A stretch of DNA of 64,000 nt from Caldicellulosiruptor acetigenus (GTDB lineage Bacteria; Bacillota; Thermoanaerobacteria; Caldicellulosiruptorales; Caldicellulosiruptoraceae), in NCBI RefSeq assembly GCF_026914305.1, contig NZ_CP113866.1:2111501-2175500 (forward strand), read 5' to 3'. The translations under genes and the position numbers were made by a program. Below the pieces are notes generated by a model that did no database searches, was not told the DNA's origin, and was given only the letters and a program-made list of their open reading frames with translations. Position 1 is the stretch's first letter, and each line of letters starts with the position of its first letter. Shown here one piece after another: positions 1 through 64,000 of this stretch.

Positions 1-779
1 TTTTCATTTATTTCAATAACATCATCAACATCAACAAACGACATCTCAATGTCTATCTGGGTAAACTCAGGTTGTCTGTCTGCTCGCAGGTCTTCATCTC
101 TAAAACACTTTACAATCTGAAAATATCTGTCAAACCCTGCAACCATCAAAAGCTGTTTAAAAAGCTGCGGTGACTGTGGCAGCGCAAAAAATTTTCCCGG
201 AAATATTCTGCTGGGAACTAAATAGTCTCTTGCACCTTCTGGAGTCGATTTTGTGAGCATGGGTGTTTCTATCTCTATAAACCCATTTTGAGAAAGAAAA
301 TTTCGCACAACCTGATAGAGTTTGTGTCTGAACATCAAATTCCTCTGCATATCAGGTCTTCTCAAATCTAGATACCTGTATTTTAGCCTTACTGCCTCAT
401 TTACATTTATTCCCTCTTCAATTGGGAAAGGAGGCGTCTCAGACTTGTTAAAAATCCTCAGTTCTGTTGCTCTTACTTCTACTTCGCCTGTTTTTATCTT
501 TGGATTTACTGTCTCAGGTGGCCTTTTCTCCACAATGCCTCTAACACCGATACAGTATTCGGATCTTAATGAGTCAGCCTTGTCTAAAAGTTCTTCCCCC
601 ATCTTCTCATCAAACACAACCTGTACAATGCCTGTTCTGTCTCTCAAATCAACGAAGATTATCCCGCCAAGGTCACGTCTTGTATCAACCCAACCTGTTA
701 GCACAACCTCTTTCCCAACATCCTCAAGTGATACCTCTCCACAGTATTTTGTTCTTTTAAACCCCTTAATACCTTCCAC
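1..779 (-). CDS. aspS: Aspartyl-tRNA synthetase, N-terminal part (runs off the window)
   Basis: Charges tRNA-Asp (possibly also tRNA-Asn) with aspartate in the cytoplasm. The minus-strand reading gives an N-terminal OB-fold anticodon-binding domain ([23 protein letters not shown]) followed by the start of the class II catalytic core. Motif 2 is seen as [18 protein letters not shown]. About 259 codons are present and the rest lies beyond position 1. The likely start is GTG at 777-779, with a GAAGGTGAT ribosome site just before it. An in-frame GTG at 786-788 is possible but overlaps that site. It follows hisS by about 50 bases in the same direction, a common hisS-aspS arrangement in Firmicutes. 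Identity is clear from motif 2; discriminating or non-discriminating type cannot be judged. Confidence 0.93.
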
Positions 780-826
780 ACCTATCACCTTCTTTGAAAA
801 TTTTTAAAGTTACAAAAACATCCTTG

Positions 827-2092
827 TTATTTTTGAAGTTTTTCTTTTAAATACTGACAAATATTTACTATTTCTACTATTTCCTCTGAAGATGTCTTCA
901 TATTTCTAACTTTGCAAACACCCTTTGCGATTTCGTCATCTCCAATGATTATAGAAAACTGACAGCCAATCTTGTCAGCATATTTCATCTGGGATTTTAA
1001 GCTTCTTCCCATCTCTTCAATTACGGTTGAAATTCCTTCAAACCTGAGCATCCTTGCAATCTCAAAAGCTTTCTTGAGGCTATTTTCTCCTACTGTTGCC
1101 ACAAACACTTCTGGTATCTGCGGTCTTGCGGGAAGAAGACCATTTTGCTCAAGCAGCATCAAAAGTCTTTCAACACCAATTGCCAAACCAATTCCTGGAA
1201 TAGAATTCCCACCTATCTGTTCGATTAAATTGTCGTACCTTCCACCGCCACAGATTGCAAGCTCTTTATCGGAAACAGGCGCCACAATCTCAAAAACTGT
1301 CTTTGTGTAGTAGTCCAAGCCGCGAACAATAAAAGGGTCAACCTTGTATAAAACCTTTGCTGAATCTAAATAAGTTTTCACACTTCCAAAATGGCTTTTA
1401 CAATCATCACAGAGATAATCTATTGGTTTTGGTGCATCTTTTGCAATCAGCTTGCAACCCTCTTCTTTGCAGTCCAAAATTCTCATAGGATTTTTGTCAA
1501 GCCTCTGGTGGCATGTATGGCAGAGCTTTTGAGAATTTGCCGAAAAATACTCTTTTAAATTTTTTACATACTCTTTTCTGCACACAGGACATCCTATGCT
1601 GTTAATATTCACAGTAATATTGTCAAGCCCAATGCTTGTAAAAAAATTGTAAGCAAGTGAAATTACCTCAGCATCTGTCACAGGCGAAAAAGAACCAAAA
1701 TTCTCAATTCCAAACTGGTGAAACTCTCTGAACCTACCACCTTGTGTGTTTTCATACCTGAAAGCTGAAATAATGTAGTAAAACCTCTGCGGCATCGGAC
1801 GTGACGCAAAACCATGCTCGATGAACAATCTTGCTGTGGATGCTGTCCCTTCTGGCCTTAAAGTGATGCTCCTTCCACCCTTGTCCAAAAAGGTATACAT
1901 CTCTTTTTGGACAATATCAGTGGTCTCGCCCACTCCTCTTTGGAAAAGTTCTGTGTACTCAAATGTAGGAAACCTAACTTCCTGATATCCATAAAGCTTG
2001 CAAATCTCTCTGAATTTATTCTCAACATATTGCCACATATAACTTTCTTCCGGTAGTACATCCTTTGTTCCTTTTGGTGCCTGGATTTTCAT
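827..2092 (-). CDS. hisS: Histidyl-tRNA synthetase
   Basis: Class II synthetase that activates histidine and loads tRNA-His. At 421 residues it has normal family length. Motifs are in order: KGTKDVLP near the N-terminus, RPEGTA, motif 2 as RYENTQGGRFREFHQ, the histidine-specific GLDYYTKTVFE and GGGRYDNL segments, motif 3 as GIGLAIGVERL, then a C-terminal anticodon-binding domain of about 95 residues. A cysteine cluster (CPVC, CHTC, CKEEGC, CDDC) sits in the insertion domain and may bind zinc. The start ATG at 2092 is preceded by a GAGAGAG-type ribosome site. It lies downstream of the two fluoride-channel genes and upstream of aspS on the same strand. No T-box leader is visible in the 120 bases before it. 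Confidence 0.97.
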   Translation of the reverse strand: MKIQAPKGTKDVLPEESYMWQYVENKFREICKLYGYQEVRFPTFEYTELFQRGVGETTDIVQKEMYTFLDKGGRSITLRPEGTASTARLFIEHGFASRPMPQRFYYIISAFRYENTQGGRFREFHQFGIENFGSFSPVTDAEVISLAYNFFTSIGLDNITVNINSIGCPVCRKEYVKNLKEYFSANSQKLCHTCHQRLDKNPMRILDCKEEGCKLIAKDAPKPIDYLCDDCKSHFGSVKTYLDSAKVLYKVDPFIVRGLDYYTKTVFEIVAPVSDKELAICGGGRYDNLIEQIGGNSIPGIGLAIGVERLLMLLEQNGLLPARPQIPEVFVATVGENSLKKAFEIARMLRFEGISTVIEEMGRSLKSQMKYADKIGCQFSIIIGDDEIAKGVCKVRNMKTSSEEIVEIVNICQYLKEKLQK

Positions 2093-2214
2093 TTCCTACT
2101 CTCTCCTCAAAATAATTAAAAAGATTAGAATTTGCAATATTTAAATTATATATTAATTCAATTTGGGGTTTCAAGTGAAAAGACCCAAAAAAATAATCAG
2201 GATATAACAATTAT

Positions 2215-2571
2215 TTATATAAAGTTTGCTATCCAAATACCCACACCAGCCGCGAGTATTCCAAAGAGGATAGAAATAAATACATAAATAAAAGCTTTCA
2301 TATGTTTTTTTCTCTTTATATACCTTGATGTTTCAAGCATAAACGTAGAGTATGTTGTGAACCCCCCAAGAAGACCAGCCATCAGAAAAAGTTTGTATTC
2401 ACTCGAAAGATGCTTTGTTGACAAATATCCTATTAAAAAACTCCCAATCACGTTGATAAACAATGTAGCAACAGGATGGTCTTTCTCCATTACTTCTCTG
2501 AATATTTTCCCAACTGTATATCTCAGAATTGCTCCAATTACTCCGCCAACTCCAACAATGAGATAGTTCAT
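2215..2571 (-). CDS. crcB: Fluoride channel FluC/CrcB, subunit 2
   Basis: Small membrane protein (118 residues, four predicted helices) of the FluC/CrcB family, which exports fluoride passively as a dual-topology dimer. Visible family features are GGVIGAILRY near the N-terminus, NVIGSFLIGY in helix 2, and GLLGGFTTYSTFMLE in helix 3, which includes the pore-lining Phe/Thr/Ser segment. It overlaps the preceding crcB by 4 bases, so the two are translationally coupled. Both lie behind the fluoride riboswitch. In Firmicutes such pairs usually form a heterodimer with one subunit of each topology; that is an inference here. Confidence 0.93.
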   Translation of the reverse strand: MNYLIVGVGGVIGAILRYTVGKIFREVMEKDHPVATLFINVIGSFLIGYLSTKHLSSEYKLFLMAGLLGGFTTYSTFMLETSRYIKRKKHMKAFIYVFISILFGILAAGVGIWIANFI

Positions 2572-2993
2572 GCTGCCTCATACTCCTCTTTTTGCTGTCT
2601 TTCTGAAACAGCCCTTGCAAGTTCAAAGCCAAAAATTGAAGCTAAAAGCCCAAGTACAATGGATAAAAGAGGATAGACAATCGCAGCTGTAAATTCTCCT
2701 TTCATCAAAAACCTCACAATTTCAAGTACAAATGTAGAAAAGGTTGTGAAACTGCTTATAAAACCTGTTGTTATCATGTGTCTTAAGGCAGTTGAAATCT
2801 TTATGTGTTCTACCGTTATCTCTGCAACAAAGCACAAAACAAAACTGCCAACAACGTTTATAAAAAGTGTTGTAAAAGGAAAGCTGCCAAGGCTCAGCTG
2901 AGATATAAAAAATCTACAAACAGCACCAAAAAAAGCTCCAATAGCAATTGCAACAATGTTTTTCATAACCAGTGCCTCCTTCAGTAAAATCAA
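2568..2993 (-). CDS. crcB: Fluoride channel FluC/CrcB, subunit 1
   Basis: First of two tandem fluoride-channel genes. At 141 residues with four hydrophobic segments, it shows GAFFGAVCRFFIS, NVVGSFVLCF and TGFISSFTTFSTFVLE, matching the Arg/Asn/Phe-Ser-Thr landmarks of FluC. It carries a charged C-terminal extension (ERQQKEEYEAA) absent from its partner. An N-terminal extension puts another Met seven codons before MKNIVAIAIGAFFG. The GGAGGCACTGG ribosome site fits the internal ATG at 2966-2968 better, so the true protein may start there. Expression should rise when fluoride binds the leader riboswitch. Confidence 0.92.
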   Translation of the reverse strand: MILLKEALVMKNIVAIAIGAFFGAVCRFFISQLSLGSFPFTTLFINVVGSFVLCFVAEITVEHIKISTALRHMITTGFISSFTTFSTFVLEIVRFLMKGEFTAAIVYPLLSIVLGLLASIFGFELARAVSERQQKEEYEAA

Positions 2994-3025
2994 AGTAGTC
3001 AGCAGGAAATTAGGCCTATAAAATA

Positions 3026-3070
3026 CAAAAAACTCCTACAGATGTTGCTTTTTTGCAGCATCTGTAGGAG
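3026..3070 (-). terminator. Riboswitch-controlled terminator before crcB
   Basis: On the minus strand a 16-bp stem (3055-3070 with 3033-3048) with a short A-rich loop is followed by six U residues. The ascending arm reuses the 3' end of the fluoride aptamer (CTCCTAC), so aptamer folding and terminator folding compete. This is the usual ON-switch layout: fluoride binding should prevent termination. Confidence 0.9.
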
Positions 3071-3114
3071 TCATCAGCCCTCATTGGCATTTGTACGGCG
3101 GACTCCATCGCCGT
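3062..3114 (-). ncRNA. Fluoride riboswitch (crcB motif)
   Basis: The minus strand reads GGCGATGGAGTCCGCC, a short linker, then GAGGGCTGATGACTCCTAC. These are the signature sequences of the crcB-motif fluoride riboswitch: the P1 stem, the GGAGT loop that forms the pseudoknot, and the conserved GGGCUGAUGACUCCUAC end. It sits about 10 bases after a strong promoter and directly before a terminator and the two crcB genes. Confidence 0.95.
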
Positions 3115-3121
3115 TAGCAAT

Positions 3122-3150
3122 ATTATATCATCAAACACAGTTGATTTCAA
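3122..3150 (-). promoter_or_regulatory. Promoter of the fluoride-channel operon
   Basis: Minus-strand -35 TTGAAA (3145-3150) and -10 TATAAT (3122-3127) with a 17-base spacer. The predicted start lies just before the aptamer, which leaves almost no RNA ahead of the riboswitch. Confidence 0.75.
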
Positions 3151-3226
3151 TATAGACTTTTTGTGAATTCTCTTTTATGTTATAATAAAACCAGAGTAAA
3201 ATCAGAAAAGAGAGAGGTAAATCTTT

Positions 3227-3484
3227 ATGCAGAAAATCATTAATATAAACTTACCATTAGAAATCTTTTTAGCTTTGCGAGAAGATGAAAACAAACTTTC
3301 AAGTGAAATAAAAAAACTTATAGCTGTCAAATACTTTAAAGAAAAAAGACTGTCCCTTGGTCAAGCAGCAGAACTCGCCGGTATGAGTATTGCAGAATTT
3401 ATTCAATTACTATCCGAGCAAAATATTTCTGTATTTAACTTTGATTGCTTTGAAGAAATTAAAGAGGATGTAAAAAATGCTTAA
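3227..3484 (+). CDS. UPF0175-family protein, probable antitoxin
   Basis: 85-residue protein of the UPF0175 type. The middle segment (LSLGQAAELAGMSIAEFIQLL) is the helix-turn-helix-like region typical of the family, and the N-terminus (INLPLEIFLALR) matches its short beta/helix start. Its stop overlaps the start of the next gene by 8 bases, so the two are coupled. UPF0175 genes next to DUF3368 PIN-like genes are widely regarded as toxin-antitoxin pairs, with this partner as antitoxin and probable autoregulator. The ribosome site AGAGAGGT lies just before the ATG. Function is inferred from family and neighbour only. Confidence 0.8.
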   Translation: MQKIININLPLEIFLALREDENKLSSEIKKLIAVKYFKEKRLSLGQAAELAGMSIAEFIQLLSEQNISVFNFDCFEEIKEDVKNA

Positions 3485-3962
3485 GGTAGTTGTTAATTCA
3501 ACTCCTTTAATTGCGCTAAATGCTGTAAATCAATTATCAATTTTGGAGGCTCTCTACAAGAAGATAATTGTGCCATATGGAGTATATGAAGAAGTATTTT
3601 TTAAAGCCCCTACAAACAAGAAAATTGATCTTTCTCTATTCGATTATATCTTAATAGAAAGAGTAAAAAACGCATATGCAAAAGAATTGCTTCAGACTTC
3701 CTTGCATAAGGGAGAAATAGAGGTAATTCTATTAGCGCAAGAAATAAATGCAGACTTATGCATCATTGATGATTATTTAGCAAGAAAATATGCCTCTCTA
3801 TTTGGCCTTAAGGTTACAGGAACTATAGGTGTTTTATTAAGAGCAAAAGAAAATCAACTAATCAAGGAAATTAAACCTATTCTTAACGATTTAATTAAAA
3901 ATGGAATATATATCAGTCAAGAGCTCTATGAACATATACTAACGCTTGCTAATGAGAATTAA
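3477..3962 (+). CDS. DUF3368 PIN-like protein, probable toxin
   Basis: 161-residue protein with the PIN-fold landmarks of DUF3368: an N-terminal VVNSTPLIAL strand, a central HKGEIEVILLA helix, then CIIDDYLARKYA and the GTIGVLLRAK segment. The first acidic residue of canonical PIN nucleases is Asn here (VNS in place of xDS), while the later Glu and Asp residues are kept. Nuclease activity may therefore be altered. PIN-domain toxins usually cleave RNA. It overlaps the upstream UPF0175 gene and ends 5 bases before the convergent cation-efflux gene. Confidence 0.8.
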   Translation: MLKVVVNSTPLIALNAVNQLSILEALYKKIIVPYGVYEEVFFKAPTNKKIDLSLFDYILIERVKNAYAKELLQTSLHKGEIEVILLAQEINADLCIIDDYLARKYASLFGLKVTGTIGVLLRAKENQLIKEIKPILNDLIKNGIYISQELYEHILTLANEN

Positions 3963-3966
3963 ATTT

Positions 3967-4824
3967 CTACTCTTCTTCCTCAGGTTCAATGTGGATTGTT
4001 ATATACGAATTTGGCAGAGCTGATTTTATATCATTTTCTATCTGGTTACAGAGGTTGTGAGCGTCAATTAAAGTAGTTGAATTTTCCATTCTAATGTGAA
4101 CATCAATCTCGCGCCTGTCTCCACTTTTCCTGGTTCTGAGCTTGTGAAAGCTTGTAACCTGGGAGTATTTTCTTATTATATTTTCAATTATCTCAATCTC
4201 GCTTTGAGGAAGACTCTTGTCAACAAGGTCACAGAGAGCTTTTTTAGTCAAATCAACAGAAGCTTTTATTATCATCAGGGCAACAATAATAGCAATTATC
4301 GGGTCTATAATGTACACATGTGTAAGTTTTATTGCAACAAGCCCTAAGAATACTCCAAATGAGGTAAACACATCTGTGAAAAGATGCAAAGCATCTGCTT
4401 CCAAAGCCACAGAATCTGTTTTTTTAGCTATTTTAAAGAGTTTTGAGGATATAAAAAGGTTTACAACGGCTGAGATTAGCATAACCAAAAGCCCTGCTTC
4501 TATTTTCTCAACTTCTCCTCCTTTTATAATCTTTTTTACTGCCTCATAAATAATCATAGCTGCTGCTAAAAATATTAATATCGCTTCAAATGCACCAGAG
4601 ACATTTTCAAACTTACCATGACCAAAAGGATGGTCACTGTCTGCTGGTTTTCTTGCCTGTTTGATGGAAAAATATGCAACCAAGCTTGCTAAAAGGTCAA
4701 TGCCAGAGTGAATTGCCTCTGATATAACAGACACAGAACCCATAATGCTACCTGCAATAAGTTTGAATAAAACCAAGGCTGTATTAGAAAAAACTGATAA
4801 AAGTGCTGCACCTTGCTTTTCCAT
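3967..4824 (-). CDS. Cation diffusion facilitator, probable Ni/Co efflux
   Basis: 285-residue CDF transporter with about six membrane helices and a cytoplasmic C-terminal domain ending in an acidic tail (EPEEEE). The two metal sites are seen in helix 2 (HSGID) and helix 5 (HLFTD), both HxxxD, and the DHPFGHGK signature follows helix 2. The C-terminal region carries HKLRTRKSGDRREIDVHI, typical of the metal-sensing domain. CDF proteins exchange divalent cations for protons and expel them. Sequence alone suggests a Zn/Co/Ni-type site; the NiCo-like riboswitch in the leader favours nickel or cobalt. Confidence 0.92.
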   Translation of the reverse strand: MEKQGAALLSVFSNTALVLFKLIAGSIMGSVSVISEAIHSGIDLLASLVAYFSIKQARKPADSDHPFGHGKFENVSGAFEAILIFLAAAMIIYEAVKKIIKGGEVEKIEAGLLVMLISAVVNLFISSKLFKIAKKTDSVALEADALHLFTDVFTSFGVFLGLVAIKLTHVYIIDPIIAIIVALMIIKASVDLTKKALCDLVDKSLPQSEIEIIENIIRKYSQVTSFHKLRTRKSGDRREIDVHIRMENSTTLIDAHNLCNQIENDIKSALPNSYITIHIEPEEEE

Positions 4825-4880
4825 ATACTTTCACAAAACTCCTTTCATTATAAGCTTCTTCACAAAAACTATTAAAACAA

Positions 4881-4936
4881 TAAAAAAATCCTGCCAAGAC
4901 TCATGTTTTGTGTAAAAAACATGGGTCCCGCAGGAT
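4881..4936 (-). terminator. Terminator competing with the NiCo-like aptamer
   Basis: Minus-strand hairpin: ATCCTGC (4930-4936) pairs with GCAGGAT (4888-4894), the stem extends inward through the ACCCATGTTTT / AAAACATGAGT arms with one mismatch, and seven U residues follow. Its ascending arm contains the 3' strands of helices P4 and P1 of the aptamer, so the two folds exclude each other. Metal binding should favour readthrough. Confidence 0.85.
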
Positions 4937-5010
4937 TTTTTCATCCCTGCTGCCTGGTACAATTTCCAGGCCCGAAAAGAGCTTTTAAGCGCTCTTTTCT
5001 GACCGCTTCT
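4922..5010 (-). ncRNA. NiCo (czcD-type) riboswitch candidate
   Basis: The minus-strand leader folds by eye into a four-way junction: P1 GGTC/GACC, P2 GAAAAGAGC/GCTCTTTTC, P3 GCCTGG/CCAGGC and P4 GCAGGGAT/ATCCTGC. Short purine-rich joining strands (GG, A and GG) separate them. NiCo riboswitches are four-way-junction RNAs that sit ahead of czcD-type cation-efflux genes, exactly the position here. The class call rests on fold, context and remembered consensus, so a covariance-model search would settle it. Confidence 0.72.
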
Positions 5011-5036
5011 TAACAGAAGGTATTAAATTTTTCATG

Positions 5037-5906
5037 TCACTTGAGCTTTATTTTAACATCAAAGAGGTCTTTTGTAAAGACCTTTTTGGCATCTGAAAAG
5101 CTATTTATGGTTGTAAAGAGAAGCTTTTCACAAATAATTTCAACCATGTTAATAGGCAAATCGATAAAGGGTGTCACGTTATATATACATATATCTTTTA
5201 GAGGAAGAAAATCAACACAAATCTCAGAAAGAAAAAAGGACTTTTTCAAAAATTCAAAATCTTTTATCACACCCATTTCAGGATAGCACACTATTCCTCT
5301 TTTTGACGCATAAGCTGTCTTGGCTATCTCTCTGAATATAAACACCACATCTGCAGTTTCAAACAACTTCTCTTCTTCCCAGCAGTTTATTACAATCGTT
5401 CCGAACTCTCCTAAAAGCTCATCAGCTATTTTTGTCTCTTGAAATGAATCAAAGGAAGTATAAAGAATATCTGTATTTTCCGCAAGCTCATATAAAAGTC
5501 CATTTTTTTTAGCTTTTTCAAGCCCAACTATTCCTATCTTTCTATTTTTTAAACGTTGACCGTACTTTTTTAATATTTCTCTTACAATATGATATGCAAT
5601 AAAACAATTAATGTGAATATTTTGTTCATATGTCCAATCAAAGTGTATTACTCTTCCTCTTCTTTGCTGGTCAATAAAATGTTTTATTTTTTTATGTTTT
5701 TTTGAAACCTTCTCCATTTTCGGAAATATGAAAAATTCTAATCTCATTTCTATTCCATTAATTAGCCTTATATACTCTTCGAACTTGGGTTTTGAATTTG
5801 CAACTAGAAGTTTTCTTAAAAATAGAGGAAAAAACTTTGCATATTCTGGAAGAAAAATTCTACTTTCACCTTCTAACACAAAAGTAATAGTATAAATTTT
5901 TATCAA
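5037..5906 (-). CDS. Uncharacterised protein, last gene of the quinate-dehydrogenase-like cluster
   Basis: 289 residues with no recognised catalytic motif. The first 90 residues are rich in aromatic and basic residues. A middle part (KNRKIGIVGLEKAKKNGLLYELAE) resembles the first strand and glycine turn of a Rossmann-like fold, followed by alternating hydrophobic strands (DILYTSF, TIVINCW, DVVFIFR). No signal peptide or membrane segment is seen, so it is probably cytoplasmic. It follows the 303-residue dehydrogenase-like gene by 19 bases and probably shares its operon. A role linked to a small dehydrogenase substrate is only a guess. Confidence 0.75.
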   Translation of the reverse strand: MIKIYTITFVLEGESRIFLPEYAKFFPLFLRKLLVANSKPKFEEYIRLINGIEMRLEFFIFPKMEKVSKKHKKIKHFIDQQRRGRVIHFDWTYEQNIHINCFIAYHIVREILKKYGQRLKNRKIGIVGLEKAKKNGLLYELAENTDILYTSFDSFQETKIADELLGEFGTIVINCWEEEKLFETADVVFIFREIAKTAYASKRGIVCYPEMGVIKDFEFLKKSFFLSEICVDFLPLKDICIYNVTPFIDLPINMVEIICEKLLFTTINSFSDAKKVFTKDLFDVKIKLK

Positions 5907-5925
5907 CCCAAGAAAATATCTTCTA

Positions 5926-6837
5926 CTAATAGAATATTTCTATCCTGGGCTTAAAATCAATCTCTTTTATGAGCTTTTCTATCTCTTCCTGACTCATGTC
6001 TTCCAATTTTTTGCCTGTCAGAGCAACTAAAATAGCCTCAACAACATTTGTCCCAAAAGATCTTCCGTCAAACTCAGGTGTTGTAGTAACAAGCATCTTT
6101 AGCTTTCTTTTCTTAAGCTCTTGAACATCCTCTTTCGTAATGGTATTTGTGATGATTATCTTTCCTTCTAAACTATCTGGCATGTACTTTTGAATGTATT
6201 TATAATCTCCCGCGATGATGTCTGCTACTTTAAAATATTTCCAATACTTTTTGAGCTTTTTGGGATTTTCTTCTTTTTTCTCATCATTGGGATACAACAT
6301 GCTAAATGGTAATTTTATTATCAATGGGACAAGCAAAGCTGCAAGATAGTAAAACGTCTTAAGACTTTTTATCATAAGCGGAATCCCTAAGGCAAATAGG
6401 GCATCGCCAAGCAAAAGTTTGCACCCTGCCTCATATAGTCCCTCTGCAAGCTTGTATCTATCAAGCGCACACACAACAAGCGCAGTTTTACCCTTGAAAT
6501 CTATTATGTTGTTGTCTTGAAGATATTTTATAACCCATTTTTCAAATATATTTTTTACTCCCGTGCCATCAACAAGAGGTGTTTTTTGAGCAGCATTTTT
6601 TATTGGAATAGCTTCTCTTATGACATAATTTTTTCCTCCACCGTAAAGTACAATGTCAATTCCCCCCATACCAAAGGCGTCTACTTTTCCATCTAAAGAC
6701 TTTATAACTTCTATTGCCTTTTTTATATCTCCATCTGTCCCTATTCTTTCAATCTCAAAGTATATACCCATTATTTTGGCTTGGGTTTTGTGATTTCTCT
6801 TGCTCGAACCAATGCTAACACTCACTACCCTTTTCAT
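5926..6837 (-). CDS. Quinate/shikimate 5-dehydrogenase-like protein
   Basis: 303 residues resembling proteins annotated as quinate 5-dehydrogenase in thermophilic Clostridia. The N-terminus (VSVSIGSSKRNHKT) and a GGIDIVLYGGG segment are distinctive. A hydrophobic stretch around residues 150-185 could be a membrane-associated helix pair (LGIPLMIKSL, FYYLAALLVPLIIKLPF). The classic shikimate-dehydrogenase NADP motif is not obvious, so catalysis on quinate is not shown by the sequence. It lies between the HTH gene (27 bases upstream) and the orphan gene (19 bases downstream) on the same strand, which points to one operon. The family-name call is moderate and the true substrate is unknown. Confidence 0.65.
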   Translation of the reverse strand: MKRVVSVSIGSSKRNHKTQAKIMGIYFEIERIGTDGDIKKAIEVIKSLDGKVDAFGMGGIDIVLYGGGKNYVIREAIPIKNAAQKTPLVDGTGVKNIFEKWVIKYLQDNNIIDFKGKTALVVCALDRYKLAEGLYEAGCKLLLGDALFALGIPLMIKSLKTFYYLAALLVPLIIKLPFSMLYPNDEKKEENPKKLKKYWKYFKVADIIAGDYKYIQKYMPDSLEGKIIITNTITKEDVQELKKRKLKMLVTTTPEFDGRSFGTNVVEAILVALTGKKLEDMSQEEIEKLIKEIDFKPRIEIFY

Positions 6838-6864
6838 GTAAAAAACATCTCCTTTTCCTTCTTG

Positions 6865-7413
6865 CTACTTCACAATAGAATCTAAGATTTTTTTCAGCTC
6901 TTCTATATCAACTTCAACATCATATTTGAGCGGAGATTTTCCCAGAGGTATTGTAATGACCTCACAATCAAGAAAAGCTTTGAACCAGTTTAGCCTGAAG
7001 TCTGAACCCATGGCAATTACAATGTCAAACATTTTAAAATTATTTATATATTCACCCATGATGTTCAAAAGCTGAGCAGCAGAAAGGGAGTTTATAAAAC
7101 TATTTCTTTCTTCTTCTGTCATTAAAAGATAATAATTTATTCCGTAGCTTTTTAATACCTGTTCTACTTCATCCTTGTTTTTTACAGGAAATCCGATTGC
7201 AGCAATATTTTTGCCCTTGCGCACCTCTCCAAGCCCTTCAAGCTTTGAGATAAAAGACCTGTCTATTTTGAGCTTTTCGGCAACCTCAATCTGTGAAAAG
7301 CCTTTTTGGCGAAGATCCAATATCTTCTTGACTTCATCCACTATTTTTTGAAGACTTATGACCTTATCTCCAACCCTGTAAAAGTCCATTTCTTCATCAC
7401 ACTCAACCGCCAT
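6865..7413 (-). CDS. Helix-turn-helix protein heading the quinate-dehydrogenase-like cluster
   Basis: 182 residues. A helix-turn-helix lies at about residues 37-60 (KGFSQIEVAEKLKIDRSFIS), of the Cro/XRE or sigma-70 region-4 style. The C-terminal 110 residues form an alpha/beta domain with strands such as NIAAIGFPV, FDIVIAMGSDF and CEVITIPLG. This pairing resembles a regulator with its own ligand or nucleotide domain. It precedes the dehydrogenase-like gene by 27 bases and probably regulates the cluster. An alternative start is the internal Met at residue 9. Neither start has a strong ribosome site. Confidence 0.75.
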   Translation of the reverse strand: MAVECDEEMDFYRVGDKVISLQKIVDEVKKILDLRQKGFSQIEVAEKLKIDRSFISKLEGLGEVRKGKNIAAIGFPVKNKDEVEQVLKSYGINYYLLMTEEERNSFINSLSAAQLLNIMGEYINNFKMFDIVIAMGSDFRLNWFKAFLDCEVITIPLGKSPLKYDVEVDIEELKKILDSIVK

Positions 7414-7485
7414 TTGTTTTATTCTATATTATCACAAAAGCCTTTTTATGTTAACATTTTTGTGCACACAGTTTTTAAAAAAATT

Positions 7486-8118
7486 TTAGCTTAGCAGTTT
7501 TTTAATATCCTCTTCAGAGACCTGTGAAAAGTCGACGTAAAACTGTCCAACTGCCCAAAATGGCTCGCTACTTACAATATAAAAGACACCATCACATTCT
7601 TTTTCCAGCTCTTTTAACGTCGAAGGTGCAATTACCGGTGTTGCAACGTATATTTCTTTAGGATTTAGCTTTGAAAGAAACCTTATGCATGCTTTTGTTG
7701 TTGCACCTGTTGCAATTCCATCATCCACTATTATTGCCACCTTGTTTTCCAAGCTCTTATACTCAACAGAGCCCCTGTACTCAATGAGTTGGTCTTTTAA
7801 GTTCTCTAAGACCCTTTTCTTTTGGTGTTCTACATATTCATCTTTCATAGAGAAATACTCCACATATTCATTATTTAGAACCACATCTCCATTTATATCC
7901 ACTGCTGCAATAGCAAACTCTCTGTTAAAAGGTGCACCTATCTTCTTTGCCAACACAATATCCAAAGGTATTTTGAGCCTATCTGCAATTACTTTTGCGA
8001 CAACCACACCACCTCGTGGAATTGCAAAAAGAACCACATCCTGCCTTTCTTTAAATAGCCTCAGCTTTTCTGTGAGCTTCTCGCCCGCATCAACTCTATC
8101 TTTGAAGAGCATTTTCAA
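7486..8118 (-). CDS. Phosphoribosyltransferase-family protein
   Basis: 210-residue type I phosphoribosyltransferase. The PRPP-binding loop is seen as VAIIVDDGIATGATTKA at about residues 128-145. The N-terminal AIPRGGVVVAKVIAD segment and LDIVLAKKIGAP are typical of the stand-alone Pribosyltran proteins often found beside hydrolases. The base or nucleoside accepted cannot be read from the sequence. It is separated from the chemosensory operon above it by a terminator and from the HTH gene below by 72 bases. The start ATG at 8118 has GGAGTG upstream. Confidence 0.88.
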   Translation of the reverse strand: MKMLFKDRVDAGEKLTEKLRLFKERQDVVLFAIPRGGVVVAKVIADRLKIPLDIVLAKKIGAPFNREFAIAAVDINGDVVLNNEYVEYFSMKDEYVEHQKKRVLENLKDQLIEYRGSVEYKSLENKVAIIVDDGIATGATTKACIRFLSKLNPKEIYVATPVIAPSTLKELEKECDGVFYIVSSEPFWAVGQFYVDFSQVSEEDIKKLLS

Positions 8119-8160
8119 AATTCACTCCTTTTTTATAAAAAAACAAGCTATTGTTTTGCA

Positions 8161-8203
8161 ACAAAAAAGGCACCTACATTTATTTTACCACATTGGTGCC
8201 TTC
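8161..8203 (-). terminator. Terminator ending the chemosensory operon
   Basis: Minus-strand hairpin AAGGCACC...GGTGCCTT (8168-8202) followed by TTTTTTG, 13 bases beyond the stop of the EAL gene. Confidence 0.85.
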
Positions 8204-8215
8204 TAAAAATGGCTT

Positions 8216-10054
8216 TTAATTTTGAGATTTATACTTTTCAATAAACTTTATCATCTCCTCAACAGCCAAAGGCTTACTTATAAAATACCCTTGAACATAG
8301 TCACATCCAAGTTCTTTTACAGCTCTGTAGTGTTCCTCTGTTTCCACCCCTTCTGCCACAACATTTAATCCCAATTTTTTACATAGTTTTATTATTGTTT
8401 CTACTATAAAATACGTTTCGTCTTTTTCTATATCTTGAATAAAAGATTTATCAATCTTCACAGCCTGGATTGGTAATCTTCTCAAATAATTCAGCGAAGA
8501 ATAATCGACACCAAAATCATCTAAGGCAAAGATTATGTTGTACTTTCTTAGCTGATTTATCACTTCAATTGTATAGTCAATATTCTCAACTGCCAATTTT
8601 TCTGTTATCTCAAATTGAAGTTTAACATTCTCTAATTCCTCATTTTCTAATATTTGAATTGTAGAACGAATAAACTCTCTATCGCTAAATTGTCGTGGTG
8701 AAATATTGATTGAAATTATAAACTCATCATTAATATATCTGCTTAACAACTTAGCTACCTTTAGGGACTGTTCCAATACAATATTGCCTAACTCCACAAT
8801 CAACCCACACTTCTCAGCAACCGGAATGAATTCCAATGGCGATACAAACACCGACTTTAAATAATGCCATCTCAAAAGAGCCTCAAATCCACAGATCTGA
8901 TTATTCTTTAAGTTTATAATTGGTTGATAAAACACCACAAACTCATTTAAATCTAATCCATGACGAAGTTCTCTTTCAATTATCCCTTCCTTTAATGTTT
9001 GAACCTCCAAAGAAGGTTTAAATATCTCATATTCATTTAGACCTTTCTCTTTTGCTCTTATTAAAGCTAAATCACATTTCCTTATAACGTTCGCCGTGGA
9101 GTCATTAATATTTTCCATTGCAGTTGCTCCTATATTGTAACTTACTTTCATCAAGTTTCCATTAATATTGTATGTTACCAATAGTTTTTGTAACAAATTT
9201 TCAATAAACTCAGATATGTTATCTGTATTACATATTATTGCAAATCTATCAAATCCTATCTTAAATATTTTAGTTTCTTTACCAAGTATCTCTTCTATCC
9301 TCTTACTTATGTGGATAATCAGTTCATCAACTAAGTCATATCCATACATAACATTTAACTTTTCTAAATTTCTCACTTCCAAAAAGATCAAATAGGTACT
9401 CATATTATCTGCTTGACTAATTCTTAAATTTAACCATCTCATAAGTGAATTCTTGTTTGGCAATTTGGTAAGCTCATCATAAAACGCCAAAAACTCAACT
9501 CTGGTTTTATAATCTTTTATCATTTCATCTTTTTGTTTCAAAATAAAATCCTGTTTAGAAATTTTGAACTTTAGATTCTCGCTTTCTGCACTCATTTTAT
9601 TGAGATCTCTTTCATATCGTTGGATTTTTCTATTTAATCTTTCTACTGCATCTAAGCTAAAACCTATTGAAAGAAAAATTTTTTTATTGTCCTGCACACT
9701 TTCTATCTTAGAGTTGTACCATAAGAATGTCTTTTTTACTCCATTTATATCTCTCACAGGATTAACGTAATATCTGAGTATTTCATCATTTACTAATTTT
9801 TTGTAAACCCATTCCATTTCCTCTTTCTCTTTTTCATCAATGAGAACATCCAACCACTTTTTCCCTTCTATTTGTTCAGGTGAATATCCCAATAATTTAT
9901 CACCATTTTCTTTGAATTCTAATATTGTTCCATCATCAGCCCATATAACTACCACATAATCATTTATGTTTCCAAAATAGCCTTTTAGATTCTCTACAAA
10001 AAATTCCACTTTACTATTTTTTATTTCTTCATATCTCTCCTTTCCCAAGCTCAT
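8216..10054 (-). CDS. PAS-GGDEF(degenerate)-EAL cyclic-di-GMP phosphodiesterase
   Basis: 612 residues, no signal peptide or membrane segment. Domains in order: PAS (about 30-135), coiled coil (140-190), GGDEF fold (193-345), EAL (365-605). The GGDEF signature reads GFDRF near residue 268, so diguanylate cyclase activity is not expected. The EAL domain keeps EALLRW (about 392), NISPRQF, EITE, DDFG (about 512), KIDKSFI, EGVETEE and QGYFISKPL, the set needed for metal binding and catalysis. It should therefore hydrolyse cyclic di-GMP, possibly tuned by the PAS and degenerate GGDEF domains. It is the last gene of the chemosensory operon, 22 bases after a receiver gene, which suggests it is an output of that pathway. 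Confidence 0.92.
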   Translation of the reverse strand: MSLGKERYEEIKNSKVEFFVENLKGYFGNINDYVVVIWADDGTILEFKENGDKLLGYSPEQIEGKKWLDVLIDEKEKEEMEWVYKKLVNDEILRYYVNPVRDINGVKKTFLWYNSKIESVQDNKKIFLSIGFSLDAVERLNRKIQRYERDLNKMSAESENLKFKISKQDFILKQKDEMIKDYKTRVEFLAFYDELTKLPNKNSLMRWLNLRISQADNMSTYLIFLEVRNLEKLNVMYGYDLVDELIIHISKRIEEILGKETKIFKIGFDRFAIICNTDNISEFIENLLQKLLVTYNINGNLMKVSYNIGATAMENINDSTANVIRKCDLALIRAKEKGLNEYEIFKPSLEVQTLKEGIIERELRHGLDLNEFVVFYQPIINLKNNQICGFEALLRWHYLKSVFVSPLEFIPVAEKCGLIVELGNIVLEQSLKVAKLLSRYINDEFIISINISPRQFSDREFIRSTIQILENEELENVKLQFEITEKLAVENIDYTIEVINQLRKYNIIFALDDFGVDYSSLNYLRRLPIQAVKIDKSFIQDIEKDETYFIVETIIKLCKKLGLNVVAEGVETEEHYRAVKELGCDYVQGYFISKPLAVEEMIKFIEKYKSQN

Positions 10055-10076
10055 ACAAATACCCCCGCTGTAATAC

Positions 10077-10520
10077 CTACTGTCTTTTCAGTTTGTTAAT
10101 GTAACTTTTAATACTGTCAAATACACTCTTTTTTAAATTTTTTGTTTCTGCTTCTTTGATAACATTTTCAAATCTTTTTAGCCATTTCTCGGTTTCCAAA
10201 TCTTTCACAATAAAATCTCTTGCCCCTTTTAAAAGAGCTTTTCTGACTACATCTTCCTCACCTTTTGAACTTATAACTATGACTTTCACATTTTTATCAA
10301 CTTTCAAAATCTCTTCCATTGCCCTTATACCATCCAACTTTGGCATCTCAATGTCCATTGTAACTACATCAGGCTTAAATCTCTTATAAAGCTCTACAGC
10401 CTCAAGCCCATCCTCTGCCTCTGCCACTACTTTACCTTTAAGCTTTTCTTCTATAAATCTTCTTATCACCTTTCGCCACATAGGAGAATCATCAACAATA
10501 AGAAAGGTCACCTTTCTCAT
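10077..10520 (-). CDS. Stand-alone response regulator (CheY-like receiver)
   Basis: 147 residues: a receiver domain (3-122) with the acidic pair in LIVDDSPMW, the phospho-acceptor Asp in DVVTMDIEMPKLDG, a Ser in VIVISSKG and the Lys in FIVKDLE, all in the expected places. A lysine-rich helical tail of about 20 residues follows and there is no output domain. It sits between the small MCP-like gene and the EAL gene, so a natural reading is that it receives phosphate from the split CheA and acts on the EAL protein or another partner. It is distinct from the other CheY-like receiver at 12560-12931. Confidence 0.93.
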   Translation of the reverse strand: MRKVTFLIVDDSPMWRKVIRRFIEEKLKGKVVAEAEDGLEAVELYKRFKPDVVTMDIEMPKLDGIRAMEEILKVDKNVKVIVISSKGEEDVVRKALLKGARDFIVKDLETEKWLKRFENVIKEAETKNLKKSVFDSIKSYINKLKRQ

Positions 10521-10545
10521 TACTTAACCTCTCTCATTACAAGTT

Positions 10546-11541
10546 TTATTCATCTCCATCTTTGCAATGTTTTTTCAGAATCTGGACACCTTCATTGTAA
10601 ATATTATCTAACACCCCGACAATTTCTTGAATACCTGCAAAGTGTTGTTTTACCTGGTCAGAGAGCTGATTTTGATAATTTAGCACAGAACTAATAAGCT
10701 TGTGAACAGAGTCAAATTCATCGGTTATCTCGTAAGTCCTATTTTTTAGCTCTTCCACCTTACCTACAAAAGTGTTAATTCGGATACTGTTTGTATTAAT
10801 ATCTTCAACAATATTTGAAATGGCCTTGTTAACCTCTTTCAAACTCTGTTTACCACTATCTGCAAGTTTTCTCATCTCGGATGCTAATAAACTGAATGCC
10901 ATAGAATCTTTTGCTTTATTAGCTTCAATTTGAGCATTTAATGAAATAAAAGAGATTTCCTTTACAATATCGCTAATAATCTGGGTCACTTTGCTCATAT
11001 TCTCAACATGCGCTGAAAGATTAACAACATCTTCCGATAACTCTTGCATTTGGTTCAATAGAACATTTATATCCTCCACTGATTTAGAAACCTGCTCCCA
11101 GCCTTTTCTTATATCATCTTCAACTTTGTTCGACCTTTGAGTCATATCTTCCAAATTCTTCACTACGACCTCATTTATCTCATCAACTACTATCTTGAAC
11201 GCTTCTGTAAGCTCCTTGACTGACTCAAATATGGTTCGTAACTGCTCTGCCAATTCACTTTTTTGACTATCCAACGCTCTTCTGCTTTTCTCCGTTTCTT
11301 CCTTTAAGTATTGGTTTTCAGACTTAAGCTTAAATATCTCATCTCTAAACTGTTTTTCTATCAAGTCAAGTTTACTTTTATATGCATCAACAAATTTTTT
11401 GGGTATCCCAGCTCTCAATTCCCCCGAACTCACAAATTCAATGATCTTCTTTATTTCATTAGACTTTTTCATAAGTAATAATTTTTCAGCAATTATTACC
11501 ATTAGCATTATCACAAAAACCATATATATATACCATTCCAT
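10546..11541 (-). CDS. Small membrane-anchored MCP-like signalling protein
   Basis: 331 residues. One N-terminal membrane helix (residues 3-23) is followed at once by a charged linker and a long coiled coil, with no external sensing domain. The region around ISFISLNAQIEANKAKDS and FSLLASEMRKLADSG matches the hairpin tip of methyl-accepting proteins (canonical [15 protein letters not shown] and [13 protein letters not shown]), but is clearly diverged, including loss of the usual ARAGE. It starts at the base after the stop of the Hpt-CheW gene, so the two are tightly coupled. It may be a specialised receptor or scaffold for this kinase rather than a typical ligand sensor. Confidence 0.85.
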   Translation of the reverse strand: MEWYIYMVFVIMLMVIIAEKLLLMKKSNEIKKIIEFVSSGELRAGIPKKFVDAYKSKLDLIEKQFRDEIFKLKSENQYLKEETEKSRRALDSQKSELAEQLRTIFESVKELTEAFKIVVDEINEVVVKNLEDMTQRSNKVEDDIRKGWEQVSKSVEDINVLLNQMQELSEDVVNLSAHVENMSKVTQIISDIVKEISFISLNAQIEANKAKDSMAFSLLASEMRKLADSGKQSLKEVNKAISNIVEDINTNSIRINTFVGKVEELKNRTYEITDEFDSVHKLISSVLNYQNQLSDQVKQHFAGIQEIVGVLDNIYNEGVQILKKHCKDGDE

Positions 11542-12543
11542 TCAAATCAACTCCATACCATTTTTTGACCTCTCTATCAATTTTCTAATATCTATTACCT
11601 GAATAAATTCACCGTTTCTTTCCACTATTCCTTTCAAAACCTCACCTGACGAAATTGAAACTACATTTGCTTCTTTTTTTATCTCCTCAGGAAGCACGCT
11701 TACAACTTCTCTTACATTATCAACATACAGCCCAAATGTCAACTCCTCATTGCCGATTATTAGAACTTTGTGATTATTACTTTCGCTTTTTTCAACTCCC
11801 AGCAGTTTCCCAAAATCAACTATTGTGACAACATCCCCCCGCAGGTTCATAAGTCCCATCACATGTGCAGGTGCAAAAGGTATTGGAGTTACATCTGTTG
11901 GTCTTACTATCTCCCTGACAAACTCTACCTCAATTCCGTAAGTAACATCTCCATATTCAAATGAAACAACCATTTGGTAAGAATATTCATCAATGTTTTG
12001 GTCATCTTCATTTATTCTGAAGTTTGTAAATTCATCATTTTTATCATCTTCTCGATTTCCTGCAAATTCAGGTTCGTTCAATGTTTGAAAATCATCATTG
12101 TTTTTCACTCTTTGCTCAATAGCTGCATCTGATGACTGGTTTGAACTGTCTATTCTCTTCAATTGCTCTATATATGAGGAATAATTAATGCTGCTTTGCT
12201 TATTGTTCTCTATATCGTCTGCCAACTTTCGAATGATATCTATTCCCTCGAAAATAGCATTTATAACATCACTGGAAGGGTATATCTCATAGTTTCTCAT
12301 CTTATCTAATAAGCTTTCCATTTCATGAGAAACGTTGATGATATCCTGCAGACCTAAGAAGTTTGCTCCTCCTTTTATTGAATGAATTTCCCGGAATATA
12401 AAATTTAGTGTCTCGTAGCTGTCTGGGTATTTTTCAAGTTGTAAAAGAGCATCTTGAGCATTCTCAAGATGCTCGTATGTTTCAACAATAAACTCTTTTT
12501 TGAGCTCTTCAAGTTCTGCTGCACTGAACAGTTGGTCAGTCAT
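11542..12543 (-). CDS. Hpt-CheW fusion: phosphotransfer half of a split CheA
   Basis: 333 residues. Residues 10-115 are an Hpt domain with the phospho-acceptor His54 in the motif IHSIKGGANFLGL. A low-complexity acidic linker (120-188) follows, then a CheW/P5-like domain (189-325) with MGLMNLRGDVVTIVDF. There is no dimerisation or ATPase domain, so it cannot phosphorylate itself. The operon's CheA lacks an Hpt domain, so the simplest reading is that this protein is docked through its CheW domain and phosphorylated in trans. The closest known parallel is the CheA3/CheA4 pair of Rhodobacter sphaeroides. It lies 17 bases after the cheY-like gene. Confidence 0.92.
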   Translation of the reverse strand: MTDQLFSAAELEELKKEFIVETYEHLENAQDALLQLEKYPDSYETLNFIFREIHSIKGGANFLGLQDIINVSHEMESLLDKMRNYEIYPSSDVINAIFEGIDIIRKLADDIENNKQSSINYSSYIEQLKRIDSSNQSSDAAIEQRVKNNDDFQTLNEPEFAGNREDDKNDEFTNFRINEDDQNIDEYSYQMVVSFEYGDVTYGIEVEFVREIVRPTDVTPIPFAPAHVMGLMNLRGDVVTIVDFGKLLGVEKSESNNHKVLIIGNEELTFGLYVDNVREVVSVLPEEIKKEANVVSISSGEVLKGIVERNGEFIQVIDIRKLIERSKNGMELI

Positions 12544-12559
12544 TACAATCCCACCTTTG

Positions 12560-12931
12560 TTAACTTCTCATTTCAATACTCAAGAACTTCTGAACATGTG
12601 AAATCAATTCCTCACTTGTCACAGGCTTTTTCAAGTAGAGATTTGCGCCTGCTTCCAATGCTTTTTGCTCTTCTGATGGATTTGTTGTTAGCATAATAAC
12701 AGGGATTCTCTTACATGTTGGATTCTTCCTTATTTCTCTAGTGAGCTGCAGACCGTCCATCTTGGGCATATTGAGGTCTGTAATAACAAGGTCAATCTTC
12801 TCATTCAAGAGTATTTCCAATGCAGCAACACCGTCCAATGCATCTCTTACCTCAAACCCTTTTTTCACAAGTGTTGTTGTCACAATTTTCTTCACAACAG
12901 GCGAATCATCAACAACTAAAATCTTAGGCAT
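12560..12931 (-). CDS. cheY: CheY-like response regulator
   Basis: Single receiver domain of about 123 residues. Landmarks: ILVVDDSPVV (acidic pair), DLVITDLNMPKMDG (phospho-acceptor Asp), VIMLTTNPS (Thr) and LYLKKPVTSEEL (Lys-Pro). The chosen start is the ATG at 12929-12931, because a GGAGGT ribosome site (12942-12947) lies 10 bases before it. An upstream in-frame ATG at 12949 overlaps that site and would add six residues. It sits between cheR and the Hpt-CheW gene. It could carry the signal to a motor or act as a phosphate sink; the sequence does not decide. Confidence 0.93.
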   Translation of the reverse strand: MPKILVVDDSPVVKKIVTTTLVKKGFEVRDALDGVAALEILLNEKIDLVITDLNMPKMDGLQLTREIRKNPTCKRIPVIMLTTNPSEEQKALEAGANLYLKKPVTSEELISHVQKFLSIEMRS

Positions 12932-12956
12932 AATTTTTTCTACCTCCATTAATTTT

Positions 12957-13802
12957 TTAGTTTACAGGCTTTCTAAACGCTATATTGTTGTCAAAATAAA
13001 CAATCTCAAATGCTTTTGTAATTCTCAAAATACTTTCTGAGTGTCCCAAGAAGATATAACCTCCAGGATTCAGTGCATCGTAAAAGTACTCCACAACCTT
13101 TTTTCTTGACTCTTCATCAAAGTAAATCAGAACATTTCTGCAAAATATCACATCATAATTTCTCATCAGCTTCATCTTGCTCTCATCGTATAAATTTAAG
13201 TATCTAAACGTTACCAGCTTTTTTATCTCATCTTTGAGCTTGTATATCTTATCTGCAGGACTGTATTCAAAATATTTAAGTTTTATATACTCCGGCACGT
13301 CTTTTAAAGACCGCGGCATGTACACAGCATCTTGCGCAAGCTTTAGCACTCTTTCTGAGATATCAGTACCAAGTATCTCAATGTCCCAGTCATCAAAGTA
13401 TTCAAGCCTTTCTTTTAAAATTATGGCAATAGTATATGGCTCTTCTCCAGTCGAACATCCTGCACTCCAAATTTTTAGTCCAAAATCGCCTTTACTTGCT
13501 TTCCTGTTCAAAAGTTCAGGTAAAACATCTTTTGAAAACATATCAAGTTGCGGGATGTCTCTGAAAAAGTAGGTCTCATTTGTCGTGACCAATTCCAACA
13601 ACTTGTTGAGAGCACTTTTCTCCGTCTCAATTCTTTTCAAATATTCCCAAAAATCATCTATTCCTAAATTATCCATCGCAATTTTTAATCTCTTTTGAAT
13701 GTAACCTTTTTTATCATCTGAAAAGTAAAGACCTGTTGATTTATATATGAAGTCCCTTATAACATACCACTCTTGACTATTCAAGATAACCTCTGTAAGC
13801 AT
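12957..13802 (-). CDS. cheR: CheR chemoreceptor methyltransferase
   Basis: 281 residues. An N-terminal all-helical domain (1-80) precedes the SAM-dependent methyltransferase domain. Visible family motifs are LVTTNETYFFRD, LKIWSAGCSTGEEPYT (SAM binding) and YDVIFCRNVLIYFD. CheR adds methyl groups to glutamates of receptors and is opposed by CheB, also encoded in this operon, so the system should adapt. The likely substrate is the 650-residue double-tipped receptor, which has many Glu/Gln-rich helices. The gene lies 17 bases after the HEAT-repeat gene. Confidence 0.95.
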   Translation of the reverse strand: MLTEVILNSQEWYVIRDFIYKSTGLYFSDDKKGYIQKRLKIAMDNLGIDDFWEYLKRIETEKSALNKLLELVTTNETYFFRDIPQLDMFSKDVLPELLNRKASKGDFGLKIWSAGCSTGEEPYTIAIILKERLEYFDDWDIEILGTDISERVLKLAQDAVYMPRSLKDVPEYIKLKYFEYSPADKIYKLKDEIKKLVTFRYLNLYDESKMKLMRNYDVIFCRNVLIYFDEESRKKVVEYFYDALNPGGYIFLGHSESILRITKAFEIVYFDNNIAFRKPVN

Positions 13803-13818
13803 TTTGATCCTCCTTAGC

Positions 13819-15297
13819 CTAGCTCACAAGCAAGTCCTGGGCTTCAATGGAAATTTCCATGTTGGGATGGTCAACCAAATATTCCAGCTGTGCTCTAAAT
13901 GGTTCTTTGTTATCAATCTTTCGTATCAGCTGTAAAAGTTTAAGAACGTGAACATCAGATAAAAACTCATTTGCAAGTTCGTCTTTAATGAGCGCCACAA
14001 CCCTCGGGTCGTCTGGTCTTAGTTCAAGCATACACTCAAGCATCAAAAGTTTTGTGTCATCGCTTTTAATATTGAAATACTCCTCATAAATTTTATCAAA
14101 CAGTTCTTTGAGTTCAAGTTCAACAGCAGTTTTTAACACTTCGGGCAAGAGATCTTCTTCTTTCATCATGTCAGGTAACATATCTGCTGCCTCCCTAACT
14201 CCATTCTGCCTCATAATCTTCAAGCCGGTGATTTTTAGTATATTGTCATTACCTTTAAAGACCTCTCTAATGTACTCAGCTAATTTTGACTTGTTGAAAT
14301 ATTTGAACACTTTAATCAGCTCTCTTTTCCTCAAAGTATTTGCTGTGTAATAGAGTTTTATGGCACTCAAAATAATCGTCTCATCAAATACCCTGCTTTT
14401 TATAAAGCTTACAAAGTCCTTATCTTCTATACTACCCATATATTTAAAAATTTCGTACTTCTGCTCATCTGAACCATGTATCAAAATGGCCTTTATCTCA
14501 TCAAAAAACTTGCTATTTGCAAGAATTTTTTCAAGTCTTTGCTTGTCTGACCTCAGATAAATCGAATATATGGTATCTAAAACCTTTATTCTTAGCTGTG
14601 TCGAAAGCTTTAGATAAAGATTTATCGCGTCCTCCACATTTTCAATGTCACCATTTTCCTTTACCATATCAAAAATACTGTCAAAGATGATATCCTCAAT
14701 CTCCCACGGCAGGTTCAAAACCTCTGAAATTAGCTCTCTATTGTTCACCTTTTTTATGCTCTCGATTATTGTCCACTGCACCCACAGATGAGCAGATGGT
14801 AAAAACTCTATTACCTTCTTGAGAGCTTCAACATCTCCAATGTTACCAAGTGCCTCAACAGCTCCCTGGACCACATTCACATCATCATCTGATAACCTTT
14901 TTAGCAAAGCATCAACTGTTTGTTTGTTCTTTAAAGCACCCATGATATCAACTATAAATTTTCTCACATTTTTATCTGGATTTTCTGCCTCTGCTATAAT
15001 GGCTTGTATATTATCATTTCCTATCTTGCACAAAACTTCAAACGCAAAAACCCTCACTCTTGCTTCTTCATGACTTAAAAGCTTTAATAACTTCTCAACA
15101 GAATAGCTTCCGCCCATTTGCTTTAGTGCCTCTGTGATGTGTTCTTCAATCATCTTGTTGTTTGTTTTTATGAAGAGATCTATCAATCCATCAACAACTT
15201 CAGGTTCTTTGAACTTTGGTGCATTTTCTATAGCTTCTTTTTGCAAAAGATAATCGTCTGAATTTAGCATTTCAATTATTTCTTTAACTGAATTCAT
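13819..15297 (-). CDS. HEAT-repeat protein in the chemosensory operon
   Basis: About 492 residues of helical repeats. Typical HEAT units include AVEALGNIGDVEALKKVIEFL, a hydrophobic/Asp pattern repeated every 30-40 residues, and EARVRVFAFEVLCKIG. No catalytic motif, signal peptide or membrane segment is seen. The reading frame stays open into cheA, but the good start is the ATG at 15295-15297 with AAGGAG upstream, which removes a 39-residue false extension. HEAT proteins act as scaffolds. Similar genes accompany some non-flagellar chemosensory clusters, so it may organise the split kinase or its receivers. That role is an inference. Confidence 0.85.
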   Translation of the reverse strand: MNSVKEIIEMLNSDDYLLQKEAIENAPKFKEPEVVDGLIDLFIKTNNKMIEEHITEALKQMGGSYSVEKLLKLLSHEEARVRVFAFEVLCKIGNDNIQAIIAEAENPDKNVRKFIVDIMGALKNKQTVDALLKRLSDDDVNVVQGAVEALGNIGDVEALKKVIEFLPSAHLWVQWTIIESIKKVNNRELISEVLNLPWEIEDIIFDSIFDMVKENGDIENVEDAINLYLKLSTQLRIKVLDTIYSIYLRSDKQRLEKILANSKFFDEIKAILIHGSDEQKYEIFKYMGSIEDKDFVSFIKSRVFDETIILSAIKLYYTANTLRKRELIKVFKYFNKSKLAEYIREVFKGNDNILKITGLKIMRQNGVREAADMLPDMMKEEDLLPEVLKTAVELELKELFDKIYEEYFNIKSDDTKLLMLECMLELRPDDPRVVALIKDELANEFLSDVHVLKLLQLIRKIDNKEPFRAQLEYLVDHPNMEISIEAQDLLVS

Positions 15298-15328
15298 CCT
15301 TCGTGCTCCACTCCTTTTTTGATTTAAA

Positions 15329-16978
15329 TTAGACTTTTTGAATAACTCTTTCAATAAGCTGCTCTGGTTCAAGCAGAAGTACAACTTTACCATCACCCAA
15401 AATTGTTGAGCCAACTATACCTTTTACATTCCCCACAAACTGGTCCAAAGGCTTCACTACAACATCATATTCACCCATGAGCCTGTCCACTATTATTCCT
15501 ACCTTGCTTTCTCCATACCTTACTATAATTCCAAAATAATAATTTCTTCCGTTTTCGTCCTCTTGATATCCAAGTATTTCCTGAAGATTGAAAAAAGGTA
15601 TTATTTCCCCCTTGATGCTGCACACCTTCTTACCTGTGATAGACTTTATTGAATCTTTCCTTATCTTTACTGTTTCAACCACCTTTTCAAGTGGAAGCAA
15701 ATACAATCTATTCCCAGCTAAAACCAGCAAAGTCTTTATTATTGCAACAGTGAGAGGAATTACCATCAAAAAGCTTGTCCCTTTATCTTTCTCTGTTATA
15801 ACTTTTATTTCTCCTTTTAACTCACTTATGTTCTTTTTCACAACGTCCATGCCAACGCCTCTGCCCGCCACATCATCAACTTTTTCGGCGGTGGAAAAAC
15901 CCGGTAAGAAAATAAGCTCGATTATTTCATCATTTGACATTCTTTCAAGCTGGTCCTGTGTCACTATGCCTTTTTGCAGAGCCTTTTCTTTTAATTTCTC
16001 TATATCAATACCTCTGCCATCATCTTCAACATTTATATAAATACTCTCACCTTCTGCATATGCTTCTACCACAATCCTTCCCAGAGGTCTTTTACCCTTA
16101 GCAATTCTTTCCTCTGGCTTTTCGATTCCATGATTTACACAATTTCTCACCAAGTGTACCAGTGGATCGGTTATCTTTTCAAGTATAATCTTATCTATCT
16201 CTGTCTCCTCACCTTTTATGATAAGTTCAACCTCTTTTCCCTCTTTTTGTGCAACCTCCCGAACAATTCGCGGAAGTTTTCTAAACACATTTTTAATTGG
16301 CAGCAGTCTCAAACTTGTTATGCCTTCCTGAAGTTCAAATGAGATTCTTTCAAGTCTCAAAATTCCCTTTTCAAGGTTTGAAATTAAGCTGCTAAGCGTT
16401 TTATCTTTTATACTTATTTCTTTGAACGCATTCAATATCTGATTTAATTGAGATTTACAGGTAATAAGTTCCCCCGCAAGATTTGTAAGGTTATTTAATT
16501 TGTTTATATCAATTCTCACCGACTCAACTTTTTTAGCATCGTGTTCACTTTCTTTTGATACAAAATTCTTAATCACTTCCTCAGAAGTTTCAAGCTGAAC
16601 ATTATCAGACTGGTTTGCGATTACGCTTGCTTCTTCTGTTTCTGTAACTTCTAAATCCTCTTTTAATAGTTTTTGGATAAAGAAAATTTCAACTACATCT
16701 TCACTTTTACAAACATCTTCTACAACTTGACGCAATGTATTTATTTCAATGTCACCTTCTATAAAAAACAGATATTCACTTACATCCTCACTTATATGTT
16801 CCTGCTCTACATCTGGAATTGTCAAAAACACATTATATTTTTCTTTTAGAGTTTTATATATCTTTGCCATAGATGGAGATTTAAACTCAGCATCTGGTTT
16901 TAGTAAAAACTCTATTTTGTATATCTTTTTCCCTTCATCTAAAAGCTCCATGAGAAATTTCTTTTCATCATAATTCAT
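15329..16978 (-). CDS. cheA: CheA-type histidine kinase lacking the P1 (Hpt) domain
   Basis: 549 residues. Residues 1-105 resemble the P2-like regulator-binding domain (KIEFLLKPDAEFKSPSMAKI), followed by a linker, a P3 dimerisation domain (about 155-250), a P4 HATPase domain (about 255-415) and a P5/CheW domain (415-545). P4 keeps the N box (HLVRNCVNHGIEKPEER), G1 (DDGRGID) and G2 (GRGVGMDVVKKNI), so ATP binding looks intact. There is no phospho-acceptor His domain. Only 29 bases separate its start from the end of cheB, so a missed P1 exon-like extension is excluded. It probably phosphorylates His54 of the Hpt-CheW protein in trans. Confidence 0.93.
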   Translation of the reverse strand: MNYDEKKFLMELLDEGKKIYKIEFLLKPDAEFKSPSMAKIYKTLKEKYNVFLTIPDVEQEHISEDVSEYLFFIEGDIEINTLRQVVEDVCKSEDVVEIFFIQKLLKEDLEVTETEEASVIANQSDNVQLETSEEVIKNFVSKESEHDAKKVESVRIDINKLNNLTNLAGELITCKSQLNQILNAFKEISIKDKTLSSLISNLEKGILRLERISFELQEGITSLRLLPIKNVFRKLPRIVREVAQKEGKEVELIIKGEETEIDKIILEKITDPLVHLVRNCVNHGIEKPEERIAKGKRPLGRIVVEAYAEGESIYINVEDDGRGIDIEKLKEKALQKGIVTQDQLERMSNDEIIELIFLPGFSTAEKVDDVAGRGVGMDVVKKNISELKGEIKVITEKDKGTSFLMVIPLTVAIIKTLLVLAGNRLYLLPLEKVVETVKIRKDSIKSITGKKVCSIKGEIIPFFNLQEILGYQEDENGRNYYFGIIVRYGESKVGIIVDRLMGEYDVVVKPLDQFVGNVKGIVGSTILGDGKVVLLLEPEQLIERVIQKV

Positions 16979-17007
16979 CTTTCAACCCTGCCCTTAAAAA
17001 TCTTTTT

Positions 17008-18039
17008 TTATAAAAATATAGAATTTATAGCCCCCGCAATACTTGTGCAAGGCAAAATCAAATCAGCGATACCCTGGTCAATTACAGCTTTCGGCATTCC
17101 AAATATAATAGCAGTGGTCTGATCCTCAGCAATTATAAATCCTCCTAACTTTTTGATAAAAGCAAAGGCTTTTGCTCCATCATTCCCCATTCCAGTTAAC
17201 ATTATTGCAAGAAGTCTATCTTTGTAATGCTGGGCAAGTGAAAATCCAACATAATCAACAGAAGGTTTGTATATCAAATCATCTGGCCCATCAACTATAT
17301 TTATTACAGTCCTACCACCAGAGATTGTTATCTCCATCTGCTTGCCGCCTGGTGCAATATACACTGTGTTTGGTTTTACAGTCTCACCCTTTTCAGCTTC
17401 TTTTATAAAGAGTGAACTTCTTTCTGAAAGTGTTGAAGCAAGCTGCCGTGTGAAATTCGGTGGCATATGCTGAACAATAAATATTGGTACGCCTATGTCA
17501 CTTTTTATGTATGGAATAATCTCACCCAGTGTCTTTGGACCACCTGTTGAAACACCTATAAATATTGCATTGGGCCTTGCCAATGGTCTTTTGGACAGTG
17601 ACACAGCTTTCTGCTTGATTGAAGAATCAGCTTTTTTAACAAACACATTAGCCTTTGCTGCATTTAAAACTTTTTGAATAATCTCATTTTCTATACACTC
17701 AAGCTCGCTTGAATAATTAGATGGCTTTGGAATAAAATCTACAGCACCAAGGCTTAAAGCTTTTAATGTAACCTCAGCTCCCTTTTGGGTAAGCGTTGAT
17801 ATCATCACAACAGGGGTTGGACATGTCTGCATTATTGTCTTTAAGGCTTCAAGTCCATTTAAAATTGGCATCTCAACGTCCATTGTTACAACATCCGGGC
17901 GAAGGGAGGCAACCTTTTCGATTGCCTCCTGCCCATTTGTAGCATAATCTACAACTTTTATAAAAGGACTTTTTTGAAGTATCTTTATTAAAACCCTTCT
18001 CATTAAAGGGGAATCTTCTACTACTAAAACTCTCACCAT
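17008..18039 (-). CDS. cheB: CheB receptor methylesterase / glutamine deamidase
   Basis: 343 residues. A receiver domain (1-120) has VLVVEDSPLM, the phospho-acceptor Asp in DVVTMDVEMPILNG, and PKPS near its end. A linker and a C-terminal methylesterase domain (about 155-343) follow. The catalytic triad region shows the Ser in GVSTGGPKTL, the His in VQHMPPNFT and the Asp in TGMGNDGAKAF. It removes receptor methyl groups after phosphorylation by the kinase and so gives adaptation feedback. It lies between cheW and cheA, 30-37 bases from each. Confidence 0.96.
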   Translation of the reverse strand: MVRVLVVEDSPLMRRVLIKILQKSPFIKVVDYATNGQEAIEKVASLRPDVVTMDVEMPILNGLEALKTIMQTCPTPVVMISTLTQKGAEVTLKALSLGAVDFIPKPSNYSSELECIENEIIQKVLNAAKANVFVKKADSSIKQKAVSLSKRPLARPNAIFIGVSTGGPKTLGEIIPYIKSDIGVPIFIVQHMPPNFTRQLASTLSERSSLFIKEAEKGETVKPNTVYIAPGGKQMEITISGGRTVINIVDGPDDLIYKPSVDYVGFSLAQHYKDRLLAIMLTGMGNDGAKAFAFIKKLGGFIIAEDQTTAIIFGMPKAVIDQGIADLILPCTSIAGAINSIFL

Positions 18040-18075
18040 CTTTGAATTTCTACTCTCCTGTCTTGTTTAATGTGG

Positions 18076-18636
18076 CTATTGTGTATTTGTATTCAAAAGT
18101 TCCTCCTTAAGTTCCTCAATCTGAATTACTTCATTAGATGTTAGTATTTTGGACATATCAAGAAGGATTATTATTCTTCCATTAATTTGACCAACACCTT
18201 GTAAGTACTCTGTATTAATCCCTCTTATAACAGGAGGAGGTGGAGTTATTGCATCGTTTGGAAGTCTTAAAACTTCTGTAACTTCATCAACAATTCCACC
18301 TATTGTTACATTGTCAAGATTGATGACAAGAATCCTCGTCTGCCTTGTTCTTTCTGCCTCAGGAAGTCCAAATTTTTTGCGCATATCAATTATAGGCAAT
18401 ATTTCTCCCCGCAGACTTATTATTCCTTCAACAAAAGAGGGTACTTGGGGTATTTTAGTAATGGTGGTTGTTCTGATAATCTCTTTGACCTGCATTATAT
18501 CAACACCATATTCTTCATTCCCAAGCTTGAAAATCACAAGCTGCTTTTCATCACTGAGCTCATCTTCCTCTTCAAAATCTTCAGCTATATCTGATTTTAA
18601 TAGTTTTTTTCTTTCTTCATCAATCATATCACTCAA
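18076..18636 (-). CDS. cheW: CheW adaptor protein
   Basis: 186 residues, with an acidic N-terminal extension of about 28 residues before the CheW fold. The domain shows KQLVIFKLGNEEYGVDIMQV, EGIISLRGEILPIIDMRKKFG and GIVDEVTEVLRLP, which define the receptor- and kinase-binding surfaces. It couples the soluble receptor to CheA. It starts 25 bases after the end of the receptor gene. The acidic head is longer than in most CheW proteins, and the C-terminus (EELKEELLNTNTQ) is also extended. Confidence 0.95.
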   Translation of the reverse strand: MSDMIDEERKKLLKSDIAEDFEEEDELSDEKQLVIFKLGNEEYGVDIMQVKEIIRTTTITKIPQVPSFVEGIISLRGEILPIIDMRKKFGLPEAERTRQTRILVINLDNVTIGGIVDEVTEVLRLPNDAITPPPPVIRGINTEYLQGVGQINGRIIILLDMSKILTSNEVIQIEELKEELLNTNTQ

Positions 18637-18661
18637 TCCTCCTCTTTCAAACTAACCCCGC

Positions 18662-20614
18662 TTAAATATTTTTAAGCTCTTCTGCAAGATTAGCAAGCTC
18701 TTGAGCTGCCTGAGCAATCTGAGATATTGCTTTAAGCTGCTCTTGTGCCTGGGTTGCTGCACTTTGAGCTGCTTGTGATGCTTCTTCTGCTCCCCTTGCT
18801 ATCTGCATGGTTCCTGCTGCAATCTGGGTCAGAGCTGCTTCTGCATCCTGTGCCATCTTAAGGAGCTGCCCACCTTCTGTCACAACTTTTTCTGTTGCAA
18901 GTTTTACCCTTTCAAGCGAAATGGTTATCTTTTGCGCCTTTTCATTTTCCTGTGTTGAAGTTTTAACAGCATTTTCAACATCTTCATATACAACTCTCAC
19001 TTGGTCGCTGATATTTCTCACCATTTCTTTTATATTCCCTATTGCTTCACTTGACTGCTGAGCAAGCTGCTTTATATCCCCTGCAACAACCGCAAATCCT
19101 TTCCCGTACTTGCCAGAACGTGCTGCTTCAATTGATCCATTGAGCGATAGCAAGTCCACTTTTGTTGTAACATTTGAGATTGTATCAATTATCTTCTCGA
19201 TGTTTCTAATCCTTTTTTCAAGTACTCTCACGCTTTCCAATGACTGTCTGTTCTTCTCAACCGACTGTGCAACACCTTCAATCAATCCCTCTACATCTTT
19301 TCTATTCTTTTCTAAAATCTCCTGCAATTCTTTTGCCAATTTTGTAGCGTTTTCTAATCTATCAACTATATCTTTCTGCATTTCTTTAAGATTCTCTGTT
19401 GCTTTCTGGGACTCTTCACATGCAGCTGCCTGTTCTTCGCTCGCCTGCATTATCTGCTCAAGTGCTGAAGAAATCTGATAGCTTGCCTTGTGCGACTCTT
19501 CCACCATTGCTGCAAGTTCAGCCGATGCTGCCGCAAGCTCTTCTGCATTCTTTTGAGTAATGCTTGTAGATTTTAGCTCATCTGCCATCTCAGCAAGCAT
19601 TGTTATTGCATTGTTAATCTCGTTCAAAGCCTTTGTCTGCTCAATCAATGATGCATTTGACTCTTCTGTTGCTGCCGCAGTTTCTTCTGCTGCCGCTGCA
19701 ATTTGCTGGCTTCCACCTCTGACTTCGCTTGATGCATTCATCATATTTCTTGACAAAACTCTTATCTCCTTCATAGCTTCAACAATTGTATTGATTGCAT
19801 TTTCTATCTTCTTTAAATCCTCTGCAACACCTTTCGCTTTTTCAGCCTCTCCTCTAACAAGTTCTCCAACACCTCTTATATCCTCTGCCACAACATTTAC
19901 ATCTTTTTGAATATCCTCTATGATGTTTTGAATCTCGATAGCGGCTTTATTTGTTGTCTCCGCCAAACTTCTTACCTCATCTGCCACAACTGCAAAACCA
20001 CGACCATGCTTGCCAGCTCTTGCAGCCTCGATTGCCGCGTTGAGTGCAAGCAAATTTGTCTGGTCAGCAACCTCCATCACTGCCTGAGCGGTAGTTCTAA
20101 TTTCATTTGCCTGTCTTTCAAGTTGCAAAACATTTTCAGCAGATTCAAGAGAAGTCTGAGCTGCAGACTCAATTCCTCGAATCATATCTTCAATCTCGTC
20201 TGCAATATTTTGAATAAGTGCTTGAAGGTTTGCAATAGAATTCGAAAGCTCGCCTGTCCTTTCATCTGCAACCTTTGCAACCTTTTCAATCTCCTGAATA
20301 GCTTTCAAAGACTCATTGGCAGCCTTAGACGCTTCCTGAGCTGATGCTGCAATCTCCTGCACTGCAACCTGAAGCTCGTTGACATTTCGTGTTGCTTGTG
20401 CTACAGCCGCCTGAGTCTCAGTTGATGCTGCAGCCAGCCTCTCGATTATTGTGTTTTTCTTTAGCTCATCTCTCTTTTCCTTTTTCTTTGTTGAGTCAAA
20501 AACACCGGTGCTGAAAGATTGGCCTTGAGAAATGTCTTGAACTTGGTTAAAGGCAGCTGGCTGGATATTAGCTTTTAAAGGATTTCTTGGTGTCTGCAAT
20601 TTAGAAAGTTCCAT
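18662..20614 (-). CDS. Soluble methyl-accepting protein with two hairpin tips
   Basis: 650 residues, almost entirely coiled coil and rich in Ala, Glu and Gln, without a membrane segment or recognised sensing domain. Two separate copies of the highly conserved signalling tip are present: one near residues 185-215 ([21 protein letters not shown]) and one near 488-520 ([20 protein letters not shown]). Each is flanked by receptor-like helices, so the protein looks like an internal duplication of the MCP signalling domain. It is the first gene of the chemosensory operon, with a GGGAGGT ribosome site. It should sense a cytoplasmic cue or an unknown partner and control the split kinase. Confidence 0.93.
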
Positions 20615-20650
20615 TCTATTACCTCCCTTTTATTTTTGATTATATGTAAC

Positions 20651-20673
20651 TTTTTTTTTTTTTTTTTTTTTTT
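20651..20673 (-). repeat. 23-nt homopolymer in the chemosensory operon leader
   Basis: An uninterrupted run of 23 T on the plus strand (A in the operon's mRNA) lies 36 bases before the receptor start codon and between the predicted promoter and the ribosome site. Tracts of this length are prone to slippage in replication and in transcription. Confidence 0.95.
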
Positions 20674-20725
20674 AATAAATGTTATTTGTGTTATACAAAG
20701 TAATTCAATTAATTGCCACAATTAT

Positions 20726-20760
20726 ATTGGTATTATATTTATTGATACCAATTAATCCAA
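20726..20760 (-). promoter_or_regulatory. Promoter with overlapping palindrome, chemosensory operon
   Basis: On the minus strand a -35 TTGGAT (20755-20760) and -10 TATAAT (20732-20737) are 17 bases apart. A perfect 8-bp inverted repeat, ATTGGTAT/ATACCAAT (20745-20752 and 20726-20733), overlaps the -10 and spacer and could be an operator. The predicted start would give a leader of about 110 bases that includes the A-tract. Confidence 0.5.
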
Positions 20761-20870
20761 CTAAGACAGAAATATTTAAAAATAAATTGCGATTTAATTA
20801 TCAGATTGTCTTTCTAACAAAAATACCATTAAAATAAGTAGGTGTAAATGGAACCTACAAAATTTTTGGA

Positions 20871-21506
20871 TTAAAAATCAATCAACACCACCCTCGCAGG
20901 TGCACCATCGCAGTCTTTTAGTTTTAATGGCAATGCTACATATCTGTATTTTCCTCCACATACATTTGAAAGGTCTAAACCCTCAATAATTACAACATTA
21001 TTAGAAAGAAGTAGCTTGTGCACAGCAAAATCGTTTGAGCTAAATTCTTCTATCGAAAGATAATCTATCCCCACAACCTTAACTTTCCTTTCTATGAGAA
21101 ACTGGGCAGCATCTAAACTCAAATATACATACTTTTCACAAAACTCTGAGGTGCTGCTAAGATACTGAGAATTCTTGGTCTTGAAAAATATTCTATCTTC
21201 TAAATCAATATTTTTGCTTTCAAGAAACTCTCTGGTTATCTTATCATCTTCATACACTTCGAAAACCTTAACCTCTCCTATCAAGTACTCTAAAGGAAGC
21301 TTGTCAATGGTCTTTCCATCCTTTATAAAATGAGCTGGTGCATCAATGTGTGTCCCTGTGTGGGATGAAAGTATGAGCTTGCTGACGTTCGCTGCTTCTC
21401 CTTTTTCAATGCTATAAACCCTTGATATTTGCGGTTTTGGGTCACCAGGAAAATACACCATACTATCTGAAATTGGAATGCTAACATCGATAATCCTCAT
21501 CTTCAT
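20871..21506 (-). CDS. Cyclase-family metal hydrolase (kynurenine formamidase-like)
   Basis: 211 residues. The metal-binding signature HTGTHIDAPAHF, preceded by DVSIPISDSMVYFPGDP, places it in the cyclase / KynB family of Mn- or Zn-dependent hydrolases. Later segments (VVGIDYLSIEE, VVIIEGLDLSNV) match the family core. No other kynurenine-pathway genes are nearby, so the substrate is open; small amides or esters are plausible. It lies after the terminator of proS and before the chemosensory promoter, on the same strand as both, and probably forms its own transcript. The start ATG at 21506 has GGAGGTC upstream, a good ribosome site. Confidence 0.88.
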   Translation of the reverse strand: MKMRIIDVSIPISDSMVYFPGDPKPQISRVYSIEKGEAANVSKLILSSHTGTHIDAPAHFIKDGKTIDKLPLEYLIGEVKVFEVYEDDKITREFLESKNIDLEDRIFFKTKNSQYLSSTSEFCEKYVYLSLDAAQFLIERKVKVVGIDYLSIEEFSSNDFAVHKLLLSNNVVIIEGLDLSNVCGGKYRYVALPLKLKDCDGAPARVVLIDF

Positions 21507-21540
21507 GACCTCCTTGAAATTAAAAATTTTTCTTAAAATA

Positions 21541-21573
21541 ACAAAAAGGGGCTTCTGTCTTTAGCCCCTTTTG
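21541..21573 (-). terminator. Terminator after proS
   Basis: Minus-strand stem AAAAGGGGCT...AGCCCCTTTTT with an 8-base loop and a T-rich end, 20 bases after the proS stop. Confidence 0.88.
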
Positions 21574-21591
21574 CTGACAAGCATTTCAAAC

Positions 21592-23310
21592 TTATATTTG
21601 GTATTTTGCTTTTTCTTCCTTGATTAGATTAATTACAAACTCTATTGCCTTCTCAATTTCAACTTCAAAAGATTCTTTTGTTCTTCTGTTTCTAATCTCA
21701 AGCTTTCCTTCTGACACTTTCTTCCCAACAGTAACTCTGAACGGAATTCCTATCAAATCCGCATCCTTGAACTTAACACCTGCTCTTTCATCTCTGTCAT
21801 CAATCAAAACCTCAACTCCGTTTTTCTGCAATTTTTCATAAATCTCAAATGCAATCTTGTTCTGATTTTCATCATTTACATTTACAGGCACAACAATTAC
21901 CTCATATGGTGCGACTGTAATTGGCCAGATTATACCGTCCTCATCGTGCATCTGTTCAATGATAGCTGCAGCTGTCCTGTTGATACCAATACCATAACAT
22001 CCCATTATCATGAGCTTCTTTTCGCCTTTTTCATCTGTATACACGCAGTTAAAAGCTTCTGTATACTTTGTACCAAGTTTAAATATGTGTCCAACCTCAA
22101 TTCCTCTTTCAATTGTCACCTTCTGAGAGCGGCATTTTGGACAAAGGTCGTCTTGGGTTATATTCCTGAGGTCTGCAAACTTTGTGACTTTAAAATCTGA
22201 AAGATTAACATTCTTTATATGATAATCTGTCTTATTTGCGCCCACCACAAAGTTTTTGAGGTATTTTACCTCATTGTCCGCATACACATCTATCGAAAGA
22301 CCAATTGGTCCGGCAAATCCCACCTTTGCACCTGTTATTCTTTCTACATCCTCTGCAGATGCAAGTTCTAGGTCTGTTGCTCCTAAAAGATTTTTTAGCT
22401 TTGTCTCGTTTACCTCTCTGTCCCCTCTCACCAGCACTGCGACAAACTTGTCATCTGCCTTGTAAATCATTGTCTTTACAAACCTTGTGCTGTCGATGCC
22501 AAGGAAACTCACAAGCTCCTCAATTGTCCTCACATTTGGAGTGTAGACTTCCTGTTTTTCTTTAAGTTCCTCATTGTTTTCAACTGGTGTGTCCAAACAC
22601 TCTGCCTTTTCCAAGTTTGCAGCATATCCGCACGCTTTGCAATATGCAATTTCCGCCTCACCAACAGATGATGGAACCATGAACTCGTGTGAGCTTGCTC
22701 CTCCCATTGCACCTGTGTCTGCTTCGACAATCTTTACATCAAGCCCGCACCTTTTGAAAATCCTCACATAGGCATCATACATCTTTTGATATGATATGTC
22801 CAAGCCTTTTTCATCAATGTCAAAAGAATAAGCATCTTTCATTGTAAATTCTCGGCAGCGCATAACACCAAACCGCGGTCTTCTTTCATCACGAAACTTT
22901 GTTTGAATTTGATACAAAATTTTTGGAAGGTCCCTGTAAGATGAAATCTCGTTTCTGACTATATAAGTAAATGCTTCTTCGTGAGTAGGTCCCAAACAGT
23001 ACTCCCTTTCATTTCTATCTTTTATTCTGAACATCTCCGGTCCAAATACTGCCCATCTACCAGACTCTTCCCAAAGCTCTTTTGGCATAAGTGCAGACAT
23101 ATGAACCTCTTGAGCACCAGCTCTGTCCATCTCTTCTCTGACAATGTTTTCTATCTTTCTTAAAACTCTGTAGCCAAGCGGAAGATACACATAGATGCCA
23201 GAGGAGAGCTGTCTCATAAAACCAGATCTTAGCATAAGCTTATGTGATTCTATCTCTGCATCAGAAGGTGTTTCTTTCAAAGTTGGCATGAAAAGCTCTG
23301 AAACTTTCAT
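21592..23310 (-). CDS. proS: Prolyl-tRNA synthetase
   Basis: 572 residues, the length of the bacterial-type enzyme with an editing insertion. Motifs in order: the N-terminal [21 protein letters not shown] start, [24 protein letters not shown], motif 2 around [25 protein letters not shown], the INS editing domain (about 225-400), and motif 3 with [13 protein letters not shown]. The C-terminal anticodon domain holds [16 protein letters not shown]. It loads proline on tRNA-Pro. It is preceded by mscS and followed by a clear terminator. No T-box leader is seen in the short gap ahead of it. Confidence 0.97.
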
Positions 23311-23348
23311 TTTCCTCTAGTTACTACCCCTTTCTAAACTTTTGTTTT

Positions 23349-24140
23349 TTAGCTTACAAAAAGCTTTTCAATTATCTTTTTTCTCATCGCCCTCTCTAAA
23401 TCCCAGTGGCGAAGAGGTTTTGTCTCTGTCACAATTCTGAGTGTATATTCTATCCAGTTTGTGTCCACAATCCCCACAATCTGCGGTGGTGTGACAATGT
23501 CTTCTTTGAATTCCTCTTCAATCTCTTTGAACACCTCTTGGAGTTTCAAAGACACCTCATCAAAGTTCATCTTTGTATTGAGCTTAACATCCACAATCGC
23601 CTTTGAGTTATGCCTCGACCAGTTTGTAATGGCACCTATGGAACCGTTTGGAATAATATGGATTGAGCCGTTGTAGTCCTGAATTTTAATTGTCTTTATT
23701 CCCATCTCTTTGACCGTTCCACTTCTTCCATCGATGGTGACATAGTCACCAACAGACAGCTGGTCTTCAATAATCAAAAAAAGACCCGCTATAACATCTT
23801 TAATTAAACTCTGTGCACCAAAACCTATCGCAAGCCCACCTATCCCTGCAACAGCCAAGATTGTCTTGATTGAAACGTTAAAGTTTTCAAGAATGAGTAC
23901 AATTACTAAAAAGTATATAGAGTATTTTATAATACTTTTGAAAAGTGCTGCAAGAGTGTCTATCCTCTTTTGATTAATTGGAAATACAGAATTTCTCTGT
24001 TTTCTCTTCCATTTTTCAAGTATTTTGTTAGAAAACTTTAAAAACAAAAAACCAATAACCAAGATGACTATCGAATAAATTATCTTCCCACTATATTTCA
24101 AAATTATTTCAGACAGCTTCCCAATACTCAAACACATCAC
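23349..24140 (-). CDS. MscS-family mechanosensitive channel
   Basis: 263 residues with three N-terminal membrane helices (about 15-35, 60-85 and 90-115) followed by the cytoplasmic MscS beta domain. The pore helix carries the Gly/Ala-rich sequence AGIGGLAIGFGAQSLIKDVIAG, and the beta domain has LSVGDYVTIDGRSGTVKEMGIKT and IPNGSIGAITNWSR. Such channels open under membrane tension to release solutes during osmotic downshock. Its start overlaps the end of the amidotransferase-like gene by 4 bases, so it is the last gene of that run. It lies 38 bases before proS. Confidence 0.93.
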   Translation of the reverse strand: MMCLSIGKLSEIILKYSGKIIYSIVILVIGFLFLKFSNKILEKWKRKQRNSVFPINQKRIDTLAALFKSIIKYSIYFLVIVLILENFNVSIKTILAVAGIGGLAIGFGAQSLIKDVIAGLFLIIEDQLSVGDYVTIDGRSGTVKEMGIKTIKIQDYNGSIHIIPNGSIGAITNWSRHNSKAIVDVKLNTKMNFDEVSLKLQEVFKEIEEEFKEDIVTPPQIVGIVDTNWIEYTLRIVTETKPLRHWDLERAMRKKIIEKLFVS

Positions 24141-24859
24141 CCTTCCAAAAACCTCTCAAAAAGCCTTTTTTGAAACTCATCATCTTTTGCCATAAGCTCG
24201 GGGTGCCACTGCACACCTACAAAAAAGCTTCTGTCTTTTTTTGAAATTGCCTCTACAATGCCATCCATTGATTCTGCCTCTATTTCAAACTCAGGTGCAA
24301 CCTCATCTATTGCCTGATGGTGAAAAGAGTTTACCAAAATCTTTCGGTATCCAAAGATGCTGGCAAGCACCCCTCCAACAATCTCCACAGAGTGATATCC
24401 ATACCTTCCATCCAGATTCTGGTAATGAGAGATGGAGGATTTTCTCTCTATGTCCTGTATCAAAGTCCCACCAAACGCAACATTCATAACCTGCACTCCT
24501 CTGCAAATTGCCAAAACTCTTCTGTTCATCTCATATGAAATTCTCATTGCTCCAAGCTCTATTCTATCTCTCAAAAGATTGATTTTTCTTATTCCTACTT
24601 GAGGTTCTCTGCCATAAAATTTAGGGTGAACATCCTCACCTCCGCAAAAAAGAACACAATCACACATCTGTATGTACTCTTTTATAAGCTCGGTTGATAA
24701 AAAACTTATAGGGAAAATTATGGGTTTTGCATTTAGCATTAAAAGTACTTCTATGTACTCATTCATCACATAAAGTTTTCTATTATCTGCATCAAACCCT
24801 CCAAATATAAGCACATTCATTAGACTTGCCCAACTTATTTTGAGTTCTTCAATTTCCAT
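24137..24859 (-). CDS. Class I glutamine-amidotransferase-like peptidase C26
   Basis: 240 residues of the gamma-glutamyl-gamma-aminobutyrate hydrolase (PuuD) type. The nucleophile Cys is in AICRGVQVMNV, an oxyanion segment is LFCGGEDVHP, and the His-Glu pair is in GVQWHPEL. The family cleaves gamma-glutamyl amide bonds. Its first codons overlap the end of the ANTAR gene. An internal Met (24818-24820, MNVLIFGG) is a better match to the family N-terminus, so the true product may be 13 residues shorter. The neighbours suggest a link to nitrogen control, but that is inferred. Confidence 0.9.
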   Translation of the reverse strand: MEIEELKISWASLMNVLIFGGFDADNRKLYVMNEYIEVLLMLNAKPIIFPISFLSTELIKEYIQMCDCVLFCGGEDVHPKFYGREPQVGIRKINLLRDRIELGAMRISYEMNRRVLAICRGVQVMNVAFGGTLIQDIERKSSISHYQNLDGRYGYHSVEIVGGVLASIFGYRKILVNSFHHQAIDEVAPEFEIEAESMDGIVEAISKKDRSFFVGVQWHPELMAKDDEFQKRLFERFLEG

Positions 24860-25464
24860 TCTATGATTCTCTTTGCCACTTCTTTAATAGGCATCTGGTG
24901 GTCCATGCTGAGCTTTTGAAGCTTTCTCATCGCGCTTTCTTCATCAAGCTTGAGCTCCTTCATCAAAATCCCTTTTGCCCTTTCAACAAGCTTTCTTGTT
25001 TCCAAATCATCCTGAAGCTTTCTTATTTGTTCTTCTAACTTTCTTAATCTCATCCAATTTTTTACGATAGTCTCAACAAAGGATATGAACGCCCACTTAT
25101 TAAATGGACTGTACAAGAAAATGTTGAACTCATCATCTTCTAAAATTACACTTTCTATATTAGACCTTTGTGCCTGGTTTGCCAAGATGACAACAGGACA
25201 TATTCTGTCATTTTTTAGAATATCTATCATCTCTACCATGCTGCCAACACTAAAACCATACTCCATAATAACAATATCCGGTTTTAAAACCCTTATCTTT
25301 CTCAGGCAATCTGCAAAGTCTGTGGCAGTATCAGCCACGGTATAGCCATTTTCAATAAGGGTGTTTTTTACAACAGAAAATAATTTTTGGTTCTTTATAG
25401 CCAAAATGACCTTGAACATCTCTATTCTTTGCTCCCTATCAAGCTTATTTAATAATTTTAACAC
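24835..25464 (-). CDS. ANTAR-domain response regulator
   Basis: 209 residues. A receiver-like domain (about 16-130) precedes a coiled coil and a C-terminal ANTAR domain (about 145-205; LVERAKGILMKEL, then EESAMRKLQKLSMDHQ). ANTAR domains bind paired hairpins in RNA and stop transcription termination. The receiver part lacks a clear canonical phospho-acceptor context, although DIVIMEYGFS sits in its place, with Glu where Asp is expected. The true start may be the internal Met at 25419. The gene overlaps the amidotransferase-like gene. Its RNA target should carry tandem stem-loops; none was identified in this window. Confidence 0.9.
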   Translation of the reverse strand: MLKLLNKLDREQRIEMFKVILAIKNQKLFSVVKNTLIENGYTVADTATDFADCLRKIRVLKPDIVIMEYGFSVGSMVEMIDILKNDRICPVVILANQAQRSNIESVILEDDEFNIFLYSPFNKWAFISFVETIVKNWMRLRKLEEQIRKLQDDLETRKLVERAKGILMKELKLDEESAMRKLQKLSMDHQMPIKEVAKRIIEWKLKNSK

Positions 25465-25480
25465 ACTCCTTTTTCTTTTT

Positions 25481-26968
25481 CTATAAAAACATCACTAAAC
25501 CTTTTTGGGCTAAATTAATCAGTTTTTCCACTATAGTAGTATCGAACTGGCTGCCGGCACACCTTTTCATCTCGCTTAAAGCTGTCTCCTTATCAAAAGC
25601 TTTTCTATAGGGTCTATCAGAGGTCATTGCATCATAGGCATCGGCAACAGCTACAATCTTGGCAAGAAGGTCTATCTCTTCATCTTTCAATCCAAATGGA
25701 TAACCCCTGCCATCCACCCTTTCATGGTGCTGAAGCACAACCTTTTTGATTCTGTCTGTAAACTCTAAATCTTTTAAAATGTTGTACCCTATCAAAGGAT
25801 GTTTTTGTATCTCCTCATACTCATGAGCTTCTAATGACCCTTTCTTATTCAATATATCCTCTTTTACACCAATCTTGCCTATGTCATGAAGCAAACACGC
25901 AACTTTTAAAACATCTTTTTCTTCATCTGAAAGCGAAAGCTCATCTGCAATCTTTAAAGCAATGCTCTGTACTCTTTCGCAGTGTCCTTTTGTATACACA
26001 TCCTTGTATTCAATTGCTTTGGACAAGCACAAGATTGTTTCATAGAAGAACTTTTCAATTTCTTGATTTTTCTTTTCAAGTTCTGCCTTTGATTTATTTA
26101 ACTCCTCAATTGTCTCTTTTAGCTTTTCGTTCATGTAAGTGCTTTTTTCATACAAATCTTCTATTTCTGACTTCTGTTTTTTGAGATTTGAATAATAAAT
26201 GGCATTTTTTATTGCCATTGTAATAAAGTTGCACATACTAATATAATATCCAACATCCTCATTTGAAACGCTTTTGCATTCAATTACATAAAAACAGATA
26301 CCTTCACACTTTTCTTCCGAAATGATTGGAATAGCCACTTTTATTATACTGTTACTTTCTACTTTGTATGCTATATTCACATCCTCTTTGGCTTTGTTAA
26401 AGAGGATCTGTTCGTGCACATCTTTTTGTCCAAATTGATACAAACTCTTGAATTTCTTGTCATCACCAGCATGATAAACACTCACCCTCACAAATCTCAA
26501 ACTCTCATACTTAAATTCCCCTATAACTTCTACTATTTCCCTCACACTTGAAAGGCTAATAATTTTTGTCGAAAGTTCAAAAAAATTTTTTAGCCATTCG
26601 TTTTTTTCTCTCAATCCTCTTTCTGTCTCAATTAATCTTTTTACAATATTTGTCATTTCTTTGTTGAGACGGATACTGTCAATATAATTTTTTTCTATAT
26701 TATCTTTCTCCTCTTTTAGTTTTTTGATGATAACCTTTTGTTTTTTTTCGAACACCTTATATCTTTTTAATACACTGCTGTACCTGAGAATATAAAACGC
26801 AGTGAAAAATATCATTGCAAAAAACAGAGTTATAATTTGAAGATACTCAATGACAGGATTTTTAATATGAAAAAAACCTTCGACAATTTGAATTGCCAAA
26901 GGACAACCTATTAAAAAGAAAAGAAAAAATTCAAACACTCTCATCCAAAAACTCTTTTGTAACTTCAA
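25481..26968 (-). CDS. Membrane GAF / HD-GYP cyclic-di-GMP phosphodiesterase
   Basis: 495 residues. Two membrane helices lie near 10-30 and 40-60, followed by a coiled coil (65-125), a GAF-like domain (130-260), a second coiled coil (265-310) and an HD-GYP domain (about 315-480). The catalytic set is intact: HCERVQSIALKIA, LLHDIGKIGV, HPLIGYNIL, QHHERVDGRGYPFGL and VADAYDAMTSDRPYR. It should degrade cyclic di-GMP in response to a cytoplasmic signal. It is the first gene of the run that continues with the ANTAR, C26 and MscS genes, 16 bases ahead of the ANTAR gene. Confidence 0.93.
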   Translation of the reverse strand: MKLQKSFWMRVFEFFLFFLIGCPLAIQIVEGFFHIKNPVIEYLQIITLFFAMIFFTAFYILRYSSVLKRYKVFEKKQKVIIKKLKEEKDNIEKNYIDSIRLNKEMTNIVKRLIETERGLREKNEWLKNFFELSTKIISLSSVREIVEVIGEFKYESLRFVRVSVYHAGDDKKFKSLYQFGQKDVHEQILFNKAKEDVNIAYKVESNSIIKVAIPIISEEKCEGICFYVIECKSVSNEDVGYYISMCNFITMAIKNAIYYSNLKKQKSEIEDLYEKSTYMNEKLKETIEELNKSKAELEKKNQEIEKFFYETILCLSKAIEYKDVYTKGHCERVQSIALKIADELSLSDEEKDVLKVACLLHDIGKIGVKEDILNKKGSLEAHEYEEIQKHPLIGYNILKDLEFTDRIKKVVLQHHERVDGRGYPFGLKDEEIDLLAKIVAVADAYDAMTSDRPYRKAFDKETALSEMKRCAGSQFDTTIVEKLINLAQKGLVMFL

Positions 26969-27046
26969 CCTTCAGTCCCCCTGTCAAGAAAGTCACACAC
27001 CTTATTATTTCGACAAAAGGCGCAAAAATCCTTCAAACAAAATGAC

Positions 27047-27075
27047 AAAAAAGAGAGCCAAACTCGGCTCTCTTA
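27047..27075 (-). terminator. Terminator after xylB
   Basis: Minus-strand hairpin GAGAGCC...GGCTCTC followed by TTTTTTG. The stem begins inside the xylB stop codon. Confidence 0.88.
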
Positions 27076-28581
27076 CATGTTGAATAAGTCCTTAACTCTT
27101 GGATATATACTGTTGTAAAGTTTATAAGTTTTTCTATATATTTCAAATAGTTTTTCATTTGGGCTGCAGCTATCTACCTTTTGAATCATAGTATCGCAGG
27201 CTTCTTCAACCTTCTGATATTCTCCTGCACCAACTGCTGCCAGGATAGCTGCACCAAACGCAGGTCCTTCTTTGGAATTTAGTGTCCATACATCCATCTC
27301 AAATATGTCTGCCTGCATCTGTCTCCAGAGCTTGCTCTTTGCACCACCGCCTGAAACTCTCACCTCTTTCACCTCGATGCCCATCTCGTACAAAATATCA
27401 AGACAGTTTTTAAGTGAAAATACAACACCTTCCATGACAGCTCTAATGAACTCTCTTCGTGTATGCTTTGCTGTTATTCCAAAGAATATTCCTTTGGCGT
27501 ATGGGTCCAAAATGGGCGTTCTTTCCCCCATCAAATATGGCAGGAAAACAAGTCCGTCTGCGCCTGGGTTTGCAAGTTCTGCCTCCTGGTCCATCAAAAT
27601 GTATGGGTCTTTGTCAATAAACTCAAACGCAGCCTTTTCGATGTGTGCAAAGTTGTCTCTAAACCACTTGAGAGAAAGTCCGGCACCTTGTGTTACACCC
27701 ATCACATGCCATTTTCCCGGCACTGCATGACAAAATGTGTGAACCCTTCCCTGTGGGTCAATCTTAAACTCGTCAAGATGGGCAAAAACAACGCCAGACG
27801 AACCAATTGTAGATGAAATCACACCCGTCTTTACTATACCATTTCCAACTGCACCTGCTGCCTGGTCTCCTCCACCTGCAACAACTAAAGTGCCTTCACA
27901 AAGACCTGTAAGTTCGCTTGCTTGCCTGCTCACTTTTCCCGTAACCTCTGGCGACTCATAGACTTTTCCAAGAAGCCCTTTGTCTATCTCAAGCTTTTCA
28001 AGCACCTCATCAGACCAGCATCTGTTTTTCACATCCAAAAGTTGCATACCAGATGCATCTGACACATCTGTTGCAAACTCGCCTGTAAGTTTAAACCTTA
28101 TATAGTCTTTGGGAAGCAAAATTTTGTACACCTTCTCATAGTTTTGTGGTTCGTTGTTTCTCACCCACAGAATCTTTGATGCTGTAAAACCTGTCAGTGC
28201 AGGGTTTGCTGTAATCTCCACAAGCCTTTCCTTGCCAACCTTTTCTGTTATTTCATCACATTCTTTTGCCGTTCGCTGGTCACACCAGATGATTGATGGT
28301 CTTATAACGTTGCAGTTTTTGTCAAGCATCACAAGCCCGTGCATCTGCCCGGTAAGTCCCACAGCCTTAACTTCCTTGGGGTCTACTTTTGACTTTTCAA
28401 GCACAGCTTTAATTCCTTTTACGCTTGCATCCCACCAGTCTTCGGGATTTTGCTCAGCCCAGCCAATCTGAGGCTGATAAAGAGGATATTCAAACGTTGC
28501 AGAAGCCAGAATCTTACCTTTTGAGTCAATCAGGATTGTCTTTGTCCCAGATGTTCCAACGTCAATTCCAATAAAATACAT
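27073..28581 (-). CDS. xylB: Xylulokinase
   Basis: 502-residue FGGY-family sugar kinase. It begins with the phosphate-1 motif GIDVGTSGTKT. Other features are GLTGQMHGLV, IIWCDQRTAKE, GGGDQAAGAVGNG and the C-terminal RVSGGGAKSKLWRQMQAD signature. GQMHG and the general layout fit D-xylulose as substrate: ATP-dependent phosphorylation to xylulose 5-phosphate for the pentose phosphate route. It follows a LacI-family regulator gene by 38 bases on the same strand. The ATG has GGAAGGTG upstream. A terminator starts at its stop codon, so it ends the operon. No xylose isomerase gene lies nearby. Confidence 0.93.
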   Translation of the reverse strand: MYFIGIDVGTSGTKTILIDSKGKILASATFEYPLYQPQIGWAEQNPEDWWDASVKGIKAVLEKSKVDPKEVKAVGLTGQMHGLVMLDKNCNVIRPSIIWCDQRTAKECDEITEKVGKERLVEITANPALTGFTASKILWVRNNEPQNYEKVYKILLPKDYIRFKLTGEFATDVSDASGMQLLDVKNRCWSDEVLEKLEIDKGLLGKVYESPEVTGKVSRQASELTGLCEGTLVVAGGGDQAAGAVGNGIVKTGVISSTIGSSGVVFAHLDEFKIDPQGRVHTFCHAVPGKWHVMGVTQGAGLSLKWFRDNFAHIEKAAFEFIDKDPYILMDQEAELANPGADGLVFLPYLMGERTPILDPYAKGIFFGITAKHTRREFIRAVMEGVVFSLKNCLDILYEMGIEVKEVRVSGGGAKSKLWRQMQADIFEMDVWTLNSKEGPAFGAAILAAVGAGEYQKVEEACDTMIQKVDSCSPNEKLFEIYRKTYKLYNSIYPRVKDLFNM

Positions 28582-28619
28582 ACAAATACACCTTCCTTTC
28601 TCAAAGATTTTAATACACT

Positions 28620-29615
28620 TTAAGCAGACTGTCTTACAATTAACTGTGTGTCAAGGATATACTCACTTTCAAACTTCTTGTCAGGGTCTTCTATCTTTTC
28701 AAAAAGGATATCACATGCTGTTTTGACCATGAGGTCAATTGGCTGTCTTATAGTTGTAAGCTTTGGCATTTTGCTAAGTCTAAGACCCACCAAATCAACA
28801 TCGTCAAACCCTACAACCTTTACCTGAGCTGGCACGTTTATTCCCATCTCATCCAAGGCATACATGCTCGCATACGCCATAAGGTCGTTTGCCGCAAACA
28901 CACCGTCAATCTCCTCTTTTTGCACAAGCTTTCTTATATTCTCATATGCTTTTTGAAACATAAAATCTCCTTCAACAACAAGATTCTGAGAAAACTCAAT
29001 GCCAAAGTCTTTCAAAGCTGCTTTATATCCTTCAAACCTTGCAACGCTTTCAAACGACTCAAGCGGGCCTGAAACATGTGCAATTTTTCTGCAGCCTTTT
29101 TCAATGAGATACTTTGTAGCAATATATCCACCTTGGAAGTTATTTACATTTATTCGCGGAACATCTGAATAGTCGGTGTTGTTTTCAGCAAGGACAACCG
29201 GCACATTGTTTGCCTGCAAAAGCCTCAAAGATTGCTTGTCAATGCTCCTATAACCAAAAACAATTATGCCATCCACTCTTCCAACAAGGAACTTGAAATA
29301 ATCGATATTATCTATAAGCTGACAAAATATTGCCCCATACCCTTTCTTTGTGATGTACTCGTTCAAAAGTCCTACAACTTCACTGTAAAACCAGCTGCTA
29401 AGAGACTGAATTATGATTCCAATTGTATCTGTTTTTCTCCGCGCCAAGTTTTTTGCTGTGACATTTGGAGTGTAATTTAATGCCTTTATAGCATCCAAAA
29501 CAGCCTTTTTCTTTTTCTCAGAGACGTTTGCTGTTCCATTTATAACTCTTGACACAGTTGCTTTTGAAACACCAGCTCTTTTTGCAACATCTTCTATCGA
29601 CGGCAAAAATTTCAC
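28620..29615 (-). CDS. LacI-family transcriptional regulator
   Basis: 331 residues. The N-terminal helix-turn-helix (IEDVAKRAGVSKATVSRVIN) and the hinge helix (NVTAKNLARRK) are classic for LacI/GalR proteins, followed by a periplasmic-binding-protein-like ligand domain. It is transcribed with xylB, so xylose, xylulose or an oligomer is the likely effector. A cre-like palindrome lies 42 bases upstream and may be an autoregulatory operator. Confidence 0.93.
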   Translation of the reverse strand: MKFLPSIEDVAKRAGVSKATVSRVINGTANVSEKKKKAVLDAIKALNYTPNVTAKNLARRKTDTIGIIIQSLSSWFYSEVVGLLNEYITKKGYGAIFCQLIDNIDYFKFLVGRVDGIIVFGYRSIDKQSLRLLQANNVPVVLAENNTDYSDVPRINVNNFQGGYIATKYLIEKGCRKIAHVSGPLESFESVARFEGYKAALKDFGIEFSQNLVVEGDFMFQKAYENIRKLVQKEEIDGVFAANDLMAYASMYALDEMGINVPAQVKVVGFDDVDLVGLRLSKMPKLTTIRQPIDLMVKTACDILFEKIEDPDKKFESEYILDTQLIVRQSA

Positions 29616-29656
29616 CCCTTTCTCTTACACTTTTTAGTTTATAAAATCATAGAAGT

Positions 29657-29670
29657 TGTAAGCGATTTCG
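29657..29670 (-). promoter_or_regulatory. cre-like / LacI-family operator candidate
   Basis: TGTAAGCGATTTCG matches 13 of 14 positions of the cre-type consensus TGWNANCGNTNWCA. It lies 42 bases before the lacI start. The site could bind CcpA or the LacI-family product itself. Confidence 0.45.
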
Positions 29671-29793
29671 ATTGTTCTTTGTTATATACTTTATCATATT
29701 GTTGTTTGGTTTTTCAACAAAAATTTCAATAAATGATAGAGAAGAATATTCAAGATGTAATCTACAAGGTTTGAATAAAGGTAAATTTTGTTA

Positions 29794-29822
29794 TTGAAAT
29801 TTCGCTAATTTATGAATATAAT
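29794..29822 (+). promoter_or_regulatory. Promoter of the riboflavin operon
   Basis: -35 TTGAAA (29794-29799) and -10 TATAAT (29817-29822) separated by 17 bases, about 35 bases ahead of the FMN aptamer. Confidence 0.75.
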
Positions 29823-29858
29823 GAAGGATAAAATTGAATATAAAAAAAAGTAGCTATA

Positions 29859-29980
29859 GTCCATCCTTCGGGGCGGGGTGAAATTCCCCACTGGCGGTAA
29901 AAGCCCGCGAGCAAAAGCCAACAAGGCTTTTGCAGAACCGGTGAAATTCCGGTGCCAACGGTGAAAGTCCGGATGGGAGA
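29859..29980 (+). ncRNA. FMN riboswitch (RFN element)
   Basis: P1 is formed by CCATCC (29861-29866) and GGATGG (29971-29976). Between them are the hallmark sequences TTCGGGGCGGGGTGAAATTCC, CTGGCGGTAAAAGCCCGCGAG, a variable hairpin, GAACCGGTGAAATTCCGG and GCCAACGGTGAAAGTCC. It precedes a terminator and the rib genes. FMN should turn the operon off. Confidence 0.98.
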
Positions 29981-30032
29981 AGGAGTGGATGTGTAAGGAA
30001 GATTTTCTTATACATCATAAATAAGAGCTTAC

Positions 30033-30075
30033 AAGCCTCGAAGGTGGAAAAATGCTTTCGAGGCTTTAATTTTTT
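30033..30075 (+). terminator. FMN-controlled terminator
   Basis: Stem AAGCCTCGAA/TTCGAGGCTT (30033-30042 and 30057-30066) followed by TAATTTTTT, between the aptamer and ribD. Confidence 0.88.
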
Positions 30076-30108
30076 GTGTATCAATTTTCGTTGGAGGGGA
30101 GGATATTA

Positions 30109-31224
30109 TTGAAGTGCCTATCGCACAGCTATTATATGAACATGGCACTTGAGCTTGCAAAAAAAGCTTCTCCTTTGGTGTTGCCAAACCCAAGAGTTGG
30201 GTGTGTGATTGTAAAAAACGGAACAATAATTGGAAAAGGATATCATCAAAAGTATGGTGAAAAACATGCAGAAGTTTTGGCAATCGAGGATGCAATAAAA
30301 AATGGATACTTGCTCAAAAACGCAACAATGTATGTCTCTTTAGAGCCTTGCTGTCATTTTGGCAAACAGCCGCCCTGTACAGAAGCAATTATAAAAAGTG
30401 GAATTAAAAAAGTTGTGGTTGCCACAAGAGACCCAAATCCCCTTGTCAATGGCAATGGCATACAAATTTTAAAACAGCACGGAATTGAAGTTGTAGAAGG
30501 CGTGCTTCAAAAAGAAGCAGAAAGCATCAACAAAGACTTTTTTAAATACATGAAAAAGGGTATTCCCTACACTGCCATAAAAGTTGCCCAGAGTATTGAC
30601 GGCAAAATTGCAAAACCTTCAAATAAGAGATTTTTGTTTAGCACTGAAGAGGAAAATGTCTTTGTACACAGTCTTCGTCAAAAATATATGGCCACGTTGG
30701 TCTCTGTAAATACTGTAATTTCAGATAACCCAATTTTAAATGCAAGATATGGAGAGATAGTAAGACAGCCCATAAGAGTTGTACTTGATACAAAGCTGCG
30801 AATTCCTCTTGGGTGCAATATTGTAAAAACTTCTGATGAGTATTCTACCTACATTGTGTGCAGCGAAAATGTAAATGATGCACAAAAAATAGACCTTCTT
30901 TCTCAAAAAGGAATAAAAATAATCTTTGCAAAGTCATCAGAAGATGGTCATCTTGACCTTTCAGATGCATTTTCAAAACTTGCACAGCAAAAGATAGTAT
31001 CAGTTCTTGTTGAGGGAGGAAGCTTATTAAATTTTTCTCTTTTGAGGCAAAGAATTGCAGATTACTGGTATTCATTGATATTCAATGTTTTCATCGGTGG
31101 GCAGGACACAAAAGGTGCGGTAGGCGGAGAAGGCTTTGAAGACTTTTTCCCAAAGCTTGTAAATACAAAAGTTACAACCTTTAAAAACTCTACCATCATT
31201 GAAGGAGATATAAGTTATGTTTAG
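30109..31224 (+). CDS. ribD: Bifunctional riboflavin deaminase / reductase
   Basis: First gene of the riboflavin operon. The N-terminal deaminase domain (about 1-145) has the zinc set HAEVLAI and EPCCHFGKQPPC. The C-terminal reductase domain (about 150-371) begins with YTAIKVAQSIDGKIA. It converts the GTP-derived pyrimidine to the ribityl pyrimidine with NADPH. The chosen start is a TTG at 30109 behind GGAGGGGAGG (30092-30101). A GTG at 30076 would lie inside the terminator, and an ATG at 30136 is a shorter alternative. It overlaps ribE by 8 bases. Confidence 0.95.
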   Translation: MKCLSHSYYMNMALELAKKASPLVLPNPRVGCVIVKNGTIIGKGYHQKYGEKHAEVLAIEDAIKNGYLLKNATMYVSLEPCCHFGKQPPCTEAIIKSGIKKVVVATRDPNPLVNGNGIQILKQHGIEVVEGVLQKEAESINKDFFKYMKKGIPYTAIKVAQSIDGKIAKPSNKRFLFSTEEENVFVHSLRQKYMATLVSVNTVISDNPILNARYGEIVRQPIRVVLDTKLRIPLGCNIVKTSDEYSTYIVCSENVNDAQKIDLLSQKGIKIIFAKSSEDGHLDLSDAFSKLAQQKIVSVLVEGGSLLNFSLLRQRIADYWYSLIFNVFIGGQDTKGAVGGEGFEDFFPKLVNTKVTTFKNSTIIEGDISYV

Positions 31225-31795
31225 CGGAATTGTTGAAGAGGTTGGCAGGGTTGTTTTGGTCAGAAAAATTGAGGATATTGTAAAGCTGAGTATAGAAGTG
31301 AAAAAGATAGATGCAAAAATTGGTGACAGTATCGCAGTTGATGGTGTGTGCCTGACAGTTACAAATATCTCAAATGGCAAATTTGACTTTGACCTGTCAC
31401 CTGAAACAATTGAAAGAACCACACTTAAATTTTTAAAAGAGGGGATGCCTGTAAACTTACAGCCTGCTTTGAAGATGGGAGACAGAATTGGCGGTCACAT
31501 TGTTCTTGGTCATGTTGACTGTATTGGCACAGTATACATGCAAAAAATTCAAGGAAAAAGCAGAATAATTGGAATAAAGCCTTTTGAGAAATTCAAAGGG
31601 CTTGTTTTAAAAAAAGGTTCTGTTGCAATTGATGGTATTTCTCTTACAGTTGTTGATGTATTTGACACATACTTTACAATATCTTTGATTCCACACACCA
31701 TCGAAAATACTACCTTGAAGTATAAAAAGGTTGGTGATTATGTAAACATTGAATTTGACTACATTGCAAAGATTGTGAAAGAAAATTTGAGGTGA
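31217..31795 (+). CDS. ribE: Riboflavin synthase alpha subunit
   Basis: 192 residues with the two tandem lumazine-binding beta-barrels of riboflavin synthase. MFSGIVEEVG starts the protein, VDGVCLTV and VDGISLTVVDV mark equivalent positions in the two repeats, and MGDRIGGHIVLGHVD joins them. It dismutates two lumazines to riboflavin and the pyrimidine. The start overlaps ribD, and it ends a few bases before the ribBA start, so translation is coupled. It acts together with the lumazine synthase encoded two genes later. Confidence 0.96.
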   Translation: MFSGIVEEVGRVVLVRKIEDIVKLSIEVKKIDAKIGDSIAVDGVCLTVTNISNGKFDFDLSPETIERTTLKFLKEGMPVNLQPALKMGDRIGGHIVLGHVDCIGTVYMQKIQGKSRIIGIKPFEKFKGLVLKKGSVAIDGISLTVVDVFDTYFTISLIPHTIENTTLKYKKVGDYVNIEFDYIAKIVKENLR

Positions 31796-31800
31796 TAGAC

Positions 31801-33009
31801 ATGTATGATTTGAAAGATGTAATACAGAAGTTTAAAAGTGGAGAGTTTGTAATAGTATTTGACAGCCAAAACCGTGAAGATGAGGCAGACTTAATTCTGC
31901 CCGCTCAGTTCTCAACACCTGAAAAGATAAGTTTTGTCTTAAATCACGCAAAAGGAATGTTCTGTGTTGCCATAGATAAGGAAATTCAAAGGCGCTTGAA
32001 TTTATACGTTCCTTACAACACTCAAGACAGTTGCACTTTCACAGTTACAGTTGACCACAAAGACACAAAAACAGGTATAACTGCTAAAGAGAGAAGCAAA
32101 ACAAGCAAAGAGCTTGCAAACCCAAATGCGATGGCTTCTGACTTTAAAATTCCCGGGCATGTAAATCCTGTTGTTGCTCATGAGGGCGGGGTTTTGACAA
32201 GAAAAGGTCACACAGAGGCTGCTGTAGAACTTTGCAGAATTTCTGGGCTTTTTCCTGCTGCAGTGATGATTGAAATCTTAGACGAAAAAGGAGATAGTCA
32301 CAACAAAGAGTATGTAAAAAGCTTGGCAAAGAGATTTTCAATACCTGTTACTACAATTGATGAGATTGAAAATCATATTCTATTAAACCGGCCCACAGTA
32401 CAAAAAGAAGCTGAGGCAGACCTCCCCACACAGTATGGAAAGTTTAAGATTTTTGCTTTCAAAAACTATTTTTCGCAAAAAGAACATGCTGTGCTGATAA
32501 ATGAAACTTTTAATCCAAGCCAGCCGGTAAATGTACGAATACACTCTTCGTGCAAAACAGGAGATGTTTTTCACAGTTTAAGGTGCGACTGTCATCAGCA
32601 GCTTGAATTTTTCTTGCAGTTTATGGCAGAGAATAAAAACTGCATGCTCATTTACCTTGACCAGGAAGGAAGAGGAATTGGATTTGCTAATAAAATAAAG
32701 GCATATGCATATCAAGAGCAAGGTTTTGATACCTATGAGGCAAACAATCTACTTGGCTTTGACGATGATTTGAGAGACTATTTTGACGCCCTGCATATTT
32801 TAAGATTCTTTGGGATAAAGAGAATAAATCTTGCAACATCCAATCCTGAAAAGGTTTCTTTTTTGCAGAATTGCGGAATTGAAATTTTAAAGAGAATATC
32901 TATTCCGATTGTTGTAAATCCATATAACAAAAAATATATACACTCAAAGATATTAAAGAAAAAGCATGAGATTTTAATAAAAGGAGAGGATAAGGTTGAG
33001 AACTTTTGA
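31801..33009 (+). CDS. ribBA: Bifunctional DHBP synthase / GTP cyclohydrolase II
   Basis: About 402 residues. The N-terminal 200 form the 3,4-dihydroxy-2-butanone-4-phosphate synthase domain ([11 protein letters not shown] in place of the common RENEGDL, then PGHVNP and GHTEAAVEL). The C-terminal 200 form GTP cyclohydrolase II with the zinc cysteines in [14 protein letters not shown] and the [20 protein letters not shown] segment. It supplies both starting materials of riboflavin. The ATG at 31801 has GAGGTGAT directly upstream. A GTG nine bases earlier overlaps ribE and is less likely. The RENEGDL variation is conservative for acidity. Confidence 0.95.
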
Positions 33010-33463
33010 AGGTAGCTTTCAAGGAAAAGATTTGAAATTTGCAATTGTCATTTCAAGGTTTAACTCATTTATTACAGATGAGCTTCTAAAAGGGTGCTTG
33101 GATGGTCTTAAGCGGCATGATGTGGACAGCGAAAATATCGACGTATATTATGTACCAGGTGCTTTTGAAATACCTCTTGTGTGCAAAAAGCTTGCAAAGT
33201 CAAAAAAATACAATGCAATAATTGCACTTGGTGCAGTGATTCGCGGTAGCACACCACACTTTGAGTATGTAAGCGCAGAAGTCTCAAAAGGCATTGCAAA
33301 CGTCTCCTTGGAACAAGAAATTCCAGTTATATTTGGTGTTCTGACATGCGACACAGTTGACCAGGCAATCGAAAGAGCAGGAACAAAAGCAGGAAACAAA
33401 GGGTTTGACACAGCCCTCTCTGCCTTGGAGATGGCAAATTTGATGAAAAATATTTCTTTTTAG
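32996..33463 (+). CDS. ribH: 6,7-dimethyl-8-ribityllumazine synthase
   Basis: 155 residues. Family motifs are [39 protein letters not shown] and [24 protein letters not shown], covering the substrate pocket. It condenses the ribityl pyrimidine with the four-carbon unit; the homologues form 60-subunit or pentameric shells. It starts with TTG behind AAGGAGAGG and overlaps ribBA by 14 bases. The stop at 33461-33463 lies 7 bases before the left end of an IS1182-family element, so the operon's original 3' flank is not visible. Confidence 0.96.
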
Positions 33464-35160
33464 AGAAAAAGGGGCTGTCCCAAAACAATAATTTTTAATA
33501 ACCAAAAAGGACGTTTTGTGGTATTAAATACCAATATTAAGTTATAAAGCAAACAAAAAGAGGGTTGGGCGACAGTTTTACCCCAACCCTCTATCATTAT
33601 CTTTGCTAATTTTTCTATGTTATAGGCAATACAAACCAAACCCCACTCAAGCTTTACACCCTTTAAGCCCCTGAGCAGGAATCTCCTAAATCCTTTATTG
33701 TTCTTTATTATCCCAAATACTGTCTCAACTTCTACCTTCCTTTTATTGTAAATCTCTTTGCCTTCTTCACTCAATAGTCTTTGTCTTACCTCTTCCTTCA
33801 ATTTTTCTAACCTTGGTCTTACACTAAATCTCTTCTTCCATCTTCTACCTTTATAACATTTTTCTCTGTGTTCACAGTCATTGCAAATCTCTTCGCATTG
33901 ATATACCTTCTCATAGCTTACAAATCCTCTCTCATTTACACTTATCTTCGGATACAAATATTTAACCTTCTTACCCGCAGGACAAATATAGGCATCTTCT
34001 TCAGCTATGTACTCCCAGTTCTTTACATTAAAAATATCCTTCTTAAATCTTCTTGTCTGCTCCAAGTCAAATGTGTTATACTTAATATAGCTATTTATGC
34101 CACATTCTTTCAGATGAAGATAATTTTCTTCAGACCCATAGCCACTGTCTGCTACAACATTCTTGGGTGTGAATCCCATCATCTTCTTCACAGCCTCAAG
34201 ATGTTCTTTTAAGCAGACAGTATCTGTGGGACTTTGGTGGATGCTAAAACCTATTACAAATCGGTTCTGTGTGCCGATTTGAACATTATATCCAGGTTTT
34301 AGCATCCCATTTTTCATATGGTCATCCTTCATCCTCATGAATGTGGCATCATTGTCTGTCTTAGAGAAACTGTTCCTGCCGTTTAAAATTGTCTCATAAT
34401 TCTCATACTTTTTGAGTCTGAAAACGCAATCATTTTTCAATACCTTTACCAATTTCTTTACTCTTTTTTCTTTTCTCTTACTTTTAAACTCAGCTTCCTC
34501 AAGTCTTTGATTTATTTGCTCAATTTTTTCTTCTAACTGCTTGCTATCATAGTCAGCTTCCAATTTTACATCTAAATCTCCTAATGCTTTATCTTCCTCT
34601 TCATTTATTCTTTCAATTTCTTCAAGAGTGTTTTTTACTTTTTCTCTCAGTTTCTTTTCGAAAGTTTTTGTGCTTTTAGCCCAAACAAAAGAATACTTGT
34701 TTGCATTAGCTTCAACTTTTGTCCCATCAAGATAGTAATAGTCGAAGTTTACATATCCTAACTCTATAAGGAGTTTAACCACCTCGGCAAAGATATTTTC
34801 AATTGCATCCCCCAAAATTTCTTTTCTAAATCTGTTGATAGTCCTAAAATCAGGAGCTTGATATTTTGAGAGCCACATAAAAGTAATGTTTTCACGTAAA
34901 GCCCGAGCTATTTTTCTTGATGAATAAATACCTTGTATGTAAGCATAGATTAAAACTTTTAATAACATCAGTGGATGGTAACTACTTGTACCACCACCTT
35001 TGTACTTTTCCATTACGGTTTATATATCTATCTTATCAATGATTTTATCAATTACTCTGACCAAATGATTTTGAGGTATAAAAGCTTCTGGGTCGATAGG
35101 CATTAAATATTGGTATGGGTTGTAATTTTTGAAGACAACTTTATCATGTTTACGAGCCAC
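33460..35160 (-). pseudogene. IS1182-family transposase with a nonsense codon
   Basis: Minus-strand reading from GTG (35158-35160, ribosome site GAGGTGAT) gives an IS1182-type N-terminus (FKNYNPYQYLMPIDPEAFIP). A TAA stops it at codon 47 (35020-35022). The same frame continues with VMEKYKGGGTSSYHPLMLL and the DDE-type core (YYLDGTKVEANANKYSF, VVADSGYGSEENY, EVETVFGIIKNNKGFRRF). Everything downstream of the stop remains open to 33460, running through the left inverted repeat into ribH. The intact remainder could restart at the ATG at 35013, but would lack the first 49 residues. Probably inactive unless suppressed. Confidence 0.88.
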
Positions 35161-35269
35161 TGGTATATCACCTCATGTTATCATTTTTTATATATTATAT
35201 CAAAAATATATCACTATGCCAAAAATACAAAATTAAAGAGGCTGTCCATTCGTCTTTTTGGACAGCCCC
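33471..35269 (-). mobile_element. IS1182-family insertion sequence
   Basis: The ends carry inverted repeats: GGGGCTGTCC at 33471-33480 and GGACAGCCCC at 35260-35269, both extending one or more A residues outward and AAAA inward. Length is about 1.8 kb. No unambiguous target duplication is seen, because the flanks are A- and T-tracts. The interior carries the disrupted transposase on the minus strand. Confidence 0.85.
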
Positions 35270-35276
35270 TTTTTTA
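35238..35276 (+). terminator. Hairpin terminator formed at the IS right end
   Basis: GGCTGTCC (35240-35247) pairs with GGACAGCC (35260-35267) and TTTTTT follows. The right inverted repeat is one arm, so the element itself supplies a terminator facing the LysM gene. Confidence 0.7.
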
Positions 35277-35322
35277 TTAAACTTTTAAAAATGACACTCA
35301 GTCATTTTGGAAAGTATTTCAT

Positions 35323-35352
35323 TTGAGCTGAGTAAAAACCTGGCTTTATAAT
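35323..35352 (+). promoter_or_regulatory. Promoter of the LysM gene
   Basis: -35 TTGAGC (35323-35328) and -10 TATAAT (35347-35352) with an 18-base spacer, about 42 bases before the ATG. Confidence 0.55.
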
Positions 35353-35393
35353 GAAAATATATTAAAACTTTAAATGAAAGAGGCGGGGTTTTT

Positions 35394-36920
35394 ATGAAAA
35401 GTTTATTAAGATTTTGGCTGTTTGTTGTTACTATTATAATCTTATCTTTAGTCATAGTTTCTCCTTCGTTTGCCTCTGATATTCAAAAAGAAGAGGCTCT
35501 GTTTTTTGATGCAAATGGCAACCCATCTTACATCACCATTATTAACAAAAGTTCAGCAGCATATCTCTCTCCTTATGAACTTTCAAGGATACTGGGTGGA
35601 AGTTTTGCTTTTGATCCAAAAGACTATAACTTTCTTCAATCAAAGCTTATCGTTGACCAAAATGAACTTATATTCAAGCTCGATAGCAATGTGGTGACAT
35701 TTAATGGAAAAAACTTATATATGGATGGACCAATGCAAATCATACAAAATAGAATTTGTGTACCTTATTCTTCTACTTTCAAAACTTACTTAAATTTATT
35801 TGAATTTCGCTACTTTCCATCCGGAAAGCGGATGATATTCAAGCCAAACGGAAACTACATAGTCTATAGTGTTCAAAGTGGTGATTCACTCTGGATACTA
35901 TCCCAAACGTTCGGAACATCTATTGAAATTATCAAGAGCCTCAACAATCTTACAAGCGACACGCTCTATGTGGGACAAAAGCTCATTGTAAAAAAAGTAA
36001 GCCTCAACCCTGTCCAGATTACTGGAACAATAAAGTGGTGGACATATGTAAAAGCTGCGCCTTCTTCATCTTCGCAAAACCTGTTTTATCTTACTCAAGG
36101 GCAAACTGTAAATGTTATTGGAAAGCAAGCAGATTTCTATAAAATTTCAACACCCAAAGGAACTGGCTATGTTTCAATATGGGCAGTAGATATAAAGCAA
36201 GATATTGTAGATAATTCAAAACCAAGCAGTTCCTTTTATTCCTTTATACCTGTTGATACTTCAGGTGACTATGTAACCTATACCTACTACAAAGTGCAAA
36301 GTGGTGATACAATATGGTCTATTGCAGTAAAATTTGGAATACCCGATTATGAACTTATGTCGGCGAATAATCTAAATCAAAACTCTTACCTCTATGTAGG
36401 GCAAACCTTAAAAGTGCCAGTTCATACAGTTGCTGTGCATTCAAATGAGTACGGAGTTGAAATGCTCGACTGGTTTTCGCAGGGAAATTATGTATTCCCA
36501 ATTGGCAGCGTTGGAAAGTTTATTGACATTCAGACAGGAAAATACTTCTTTGCAAAAAGAACAATGGGGGCAAGTCATGCCGATGTAGAAACCTTGAGCT
36601 TTAAAGACACTCAAATTATGAAAGAGATATTTGGCGGTAGCTGGACATGGGAAAGACGTCCGTTTATACTTGAAGTAAATGGAAGAAGAATAGCCGTGTC
36701 AGTTTCTGGCATGCCACATGCAGGAGTTGATGGTGTGCCTTACAACCAAAATGTTGCAAACAGAAGCGGTGGATATGGCTACGGTCCAAACCTTGATACA
36801 ATTGTAAATGGAATGGATGGTCACTTTGATGTGTATACATTCAATGGACTTCGCCACAAAGACAATCAAATTGACCCTCAGCATCAGCTGACAGTTTCGG
36901 TTGCAGCAGGTTTAAGATAA
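35394..36920 (+). CDS. Secreted LysM / SH3-like cell-wall protein
   Basis: 508 residues with an N-terminal signal peptide ending near VSPSFA. Domains in order: a copper-amine-oxidase-N-like region (30-160), LysM 1 (YSVQSGDSLWILSQTFG, about 162-205), an SH3-like domain (about 212-270), LysM 2 (YKVQSGDTIWSIAVKFG, about 300-345), and a C-terminal domain (about 355-508) with a GASHADVET segment and AGVDGVPYNQNVANRSGGYGYG. LysM domains bind peptidoglycan. The C-terminal domain resembles ones of unknown function in sporulating or thermophilic Firmicutes; Asp/His residues there could bind a ligand or metal. The ribosome site is GAAAGAGGCGGGG. Confidence 0.87.
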   Translation: MKSLLRFWLFVVTIIILSLVIVSPSFASDIQKEEALFFDANGNPSYITIINKSSAAYLSPYELSRILGGSFAFDPKDYNFLQSKLIVDQNELIFKLDSNVVTFNGKNLYMDGPMQIIQNRICVPYSSTFKTYLNLFEFRYFPSGKRMIFKPNGNYIVYSVQSGDSLWILSQTFGTSIEIIKSLNNLTSDTLYVGQKLIVKKVSLNPVQITGTIKWWTYVKAAPSSSSQNLFYLTQGQTVNVIGKQADFYKISTPKGTGYVSIWAVDIKQDIVDNSKPSSSFYSFIPVDTSGDYVTYTYYKVQSGDTIWSIAVKFGIPDYELMSANNLNQNSYLYVGQTLKVPVHTVAVHSNEYGVEMLDWFSQGNYVFPIGSVGKFIDIQTGKYFFAKRTMGASHADVETLSFKDTQIMKEIFGGSWTWERRPFILEVNGRRIAVSVSGMPHAGVDGVPYNQNVANRSGGYGYGPNLDTIVNGMDGHFDVYTFNGLRHKDNQIDPQHQLTVSVAAGLR

Positions 36921-36957
36921 AGAAGGAACAAGTAATATATCTATTAAACATAAATAG

Positions 36958-37000
36958 AAGGGATTAGTAACTCATTGTTATTACTAATCCCTTACTCTTT
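36958..37000 (+). terminator. Terminator after the LysM gene
   Basis: Near-perfect stem AAGGGATTAGTAA/TTACTAATCCCTT (36958-36970 and 36980-36992 region) with a short loop, followed by a T-rich run. It may also stop the convergent REC-PAS-GGDEF transcript. Confidence 0.85.
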
Positions 37001-37055
37001 ATATTAAAATATACTAAAACAATAGTTTCTGTTAAAAATCTTGCACTGCATCGCA

Positions 37056-39113
37056 CTATATTGCATCATACTTCATTTTCTCACTTTCACTCTTCACACA
37101 ATTTCTCCCTGCTTTCTTAGCTTCATACAACATATCATCTACACGTACAAGAATACTGTCAATTGTGTCTTGCTCTTTGAATCCTGCTACTCCAAAGCTC
37201 GCAGTCACATGTCCAACCACTGGTAGTCTCATACTGCTTATATGTTCACGAAGCTCCTCAGCCACTTTTACAGCATTATTTACCGAAGTCTCTGGCAATA
37301 GAATTATAAACTCTTCGCCTCCCCACCTTGCAAAATAGTCTGTTTTGCGTATCCTTCTCTTTACCATCTCAGCCACTCTCTTGAGCACTACATCTCCCAT
37401 GGCATGTCCAAAATTATCATTTATTTTTTTAAAGTGGTCTAAGTCAAACATAATAAGAGAAAATGACTTCCCATTTCTCTTTGCTCGCTCTATCTCTTTT
37501 TCTAACATTTGCATAAAAAATCGACGATTGTAAATGTCCGTTAATGAGTCAGTAATGGATTGCCTATAAATTAATTCTTCGAATTTCTTTCGTTCAGTTA
37601 TATCGCGCAAAATCCCTATTGCATGCCATGCATTATTAATCTTCACAGCAGAAAGAGAAAGTTCAACATAAATCTCATGTCCATCCTTCCGTTTCGCTTT
37701 CAGTTCCATCGTTTTCCCTACAATACTTCCTTTGCCGGTCCGTTGAAACTTCTTAAAGCTCTCCTTATAAAGCTTATAAAGGTTTTCATCGCTTATAACT
37801 AATCTATGCAATTCAGCACCTATCACTTCCTCTTTGGAGTAGCCTAATAGCCTCTCAGCCGCAGGATTCCAAAATGTTATGCACCCTTCATTATCAAGCA
37901 TTATAATAGCATCGTGAGCATACTCAGTTATAATACTCAAAATCTCATTCTGTTCTTGGAGTTCCTTTTCCATTGCTTTGCGTTCTGTTATATCAATTAC
38001 AAATGCTACACACAACCTTTTACCCATATATTGCACAAGTTGAAGATGAACTTCTACAGGGTATAGAGTTCCCTGCTTTCTGCGATGAACAGTGTTAAAA
38101 ACAATATGTTCTTTTTTTCCTTCCATCAACTCAGAAAGTAGTTTTTTGAAGTTCTCCACATCAAATTCAGGTTTCAAATCAAGTGGAGTCATATTAGTTA
38201 GTTCTTCCTCCGTATATCCTAAATTTTCTTGAGCGCCGCGATTTACAGCAATGAATTTTAATGTCTCAGGTGAAAATATATATATTTCGTTGAGTGAATC
38301 TTCAAATAAATGTTTGTAAAGCATCAGTTCTTCTTCAGCTCTCCAGCGCTCAGTAATGTCAAATATTATTAAATATAACACCATCTTATTTTCATGATGT
38401 ATATAAGATGGATAAACTTCTACTACTCGCTCTTCTCCATTTGCCAATCGATGAATACAAATCAGTGAATTATTACCATTCCTTAAGGTTTCTTCGTATT
38501 TCTTTAAAGCTTCTACTCTGGTAGAACAAAGAATTGCTTCTATATTCATTTGCAAAAAGACTTCCTTAGGATAACCATAAAAATCGCAAGCTGCTCTATT
38601 TGCACCCATAATCTTTCCTGTTTCAGGATCAATAATCAGCATAATTGCATCACTTGAGTCAAATAAATTATGAAAAAGCTTCTGTTCTTTTTTTACTCTC
38701 TTGTTTGTTTCATACAATTTAAAAGCCATTTCTATAATAGAGATAAGTACATGCTCATCCATTCCTTTTACTACATAGCCATACCCCGTAATTGAGCGGA
38801 TTTTTTCCATAATCTCTCTACTTGTGTTAGCAGTAAGAAATAAAATAGGAATATCCGAAAACTGTTGAATTAAGTAAGTAGCTTCTATCCCGTCAATTTT
38901 TCCTTCAAGTTCAATATCCATAAGAATTAGATCAATATCATTGCGGCTCTTTAGCCTCTCTACAGCTTCTTCCCCTGTAGTTACTATCTCTGCACAATAA
39001 CCGTACTTGCCTAAAATTTCTGCGGTAATCTGGGCACTTAGTCTACTGTCCTCTACAATTAAAATCTTTTTACAGCTAACTCCATCCATCAGTAGTGCTA
39101 CCCCTCTCCTCAT
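37056..39113 (-). CDS. REC-PAS-PAS-PAS-GGDEF response regulator
   Basis: 685 residues. The receiver domain (about 14-130) has ILIVEDSRLS and the phospho-acceptor DLILMDIELEG. Three PAS domains follow (about 145-260, 265-385, 390-510), each ending in the DITER(K/W) pattern typical of PAS-PAC units. The C-terminal GGDEF domain (515-680) has the intact signature RWGGEEFIILLPE, DIYNRRFF and the DLDHFKKIND metal site, so it should be an active diguanylate cyclase. No RxxD inhibitory site is obvious before the signature. The start at 39113 has GAGGAGAGG upstream. Its ligand and partner kinase are not visible. Confidence 0.95.
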   Translation of the reverse strand: MRRGVALLMDGVSCKKILIVEDSRLSAQITAEILGKYGYCAEIVTTGEEAVERLKSRNDIDLILMDIELEGKIDGIEATYLIQQFSDIPILFLTANTSREIMEKIRSITGYGYVVKGMDEHVLISIIEMAFKLYETNKRVKKEQKLFHNLFDSSDAIMLIIDPETGKIMGANRAACDFYGYPKEVFLQMNIEAILCSTRVEALKKYEETLRNGNNSLICIHRLANGEERVVEVYPSYIHHENKMVLYLIIFDITERWRAEEELMLYKHLFEDSLNEIYIFSPETLKFIAVNRGAQENLGYTEEELTNMTPLDLKPEFDVENFKKLLSELMEGKKEHIVFNTVHRRKQGTLYPVEVHLQLVQYMGKRLCVAFVIDITERKAMEKELQEQNEILSIITEYAHDAIIMLDNEGCITFWNPAAERLLGYSKEEVIGAELHRLVISDENLYKLYKESFKKFQRTGKGSIVGKTMELKAKRKDGHEIYVELSLSAVKINNAWHAIGILRDITERKKFEELIYRQSITDSLTDIYNRRFFMQMLEKEIERAKRNGKSFSLIMFDLDHFKKINDNFGHAMGDVVLKRVAEMVKRRIRKTDYFARWGGEEFIILLPETSVNNAVKVAEELREHISSMRLPVVGHVTASFGVAGFKEQDTIDSILVRVDDMLYEAKKAGRNCVKSESEKMKYDAI

Positions 39114-39122
39114 ACCCCATTT

Positions 39123-39438
39123 TTAACGACTTACAATTTTATACTTACAATATAATTTATTTTCTTCTTTTGTATCAGCAATTGAATTTGACTTTTCATT
39201 TGTAAAGTCGTTAAGTGAAGATAAAATGGTTATGTTCAGGTTCTTTCTCAGTTCTATCAAATATGACTCATTGACAAAACCATTTCAGCAATAAGATGTA
39301 ATATTTTTATCATTTTCAACTTTAACTGCTGAGGAATCACATCTGAAGGAATTATTCAAGAATATTTCCATTTAAATCTACAATATCTTTCCCAACAATC
39401 ATTCCTTCTTCTAAATGGTCAATGTTAACAAACCTCAT
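39123..39438 (-). pseudogene. Decayed HD-GYP-associated N-terminal domain
   Basis: From an ATG at 39436-39438 with GAGGAGACAG upstream, the minus strand reads MRFVNIDHLEEGMIVGKDIV, the opening of the DUF3391-like N-terminal domain often fused to HD-GYP proteins. It stops after 28 codons (TAA, 39352-39354). Later stretches in other frames (PSDVIPQQLKLKMIKILHL and GFVNESYLIELRKNLNITIL) still look like protein, up to a stop at 39123-39125. At least one nonsense and one frame change are needed to join them. It lies between the GGDEF gene and a small HD-GYP gene, so it may once have been part of a full HD-GYP gene. Confidence 0.65.
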
Positions 39439-39519
39439 TTGCTGTCTCCTCTTTTTCTAAAATCTAAGGTAAACGTTTTGTACCACGGTACACTTTTATA
39501 CTTTACCCGTTTTTAGAAA

Positions 39520-40050
39520 TTATACTATACTTTCAAGCACGCTAACAATGTCCTTGTTAAACAGTTCAGGGTCTTTTAGAATTTTCAAAGCTGCTTTTTT
39601 ACTCTTTGGAAAACGATAAGGTCTGTAGCTCGTACTTGCTTCAAAGACATCCACCACAGCAACTATCTGTGCAACTATTGGCAGTTCTTCTTTTTTCTTC
39701 TTCCAATATCCTGTTCCGTTTAATCTCTCATGATGATATAAAGCTGATAAACATACTAATTCATTAACATTTGATTCTTTTAATAAATTATACCCATATA
39801 GAGTATGTTGCTTCATAATTTCAAATTCAGTTTTGGTTAAGCAACTTCTTTTGTTAAGGATTCTCTCATCAATATAAAGTTTCCCAATATCGTGAAACAA
39901 ACCACAAGTGAAAAGAAGTTTTTCATCAAGATTAAAAGGCCGTGCAAACTTTTGGCATAACTTGGCCACATTTACTGAATGTTTCATGATACTCGGAGGA
40001 AGAGAGAAAAACGCCCACATTACATTTTGATCCATTAAAAAACACCCCAC
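39520..40050 (-). CDS. Small HD-GYP domain protein
   Basis: 176 residues with little outside the HD-GYP domain. The core set is LFHDIGKLYIDERIL, KQHTLYGYNLL, YHHERLNGTGYWKK and VVDVFEASTSYRPYR. The loop reads GTGY, with Tyr kept but no Pro after it, so the GYP signature is altered. Metal-binding His and Asp residues are present. It may be a cyclic-di-GMP phosphodiesterase or a degenerate regulator. A decayed HD-GYP-associated fragment follows on the same strand. The start may lie a few residues downstream (MDQNVMWAF). Its small size suggests a truncated or stand-alone domain. Confidence 0.85.
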   Translation of the reverse strand: MGCFLMDQNVMWAFFSLPPSIMKHSVNVAKLCQKFARPFNLDEKLLFTCGLFHDIGKLYIDERILNKRSCLTKTEFEIMKQHTLYGYNLLKESNVNELVCLSALYHHERLNGTGYWKKKKEELPIVAQIVAVVDVFEASTSYRPYRFPKSKKAALKILKDPELFNKDIVSVLESIV

Positions 40051-40094
40051 ATATCATATTAAGATATTAAAAAATATTTTTTCTAAGTCCTTTT

Positions 40095-40835
40095 TTACAG
40101 TTGCGGCTGGGGCAGCATCCCATTTTGTGCAAAGCTGTAGTACTCATCTTTTGCCACTATAAAATGGTCATTTACAGCAACACCTATTGTCGATAAAGCA
40201 TTGACAATCTTCTGTGTTGTCTTAATGTCATCCATTGAAGGTCTTACCGACCCCCCTGGATGATTGTGAGCCAAAATTACACTGCTTGCATTGTAACGAA
40301 TAACACACTCAACAACTTTTCGTGGATATACCACTGCTTCTTTAACTGTACCCTCAAAAAGTGGCACAGAATATATCACATTTAACTGGGTATCAAGGCA
40401 AATAACGTAAAACACCTCATTTTTCCTGCCAACAAACAAACTCTTTATGTACTCTGCTGCTACTTCCACATTCCTCAGCTGAAAGGTTTTTCTATTTTTA
40501 TCAGCAAGATATCTTCTTGATATTTGAGAAATAAGAGATATCAAAATAGCAGAATTTTCTCCGACGCCTTTTACCTTTTGAAGATCTTTTGGATGAGCTT
40601 CAAATACATTTGAGATACTTCCAAAAGTTGAAATTAACCTGTGTGCTATTTCATTTGTGTCTTTCCTCGGAATGCTGAAAAATAAAAGAAGTTCTAACAC
40701 TTGATGGTCTTCAAAACCATCAAGTCCTTGTTCCACAAACCTTTTTTTGAGCCTTTCTCTGTGCCCTTCATGCAGGTTGTGAGACAAACCCATACACTCT
40801 CCCCTGAAATAACTTTTTCTTTTAAATCTTTTCAT
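40095..40835 (-). CDS. radC: RadC-family JAB/MPN-domain protein
   Basis: 246 residues, or 232 if translation starts at the internal ATG at 40791-40793 (MGLSHNLHEGHRERL), which has GGGGAGAG upstream and matches the family better. An N-terminal helix-hairpin-helix-like region (VKGVGENSAIL) precedes the JAB metalloprotease-like domain (about 120-240) with HNHPGGSVRPSMDD, the JAMM metal site. RadC was named for DNA repair, but its biochemical role is unsettled. It is transcribed away from the glycogen operon. Confidence 0.93.
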   Translation of the reverse strand: MKRFKRKSYFRGECMGLSHNLHEGHRERLKKRFVEQGLDGFEDHQVLELLLFFSIPRKDTNEIAHRLISTFGSISNVFEAHPKDLQKVKGVGENSAILISLISQISRRYLADKNRKTFQLRNVEVAAEYIKSLFVGRKNEVFYVICLDTQLNVIYSVPLFEGTVKEAVVYPRKVVECVIRYNASSVILAHNHPGGSVRPSMDDIKTTQKIVNALSTIGVAVNDHFIVAKDEYYSFAQNGMLPQPQL

Positions 40836-40930
40836 TAACGTCTTTACCTTAATTATATCATTTTTGAGCTGACTAAAGAATAAAAACCTGTTTATTTTGG
40901 GTATTAAGTATTTTAAGAAAAAATTTTTTG

Positions 40931-40959
40931 TTGTTCTAATTTTACAGTAATGTTATAAT
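40931..40959 (+). promoter_or_regulatory. Promoter candidate of the glycogen operon
   Basis: -35 TTGTTC (40931-40936) and -10 TATAAT (40954-40959) with a 17-base spacer, about 140 bases before glgB. The leader between shows no recognised riboswitch. Confidence 0.5.
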
Positions 40960-41100
40960 TAAATCTGTATTTTGTTTGTTTTATATAATTTATCAGCCTC
41001 TGTTTTAATAAATTTGTCTACTGAATTTTGTATTAAATCTTGTCAAAATTTTGTGAGTATTTATCTTTTCTATATCTAAGCTCTAATGGAGGGATAGCGT

Positions 41101-43053
41101 ATGATAAAAAAAGTAAAATCTACTATTTACCTATCTGACATAAAAAAATTTGAATCAGGTGAGCATTTCGAAAGTTACAAGTTCTTGGGAAGCAGGGTAG
41201 TAAACTATAGAGGCAAAGTTGGAACAGTTTTCTGTGTGTGGGCACCAAATGCTAAAAGCGTTTCTGTTGTTGGAGATTTTAATAATTGGTGCGGCGAAAA
41301 TCACAAGATGATGAGAGTTTATGGCAGTGGATTTTGGTGGCTGTTTGTAGAAGGCATTGGCGAAGGAGAACTTTACAAATACGAGATTATTGGTGCTGAT
41401 GGAAAAAGGGTTTTAAAAGCTGACCCGTATGCAATTCTTTCTGAACTTCGTCCCAACACAGCATCAATTGTCAAAAACATCCCGGACTATGAGTGGCATG
41501 ACCAGGAGTGGATGGAAAAAAGAAAAACAACTCCACCATATGACAAACCCATCAATATCTATGAAGTCCATCTTGCATCATGGAAGATGAAAAAGGATGG
41601 AAGCATAGAGAAGGCTGGTGAGTTTTACAACTACCGTGAACTTGCATATATGCTTGTAGATTACATAAAAGAAATGAACTACACACACATAGAACTTCTG
41701 CCAGTTTTGGAACATCCACTGGACATGTCCTGGGGTTACCAGCCAACAGGTTACTTTTCTCTCACATCACGCTACGGTAGTATTGAGGATTTTATGTATT
41801 TTGTAGATATTATGCACCAAAATGGAATTGGAGTAATAGTTGACTGGGTACCAGCTCATTTTTGCAAAGATGAGCATGGACTTTATAGGTTTGACGGAAC
41901 GTTTTTATATGAATATGAAGATGAGCTTTTGAGAGAAAACTACACGTGGGGTACTGCCACATTTGACTTTTCAAAGCCACAGGTTCAGAGCTTCTTAATT
42001 TCAAGTGCAATGTTTTGGTTTGATGTATATCACATTGACGGAATAAGGGTAGATGCTGTTTCTCACATCATCTACATGAACAACAACCAGAAAAATAGAT
42101 ATGGCGGGCATGAAAACATAGAAGGAATTGAATTTATAAAAAAGCTCAACAAGGCAATATTCTCAAAATATCCAAATGTCCTGATGATTGCCGAAGAGTC
42201 AACTGCATTTCCTTTGGTCACATATCCAACATACGATGGAGGGCTTGGTTTTAACTACAAATGGAACATGGGATGGATGAACGACACCTTAAAGTACATG
42301 CAAAAACATCCCAACGAGAGAAAACATCATCACAATCTTTTGACATTTTCCATAATGTACGCATTTTCTGAAAACTTTATTCTGCCGTTTTCACACGACG
42401 AGGTTGTTCATGGAAAAAAATCTTTGCTTGAAAAAATGCCAGGTGATTACAACCAGAAATTTGCAAACTTAAGACTTCTTTATGGCTATATGTACACACA
42501 TCCGGGCAAAAAGCTCCTTTTCATGGGTGGTGAGTTTGGTCAGTTCATTGAATGGAGATTTTATGCATCACTTGACTGGCTACTTTTGGACTACCCCATG
42601 CACCGCATGCTTCAGCACTATGTTAAAAGTTTAAATAGGTTCTATTTAGAAAACAAAGCTCTGTGGGAGCTTGACCATAAAATGGATGGTTTTAGATGGA
42701 TAGATGTTCACAACTGGCAACAGAGTGTCATATCATACCTGAGATTTTCAAAAGACCCTGATGATTTTCTTGTTGTTATTTGTAACTTTGGCCTTGCTTC
42801 ATATGAAAATTACAAAATAGGTGTGCCAAGAAAAGGTGTATATTTGGAAGTATTTAACAGTGATAAAGCTGAATTTGGTGGTAATAATATAGTAAACACA
42901 GAAAAACTTAAAACAATTGATGAAGTATGGCATGGATATAACCAGTGCATAGAATTTAGTCTTCCTGCTCTTTCGTGCTTGATTTTCAAACCAATTGAAT
43001 TTTTCAATACTCAAGAAAAAAAGAATCAAAATGACAACAATATTCAGACATAG
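41101..43053 (+). CDS. glgB: 1,4-alpha-glucan branching enzyme
   Basis: 650-residue GH13 enzyme. An N-terminal CBM48 region (about 30-130; [19 protein letters not shown]) precedes the catalytic barrel. The family regions are seen as [20 protein letters not shown] (nucleophile Asp), AEESTAFP (acid Glu) and [12 protein letters not shown]. It cuts alpha-1,4 chains and makes alpha-1,6 branches. It opens the glycogen operon, with GGAGGGATAGCG just before the ATG. The C-terminus ends 13 bases before the glgC start. Order glgB-C-D-A-P is the same as in Bacillus subtilis. Confidence 0.96.
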
Positions 43054-43066
43054 GGTGGTGATTAAA

Positions 43067-44245
43067 ATGAACGGTCCCAAGCGTGAGATTATAGCAATGA
43101 TTTTAGCAGGAGGGCAAGGAAGTAGGCTTAAAGAGCTTACCAAAACAAATGCAAAGCCTGCTGTGGAGTTTGGGGGAAAGTATCGGATAATTGACTTTAC
43201 TTTGAGCAACTGTACAAACTCATCAATTGACGTAGTTGGAGTTTTGACTCAGTACCAGCCTTTTAAATTACATTGTCACATTGGAATCGGGACTGCATGG
43301 GATTTGGACCGCACAAAAGGCGGTGTTTACATCCTGCCACCTCACACAAATGACAGTGGCGGAAACTGGTACAAAGGTACTGCTGATGCAATTTATCAGA
43401 ATATGAACTTTGTGGAGTTGTTCGCACCAGAGTATCTTTTAGTACTGTCTGGCGACCATATCTATACCATGGACTATCAAGAGATGTTCAAATTCCACAA
43501 GGAAAAAAAGGCTGACGTGACAATTGCATGTATTGAAGTCCCAATTGAGGAAGCTTCAAGATTTGGAATCATGAACACAAAAGAAGACGGTAGGTTATAC
43601 GAGTTTGAAGAAAAGCCAAAGCATCCAAAAAACAATCTTGCATCAATGGGGATATACATATTTAACTGGGATAAACTAAAGAAGTACTTGAAAGAAGATG
43701 CAAAAGATGAAGAATCAGCACACGATTTTGGAAAAAATATAATTCCCAAGATGTTAAAAGGTGGTGAAAAATTATTTGCATACAGATTTAAGGGCTACTG
43801 GAAGGATGTGGGAACAGTTGAGTCTTACTGGGAGGCGAACATGGACCTTTTGAATGAAGAGTGTGATTTAAACGTACCAAGTTGCACTTTAGACCTTTAC
43901 AACGAAGAAGCAAAGATTTATACTTCATCAATCGCATATCCTCCTCAATACATAGCCCCTTGTGCAAAGGTCAAAAAGTCGATGGTGGTAGAAGGTTGCA
44001 GCATCTGGGGTGAGGTTTACAATTCAGTTTTGTCGTACAACGTGTATGTAGGCAAAAATGCCAAAGTTATAAGCTCTGTTTTACTTAGTAGTGCTTCAAT
44101 TGAAGATGGTGCTATGGTCGAAAATGCAATTGTGTGCTCAGGGGCAAGAGTTACAAAAGGCTGCAAGGTTATTGGAAAACCGGGGAAAATTGCAGTTGTT
44201 CCTGAAAACAAAAAGGTAACCTCTGACATCATAATTTCAGAATAA
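43067..44245 (+). CDS. glgC: Glucose-1-phosphate adenylyltransferase, catalytic subunit
   Basis: 392 residues from the ATG at 43067, which has GGGTGGTG upstream; an earlier in-frame ATG at 42995 lies inside glgB and is unlikely. The nucleotide-binding motif [15 protein letters not shown], the [15 protein letters not shown] segment and [12 protein letters not shown] are intact, followed by a left-handed beta-helix C-terminus. It makes ADP-glucose from glucose 1-phosphate and ATP, the committed step of glycogen synthesis. It probably works with GlgD as a heterotetramer. Confidence 0.96.
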
Positions 44246-44266
44246 TCTTTATTGGAGGAGATTAAA

Positions 44267-45409
44267 ATGCTTACAAATTACTTAGGTATTGTGAGCCTTA
44301 CAGAAAACGAAAGTAAACTCAAAAGCCTTACTGCAACAAGACCGTTAGCTTCAATTCCTATATTTGGCAGATACAGGGTTATTGATTTTGTGCTTTCAAA
44401 TCTTGTCAATGCAGGAATCACAAACGTTGGGATTCTGGCTCCAACTAAGTCCAGGTCCTTGATAGACCATGTTGGAACAGGCAAACCCTGGGATTTGAAC
44501 CGCAAGGTTGATGGTCTTTACATCTTCAACTATTCCTATGAACCGCCTTCCATAAGTGATATAAAACTTCTAAAAAGCAATATGGAATTTTTACTTCGCA
44601 GTAGAAAAGAAATGGTAATTTTTACTTTATCCCATATGATTTGTAATATAGATTTTGAAGATGTGGCTAAATTCCATGAAGAAAGTGGTGCTGATGTGAC
44701 AGTTGTATATAAAAAGATTGCCAATGAAGATGACCTTTTTCTTGAACTTCCTACCCTGATGCTTGACCAGAATTCAAATGTAATGGGAATTGGAAAAAAT
44801 ATAGGAAGACGCACAACTGTCAACATATCTTTGGATATGTTTGTGCTCAGCAAAGAATTTTTGATTGACTGTATTTTGACATGTCTTGAAAATGGTAACT
44901 GTACAACATTCAGAGATTTTATCTATAAAAATGTTCAGAATATTAATTTAAAAGCTTATGAGTTCAAAGGATACGTGGGATGTATAAATTCTATTTCTTC
45001 ATATTTTAAAATATCAATGGACATGTTAAATGTTGAGATCCAACGTGAACTTTTTTCAGAGGAAAGACCCATTTATACAAAGTCAAACGACTCACCACCC
45101 ACAAGGTATTTTTCCACATGTGAAGTTGAAAATTCCTTTATATCAAACGGATGCCTTATTGCAGGCAAAGTGAAAAATAGTATAATCTCAAGAGGAGTTG
45201 TAATAGAAAAAGATGCAATTGTTGAAAATAGCATAATATTCTCAAAATGCATGATCAAAAGCGGTGCTATTTTGAAAAATGTCATTTTAGACAAAAATGT
45301 GGTAATAGATGAAAATGCCACATTGATCGGGCATAACAAAAATCCTCTTGTGATGGAAAAGCAAAGTTTTATAAATTTAAGCCAGTTAAAAGAGGTGAAA
45401 AGATTATGA
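44267..45409 (+). CDS. glgD: GlgD, GlgC-like regulatory subunit
   Basis: 380 residues from the ATG at 44267 with GGAGGAG upstream. It follows the GlgC fold (GRYRVIDFVLSNLVNAG, and a C-terminal beta-helix with AIVENSIIFSKC) but the N-terminal nucleotide motif is replaced by LTENESKLKSLT, lacking the GGxGxRL glycines. Catalysis is therefore not expected. In Bacillus and Geobacillus the corresponding subunit raises the activity of GlgC in a mixed tetramer. It overlaps glgA by 4 bases, which ties its translation to the synthase. Confidence 0.94.
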   Translation: MLTNYLGIVSLTENESKLKSLTATRPLASIPIFGRYRVIDFVLSNLVNAGITNVGILAPTKSRSLIDHVGTGKPWDLNRKVDGLYIFNYSYEPPSISDIKLLKSNMEFLLRSRKEMVIFTLSHMICNIDFEDVAKFHEESGADVTVVYKKIANEDDLFLELPTLMLDQNSNVMGIGKNIGRRTTVNISLDMFVLSKEFLIDCILTCLENGNCTTFRDFIYKNVQNINLKAYEFKGYVGCINSISSYFKISMDMLNVEIQRELFSEERPIYTKSNDSPPTRYFSTCEVENSFISNGCLIAGKVKNSIISRGVVIEKDAIVENSIIFSKCMIKSGAILKNVILDKNVVIDENATLIGHNKNPLVMEKQSFINLSQLKEVKRL

Positions 45410-46842
45410 ACGTCTTGTTTGCAGTGTCTGAAGCATTCCCTTTTGCTAAAAGCGGAGGTCTTGCAGACGTTGCCTACGCTCTGCCAAAAGCATTGAGAAA
45501 ATTAGGTGTTGATATAAGAGTTATCATGCCCAAATACGCTGATATTAGTCCTGACTTTTCTACAAAGATGAAACATCTGTGCCACTTTACCGTTTCTGTT
45601 GGCTGGCGAAACCAGTATTGTGGCATTGAGTATTTAAACTTGGATGGCGTTCCGTTCTATTTTATAGACAATGAATATTATTTCAAAAGACCTGGATATT
45701 ACGGATACTATGATGATGGAGAAAGATTTTCATTCTTTTCAAGAGCTGTATGTGAAGCTGTATATCATCTTGACTTTGACGTGGATATCATTCACGTAAA
45801 CGATTGGCACACAAGCATAATCCCGGTGTTATTAAAAGCTCATTATACGCATTCTGAAAAGCATCGAAAAATAAAGACAGTTCTCACAATACACAATTTA
45901 AAATATCAGGGTATATTCCCAAAAGAAGTTATGCATGATCTCCTTTCCCTTCCTGATGAATACTTTGATGAAAACAGGCTCAAATTCTATGATGCAATTT
46001 CATTCTTAAAAGGAGGCATAATCTACTCTGATAAGGTTGTAACTGTAAGCAAAACATATGCAAACGAAATCAGAACACTTTCTTACGGCGAAGGTCTACA
46101 TGGACTTTTGTCTGGGATTGGAGAAAAATTAACAGGTATTGTCAACGGAATTGACTATGAAGTTTATAACCCTGCAACAGACAAATTTATATTTGTAAAC
46201 TATGATGCAAATACGTTTGTAGAGAGAAAGAAGGAAAACAAATTCAGGCTCCAGCAAATGTTGAATCTTCCGGTATCTGATGAGATTGTGCTAATTGGAA
46301 TGGTTTCGCGCCTTACAAAAGAAAAAGGAATTGAACTTATTGAAAGAATTTTAAATAAACTTTTGACATTGCCAATCCAACTTGTAATTTTGGGCGCTGG
46401 TGATTACCATTATGAGCAAATGTTCAAACACTATGCAGGTGCATTTCCTTCAAAGGTTTCGGCAAATATATGTTACAGCGAAGAACTTGCACGAAAAATT
46501 TATGCCGGCTCTGACATGTATCTTATGCCATCTTTGACAGAGCCTTGCGGAATATCCCAGCTGATTGCCATGAGGTATGGAAGTGTGCCGATTGTCAGAG
46601 AGACAGGTGGACTTAAAGATACTGTAAAACCATATAATCAGTTTACAGGCGAAGGCTGGGGATTTTCTTTTGCAAACTATGAACCGGCAGAACTTTTTGC
46701 TATCATAAAATACGCACTTTCCATATATACCGACAAGGCTCAGTGGAGGACTATTGTTCATCAAGCAATGACAAGAGACAATTCGTGGAATGCCTCAGCC
46801 TACGAATATCAAAAGGTTTATGAAAGTCTTTTAAATTCATAA
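45406..46842 (+). CDS. glgA: Glycogen synthase (ADP-glucose type)
   Basis: 478-residue GT5 enzyme. The N-terminal KSGGLADVAYALPKAL is the ADP-glucose-binding loop, DIIHVNDWHTS is the conserved His segment, and SLTEPCGISQLIAMRYG carries the C-terminal catalytic Glu. It extends alpha-1,4 chains with ADP-glucose from GlgC/GlgD. It starts within the last codons of glgD and ends 26 bases before the glgP ATG. Confidence 0.96.
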   Translation: MNVLFAVSEAFPFAKSGGLADVAYALPKALRKLGVDIRVIMPKYADISPDFSTKMKHLCHFTVSVGWRNQYCGIEYLNLDGVPFYFIDNEYYFKRPGYYGYYDDGERFSFFSRAVCEAVYHLDFDVDIIHVNDWHTSIIPVLLKAHYTHSEKHRKIKTVLTIHNLKYQGIFPKEVMHDLLSLPDEYFDENRLKFYDAISFLKGGIIYSDKVVTVSKTYANEIRTLSYGEGLHGLLSGIGEKLTGIVNGIDYEVYNPATDKFIFVNYDANTFVERKKENKFRLQQMLNLPVSDEIVLIGMVSRLTKEKGIELIERILNKLLTLPIQLVILGAGDYHYEQMFKHYAGAFPSKVSANICYSEELARKIYAGSDMYLMPSLTEPCGISQLIAMRYGSVPIVRETGGLKDTVKPYNQFTGEGWGFSFANYEPAELFAIIKYALSIYTDKAQWRTIVHQAMTRDNSWNASAYEYQKVYESLLNS

Positions 46843-46868
46843 AAATTTTATTGGGAGGAAATTTTTTA

Positions 46869-49331
46869 ATGATAGGCGGAATTAAGGGCCTTTCAAAAGA
46901 AGAACTCAAAGAAAAGATAAAGCAGGATTTTCAGCGAAAGATTATATCCCTCTTTGCAATTGACCCAAAAGAAGCAACAACTTATCAGCAGTACCTTGCT
47001 CTTGGGGAGGTTATAAAGGAATACTCTTTTGAGAGATGGCTTCAGACAAACAAGTACTACAAGCAAAACGATGTAAAACAGGTGTATTACTTTTCGATAG
47101 AGTTTTTGCTTGGCAAACTTCTTGTCAACAACCTCATAAATTTGGGAATTCGCGATGTCTGCAGAGAAGCTCTAAACGAACTTGGCATAACTCTTGAAGA
47201 CATTGAAGAGGCAGAAAGAGAACCGGGCCTTGGAAATGGAGGCTTAGGAAGGCTTGCCGCATGTTTCTTGGACTCAATGGCTTCAATGGGTCTTCCTGGT
47301 CATGGAAACGGGATAAGATATCGATACGGGCTTTTTGAACAAAAAATTCAAAACGGGTATCAGGTTGAAGTGCCCGACAACTGGCTTTCTGAAGAGTATG
47401 TGTGGGAGGTAAAAAGAAGCGACAGAGCCTGCGTTGTAAAGTTTGGTGGAACAGTGCGCTTTGACATTGTTGATGGAAAACTGAAAGCTTTTCATGAAAA
47501 CTACGAACCCGTTTGGGCAATACCTTATGATATTCCTATAATTGGATATGGCTGCAATACTGTAAATACCTTAAGGCTTTGGAGTGCAGAGCCGTTCGAA
47601 AATGTATTTGATTTTGCTTCGTTTTCAAGAGGTGACTATATTAAAGCCGTGGAATACAGGTATATGGTGCAGTCCATCACCCAAGTTTTGTATCCAGACG
47701 ACACAAACGAGCAAAATAGGATTTTAAGGCTCAAACAAGAATACTTTTTTGTATCAGCCGGTGTTCAGAGTATTATAAGGACATTTAAAAAACGTGGAAA
47801 ACCAATTTATGAGCTTCCAAACTATGTAATGATCCAAATCAACGACACACACCCAGCACTTGTTATACCAGAACTTATGAGAATACTGATTGACGAAGAA
47901 GGACTTCCGTGGGAAGAGGCGTGGGATATCACAACAAAAACCGTTGCCTACACAAATCATACTATTATGGTTGAGGCGCTTGAAAAGTGGCCAATTGATA
48001 TGGTAAAAACTCTTCTTCCAAGGATATATACAATAATCGAAGAGATAAATAGAAGATTCTGCAGCGAGATGCTCGAACGCACTGGCGGGGACTGGCAAAA
48101 AGTTTGCAATATGGCTATCATCCATGACGGCCAAATAAATATGGCGCACTTGGCTGTTATTGGTAGCAGCTCTGTAAATGGGGTTTCAAAACTTCACACA
48201 GAGACTTTAAAAAATGAAGTGTTAAAATGTTTTTACACCATCTATCCTGAAAAGTTTAACAGCAAAACAAATGGTATTACCCACAGAAGATGGCTTGTTG
48301 AAGCAAACCCGGATTTGGCAAGGCTCATCTCCGAAACTTTGCAAACAGACAGGTGGATAAAAGAGCCTATGCTCATGCTCAAATTCAAAGATTTTGCAGA
48401 AGATAAGCTCACACAGGAGCTTGTTGCGAATATTAAATTTAATAACAAGGTCAAACTTGCAAAGTATATAAAAGATAAGTACAACATTGTGGTTGACCCG
48501 CGCTCTATATTTGATGTGCAGGCAAAAAGGCTTCATGCATACAAACGCCAGCTTTTGAACGCTCTTCATATACTGCATCTTTACAATATGCTAAAAGAAA
48601 ATCCCAGCTTGGATATATATCCACGAACCTTTATCTTTGCAGCAAAGGCAGCACCAGGTTATATACTTGCAAAAAAGATTATAAAGCTCATAAATTCAAT
48701 TGCCGAGAAAGTCAACAAAGACCCAGATGTGAAAGACAAGCTCAAAGTGGTGTTTCTGGAAAACTACTGTGTGTCTTTGGCAGAAAAGATTATCCCTGCA
48801 GCTGATGTGTCAGAGCAAATCTCAACAGCCTCAAAAGAAGCATCTGGCACAGGGAACATGAAGTTTATGATGAATGGTGCAATTACCATTGGAACCTTAG
48901 ATGGTGCAAATGTGGAGATAAAAGAGGCGGTGGGTGATGAGAACATAGTCATTTTTGGCCTTTTAGCTGAAGAGGTCTTGGACTACTACAAAAATGGCGG
49001 GTACAGTAGCAGTCAGCTTTACCAGAAAGATTTGAGAATCAGAAGGCTCATTGACCAGTTAATCGGAAACTTTTTTGATGTGCCACCTGGTGAGTTTATG
49101 GATATTTACAATCACTTGATAACATACAACGATGAATACTTTGTGCTGAAAGATTTTGATTCTTACCACGAAGCTCAAATGAAAATTGATAAGCTCTACC
49201 GAGACACCAAACGCTGGCGAAAAATGATGATAATCAACATAGGAGCATCTGGAATTTTTTCAAGTGACAATACCATTCAAAAGTATGCCGATGAAATTTG
49301 GCATATAAAAAGGGTTGAAATCCCGAATTAG
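46869..49331 (+). CDS. glgP: Glycogen/starch phosphorylase
   Basis: 820 residues from the ATG at 46869 with GGGAGGAAA upstream. A pyridoxal-phosphate site is seen as EASGTGNMKFMMNGAITIG, and GNGGLGRLAACF, DTHPALVIPELMR and NGITHRRWL are family landmarks. It releases glucose 1-phosphate from non-reducing ends, closing the glycogen cycle in the operon. The N-terminal part (residues 1-30) is short compared with animal enzymes, as expected for bacterial forms. About 150 non-coding bases follow before the next gene. Confidence 0.96.
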   Translation: MIGGIKGLSKEELKEKIKQDFQRKIISLFAIDPKEATTYQQYLALGEVIKEYSFERWLQTNKYYKQNDVKQVYYFSIEFLLGKLLVNNLINLGIRDVCREALNELGITLEDIEEAEREPGLGNGGLGRLAACFLDSMASMGLPGHGNGIRYRYGLFEQKIQNGYQVEVPDNWLSEEYVWEVKRSDRACVVKFGGTVRFDIVDGKLKAFHENYEPVWAIPYDIPIIGYGCNTVNTLRLWSAEPFENVFDFASFSRGDYIKAVEYRYMVQSITQVLYPDDTNEQNRILRLKQEYFFVSAGVQSIIRTFKKRGKPIYELPNYVMIQINDTHPALVIPELMRILIDEEGLPWEEAWDITTKTVAYTNHTIMVEALEKWPIDMVKTLLPRIYTIIEEINRRFCSEMLERTGGDWQKVCNMAIIHDGQINMAHLAVIGSSSVNGVSKLHTETLKNEVLKCFYTIYPEKFNSKTNGITHRRWLVEANPDLARLISETLQTDRWIKEPMLMLKFKDFAEDKLTQELVANIKFNNKVKLAKYIKDKYNIVVDPRSIFDVQAKRLHAYKRQLLNALHILHLYNMLKENPSLDIYPRTFIFAAKAAPGYILAKKIIKLINSIAEKVNKDPDVKDKLKVVFLENYCVSLAEKIIPAADVSEQISTASKEASGTGNMKFMMNGAITIGTLDGANVEIKEAVGDENIVIFGLLAEEVLDYYKNGGYSSSQLYQKDLRIRRLIDQLIGNFFDVPPGEFMDIYNHLITYNDEYFVLKDFDSYHEAQMKIDKLYRDTKRWRKMMIINIGASGIFSSDNTIQKYADEIWHIKRVEIPN

Positions 49332-49479
49332 GTCTTATTTTAGTTTCTCTAATTGTTCTGATATATACAAATGGTATAACATACCTGTTATCGGAGGCTG
49401 AAGTTACGTAAGATAACGGCAGCAGAATCAAATCAAGGGCTTATATCTAAAAATAAGAAAATGAAATGGAGGGATAAAA

Positions 49480-50199
49480 ATGTATAAAAAGAAAGTTTTG
49501 GTTTCAATTATCTCTATTTTAGTTTTGTTTGGCGCAATATTAATAAGCATCGGGGTCAAAAGTAATCAAGATATAACCAATGAACAAGAAATAAAGAAAA
49601 CAGTAATAGGTGCTTTGAAGATTTGGGAAAAACTTGTTTTTCCTTCTGAATATACAAAGTCACCAGAAATAAAAATTCCTGCTGAGGTAATAGAAAAAAA
49701 GATTAAGGAAGTTACTGATGAATGCAAAAAATATTTTAGCAGCAAATCTGGATGGCTTGCAAACAGATTAGAAGTTTACCGAAACGCTGTGCTTGCTGAA
49801 GCATATCCCTCATCAAGTATTAGAACAGCAGAAGATAAAATAAATGATATAAAATTTTTAGAAATAAAAATTAATGGAGACACTGCAATGGTTGTAGTTG
49901 ATGTATATGAAGAAAACAAAGCCGTGTTATCAGGTTTAGATGAGTCTAAAATTCCTCCTGCAGAGTTGAATAAAATAAACAATATTGATATTTATAAAAT
50001 AACATCTGGTAAAGAAGAGGATATTATTAAGAAAAAGAAAGAAATAGAAGAACAAATTAAAAAATTACCCAAAAAAACTTTTTTAATTAATAGAGATGCT
50101 GTTATTCGCTATTATTACAATTTAGCAAAAGAAAATGGCGAGTGGAAGATAACTTCAGAAAATTTAGATTATCACCCAGGCTATAAACCACAAAATTGA
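49480..50199 (+). CDS. Membrane-anchored extracytoplasmic protein, unknown function
   Basis: 239 residues. One N-terminal membrane segment (VSIISILVLFGAILISIGV) without a lipobox cysteine is followed by a soluble domain with charged helices and strands (IKFLEIKINGDTAMVVVDVYE, RYYYNLAKENGEWKITSENL). The last part looks like the end of an NTF2-like or similar stress/transport-accessory domain, but no family can be named. The ribosome site is GGAGGG. It lies after glgP on the same strand, with a separate leader, and ends just before a bidirectional terminator. Lysine- and isoleucine-rich composition matches its neighbours. Confidence 0.75.
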   Translation: MYKKKVLVSIISILVLFGAILISIGVKSNQDITNEQEIKKTVIGALKIWEKLVFPSEYTKSPEIKIPAEVIEKKIKEVTDECKKYFSSKSGWLANRLEVYRNAVLAEAYPSSSIRTAEDKINDIKFLEIKINGDTAMVVVDVYEENKAVLSGLDESKIPPAELNKINNIDIYKITSGKEEDIIKKKKEIEEQIKKLPKKTFLINRDAVIRYYYNLAKENGEWKITSENLDYHPGYKPQN

Positions 50200-50220
50200 T
50201 AAAAAGAAAATTAAATTATA

Positions 50221-50270
50221 AAAGGCAGGCTGAAAATCAGGATGAAATCCAAAAAGCCTGCCTTTTTAGT
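50221..50270. terminator. Bidirectional terminator between convergent genes
   Basis: AAAGGCAGGCT pairs with AGCCTGCCTTT, with T-runs available on both strands. It lies between the orphan gene on the plus strand and the GDSL hydrolase on the minus strand. Confidence 0.88.
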
Positions 50271-50915
50271 TTAAAATTCTATTGCTCTCAAAAACGCGTT
50301 GGCTATAATCATATGGCCTGTTAAATTTGGATGGATTCTGTCAAGCGCAAGTGCATATGAATGATAATGTTTTAAGAACCTGTCAAACTCCTCTTGCACA
50401 TCTACAAAAATAGCGTTATGTTTTTGAGCTATTTCTTTCATTGCAAATCTGTACTCATCCATCTTTTTCCTCATAGCATCATTTTTGTTATCATCAATTA
50501 TAAATGGCGACATCAGAACAAGTCCTTTTAAGTCTGGCTTTGTAAGATTTATAAGCTCATCCAAGGTAGACTTGTACTCATCCAAATACACATGGCACTC
50601 AGGAATAAGTGGATTGTCAAACTGTCTCCAAACATCATTTATACCTATCATGATAGAAAGCCAGTCAGGCTTTAAATCCAAAACATCTGTCTGCCAGCGG
50701 GATTTGAGATGCCTTACAGTATCTCCACCAACACCCATGTTTATAACTCTTATTTTGCTCTCAGGATACTTTGAAAGAAGCTGAGCTTGTACAAGAGAAA
50801 CATACCCATTCCCCAAATTATTCCAATGTAGCCCTTCACCAACTGGTCTTGCTCTTCCACAGTCTGTGATAGAATCACCAATAAAAAGAAGCTTTGAGCC
50901 TTTTTCAATCAACAT
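50271..50915 (-). CDS. GDSL/SGNH-family hydrolase
   Basis: 214 residues. The four blocks are seen: GDSITDCGR with the catalytic Ser, GVGGDTVRHL with the oxyanion Gly, GINDVWRQF with Asn, and DRIHPNLTGH with the Asp-His pair. Such enzymes deacylate lipids, acetylated sugars or other esters. There is no signal peptide, so the protein acts in the cytoplasm, as would suit deacetylation of imported xylo- or other oligosaccharides. It lies 26 bases after the glucokinase gene on the same strand. The sugar link is an inference. Confidence 0.92.
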   Translation of the reverse strand: MLIEKGSKLLFIGDSITDCGRARPVGEGLHWNNLGNGYVSLVQAQLLSKYPESKIRVINMGVGGDTVRHLKSRWQTDVLDLKPDWLSIMIGINDVWRQFDNPLIPECHVYLDEYKSTLDELINLTKPDLKGLVLMSPFIIDDNKNDAMRKKMDEYRFAMKEIAQKHNAIFVDVQEEFDRFLKHYHSYALALDRIHPNLTGHMIIANAFLRAIEF

Positions 50916-50941
50916 TAAAAACTCACCTTCTTTTGTAATTT

Positions 50942-51910
50942 TTAAATCTGCTTTGCCAAAAGTGCAGCACCAATTATACCTGCATCATTACCTAAGACAG
51001 CAGGAATTATTTTAGGTGGTGATATTTGTTTGCAATAGAACTTTTCATAAACAAGCTCTCTTACCGGTCCAAGCAGGTATTCCCCTTCTTTGCTGACTCC
51101 CCCGCCAATGCAAATTACTTCTGGTTCGAATATATTGCAAACATTTACAAGCCCTTCTGCTAAATATTTTACATACTTATCAACAATTGCTGCACCTTCG
51201 CTGTCTCCCATTCGCTTTGCATCAAAGGCAGTCTTAGCATCAATCTTAGAAATGTCGCCATTTACAAGTTTCATAATCGTGCCGTTTATATTTCTTGCAG
51301 CAGCCTCTCTTGTCATGCGAATAAGAGCTGTTGCTGACGCATACGCTTCCCAGCACCCTTTTCGGCCACATGTGCACTGCTCACCATCAACACAAATCAC
51401 CATATGCCCAAGCTCAGCACCTGCATGATGTGCCCCGGTGTATATTTTGCCATCAATTATAATTCCACCGCCAATTCCCGTGCCAAGAGTTATTGTTACC
51501 GAAATCCTTGTACCCTTTGCACCGCCTGCTATATACTCACCATATGCTGCACAGTTTGCATCGTTTTCTATGTTTACAGGCTTTGGAATATATTTTTGAA
51601 TCTCTTCTCTCATAGGCACGTTCAAAAACGCAATATTGTTGCTGTAAAGAATCATGCCCTTTTCATTGTCAGGCGTACCGGGGCTTCCTATACCAACTGA
51701 GTGAATGTGGTCTAAAGAAAGTCCGCATTCTTTTACAAGATTGAGGCTAAGCTCTGCCATATCTTTCATAATCTCTGTGTAGTGCCTGTGTGCACCTGTT
51801 GGCACAGAACCTTTTTTTATAATCTTCCCTTCTTCATCAACAATTCCAGCTGCAATGTTTGTTCCTCCCAAGTCAATTCCTATGTAATACACCTTCTCTC
51901 TCCTTTCCAA
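50942..51910 (-). CDS. glcK: ROK-family glucokinase
   Basis: 322 residues. The ATP-binding motif GIDLGGTNIAAGIV opens the protein. The substrate site has NIENDANCAAYGEY and GHMVI, and the ROK zinc site is seen as CTCGRKGCWEAYAS. VICIGGGVS is the adenosine segment. It phosphorylates glucose to glucose 6-phosphate; related sugars cannot be excluded. It is followed by the GDSL gene on the same strand. The start at 51910 has GGAAAGGAG upstream. Confidence 0.93.
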   Translation of the reverse strand: MERREKVYYIGIDLGGTNIAAGIVDEEGKIIKKGSVPTGAHRHYTEIMKDMAELSLNLVKECGLSLDHIHSVGIGSPGTPDNEKGMILYSNNIAFLNVPMREEIQKYIPKPVNIENDANCAAYGEYIAGGAKGTRISVTITLGTGIGGGIIIDGKIYTGAHHAGAELGHMVICVDGEQCTCGRKGCWEAYASATALIRMTREAAARNINGTIMKLVNGDISKIDAKTAFDAKRMGDSEGAAIVDKYVKYLAEGLVNVCNIFEPEVICIGGGVSKEGEYLLGPVRELVYEKFYCKQISPPKIIPAVLGNDAGIIGAALLAKQI

Positions 51911-52278
51911 TCCTTAAGATTTTGATTTTATTATATCAACAAAAAGAGGTTAAGTAAAATAGCTTTTTGTGTTTCTATTTTTAGATGTTTTGTATAGGAT
52001 ATTTGCAGTAAAATTATTTTGGAAATTAGGATTTAAAATTTTTTACACTTTTTGTTGTATACAGCTAAATAATTAAATAATAATTAGGCATAATGACAAT
52101 TTACAAGACATCAAAATTAATGTATTATCATAAAAAACAAGTAAAAATAGAACTTAATAAGAAGGTGTATTTTATAATGTCTAAAACTTCAATTAATAAT
52201 TCATAACTACACTTTCAACACCTCCTCCATTCATTGCTTACCCTAACTTACTTTATTAATTAGAATGATATTCAAAAA
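51911..52278. other. AT-rich intergenic stretch without a clear gene
   Basis: No coding frame of note. On the minus strand a very strong ribosome-site-like sequence (GGAGGAGGTG near 52224-52234) is followed by start-like triplets that meet stops within a few codons. It could be the eroded 5' end of a lost gene. The right side borders a disrupted gene. Confidence 0.5.
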
Positions 52279-52827
52279 GTGGAATTTAGTATGAATTTAT
52301 TTGCAAAGAAATCTCACATTAATATCTTGATTATTTTTATAATTACAATTATATCTTTTGCTGTATTTTCTTTGTGGTATACAAACTATACTATAAGCGG
52401 AGTCATGTTAAAAAACGGAATTAAAGATGAGAATATAATCTTTAATATCAATCAAAATCAATGGAAGATATTCTTGTTCAAATAGGAAAAAGGCAATACA
52501 GATTATGTAGGATTTGTAAATATAATGAAACAAAGTAACGGTTCATATAAAGTCTCTAAAATTGTTCTGCCTATAATTTCAAATAAAGTAATTGTATATA
52601 CCAACTACAGTGATGTTAAAAATGGTATTCTACGAATCGCAACTGTTGTAGGAGGGGTTATAAAAACAGATGGCAATAAGGATGTAAATATTGCTGTAAA
52701 TTATCAAAACCAAAGAAAAGAAGTTGAAAAAATAGAAAAGATAAAAGAAGTAGAAAATTATCTTTTTTTCATCTATGACATTGGTTATCATACTACACCT
52801 GTTACATATGATGTTATGTCTAAATAA
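52279..52827 (+). pseudogene. Membrane-anchored orphan gene split by an in-frame TAG
   Basis: A first part (from GTG 52279 or, more likely, ATG 52291) encodes one membrane helix (NILIIFIITIISFAVFSLWY) and a short outer segment. TAG at 52483-52485 stops it. The same frame continues without a break through EKGNTDYVGFVNIMKQSNGS and a further 90 codons to 52827. Joined, it would be about 180 residues, with a membrane anchor and an extracytoplasmic domain of unknown type. It ends 4 bases before the left inverted repeat of the ISL3 relic. Either a nonsense mutant or two overlapping small genes; the continuous frame favours the former. Confidence 0.7.
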
Positions 52828-52958
52828 AATAGGCTCTATAATAAATATTGGGGTGGATAAATAGGAAAAGAATATAGTACTTATTCTGAATGCCTGTTAT
52901 AATAAGATTGTTTTTATGGATAAAAAAATACACAAAAGAAAGGAGGCATCCAGAGTAA

Positions 52959-53553
52959 GTGCTTGATTATAATTATATCGCTGAACTTTTGAAATCAAAA
53001 GATATTATTCTTCTACCTGATAATTGAAAACGAAAGGGAAGTAGAACTGCACATAAGTCAGGTCAAAAGCCTCATAAATGCCCTAGATGTGGTAATATTA
53101 CAAGCAAGATTCACGATTATCGCACCCAAAGAGTAAAAGACATACCAATGATGGAGCAGGAGATTGTTGTTAAAGTCCTATGAAGAACTTACAACAGAGC
53201 AGAAAGAAGAATTAGAAGTAATGTTTTGGTATAGTCAGGATTTAAGGAAGGCGCATAGGCTTAAGGAAGAATTCAGGAAAGTTTTGAAAAGTAGCAATTC
53301 AGCAGAAGTGAGGGTTGAATTAAAAAAGTGGATAGAGGCAGCAGAAAGAAGTAGACTCTCTGAATTTCATAGATGTATAAAAGGTTTTCAGGAACTGGGT
53401 TTCGCTAGAATAGTGAATCTTTTGATGTTCCGTATACAAATAGCTTGAGCAGAAGGTTTTAACAACAAGATAAAGGTGTTAAACAGAAATAGCTTTGGAT
53501 ACAGGAACTTTGAAAGATTTAGAAAGAGGATTTTATACAGTTGTGGTAGTTAA
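52959..53553 (+). pseudogene. ISL3-family transposase relic
   Basis: A GTG at 52959 behind AGGAGG begins DYNYIAELLKSKDIILLP, a TGA follows at codon 23, and the frame continues with the zinc-finger part (PHKCPRCGNITSKIHDYRTQ) typical of ISL3 transposases. After a large deletion near 53170 the C-terminal region resumes in other frames (LTTEQKEELEVMFWYSQDLR, then GFNNKIKVLNRNSFGYRNFE). At least one stop, one deletion and one or two frameshifts separate the pieces. The gene cannot make an active transposase. Confidence 0.85.
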
Positions 53554-53665
53554 GGATTGGGAAGTGAATATTTAAAACCCGCCGCAGAGGTGGGGAAAGG
53601 TGAAGTTGAGTTTTTAAAATCATTTCCCTATAAGAGGTATATATGATATTAAATGTATACTTGAT

Positions 53666-53698
53666 AAAACTAAAAAGGTGGGCATTCAGAATACCCAC
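53666..53698 (-). terminator. Terminator after the WG-repeat gene
   Basis: Minus-strand hairpin GGTGGGTATTC...GAATGCCCACC followed by TTTTTAGTTTT. It lies inside the right end of the ISL3 relic. Confidence 0.75.
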
Positions 53699-53734
53699 CC
53701 CAACTCTTGACAAAGAGCCTTTTCATTCACATAT

Positions 53735-54967
53735 TTATTGAAACAATTTGAGATTTTTAAAACGTAATCTTCCTGTGGTTGTACTAACCATATCTGTTTT
53801 GCTTAAATTAAAGATGAAAAATCCTTTTAAACCTTTATCATCTTCTACCATTACAATACCTTCTGAAATTTTCGAAAAGAAGTTTGGCCTTTTAAGCTTC
53901 GCCTTTACCCTGTTCATCTTATCTATTACCATAGAATAATCTCCTTTTTGAACAATAGCCAAACCGTCAATAAAGTCAGTTGCATAATCATATTCAAACG
54001 GTATAACCTCTTTACCCTTTGTATCTAAATATCCAAACTTATCCCCTTTTTTAGCAACTGCTAAACCGTCAAAGAAATATCCTATAGAATCATACTTAAA
54101 CTCCACAATATATTCTCCGTTAATATTTACAACTCCAACCTTTCCACCAAAAGTTGCTGGTGAAAGTCCATTTACGAAAAATCCTAACCATGAATAACTT
54201 GGACTAATAACTATTTTGCCACTTTTATCAATAACACCAAATTTGTCTTCTTTAATTACCAGTCCTCTTCCCTTATAAAAAGAACTCACGCCATCAAAAA
54301 ATAAATCAGTGATAAAATTCCCTTTTGTATCAATATAAGTCCACTTTCCATTTACTTTTACAGGTGCAATACCTTCAGAAAAACTCCCTGCCACTTCAAA
54401 CCTAAGAGGGATTACAATATCTCCTTTAGAATTTATATACCCCCATCTTGGACCTTTTTTAACAGCGGATAATCCCTCGCTCATACTGCTTATTAAATCA
54501 TATTGATATTTAAATGTGCTAATTTTTCCTTTTTCAGGTTCTACATAATACCATTTATTTCTTTTCTTCAAAAGAAATCCTTCTGCAAACTTTACTCCAA
54601 AACTATCAAAAACACAAGGAATTATCTCATGCCCTTTTGTATCTATATATCCCCATTTTCCTTTCTTGCATATATTAGCAAAACCTTTATCAAAAGGAAG
54701 AGCACTGTCAAATATAAAATTTGTAACCTTATTTCCTTTTTTATCAATATAGCCATACTTACCATTTAATTTTACTGCCACTTTACCTTCAGAAAAGTAT
54801 GACAAATCATCAACAACATATCTTTCATTTAGTTCAATAAACAAAGGACTGTTTTTAAAAGCAAATGAAAATATGCTAAATAAGAATAATATAAAAATTA
54901 AGAATAATGCTGCTAATAATGTTATTAAAATATATTTGTTGCAAAATCGGATTTTTCTTCTTTTCAT
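53735..54967 (-). CDS. Membrane-anchored WG-repeat protein
   Basis: 410 residues. One N-terminal membrane helix (about 12-36) is followed by about nine WG-type repeats of roughly 35-40 residues, each with a core such as GKWGYIDTKG, GKYGYIDKKG or DKFGYLDTKG. A central copy has NKWYYVEPEKG and the last copies are degenerate. WG repeats form beta structures and probably bind other proteins or surfaces; no enzyme activity is expected. It lies 14 bases after the secreted orphan gene, most likely in the same transcript, and ends 15 bases after the ISL3 relic's right end. The last 25 residues lack repeat character. Confidence 0.87.
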   Translation of the reverse strand: MKRRKIRFCNKYILITLLAALFLIFILFLFSIFSFAFKNSPLFIELNERYVVDDLSYFSEGKVAVKLNGKYGYIDKKGNKVTNFIFDSALPFDKGFANICKKGKWGYIDTKGHEIIPCVFDSFGVKFAEGFLLKKRNKWYYVEPEKGKISTFKYQYDLISSMSEGLSAVKKGPRWGYINSKGDIVIPLRFEVAGSFSEGIAPVKVNGKWTYIDTKGNFITDLFFDGVSSFYKGRGLVIKEDKFGVIDKSGKIVISPSYSWLGFFVNGLSPATFGGKVGVVNINGEYIVEFKYDSIGYFFDGLAVAKKGDKFGYLDTKGKEVIPFEYDYATDFIDGLAIVQKGDYSMVIDKMNRVKAKLKRPNFFSKISEGIVMVEDDKGLKGFFIFNLSKTDMVSTTTGRLRFKNLKLFQ

Positions 54968-54981
54968 GCAAACTCACTCCA

Positions 54982-55866
54982 TTATCTATAAAGCTGTACA
55001 TGTGTGTTAGGTGCTTTTATTAGATTAGTAGTTGGTGTTATATCTATGGAAGCACCATTTATACTAAATGAAATGCTTGGTGTTACACTTCTTGTATATT
55101 TTGCATAATGTCCATATGCATCAACTACAGTTGTGTTTGATACATTTGCTTTAATTCTCAAGGCCATAAAAGCTCTATTATTAATTTGTGTTTCATACGT
55201 TTGGATAACAAATGCGTATCCTTGTGCACTTTTCTCATATGCTGACCAGTAATAATCATACTGCCCAGGTTCATAGATACCTAAATTAGATGAGTATAAT
55301 GTATATTCGTGCCTTAAATACTCACTATCTTTAATTACAGAATAATTCGCACCTACTCCTATTCCTATAATATGAGTGTTTACAGGTTGTAAAAAACCGT
55401 TTGACTCAAAATATGATATGTCATTTGTTACAACATATTCATCACCCTCAATTAGTGCAATTTTTGTTGTCATCTTAACCCATGACAAATTGATACTATC
55501 AGTACTACTTGCATTAGTATCAAAATCTACTTTTTTATTCAATTGAAAAACTTGTTTTTCAAAATCAGATTTTGTAATTTCAATAATCTTTGTTTCATAC
55601 TCATTATTATTCTGACTCTTATTTTTTATTTCTTTGCTTCCACAGTTACTTTTCTTTACCTCTATTTGAAAATACTTTGTTTCTTCTTTGATATTTAGAA
55701 TTTTTAGATTGCTATAAAAATTCTTTTTTTCATCACTCATATTTTTTATATCTCTATCTGCGATACCTAAATCTCTTAATGTCAGATCATTGTTTGCATA
55801 AGTATATGATTGAGAAATTAAAATTAAAAGGATTAGGATTATTGATACCATTATCTTTCTCAACAT
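54982..55866 (-). CDS. Secreted protein of unknown function
   Basis: 294 residues with a signal peptide (MLRKIMVSIILILLILISQS..., cleavage likely near TYA). The mature part begins with a short acidic helix region, then a Ser/Asn/Lys-rich linker, then beta-rich sequence with repeated aromatic residues (EYTLYSSNLGIYEPGQYDYYW). It has one Cys in the mature part. No known domain is recognised. It is the first gene of a two-gene unit with the WG-repeat gene. The long Asn/Ser content and AT-rich codons suggest an accessory gene. Confidence 0.75.
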   Translation of the reverse strand: MLRKIMVSIILILLILISQSYTYANNDLTLRDLGIADRDIKNMSDEKKNFYSNLKILNIKEETKYFQIEVKKSNCGSKEIKNKSQNNNEYETKIIEITKSDFEKQVFQLNKKVDFDTNASSTDSINLSWVKMTTKIALIEGDEYVVTNDISYFESNGFLQPVNTHIIGIGVGANYSVIKDSEYLRHEYTLYSSNLGIYEPGQYDYYWSAYEKSAQGYAFVIQTYETQINNRAFMALRIKANVSNTTVVDAYGHYAKYTRSVTPSISFSINGASIDITPTTNLIKAPNTHVQLYR

Positions 55867-55985
55867 TATTTTCTCTCCTTTTCATGTATTTTTAGATATT
55901 AACAATTTAATACATACAGGCCATCAAATTTGCGTTAATTTTAGCTCATTTAAAAACCACCTCTATTTTTTAACCTTTAGTTTTA

Positions 55986-56020
55986 TTCTAATCTACAAAA
56001 ATAAAATTGTCAATATTTCT
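55986..56020 (+). repeat. 35-bp direct repeat, left copy (IS1634-type target duplication)
   Basis: The sequence from 55986 to 56020 recurs exactly at 57999-58033. The two copies abut the two ends of the IS1634-family element, as a target-site duplication would. Confidence 0.93.
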
Positions 56021-57998
56021 CCAGAGTTTTGCAGCTAAAAAATAACTATCACAATCTAAAAAGCTTGATTTTGCTGAGATAGAAAGTTAAAAAATTTTTA
56101 ATTTTTTAGCAAATTTTTATGGCGTTTTCTGGCGAAATGTGGTATAATACTTTTAAACTATTAATTCTGAGGTAGCTAAATTGTATCTTAAAAAAAGTAC
56201 AAACCGTAAAACTGGTAGAACTTATCTTTCAATCGTAAATAGTTACTATGACAAAGAAACTAAACAATCTCGAACAGCTACTGTCCGCTCCTTAGGTTAT
56301 CTTGACGAACTTCTAAAACAATACGATGACCCCATCGCTTTTTTCACCGAAGAAGTTCGTAAAATGAACGAAGAAATGAATAAAGAAAACTCTACCATCA
56401 ATCTCAAAATTTCTTTAAATGAAACTATGCCTTTAAATTATAGTGCTCGAAAAAACTTTGGCTATGCGGCTTTAAGTAAAATCTATCATGAGCTACAGAT
56501 AGATAAGTTCATAAAAAATAAACAGCGGTACTCAAAAGAAGAATACGATGCTAATAGCATTTTAAAACTTTTGGTATACTCTCGTTTGCTCTTTCCTGCA
56601 TCGAAAAAGAAAACTTTTGAAAATAAAGATATTTTCTTTGAAAAGTTTGACTTTTCATTAGACGATGTATATCGAAGTTTATCCCTATTTAATAAGCACT
56701 GCGAGGCACTTTTGCTTTGGATTCATGAACATATAAAGAAGCTTTATAACCGTAATACAGAGCTTGTTTACTATGATGTTACAAATTATTACTTTGAGAT
56801 TGACAAGCAAGATGACTTAAGAAGAAAAGGTGTGTCAAAAGAACATCGTCCAGATCCTATTGTACAGATGGGGTTATTTATGGATACAAATGGCATACCT
56901 ATTACATACAAGCTCTTTCCAGGAAATGCGCCTGATAAGACAACTTTAATTCCAGCCTTGCGAACAATTCAAAAAGAATATTCTTTGGGTAGAATAATTG
57001 TAGTAGCAGACAAGGGACTAACAACAGGGGACAATATTTGGTATATTTTATCTGCTAAAAATGGATATATACTAAGTTACTCTATCAGGGGTGCGGACAA
57101 AGATTTTCAGAAGTATGTGCTTGACCAGAGTGGATATATTGAAAAAGGTGAAGGTTTTAAAATAAAGTCAAGACTTTATCCAAGGGAGATACAGATAACA
57201 ACGGCAAGTGGGAAGAAGATAAAGAAGACAGTCGATGAACTTCAAGTAGTTTTTTACAGTCCGGAATATGCAGCGAAAGAGAAACAAGAAAGAGAAGCAG
57301 CATTGGTAAAAGCGATGGATTTGATTAAAAATCCGGGGAAATACAACAAAGCCACAGCGTATGGGGCAGCCAAGTATGTAAAGAATCTTGCATTTGACCC
57401 CACTACAGGTGAGATATTGGAAAGTGTTCAGAGGAAATTATCTTTGGATGAAGAGAAACTGAAAGAAGAGGAAAAATTTGACGGATACTATGCTATTGTT
57501 ACAAGCGAGTATAAAGAGTCACCGGAGAAGATAATAAACATATACAAAGGGCTTTGGAAGATAGAAGAAGCATTCAAGATAACAAAGAGCGACATAGAAA
57601 GTAGACCTGTTTATTTATCATTAGAGGAACATATAAATGCTCACTTTTTGACCTGTTTTATATCCTTAGTAATTGCGAAGATATTAGAATATAGGTTGCA
57701 AGGGAAATACTGTGTGACAGAGATACTTGAGAGTTTAAGAAAAGCATCATGTAGCCATATTAAAGAAAACTATTACGTATTTGATTTTTTTGATGAAGTA
57801 CTTGAGGAGATTGGAAAGAACTTAAACATAGATTTCAGTAAAAAATTTTTGAGACTGAAGGAAATAAAAAAAGTTTTGGGTGAGACAAAAAAAGGTGATT
57901 TTTCACTATGATTTTTTGCTAAAACTTAAATGGCCTACAATCCTTTATTCTCAAGGGATTGCAGGCTATTTTTATTTTAACTATCTGCAAAAGTCAGG
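56021..57998 (+). mobile_element. IS1634-family insertion sequence
   Basis: About 1978 bp. The termini are imperfect inverted repeats: CCAGAGTTTTGCAGCTA at the left and, in reverse complement, CCTGACTTTTGCAGATA at the right, 14 of 17 identical. It carries one full transposase gene. The flanking 35-bp direct repeats mark the junctions exactly. Confidence 0.93.
56181..57911 (+). CDS. IS1634-family transposase
   Basis: 576 residues, apparently intact. The DDE catalytic landmarks are VYYDVTNYYFE (first Asp), VVADKGLTTGDN (second Asp) and WKIEEAFKITKSDIESRP (Glu with the Y-(2)-R-type signature region). IS1634 and relatives create long and variable target duplications, which fits the 35-bp direct repeats here. 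The start ATG-equivalent is a TTG at 56181, with GAGGTAGC upstream. The element may still move. Confidence 0.93.
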   Translation: MYLKKSTNRKTGRTYLSIVNSYYDKETKQSRTATVRSLGYLDELLKQYDDPIAFFTEEVRKMNEEMNKENSTINLKISLNETMPLNYSARKNFGYAALSKIYHELQIDKFIKNKQRYSKEEYDANSILKLLVYSRLLFPASKKKTFENKDIFFEKFDFSLDDVYRSLSLFNKHCEALLLWIHEHIKKLYNRNTELVYYDVTNYYFEIDKQDDLRRKGVSKEHRPDPIVQMGLFMDTNGIPITYKLFPGNAPDKTTLIPALRTIQKEYSLGRIIVVADKGLTTGDNIWYILSAKNGYILSYSIRGADKDFQKYVLDQSGYIEKGEGFKIKSRLYPREIQITTASGKKIKKTVDELQVVFYSPEYAAKEKQEREAALVKAMDLIKNPGKYNKATAYGAAKYVKNLAFDPTTGEILESVQRKLSLDEEKLKEEEKFDGYYAIVTSEYKESPEKIINIYKGLWKIEEAFKITKSDIESRPVYLSLEEHINAHFLTCFISLVIAKILEYRLQGKYCVTEILESLRKASCSHIKENYYVFDFFDEVLEEIGKNLNIDFSKKFLRLKEIKKVLGETKKGDFSL

Positions 57999-58033
57999 TT
58001 CTAATCTACAAAAATAAAATTGTCAATATTTCT
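57999..58033 (+). repeat. 35-bp direct repeat, right copy
   Basis: Exact copy of 55986-56020, starting immediately after the right inverted repeat of the IS1634-family element. Confidence 0.93.
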
Positions 58034-58073
58034 TTAAATTGCACGTACAATTTAATTTTGTAATATAATAAAC

Positions 58074-58120
58074 AAGAAAGGAACTGTCTTCACTGTTAAA
58101 AAAGACAGTTCCTTTCTTAA
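58074..58120 (-). terminator. Terminator after nrdD
   Basis: Minus-strand stem AAGAAAGGAACTGTC...GACAGTTCCTTTCTT followed by a T-rich end, about 20 bases after the nrdD stop. Confidence 0.85.
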
Positions 58121-58142
58121 ATTAAACTAATAACAAAAACCT

Positions 58143-60233
58143 TTACCTTCTCACAGCAATCTTATACTCTTTCCTAAACTTAAACTCTTCCTGCTTACCC
58201 TTATTCCAGCATTGGACAGGCCTGTAGTATCCAACCACTCTGCTGTAAACCTCACATTCTTTGCCGCAGGTTGGACAGCTAAAGTGTTCACCTGCAACAT
58301 ATCCATGGTCCGGGCATACAGAGAATGTTGGCGTTATTGTGTAGTATGGAATTCTATAGTTGTATGCAATCTTTTTGACTATCTCCTTGCAAACCTCAAT
58401 ATCGTCAATCTTCTCACCAACAAAGCCGTGCAGAACAGTTCCGCCTGTGTAGCGAATCTGAAGCTCTTCTTGATGGTCCAAAGCTGTGAATATATCATCT
58501 GTGTAGTCCACAGGAAGCTGGGTTGAGTTTGTGTAAAATGGCTCGTCTTTGCCTGATGTAATTATGTCCGGGAACATTTGCTTGTCTTTTCTTGCAAGCC
58601 TGTATGATGTTCCTTCTGCAGGTGTTGCTTCAAGATTGTAAAGAATTCCTGTCTCTTCCTGGTACTTTCTAATTCTTTCTCTCATGAAGTCAAGCACTTT
58701 TATAGCAAACTCTCTTCCCTCTTTTGTATCAATGCCAACGCCCATGAAATTCAACAGGCTTTCGTGCATTCCAACAATTCCAATTGTATTGAAGTGATTT
58801 TTCCAATACTCACCATAGCGTGCATAGATGTCGCGCAGATAAAATCTTGAATATGGATATAAACCTTTTTCGGTAAGGTCCTCTAATACCTCTCTTTTTA
58901 TCTCAAGGCTTGTCTTTGCAATGTCCATGAGTCTTGCCAATCTTTCAAAATATTCATCTTCGGACTTTGACAGGTACCCTATTCTTGGCAAGTTAATTGT
59001 AACAACACCAATTGAACCAGTCAGCGGATTTGCACCAAATAGACCTCCGCCACGTTTTCTGAGCTCCCGATTGTCAAGTCTCAAGCGACAGCACATCGAC
59101 CTTGCATCTTCTGGTTTCATATCAGAGTTTATAAAATTACTGAAGTAAGGAAGGCCATACTTTGCTGTCATCTCCATTATCTTGTTTACAACCGGGCTGT
59201 CCCAGTCGAAATCCTTTGTAATGTTGTATGTGGGTATTGGGAATGAGAATATTCTTCCCTTTGCATCTCCTTCCATCATAACCTCTGCAAATGCCATGTT
59301 GAACATATCCATTTCGCGCTGAAACTCTTTATAGGTCCTGTCCATAATCTGCCCGCCAATAATAACTGGCTCATCTTTCAAGGTGGAAGGAGGTACTAAG
59401 TCCAAGGTTATATTTGTAAACGGGCTTTGGAAACCCACCCTTGTTGGCACGTTTGTATTGAACACAAACTCCTGCAGAGCTTGCTTTACATCAGAGTATG
59501 TGAGCTTGTCGTAGTATATAAAAGGTGCAAGGTATGTGTCAAAGTTTGAAAATGCCTGTGCACCCGCCGCCTCACCTTGAAGTGTATAGAAGAAGTTTAC
59601 AATCTGACCAAGAGCACTTCTAAAATGTTTTGCCGGCTTTGACGCAACCTTTCCTTCAACCCCAGTAAAACCGTTTAAAAGAAGGTCTCTCAAATCCCAG
59701 CCACAGCAGTATACTCCAAGCACACCCAAATCATGAAGATGAAAATCACCGTTTATATGCGCCTCTGCAACCTCTTTTGGGTATATCTTGTTTAGCCAGT
59801 ACTTTGAAATAACTGCTGTTGATATGTGGTTGTTCAGCCCCTGGAGAGAATAGCTCATGTTACTGTTTTCATTGACTCTCCAGTCCATCTTTCCAATGTA
59901 CTGGTCAACTGTGTTTTCAATGTCCAAAAACAGGTTTTTGAACTCTCTCATGTCTTGGTGCTGTTTTCTGTAGAGAATATAAGCCTTTGCTGTCTTTGCA
60001 TGACCGTTTTCTATCAAAACCTTTTCTACTATGTCCTGAATGTCTTCAACATGTGGAATTGAATAGCCAAACTTCTTTTCCAAAAGCTCTATGACCTGGT
60101 CAGTAAGCTTTTCAGCAATTGAATAGTCAGAACCACCAACAGCCTTTGCAGCTTTAAATATAGCATTTTCGATTTTCTTTCTGTCAAAGTCAACTATTGT
60201 CCCATCCCTTTTCATTACCTTTGTAATCATCAC
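58143..60233 (-). CDS. nrdD: Anaerobic ribonucleoside-triphosphate reductase
   Basis: 696 residues, class III ribonucleotide reductase. An N-terminal ATP-cone domain (about 1-95; VMKRDGTIVDFDRKKI) is followed by the glycyl-radical barrel. Zinc cysteines are in CPDHG and CPTCGKEC, and the glycyl-radical loop is SRVVGYYRPVQCWNKGKQEEF. It makes dNTPs without oxygen and needs the NrdG activase. No nrdG lies immediately downstream: a terminator follows and then the IS element. Two NrdR-box-like sites lie upstream, suggesting control by NrdR. The protein shows no intein or insertion. Confidence 0.96.
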   Translation of the reverse strand: MMITKVMKRDGTIVDFDRKKIENAIFKAAKAVGGSDYSIAEKLTDQVIELLEKKFGYSIPHVEDIQDIVEKVLIENGHAKTAKAYILYRKQHQDMREFKNLFLDIENTVDQYIGKMDWRVNENSNMSYSLQGLNNHISTAVISKYWLNKIYPKEVAEAHINGDFHLHDLGVLGVYCCGWDLRDLLLNGFTGVEGKVASKPAKHFRSALGQIVNFFYTLQGEAAGAQAFSNFDTYLAPFIYYDKLTYSDVKQALQEFVFNTNVPTRVGFQSPFTNITLDLVPPSTLKDEPVIIGGQIMDRTYKEFQREMDMFNMAFAEVMMEGDAKGRIFSFPIPTYNITKDFDWDSPVVNKIMEMTAKYGLPYFSNFINSDMKPEDARSMCCRLRLDNRELRKRGGGLFGANPLTGSIGVVTINLPRIGYLSKSEDEYFERLARLMDIAKTSLEIKREVLEDLTEKGLYPYSRFYLRDIYARYGEYWKNHFNTIGIVGMHESLLNFMGVGIDTKEGREFAIKVLDFMRERIRKYQEETGILYNLEATPAEGTSYRLARKDKQMFPDIITSGKDEPFYTNSTQLPVDYTDDIFTALDHQEELQIRYTGGTVLHGFVGEKIDDIEVCKEIVKKIAYNYRIPYYTITPTFSVCPDHGYVAGEHFSCPTCGKECEVYSRVVGYYRPVQCWNKGKQEEFKFRKEYKIAVRR

Positions 60234-60309
60234 TATCTTTCTCCCTTCACTTGCTTTTTCAAAATTTAAAAGTTTCTAAAAGCATAAAAGTCTTTTAATG
60301 AATCAATAA

Positions 60310-60357
60310 CCACTATATATTGTGTCGTTATTTTTCATCCAGCACAATATATTATAT
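60310..60357 (-). promoter_or_regulatory. Tandem NrdR boxes upstream of nrdD
   Basis: Box 1 (60310-60325) reads CCACTATATATTGTGT and fits the NrdR consensus ACACWATATATWGTGT at 15 of 16 positions. Box 2 (60342-60357) reads GCACAATATATTATAT, a weaker match. Their starts are 32 bases apart, about three helical turns, as usual for paired NrdR boxes. Confidence 0.75.
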
Positions 60358-60404
60358 TCCAACCTTATTTCCAAAGCAAGAGGGAACAAAAAATTTTTTA
60401 AAAA

Positions 60405-60444
60405 ACAAAAGGCGGGCATCTTATAAAAAAGCTGCCCGCCTTTT
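60405..60444 (-). terminator. Terminator after the iron-sulfur membrane gene
   Basis: Minus-strand stem AAAAGGCGGGCAGC...GATGCCCGCC with TTTTG after it, just beyond the gene's stop. Confidence 0.82.
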
Positions 60445-60446
60445 AC

Positions 60447-61121
60447 TCAAGCCATTTCAATTGCGTTTTTAGGACATGCTACTTTACAGCTTTCGCATTT
60501 TATACAATTTACACTTTCAATGTTCCCATTTTCTTTAAAATTGCAAACTTCAACTTCCATCGGACAATTTTTGTTGCAAAGCTTGCAGCTTATACATTTT
60601 TGAGTATGTATCTTGAGCGTCCCTCTTTTTTTGCCTACAACTCCGCTGACTGTCCCCATCGGACATATAACACACCATGTTCTTGCTCTAAATAAAATTC
60701 CCAAAATAGCTGAAACCAAAGTTGTAACCCATAAAAGCATCACAACACCTTTTCCGAACCTCTCTAAATCTCCCCCGCTCAAAATAGCATTTGCACTCAT
60801 CATCACAATAAAAAATGTAAGCATAAATGCTTTTGCAAACCTTGATTTTAAAACTGCAGGAATACTTTTATTAAAGCTCGCCCTTGCAATAAACTCATCT
60901 AAAAACGCTCCTCTTGGACAAAACCTGTAACACCAGTACCTTCCTTTGTAAAAGCTTAGCAAAACGCTACCTATCATGCATACAAATGCAAACAAGCCTA
61001 TTTTTGGATAAAAAAGTCCGCCTATTAAAACTCCAAAAAATGCAAAAGTCAAAAATATCTTTGCAATGTGACTTTTGTCCATTTTCAATCTTTTTTCATT
61101 TTTTCTTTCCAGAACTTCCAT
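60447..61121 (-). CDS. Membrane polyferredoxin, NapH/YccM-like 4Fe-4S protein
   Basis: About 224 residues from the ATG at 61121, which has GGGGG upstream; an earlier in-frame ATG at 61163 would add 14 residues. About four membrane helices carry the conserved Cys-Pro motifs WCYRFCPRGAF and WCVICPMGTVSG of the NapH/NosR/YccM group. The C-terminus has two 4Fe-4S ferredoxin motifs (CISCKLCNKNCPMEVEVC and CIKCESCKVACP). Such proteins pass electrons across or along the membrane to a redox partner, which is not identified here. It is divergent from dapL. Confidence 0.9.
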   Translation of the reverse strand: MEVLERKNEKRLKMDKSHIAKIFLTFAFFGVLIGGLFYPKIGLFAFVCMIGSVLLSFYKGRYWCYRFCPRGAFLDEFIARASFNKSIPAVLKSRFAKAFMLTFFIVMMSANAILSGGDLERFGKGVVMLLWVTTLVSAILGILFRARTWCVICPMGTVSGVVGKKRGTLKIHTQKCISCKLCNKNCPMEVEVCNFKENGNIESVNCIKCESCKVACPKNAIEMA

Positions 61122-61269
61122 GTCAGATACCCCCTTTACCTTTTTCTTTTGTATCATATGCAATCCAGGTATTTTTTATACCATGGGTAGGTATTGTATG
61201 TCAATTAGAAAGCCTTTATGAAATTTGCTAATAAATGTGAAAAATAAATTTTCTAAATTGCACAATCAG

Positions 61270-61299
61270 TTTAGTTTTGCTGTAAATTTCGAAACTAAA
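61270..61299. promoter_or_regulatory. Inverted repeat in the divergent dapL / iron-sulfur gene region
   Basis: TTTAGTTT (61270-61277) and AAACTAAA (61292-61299) form a perfect 8-bp dyad with a 14-base centre. It lies between divergent genes and could be an operator for either. Weak evidence. Confidence 0.3.
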
Positions 61300-61450
61300 T
61301 TACCCTTTCATAAATCTGATGTTTTATGTTAAAATATCACTAAATCTATTTTTGACCTTATTGACTTGGATCAGCAATAAAAAATTTGAATAACCATATC
61401 AAAAATACCATAAAACAATGCTATACCAAATTTTGAAGGAGGGATTTTGG

Positions 61451-62686
61451 GTGGAAAGCTTTATTCAGAACATGTTTGCAGAGAGAATTGGCGGAAGCAA
61501 ATTTGGTAAAGAAACTGTACTTTACAAGTTTGAAAAGATTAAAAGGGCAAAGGCAAAAGCAAAAGAGCTTCACCCTGACATGGAACTCATTGATATGGGC
61601 GTTGGTGAACCTGATGAAAAAGCTGACATGGGTATAATTGGAACACTTGCCTATGAGGCAGGAAAAGATGAAAACAGAGGATATGCCGACAATGGAATTT
61701 ATGAATTTAAAGTGGCAGCTGCCAAATACTTAGAAAGAGTGTACGGCGTCAAAGGAATTAACCCTGAAACAGAGGTAAACCATGCGATTGGTTCAAAGTC
61801 AGCCTTAGCACTTTTGCCCTATGCATTTATAAACCTTGGTGATGTGACAATAATGACTGTGCCAGGCTACCCTGTTTTGGGAACAATAACAAAGTGGCTT
61901 GGCGGTGAGGTGTACAACGTCCCGCTTTTGAAAGAGAATAATTTCCTGCCAGATTTGTCGTCAATCCCAGCTGATATAAGAAAAAGGGCAAAACTTATGT
62001 ATTTGAACTATCCTAACAATCCATGTGGTGCCGTTGCAACAAAAGAGTTTTTTGAAGAGGTCGTAAAATTCGCAATGGAAAACAACATCATAGTTGTGCA
62101 CGATGCAGCATATGCAGCTTTGGTGTTTGACGGTTACAAGCCACTATCCTTCTTGTCAGTTGAAGGAGCAAAAGAGGTTGGTGTTGAGATTCATTCTCTC
62201 TCTAAAGCGTACAACATGACCGGTTGGCGACTTGCATTTGTTGCAGGAAATGAGCTTGTTGTAAAGGCATTTGCAGCTGTCAAGGATAATAACGACTCTG
62301 GTCAGTTCAAGGCTATACAAAAAGCAGGGATTTATGCACTGGAGCATCCTGAGATCACTGAGAAAATCAATGAAAAATATTCGCGCCGTCATGACCTTCT
62401 TGTGAAAACATTAAGAGATCTCGGTTTTGATGCTCAAAAGCCAAAGGGTTCTTTCTACTTGTACGTTGAGATTCCAAAGGGAATTAAAAACGGTCGAAGG
62501 TTTGAGACAGCTGAAGAGTTTTCAGAATACTTAATCACAGAAAAGTGCATCTCAACAGTTCCGTGGGACGACGCAGGGCATTTTGTGAGGTTCTCTGTCA
62601 CATTTGAAGCAAAGACACCTGAGGACGAAATAAGAGTTATGGAAGAGCTCAAGAGAAGACTTTCTGATGTGGAATTTGAATTTTAG
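61451..62686 (+). CDS. dapL: LL-diaminopimelate aminotransferase
   Basis: 411 residues from the GTG at 61451, placed by the AAGGAGGG ribosome site; an in-frame upstream ATG at 61418 is unlikely. Class I/II fold aminotransferase with the PLP Lys in [25 protein letters not shown], and the N-terminal [18 protein letters not shown] pattern typical of DapL. It converts tetrahydrodipicolinate to LL-diaminopimelate in one step for lysine and cell-wall synthesis. A more general aspartate/alanine aminotransferase role cannot be fully excluded. It starts a plus-strand run with the UPF0145 and coaX genes. Confidence 0.8.
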
Positions 62687-62697
62687 GAGGTTTTCTG

Positions 62698-63018
62698 ATG
62701 ATTGTTACAACAACTCCCTCTATTGAGGGCAAAAAAATTGTGGAATACAAAGGAATTGTGAGCAGTGAAGTAATTGTTGGCGTTAACCTGGTAAAAGACT
62801 TTTTTGCATCAATCACAGACATATTTGGTGGAAGGTCTGGAACATATGAAAATGAGCTTATAAGGGCAAGAGAAGAAGCTCTGCAAGAACTTCAAAATAG
62901 GGCTGCAATGCTTGGTGCAAATGCAGTTGTTGGGATTGATATTGATTATGAGGTTTTGGGTGCAAATGGAAGTATGCTCATGGTTTCTGTTACAGGAACT
63001 GCTGTTGTAGTTGAATAA
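62698..63018 (+). CDS. UPF0145 (YbjQ-like) heavy-metal-binding-domain protein
   Basis: 106 residues. The family pattern is seen as [40 protein letters not shown] in segments, and the end matches [15 protein letters not shown]. The homologues form stable oligomers and are loosely linked to metal or stress response; no enzyme function is known. It follows dapL by 11 bases and precedes coaX by 24, so it shares the transcript. The ribosome site is AGGAGG. Confidence 0.92.
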
Positions 63019-63042
63019 ACTCTTTAATAGGTGAGAGAAAAA

Positions 63043-63831
63043 ATGAAAGATAAACTTTTAGTGGTTGATATTGGCAATACTAATATTGTGTTCGGTGTTT
63101 ACAAAGGGAAAGATTTGATGGCAAGTTACAGGATGAAGACTGACAAAGAGAAGGCTGCAGATGAGTTTGGAATACTTATGACACAGATGCTCTCCTACAG
63201 TGGTATAAATCCAGCTGAAATAATGGATGTTATCATCTCATCTGTGGTACCACCAATAATGTATTCGTTCGAAAGGGCAATACAAAAGTATTTTGGTATA
63301 AACCCTATGGTGGTGGGTCCAGGCATCAAGACGGGACTGAACATCAAAACTGAAAACCCGAAAGAAGTTGGCTCAGATAGAATTGTCAATGCTGTTGCAG
63401 TAAACGAACTTTATGGAGGCCCTGCAGTAATAATTGATTTCGGAACGGCAACAACCTTCTGTGCACTTTCAAGAAAATCAGAATATTTAGGTGGTGCAAT
63501 CGCACCAGGTATTAAAATCTCAGCAGAGGCACTTTTCTCGAATGCAAGCAGGCTTCACAGAATAGAACTTCAAAAACCGCCAAGTGTAATTGGCAAAAAC
63601 ACAGTACATGCTATGCAGTCAGGTATCCTCTATGGTTATGTTGGTCTTGTTGACTACATGGTAAACAGGATAAAAGAAGAGATGGATGAAGCAAACGCAA
63701 AGGTTATTGCAACAGGTGGTCTTGCAAGGCTTATTGCTGAAGAGTCAAAAACAATTCAGATTGTAAATCCTACCTTGACATTAGAAGGCCTCAGGATAAT
63801 ATACTATAAAAACAAACAGATGTCAGTTTAA
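63043..63831 (+). CDS. coaX: Type III pantothenate kinase
   Basis: 262 residues from the ATG at 63043, which has GGTGAGAG upstream; a GTG 12 bases earlier overlaps this site. Motifs are [14 protein letters not shown] (phosphate), [23 protein letters not shown] (adenosine/phosphate) and GGAIAPGI. It phosphorylates pantothenate, first step of CoA synthesis, needs a monovalent cation, and is not inhibited by CoA in known members. It ends the run before a strong terminator. Confidence 0.96.
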
Positions 63832-63847
63832 GAAATGCTAAAATAAA

Positions 63848-63900
63848 CACGGGGCAATAAAACCTTAAAAAACAGCAGGTTTTGTTGCCCCTTCTTTTTA
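63848..63900 (+). terminator. Terminator after coaX
   Basis: Stem GGGGCAATAAAACCT...AGGTTTTGTTGCCCC followed by TTCTTTTTAT. It also overlaps the end of the convergent partial gene. Confidence 0.88.
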
Positions 63901-64000
63901 TATCTGTTTTTCAAGCCACCTGACAAAATCATAGTGAAATTCTTTTTCTGCAATAACTTCATGAAGCTTGTTTGTAAATGCTTTTTCTGACCAGCTCTTT
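63898..64000 (-). CDS. C-terminal fragment of a gene running off the window
   Basis: The minus strand is open from the window edge to a TAA at 63898-63900 and reads SWSEKAFTNKLHEVIAEKEF then HYDFVRWLEKQI. Composition is protein-like and it lies in the usual position against a shared terminator. Only 33 codons are visible, so the product cannot be named. A C-terminal part of a hydrolase is possible, but that is a guess. Confidence 0.5.
   Translation of the reverse strand, partial: KSWSEKAFTNKLHEVIAEKEFHYDFVRWLEKQI

Follow-up and report, generated by a model that had tools for sequence, protein, structure and literature searches.

A close described counterpart of the chemosensory locus analyzed here is the CheA3/CheA4 pair of Rhodobacter sphaeroides, in which CheA4 phosphorylates CheA3 in trans and neither protein autophosphorylates alone, whereas the mixture does (PMC3591291). 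CheA3 is described as a decayed full CheA ending in P5 (PMC10782961). Its 794-residue middle contains vestiges of Hpt, P2, P3 and P4 and acts as a CheY6-P phosphatase (PMC10782961, PMC2829493), an activity that underlies the proposed bistability of the system (PMC3591291). A survey quoted in PMC3591291 counts 11 split CheAs against 470 complete ones, and PMC10782961 recognizes Hpt-less CheAs whose operon encodes the Hpt as a protein of its own.

Split-kinase proteins are also on record for the genus studied here. In the portion of PMC2829493 that we could consult, Hamer et al. 2010 list, for Caldicellulosiruptor saccharolyticus, a CheA consisting of P3-P5 together with a P1+P5 protein whose linker is short, and, for Anaerocellum thermophilum (now C. 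bescii), a P1+P5 protein of the latter kind. These are evidently orthologues of the two proteins described below, and the carrier of C. bescii DSM 6725 is 90% identical to that of C. acetigenus. The pair is thus not a new discovery, having been reported for the genus in 2010. In that account the two proteins come from a domain search and stand in separate entries, the second domain of the carrier is termed P5, and P2 is undetected; the operon, its conservation and a mechanism are absent from the account of the pair in the same portion of the paper. The present analysis contributes four further points: the carrier is of CheW identity, the kinase has a P2 domain, its N-box is changed, and the operon is all-or-none with one natural partial loss.

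The locus resembles the R. sphaeroides system in placing Hpt and a CheW-fold domain on one protein and the ATPase on another, with both encoded in one operon, and in having soluble receptors. An earlier note, made from the sequence alone, had drawn this parallel; it holds for the proposed function and fails for the anatomy. Unlike CheA3, the 333-residue carrier (hereinafter Hpt-CheW) has a tether of about 55 residues, lacks a decayed-domain or phosphatase region and ends in a CheW-type domain, and unlike CheA4, which is devoid of P2, the kinase retains P2. Because no region comparable to the CheA3 phosphatase is present, the bistability argument is not transferable. The locus likewise resembles the bipartite CheAs of PMC10782961 in having a kinase without Hpt and an Hpt from a neighboring gene, but here the Hpt is fused to CheW, a fusion that the available text of that paper does not describe.

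Organization of the operon

The window, a 64,000-nucleotide stretch of the 2.74-Mb C. acetigenus chromosome, contains an 11-gene operon that spans 12.4 kb on the minus strand (20614 to 8216; Table 1). Intergenic gaps of 0–36 bases along all 11 genes, on a single strand, bear out the proposal that the two kinase halves belong to one operon, and the hpt-cheW stop codon immediately precedes the ATG of the short receptor-like gene. The reading frames of both kinase halves lie at the positions given in the earlier note. The start of the HEAT-repeat gene was reset to 15294 (491 rather than 531 residues) because the longer frame overlaps cheA.

Table 1 Genes of the split-kinase operon, listed from first to last (window coordinates)
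Gene product	Coordinates	Strand	Basis
Soluble chemoreceptor, 650 aa, two MCP signaling tips (residues ~188 and ~488), without transmembrane helix	18662..20614	-	Pfam MCPsignal x2; hydropathy and tip motifs
CheW, ordinary single-domain adaptor	18076..18636	-	Pfam CheW E 6e-41; CheW side of domain tree
CheB, receiver and methylesterase	17008..18039	-	Pfam
P1-less CheA kinase, 549 aa: P2 (predicted, about 17-103), P3, P4, P5; N-box Asn282	15329..16978	-	Pfam; AlphaFold2 and Foldseek for P2; N-box comparison; orthologues
HEAT-repeat protein, 491 aa	13819..15294	-	Pfam HEAT_2 E 2e-26; same six genomes as P1-less CheA
CheR methyltransferase (name from sequence and position)	12957..13802	-	ORF; synteny in six genomes
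CheY-type single receiver, likely phosphoacceptor	12560..12949	-	Pfam Response_reg E 4e-30; interspecies conservation
Hpt-CheW protein, 333 aa: P1-type Hpt of five helices (about 8-133, His54), variable linker (about 134-187), CheW-type domain (192-325)	11542..12543	-	Pfam; PDB sequence matches; AlphaFold2 helices 8-133; CheW-versus-P5 typing
Short receptor-like protein, 331 aa, with a divergent MCP tip and a single TM helix at the N-terminus	10546..11541	-	Pfam MCPsignal E 3e-16; hydropathy
Second receiver with C-terminal extension, 147 aa	10077..10520	-	Pfam Response_reg E 1e-28
PAS-GGDEF-EAL protein; GGDEF degenerate (GFDRF), EAL motifs present	8216..10054	-	Pfam; motifs

The CheY-type receiver is 92–95% identical across species and ranks among the most conserved of the operon genes compared. 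The PAS-GGDEF-EAL protein is a possible candidate for the pathway output. Receptors with double signaling domains are known, for example Vibrio cholerae DosM, and the two-tip soluble receptor (18662–20614) resembles them; it could support a two-layer cytoplasmic array. In each of the six complete operons, the HEAT-repeat gene (13819–15294) separates cheA from cheR. In Halobacterium, flagellar switching requires a HEAT_PBS protein that interacts with Che proteins (PMC2666748). Upstream of the first operon gene, within 20614–20874, lies a run of more than 20 A residues, a possible candidate for a phase-variable or spacing element.

Domain composition of the kinase

In the 549-residue CheA, Pfam identifies H-kinase_dim at 152–222, HATPase_c at 271–410 and CheW/P5 at 416–544, with P2 at 19–70 below threshold; the Pfam search of the protein did not find an Hpt domain. 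The stop-to-stop frame comprises 550 codons and opens one codon before the ATG, with the end of cheB 29 bases upstream, so no upstream extension is possible, and the earlier conclusion that no N-terminus was missed is upheld.

An AlphaFold2 model of CheA residues 1–125, built from 17 sequences, folds as beta-alpha-beta-beta-alpha-beta with a pLDDT of 85.9. Its top PDB match is chain 1U0S_A, the P2 domain of Thermotoga maritima CheA (Foldseek E 5.9e-6; TM 0.74, taken over the target). No PDB entry besides 1U0S, a complex of T. maritima CheA P2 with CheY, matches below 1e-3. The first ~110 residues are thus predicted to be a P2 domain. This model rules out the hidden Hpt that the earlier note had weighed for this segment, and the P2-like, P3, P4, P5 composition without Hpt claimed there agrees with our assignment.

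The N, G1, F and G2 boxes of P4 are kept save for one position. Asn282, in the N-box "HLVRNCVNHGIE", is present in all six orthologues, at a position occupied by Asp in 58 of the 58 other CheAs compared; the Asp-to-Asn change is a single event in one lineage. Asn282 might reduce kinase activity; a literature search on N-box residues returned nothing relevant. The kinase core is at most 37% identical to those of the complete CheAs of the same genome and forms a long branch of uncertain place in the tree. Both halves are maintained by purifying selection, with dN/dS values against three species of 0.09–0.15 for the P1-less CheA and 0.14–0.17 for Hpt-CheW.

Type and origin of the carrier

Pfam places Hpt at residues 13–87 (E 4e-12) and CheW at 192–325 (E 2.7e-30) of Hpt-CheW and finds no ATPase domain in it. 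His54 is invariant in seven orthologues and one distant analogue. The Hpt domain is of the CheA type, with T. maritima CheA P1 among its best PDB sequence matches and ahead of all other natural proteins there; the tether is poorly conserved, and the AlphaFold2 model of the whole protein is reliable for the Hpt part alone.

Whether the second domain is CheW or P5 had been left open by the earlier note, whose description of a 333-residue protein with an intact Hpt motif around His54 and no ATPase otherwise stands. With HMMs built from 53 CheW and 39 P5 domains, the operon's own proteins being excluded from training, the second domain scores 105–117 bits as CheW versus 17–26 bits as P5; the P5 domain of the operon CheA shows the reverse (123–131 bits as P5 versus 27–33 bits as CheW). 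Two trees, built from 131 and 35 domains, separate the P5 from the CheW group at 99–100% support and place Hpt-CheW on the CheW side. Joining its domain with the P5 of the partner CheA is rejected by the AU test (p 0.0007), and joining it with the operon's own CheW is not (p 0.17). Nor is a tree rejected in which Hpt-CheW branches from the stem that joins the groups (p 0.31); this test of a P5-side placement admits the stem position and hence has little discriminating power. By sequence, then, the second domain is classified as CheW-type and not P5.

This typing, together with the rejection of the P5 join, indicates that the carrier is an adaptor that gained a phosphotransfer domain and not the two ends of a CheA minus its middle. 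For the CheW-fold half, the same AU result (p 0.0007) rules out an origin in which an ancestral CheA gene merely split in two. Grouping the carrier Hpt with the P1s of the CheAs nearest by P5 is disfavored (p 0.0125); the kinase core, with its long branch, has no certain place to compare. Recognition of the carrier half as a CheW rather than the remains of a CheA is apparently new.

Distribution and partial loss of the operon

Among 12 Caldicellulosiruptor species the operon is complete in six, absent from five and partly deleted in one. The joint conservation of the two halves, which the earlier note had asked about, is seen in the six, where hpt-cheW and the P1-less cheA occur together in identical gene order; Hpt-CheW is present in seven species, and the P1-less CheA and the HEAT gene in six of those seven. 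Across the six complete operons, the first ten genes, of which the second receiver is the last, match over all or nearly all of their length, and dN/dS stays below 0.25 in comparisons with the window. In the five operon-free species, the flanking cyclase and phosphoribosyltransferase genes adjoin each other at a distance of 100–144 bases, and no remnant of the operon lies between them.

The partly deleted operon, in genome G003 (L080:6879-9780), carries an IS110 element (Pfam E 6e-29) between the disrupted receptor gene and the last part of cheY, marking a deletion that extends from the receptor gene to mid-cheY. The deletion removed cheW, cheB, cheA, the HEAT gene and cheR and left hpt-cheW and the downstream genes intact. 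The orphan hpt-cheW frame is still open, and its product is 94% identical to the G010 orthologue; in this species Hpt-CheW may have another partner, or the loss of cheA may be recent.

At the other end of the operon, the GGDEF-EAL gene is frameshifted in G001 (L075:13345-15149) and truncated in G004 (L076:4008-4271) with the remaining operon intact, so this output gene seems dispensable. A terminator-like hairpin (AAGGCACC...GGTGCCTTTTTT) lies 3' of the operon at 8163–8202; the same hairpin follows the cyclase gene in G002 and G006, both without the operon. Homology to these two genomes begins directly past the EAL stop codon, which marks one boundary of the cassette.

Outside the genus, no Hpt-CheW protein was found in the rest of the class (37 genomes searched), and sampling 398 genomes of the phylum yielded one further example, a 299-residue protein from another family (G150). 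It shares the two-domain architecture and is CheW-type (99.9 bits versus 16.4 as P5); unlike the C. acetigenus protein, it adjoins a complete, Hpt-bearing CheA of 1009 residues, whose P1 is the closest relative of its Hpt (64% identity). A separate origin of the G150 protein is favored. A search of viral contigs found no relatives, and one scan of genome contigs returned weak matches alone, confined to the CheW region of the query. An apparent second Hpt-CheW on an Agrobacterium vitis plasmid is actually a triple-CheW protein beside a complete CheA, and the best Deferribacter plasmid match is itself a complete CheA.

Proposed phosphotransfer and its alternatives

At the threshold used, the genome encodes exactly four Hpt domains: the only one of this cluster, on Hpt-CheW, and three in complete CheAs. 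The earlier note had regarded a complete CheA elsewhere that serves this cluster as a challenge to its reading; three do exist, each within a che cluster of its own. One lies in the flagellar cluster with cheW and genes resembling cheC and cheD, another with cheY, cheW and a membrane receptor, and the third with a triple-CheW protein, CheX and CheC-like proteins. Judged from gene neighborhoods, each would have the partners of its own cluster, but cross-talk with the split pair may occur. In the third cluster, the 480-residue protein of three CheW domains (L108:3897-5339) has as neighbors a CheA whose P1 is divergent, a pair of CheX/CheC-type genes and a soluble receptor; a second receptor of the kind found in the operon, soluble and with two MCPsignal stretches, is encoded in this cluster at L108:1984-3882.

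The operon probably encodes a complete chemosensory pathway with a split kinase, in which Hpt-CheW is phosphorylated in trans by the P1-less CheA. The kinase would dimerize through P3, bind ATP through P4, dock onto receptors and CheW through P5 and capture response regulators through P2; because it contains no substrate histidine, it would not autophosphorylate. The histidine would be supplied by Hpt-CheW, a CheW-type adaptor to which a CheA-type P1 is flexibly tethered. This protein should join the same receptor array through its CheW fold and, being CheW-type, occupy CheW places there. P4 would then phosphorylate His54 in trans, and the phosphoryl group would pass to the CheY-type receiver, to CheB and probably to the second receiver, with an output possibly exerted on c-di-GMP through the EAL protein. 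As the kinase keeps P2, receivers could dock on the kinase while the donor histidine sits on another protein.

Trans-phosphorylation on a shared array, as the earlier note had proposed, is the best explanation because the cluster's only Hpt lies on Hpt-CheW and the two halves share an operon and evolve under purifying selection. Co-occurrence in six of 12 species, the invariant His54, the CheA-type Hpt, the near-intact P4 boxes and P2 are consistent with it, and the analogies with R. sphaeroides CheA4/CheA3 (PMC3591291) and, in the available text of PMC10782961, with Hpt-less CheAs that have a separate operon Hpt make phosphotransfer between the halves the likeliest course. Asn282 in place of the N-box Asp, the G003 Hpt-CheW without its CheA and the three complete CheAs in the cell may be counted against it.

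These same three observations would suit a different role for Hpt-CheW, as a phosphate sink or cross-link that is phosphorylated by a complete CheA and feeds or drains the operon receivers, the P1-less CheA being a weak or structural kinase. The G150 protein, next to a complete CheA, indicates that such a protein can be accessory. We nevertheless consider this role unlikely, since each of the other CheAs belongs to a different cluster that encodes its own CheW or CheW-domain protein, and the P1-less CheA retains every other ATP-site motif and evolves under purifying selection. CheA phosphorylates across its dimer. With an intact P3 and complete CheAs present, the P1-less CheA might therefore heterodimerize with one of them and phosphorylate its partner's P1, leaving Hpt-CheW secondary; the low identity of the kinase cores and the long branch make this very improbable, and the operon's own Hpt would have no role. 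Equally hard to credit is a decaying system, in which CheA lost P1 by deletion and the operon is disappearing: absence from five species, partial deletion in one and a damaged EAL gene in two would fit, but six species retain ten genes at or near full length under constraint, and both His54 and the ATP site are conserved.

Within the trans-phosphorylation reading, a further proposal is tentative. If the carrier domain sits in CheW positions of the array, the count of substrate histidines might depend on how much Hpt-CheW there is relative to ordinary CheW, the operon encoding both, and not on the number of kinases; phosphorylation might then take place between neighboring ring subunits rather than across the CheA dimer, and Asn282 might adapt the active site to this.

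Discussion

A literature search, incomplete in its coverage, found no paper on an Hpt-CheW protein under that name. The locus presents a chemotaxis kinase that would be divided such that the substrate resides on an adaptor, and catalysis and receiver docking on the kinase, a division for which we found no study. It opens two questions: what position P1 must take in the array, and whether kinase output can be set through the stoichiometry of the adaptors. As the proteins come from a thermophile, their purification may be easy, and the presence, absence and partial loss of the operon in close species offer ready natural comparisons.
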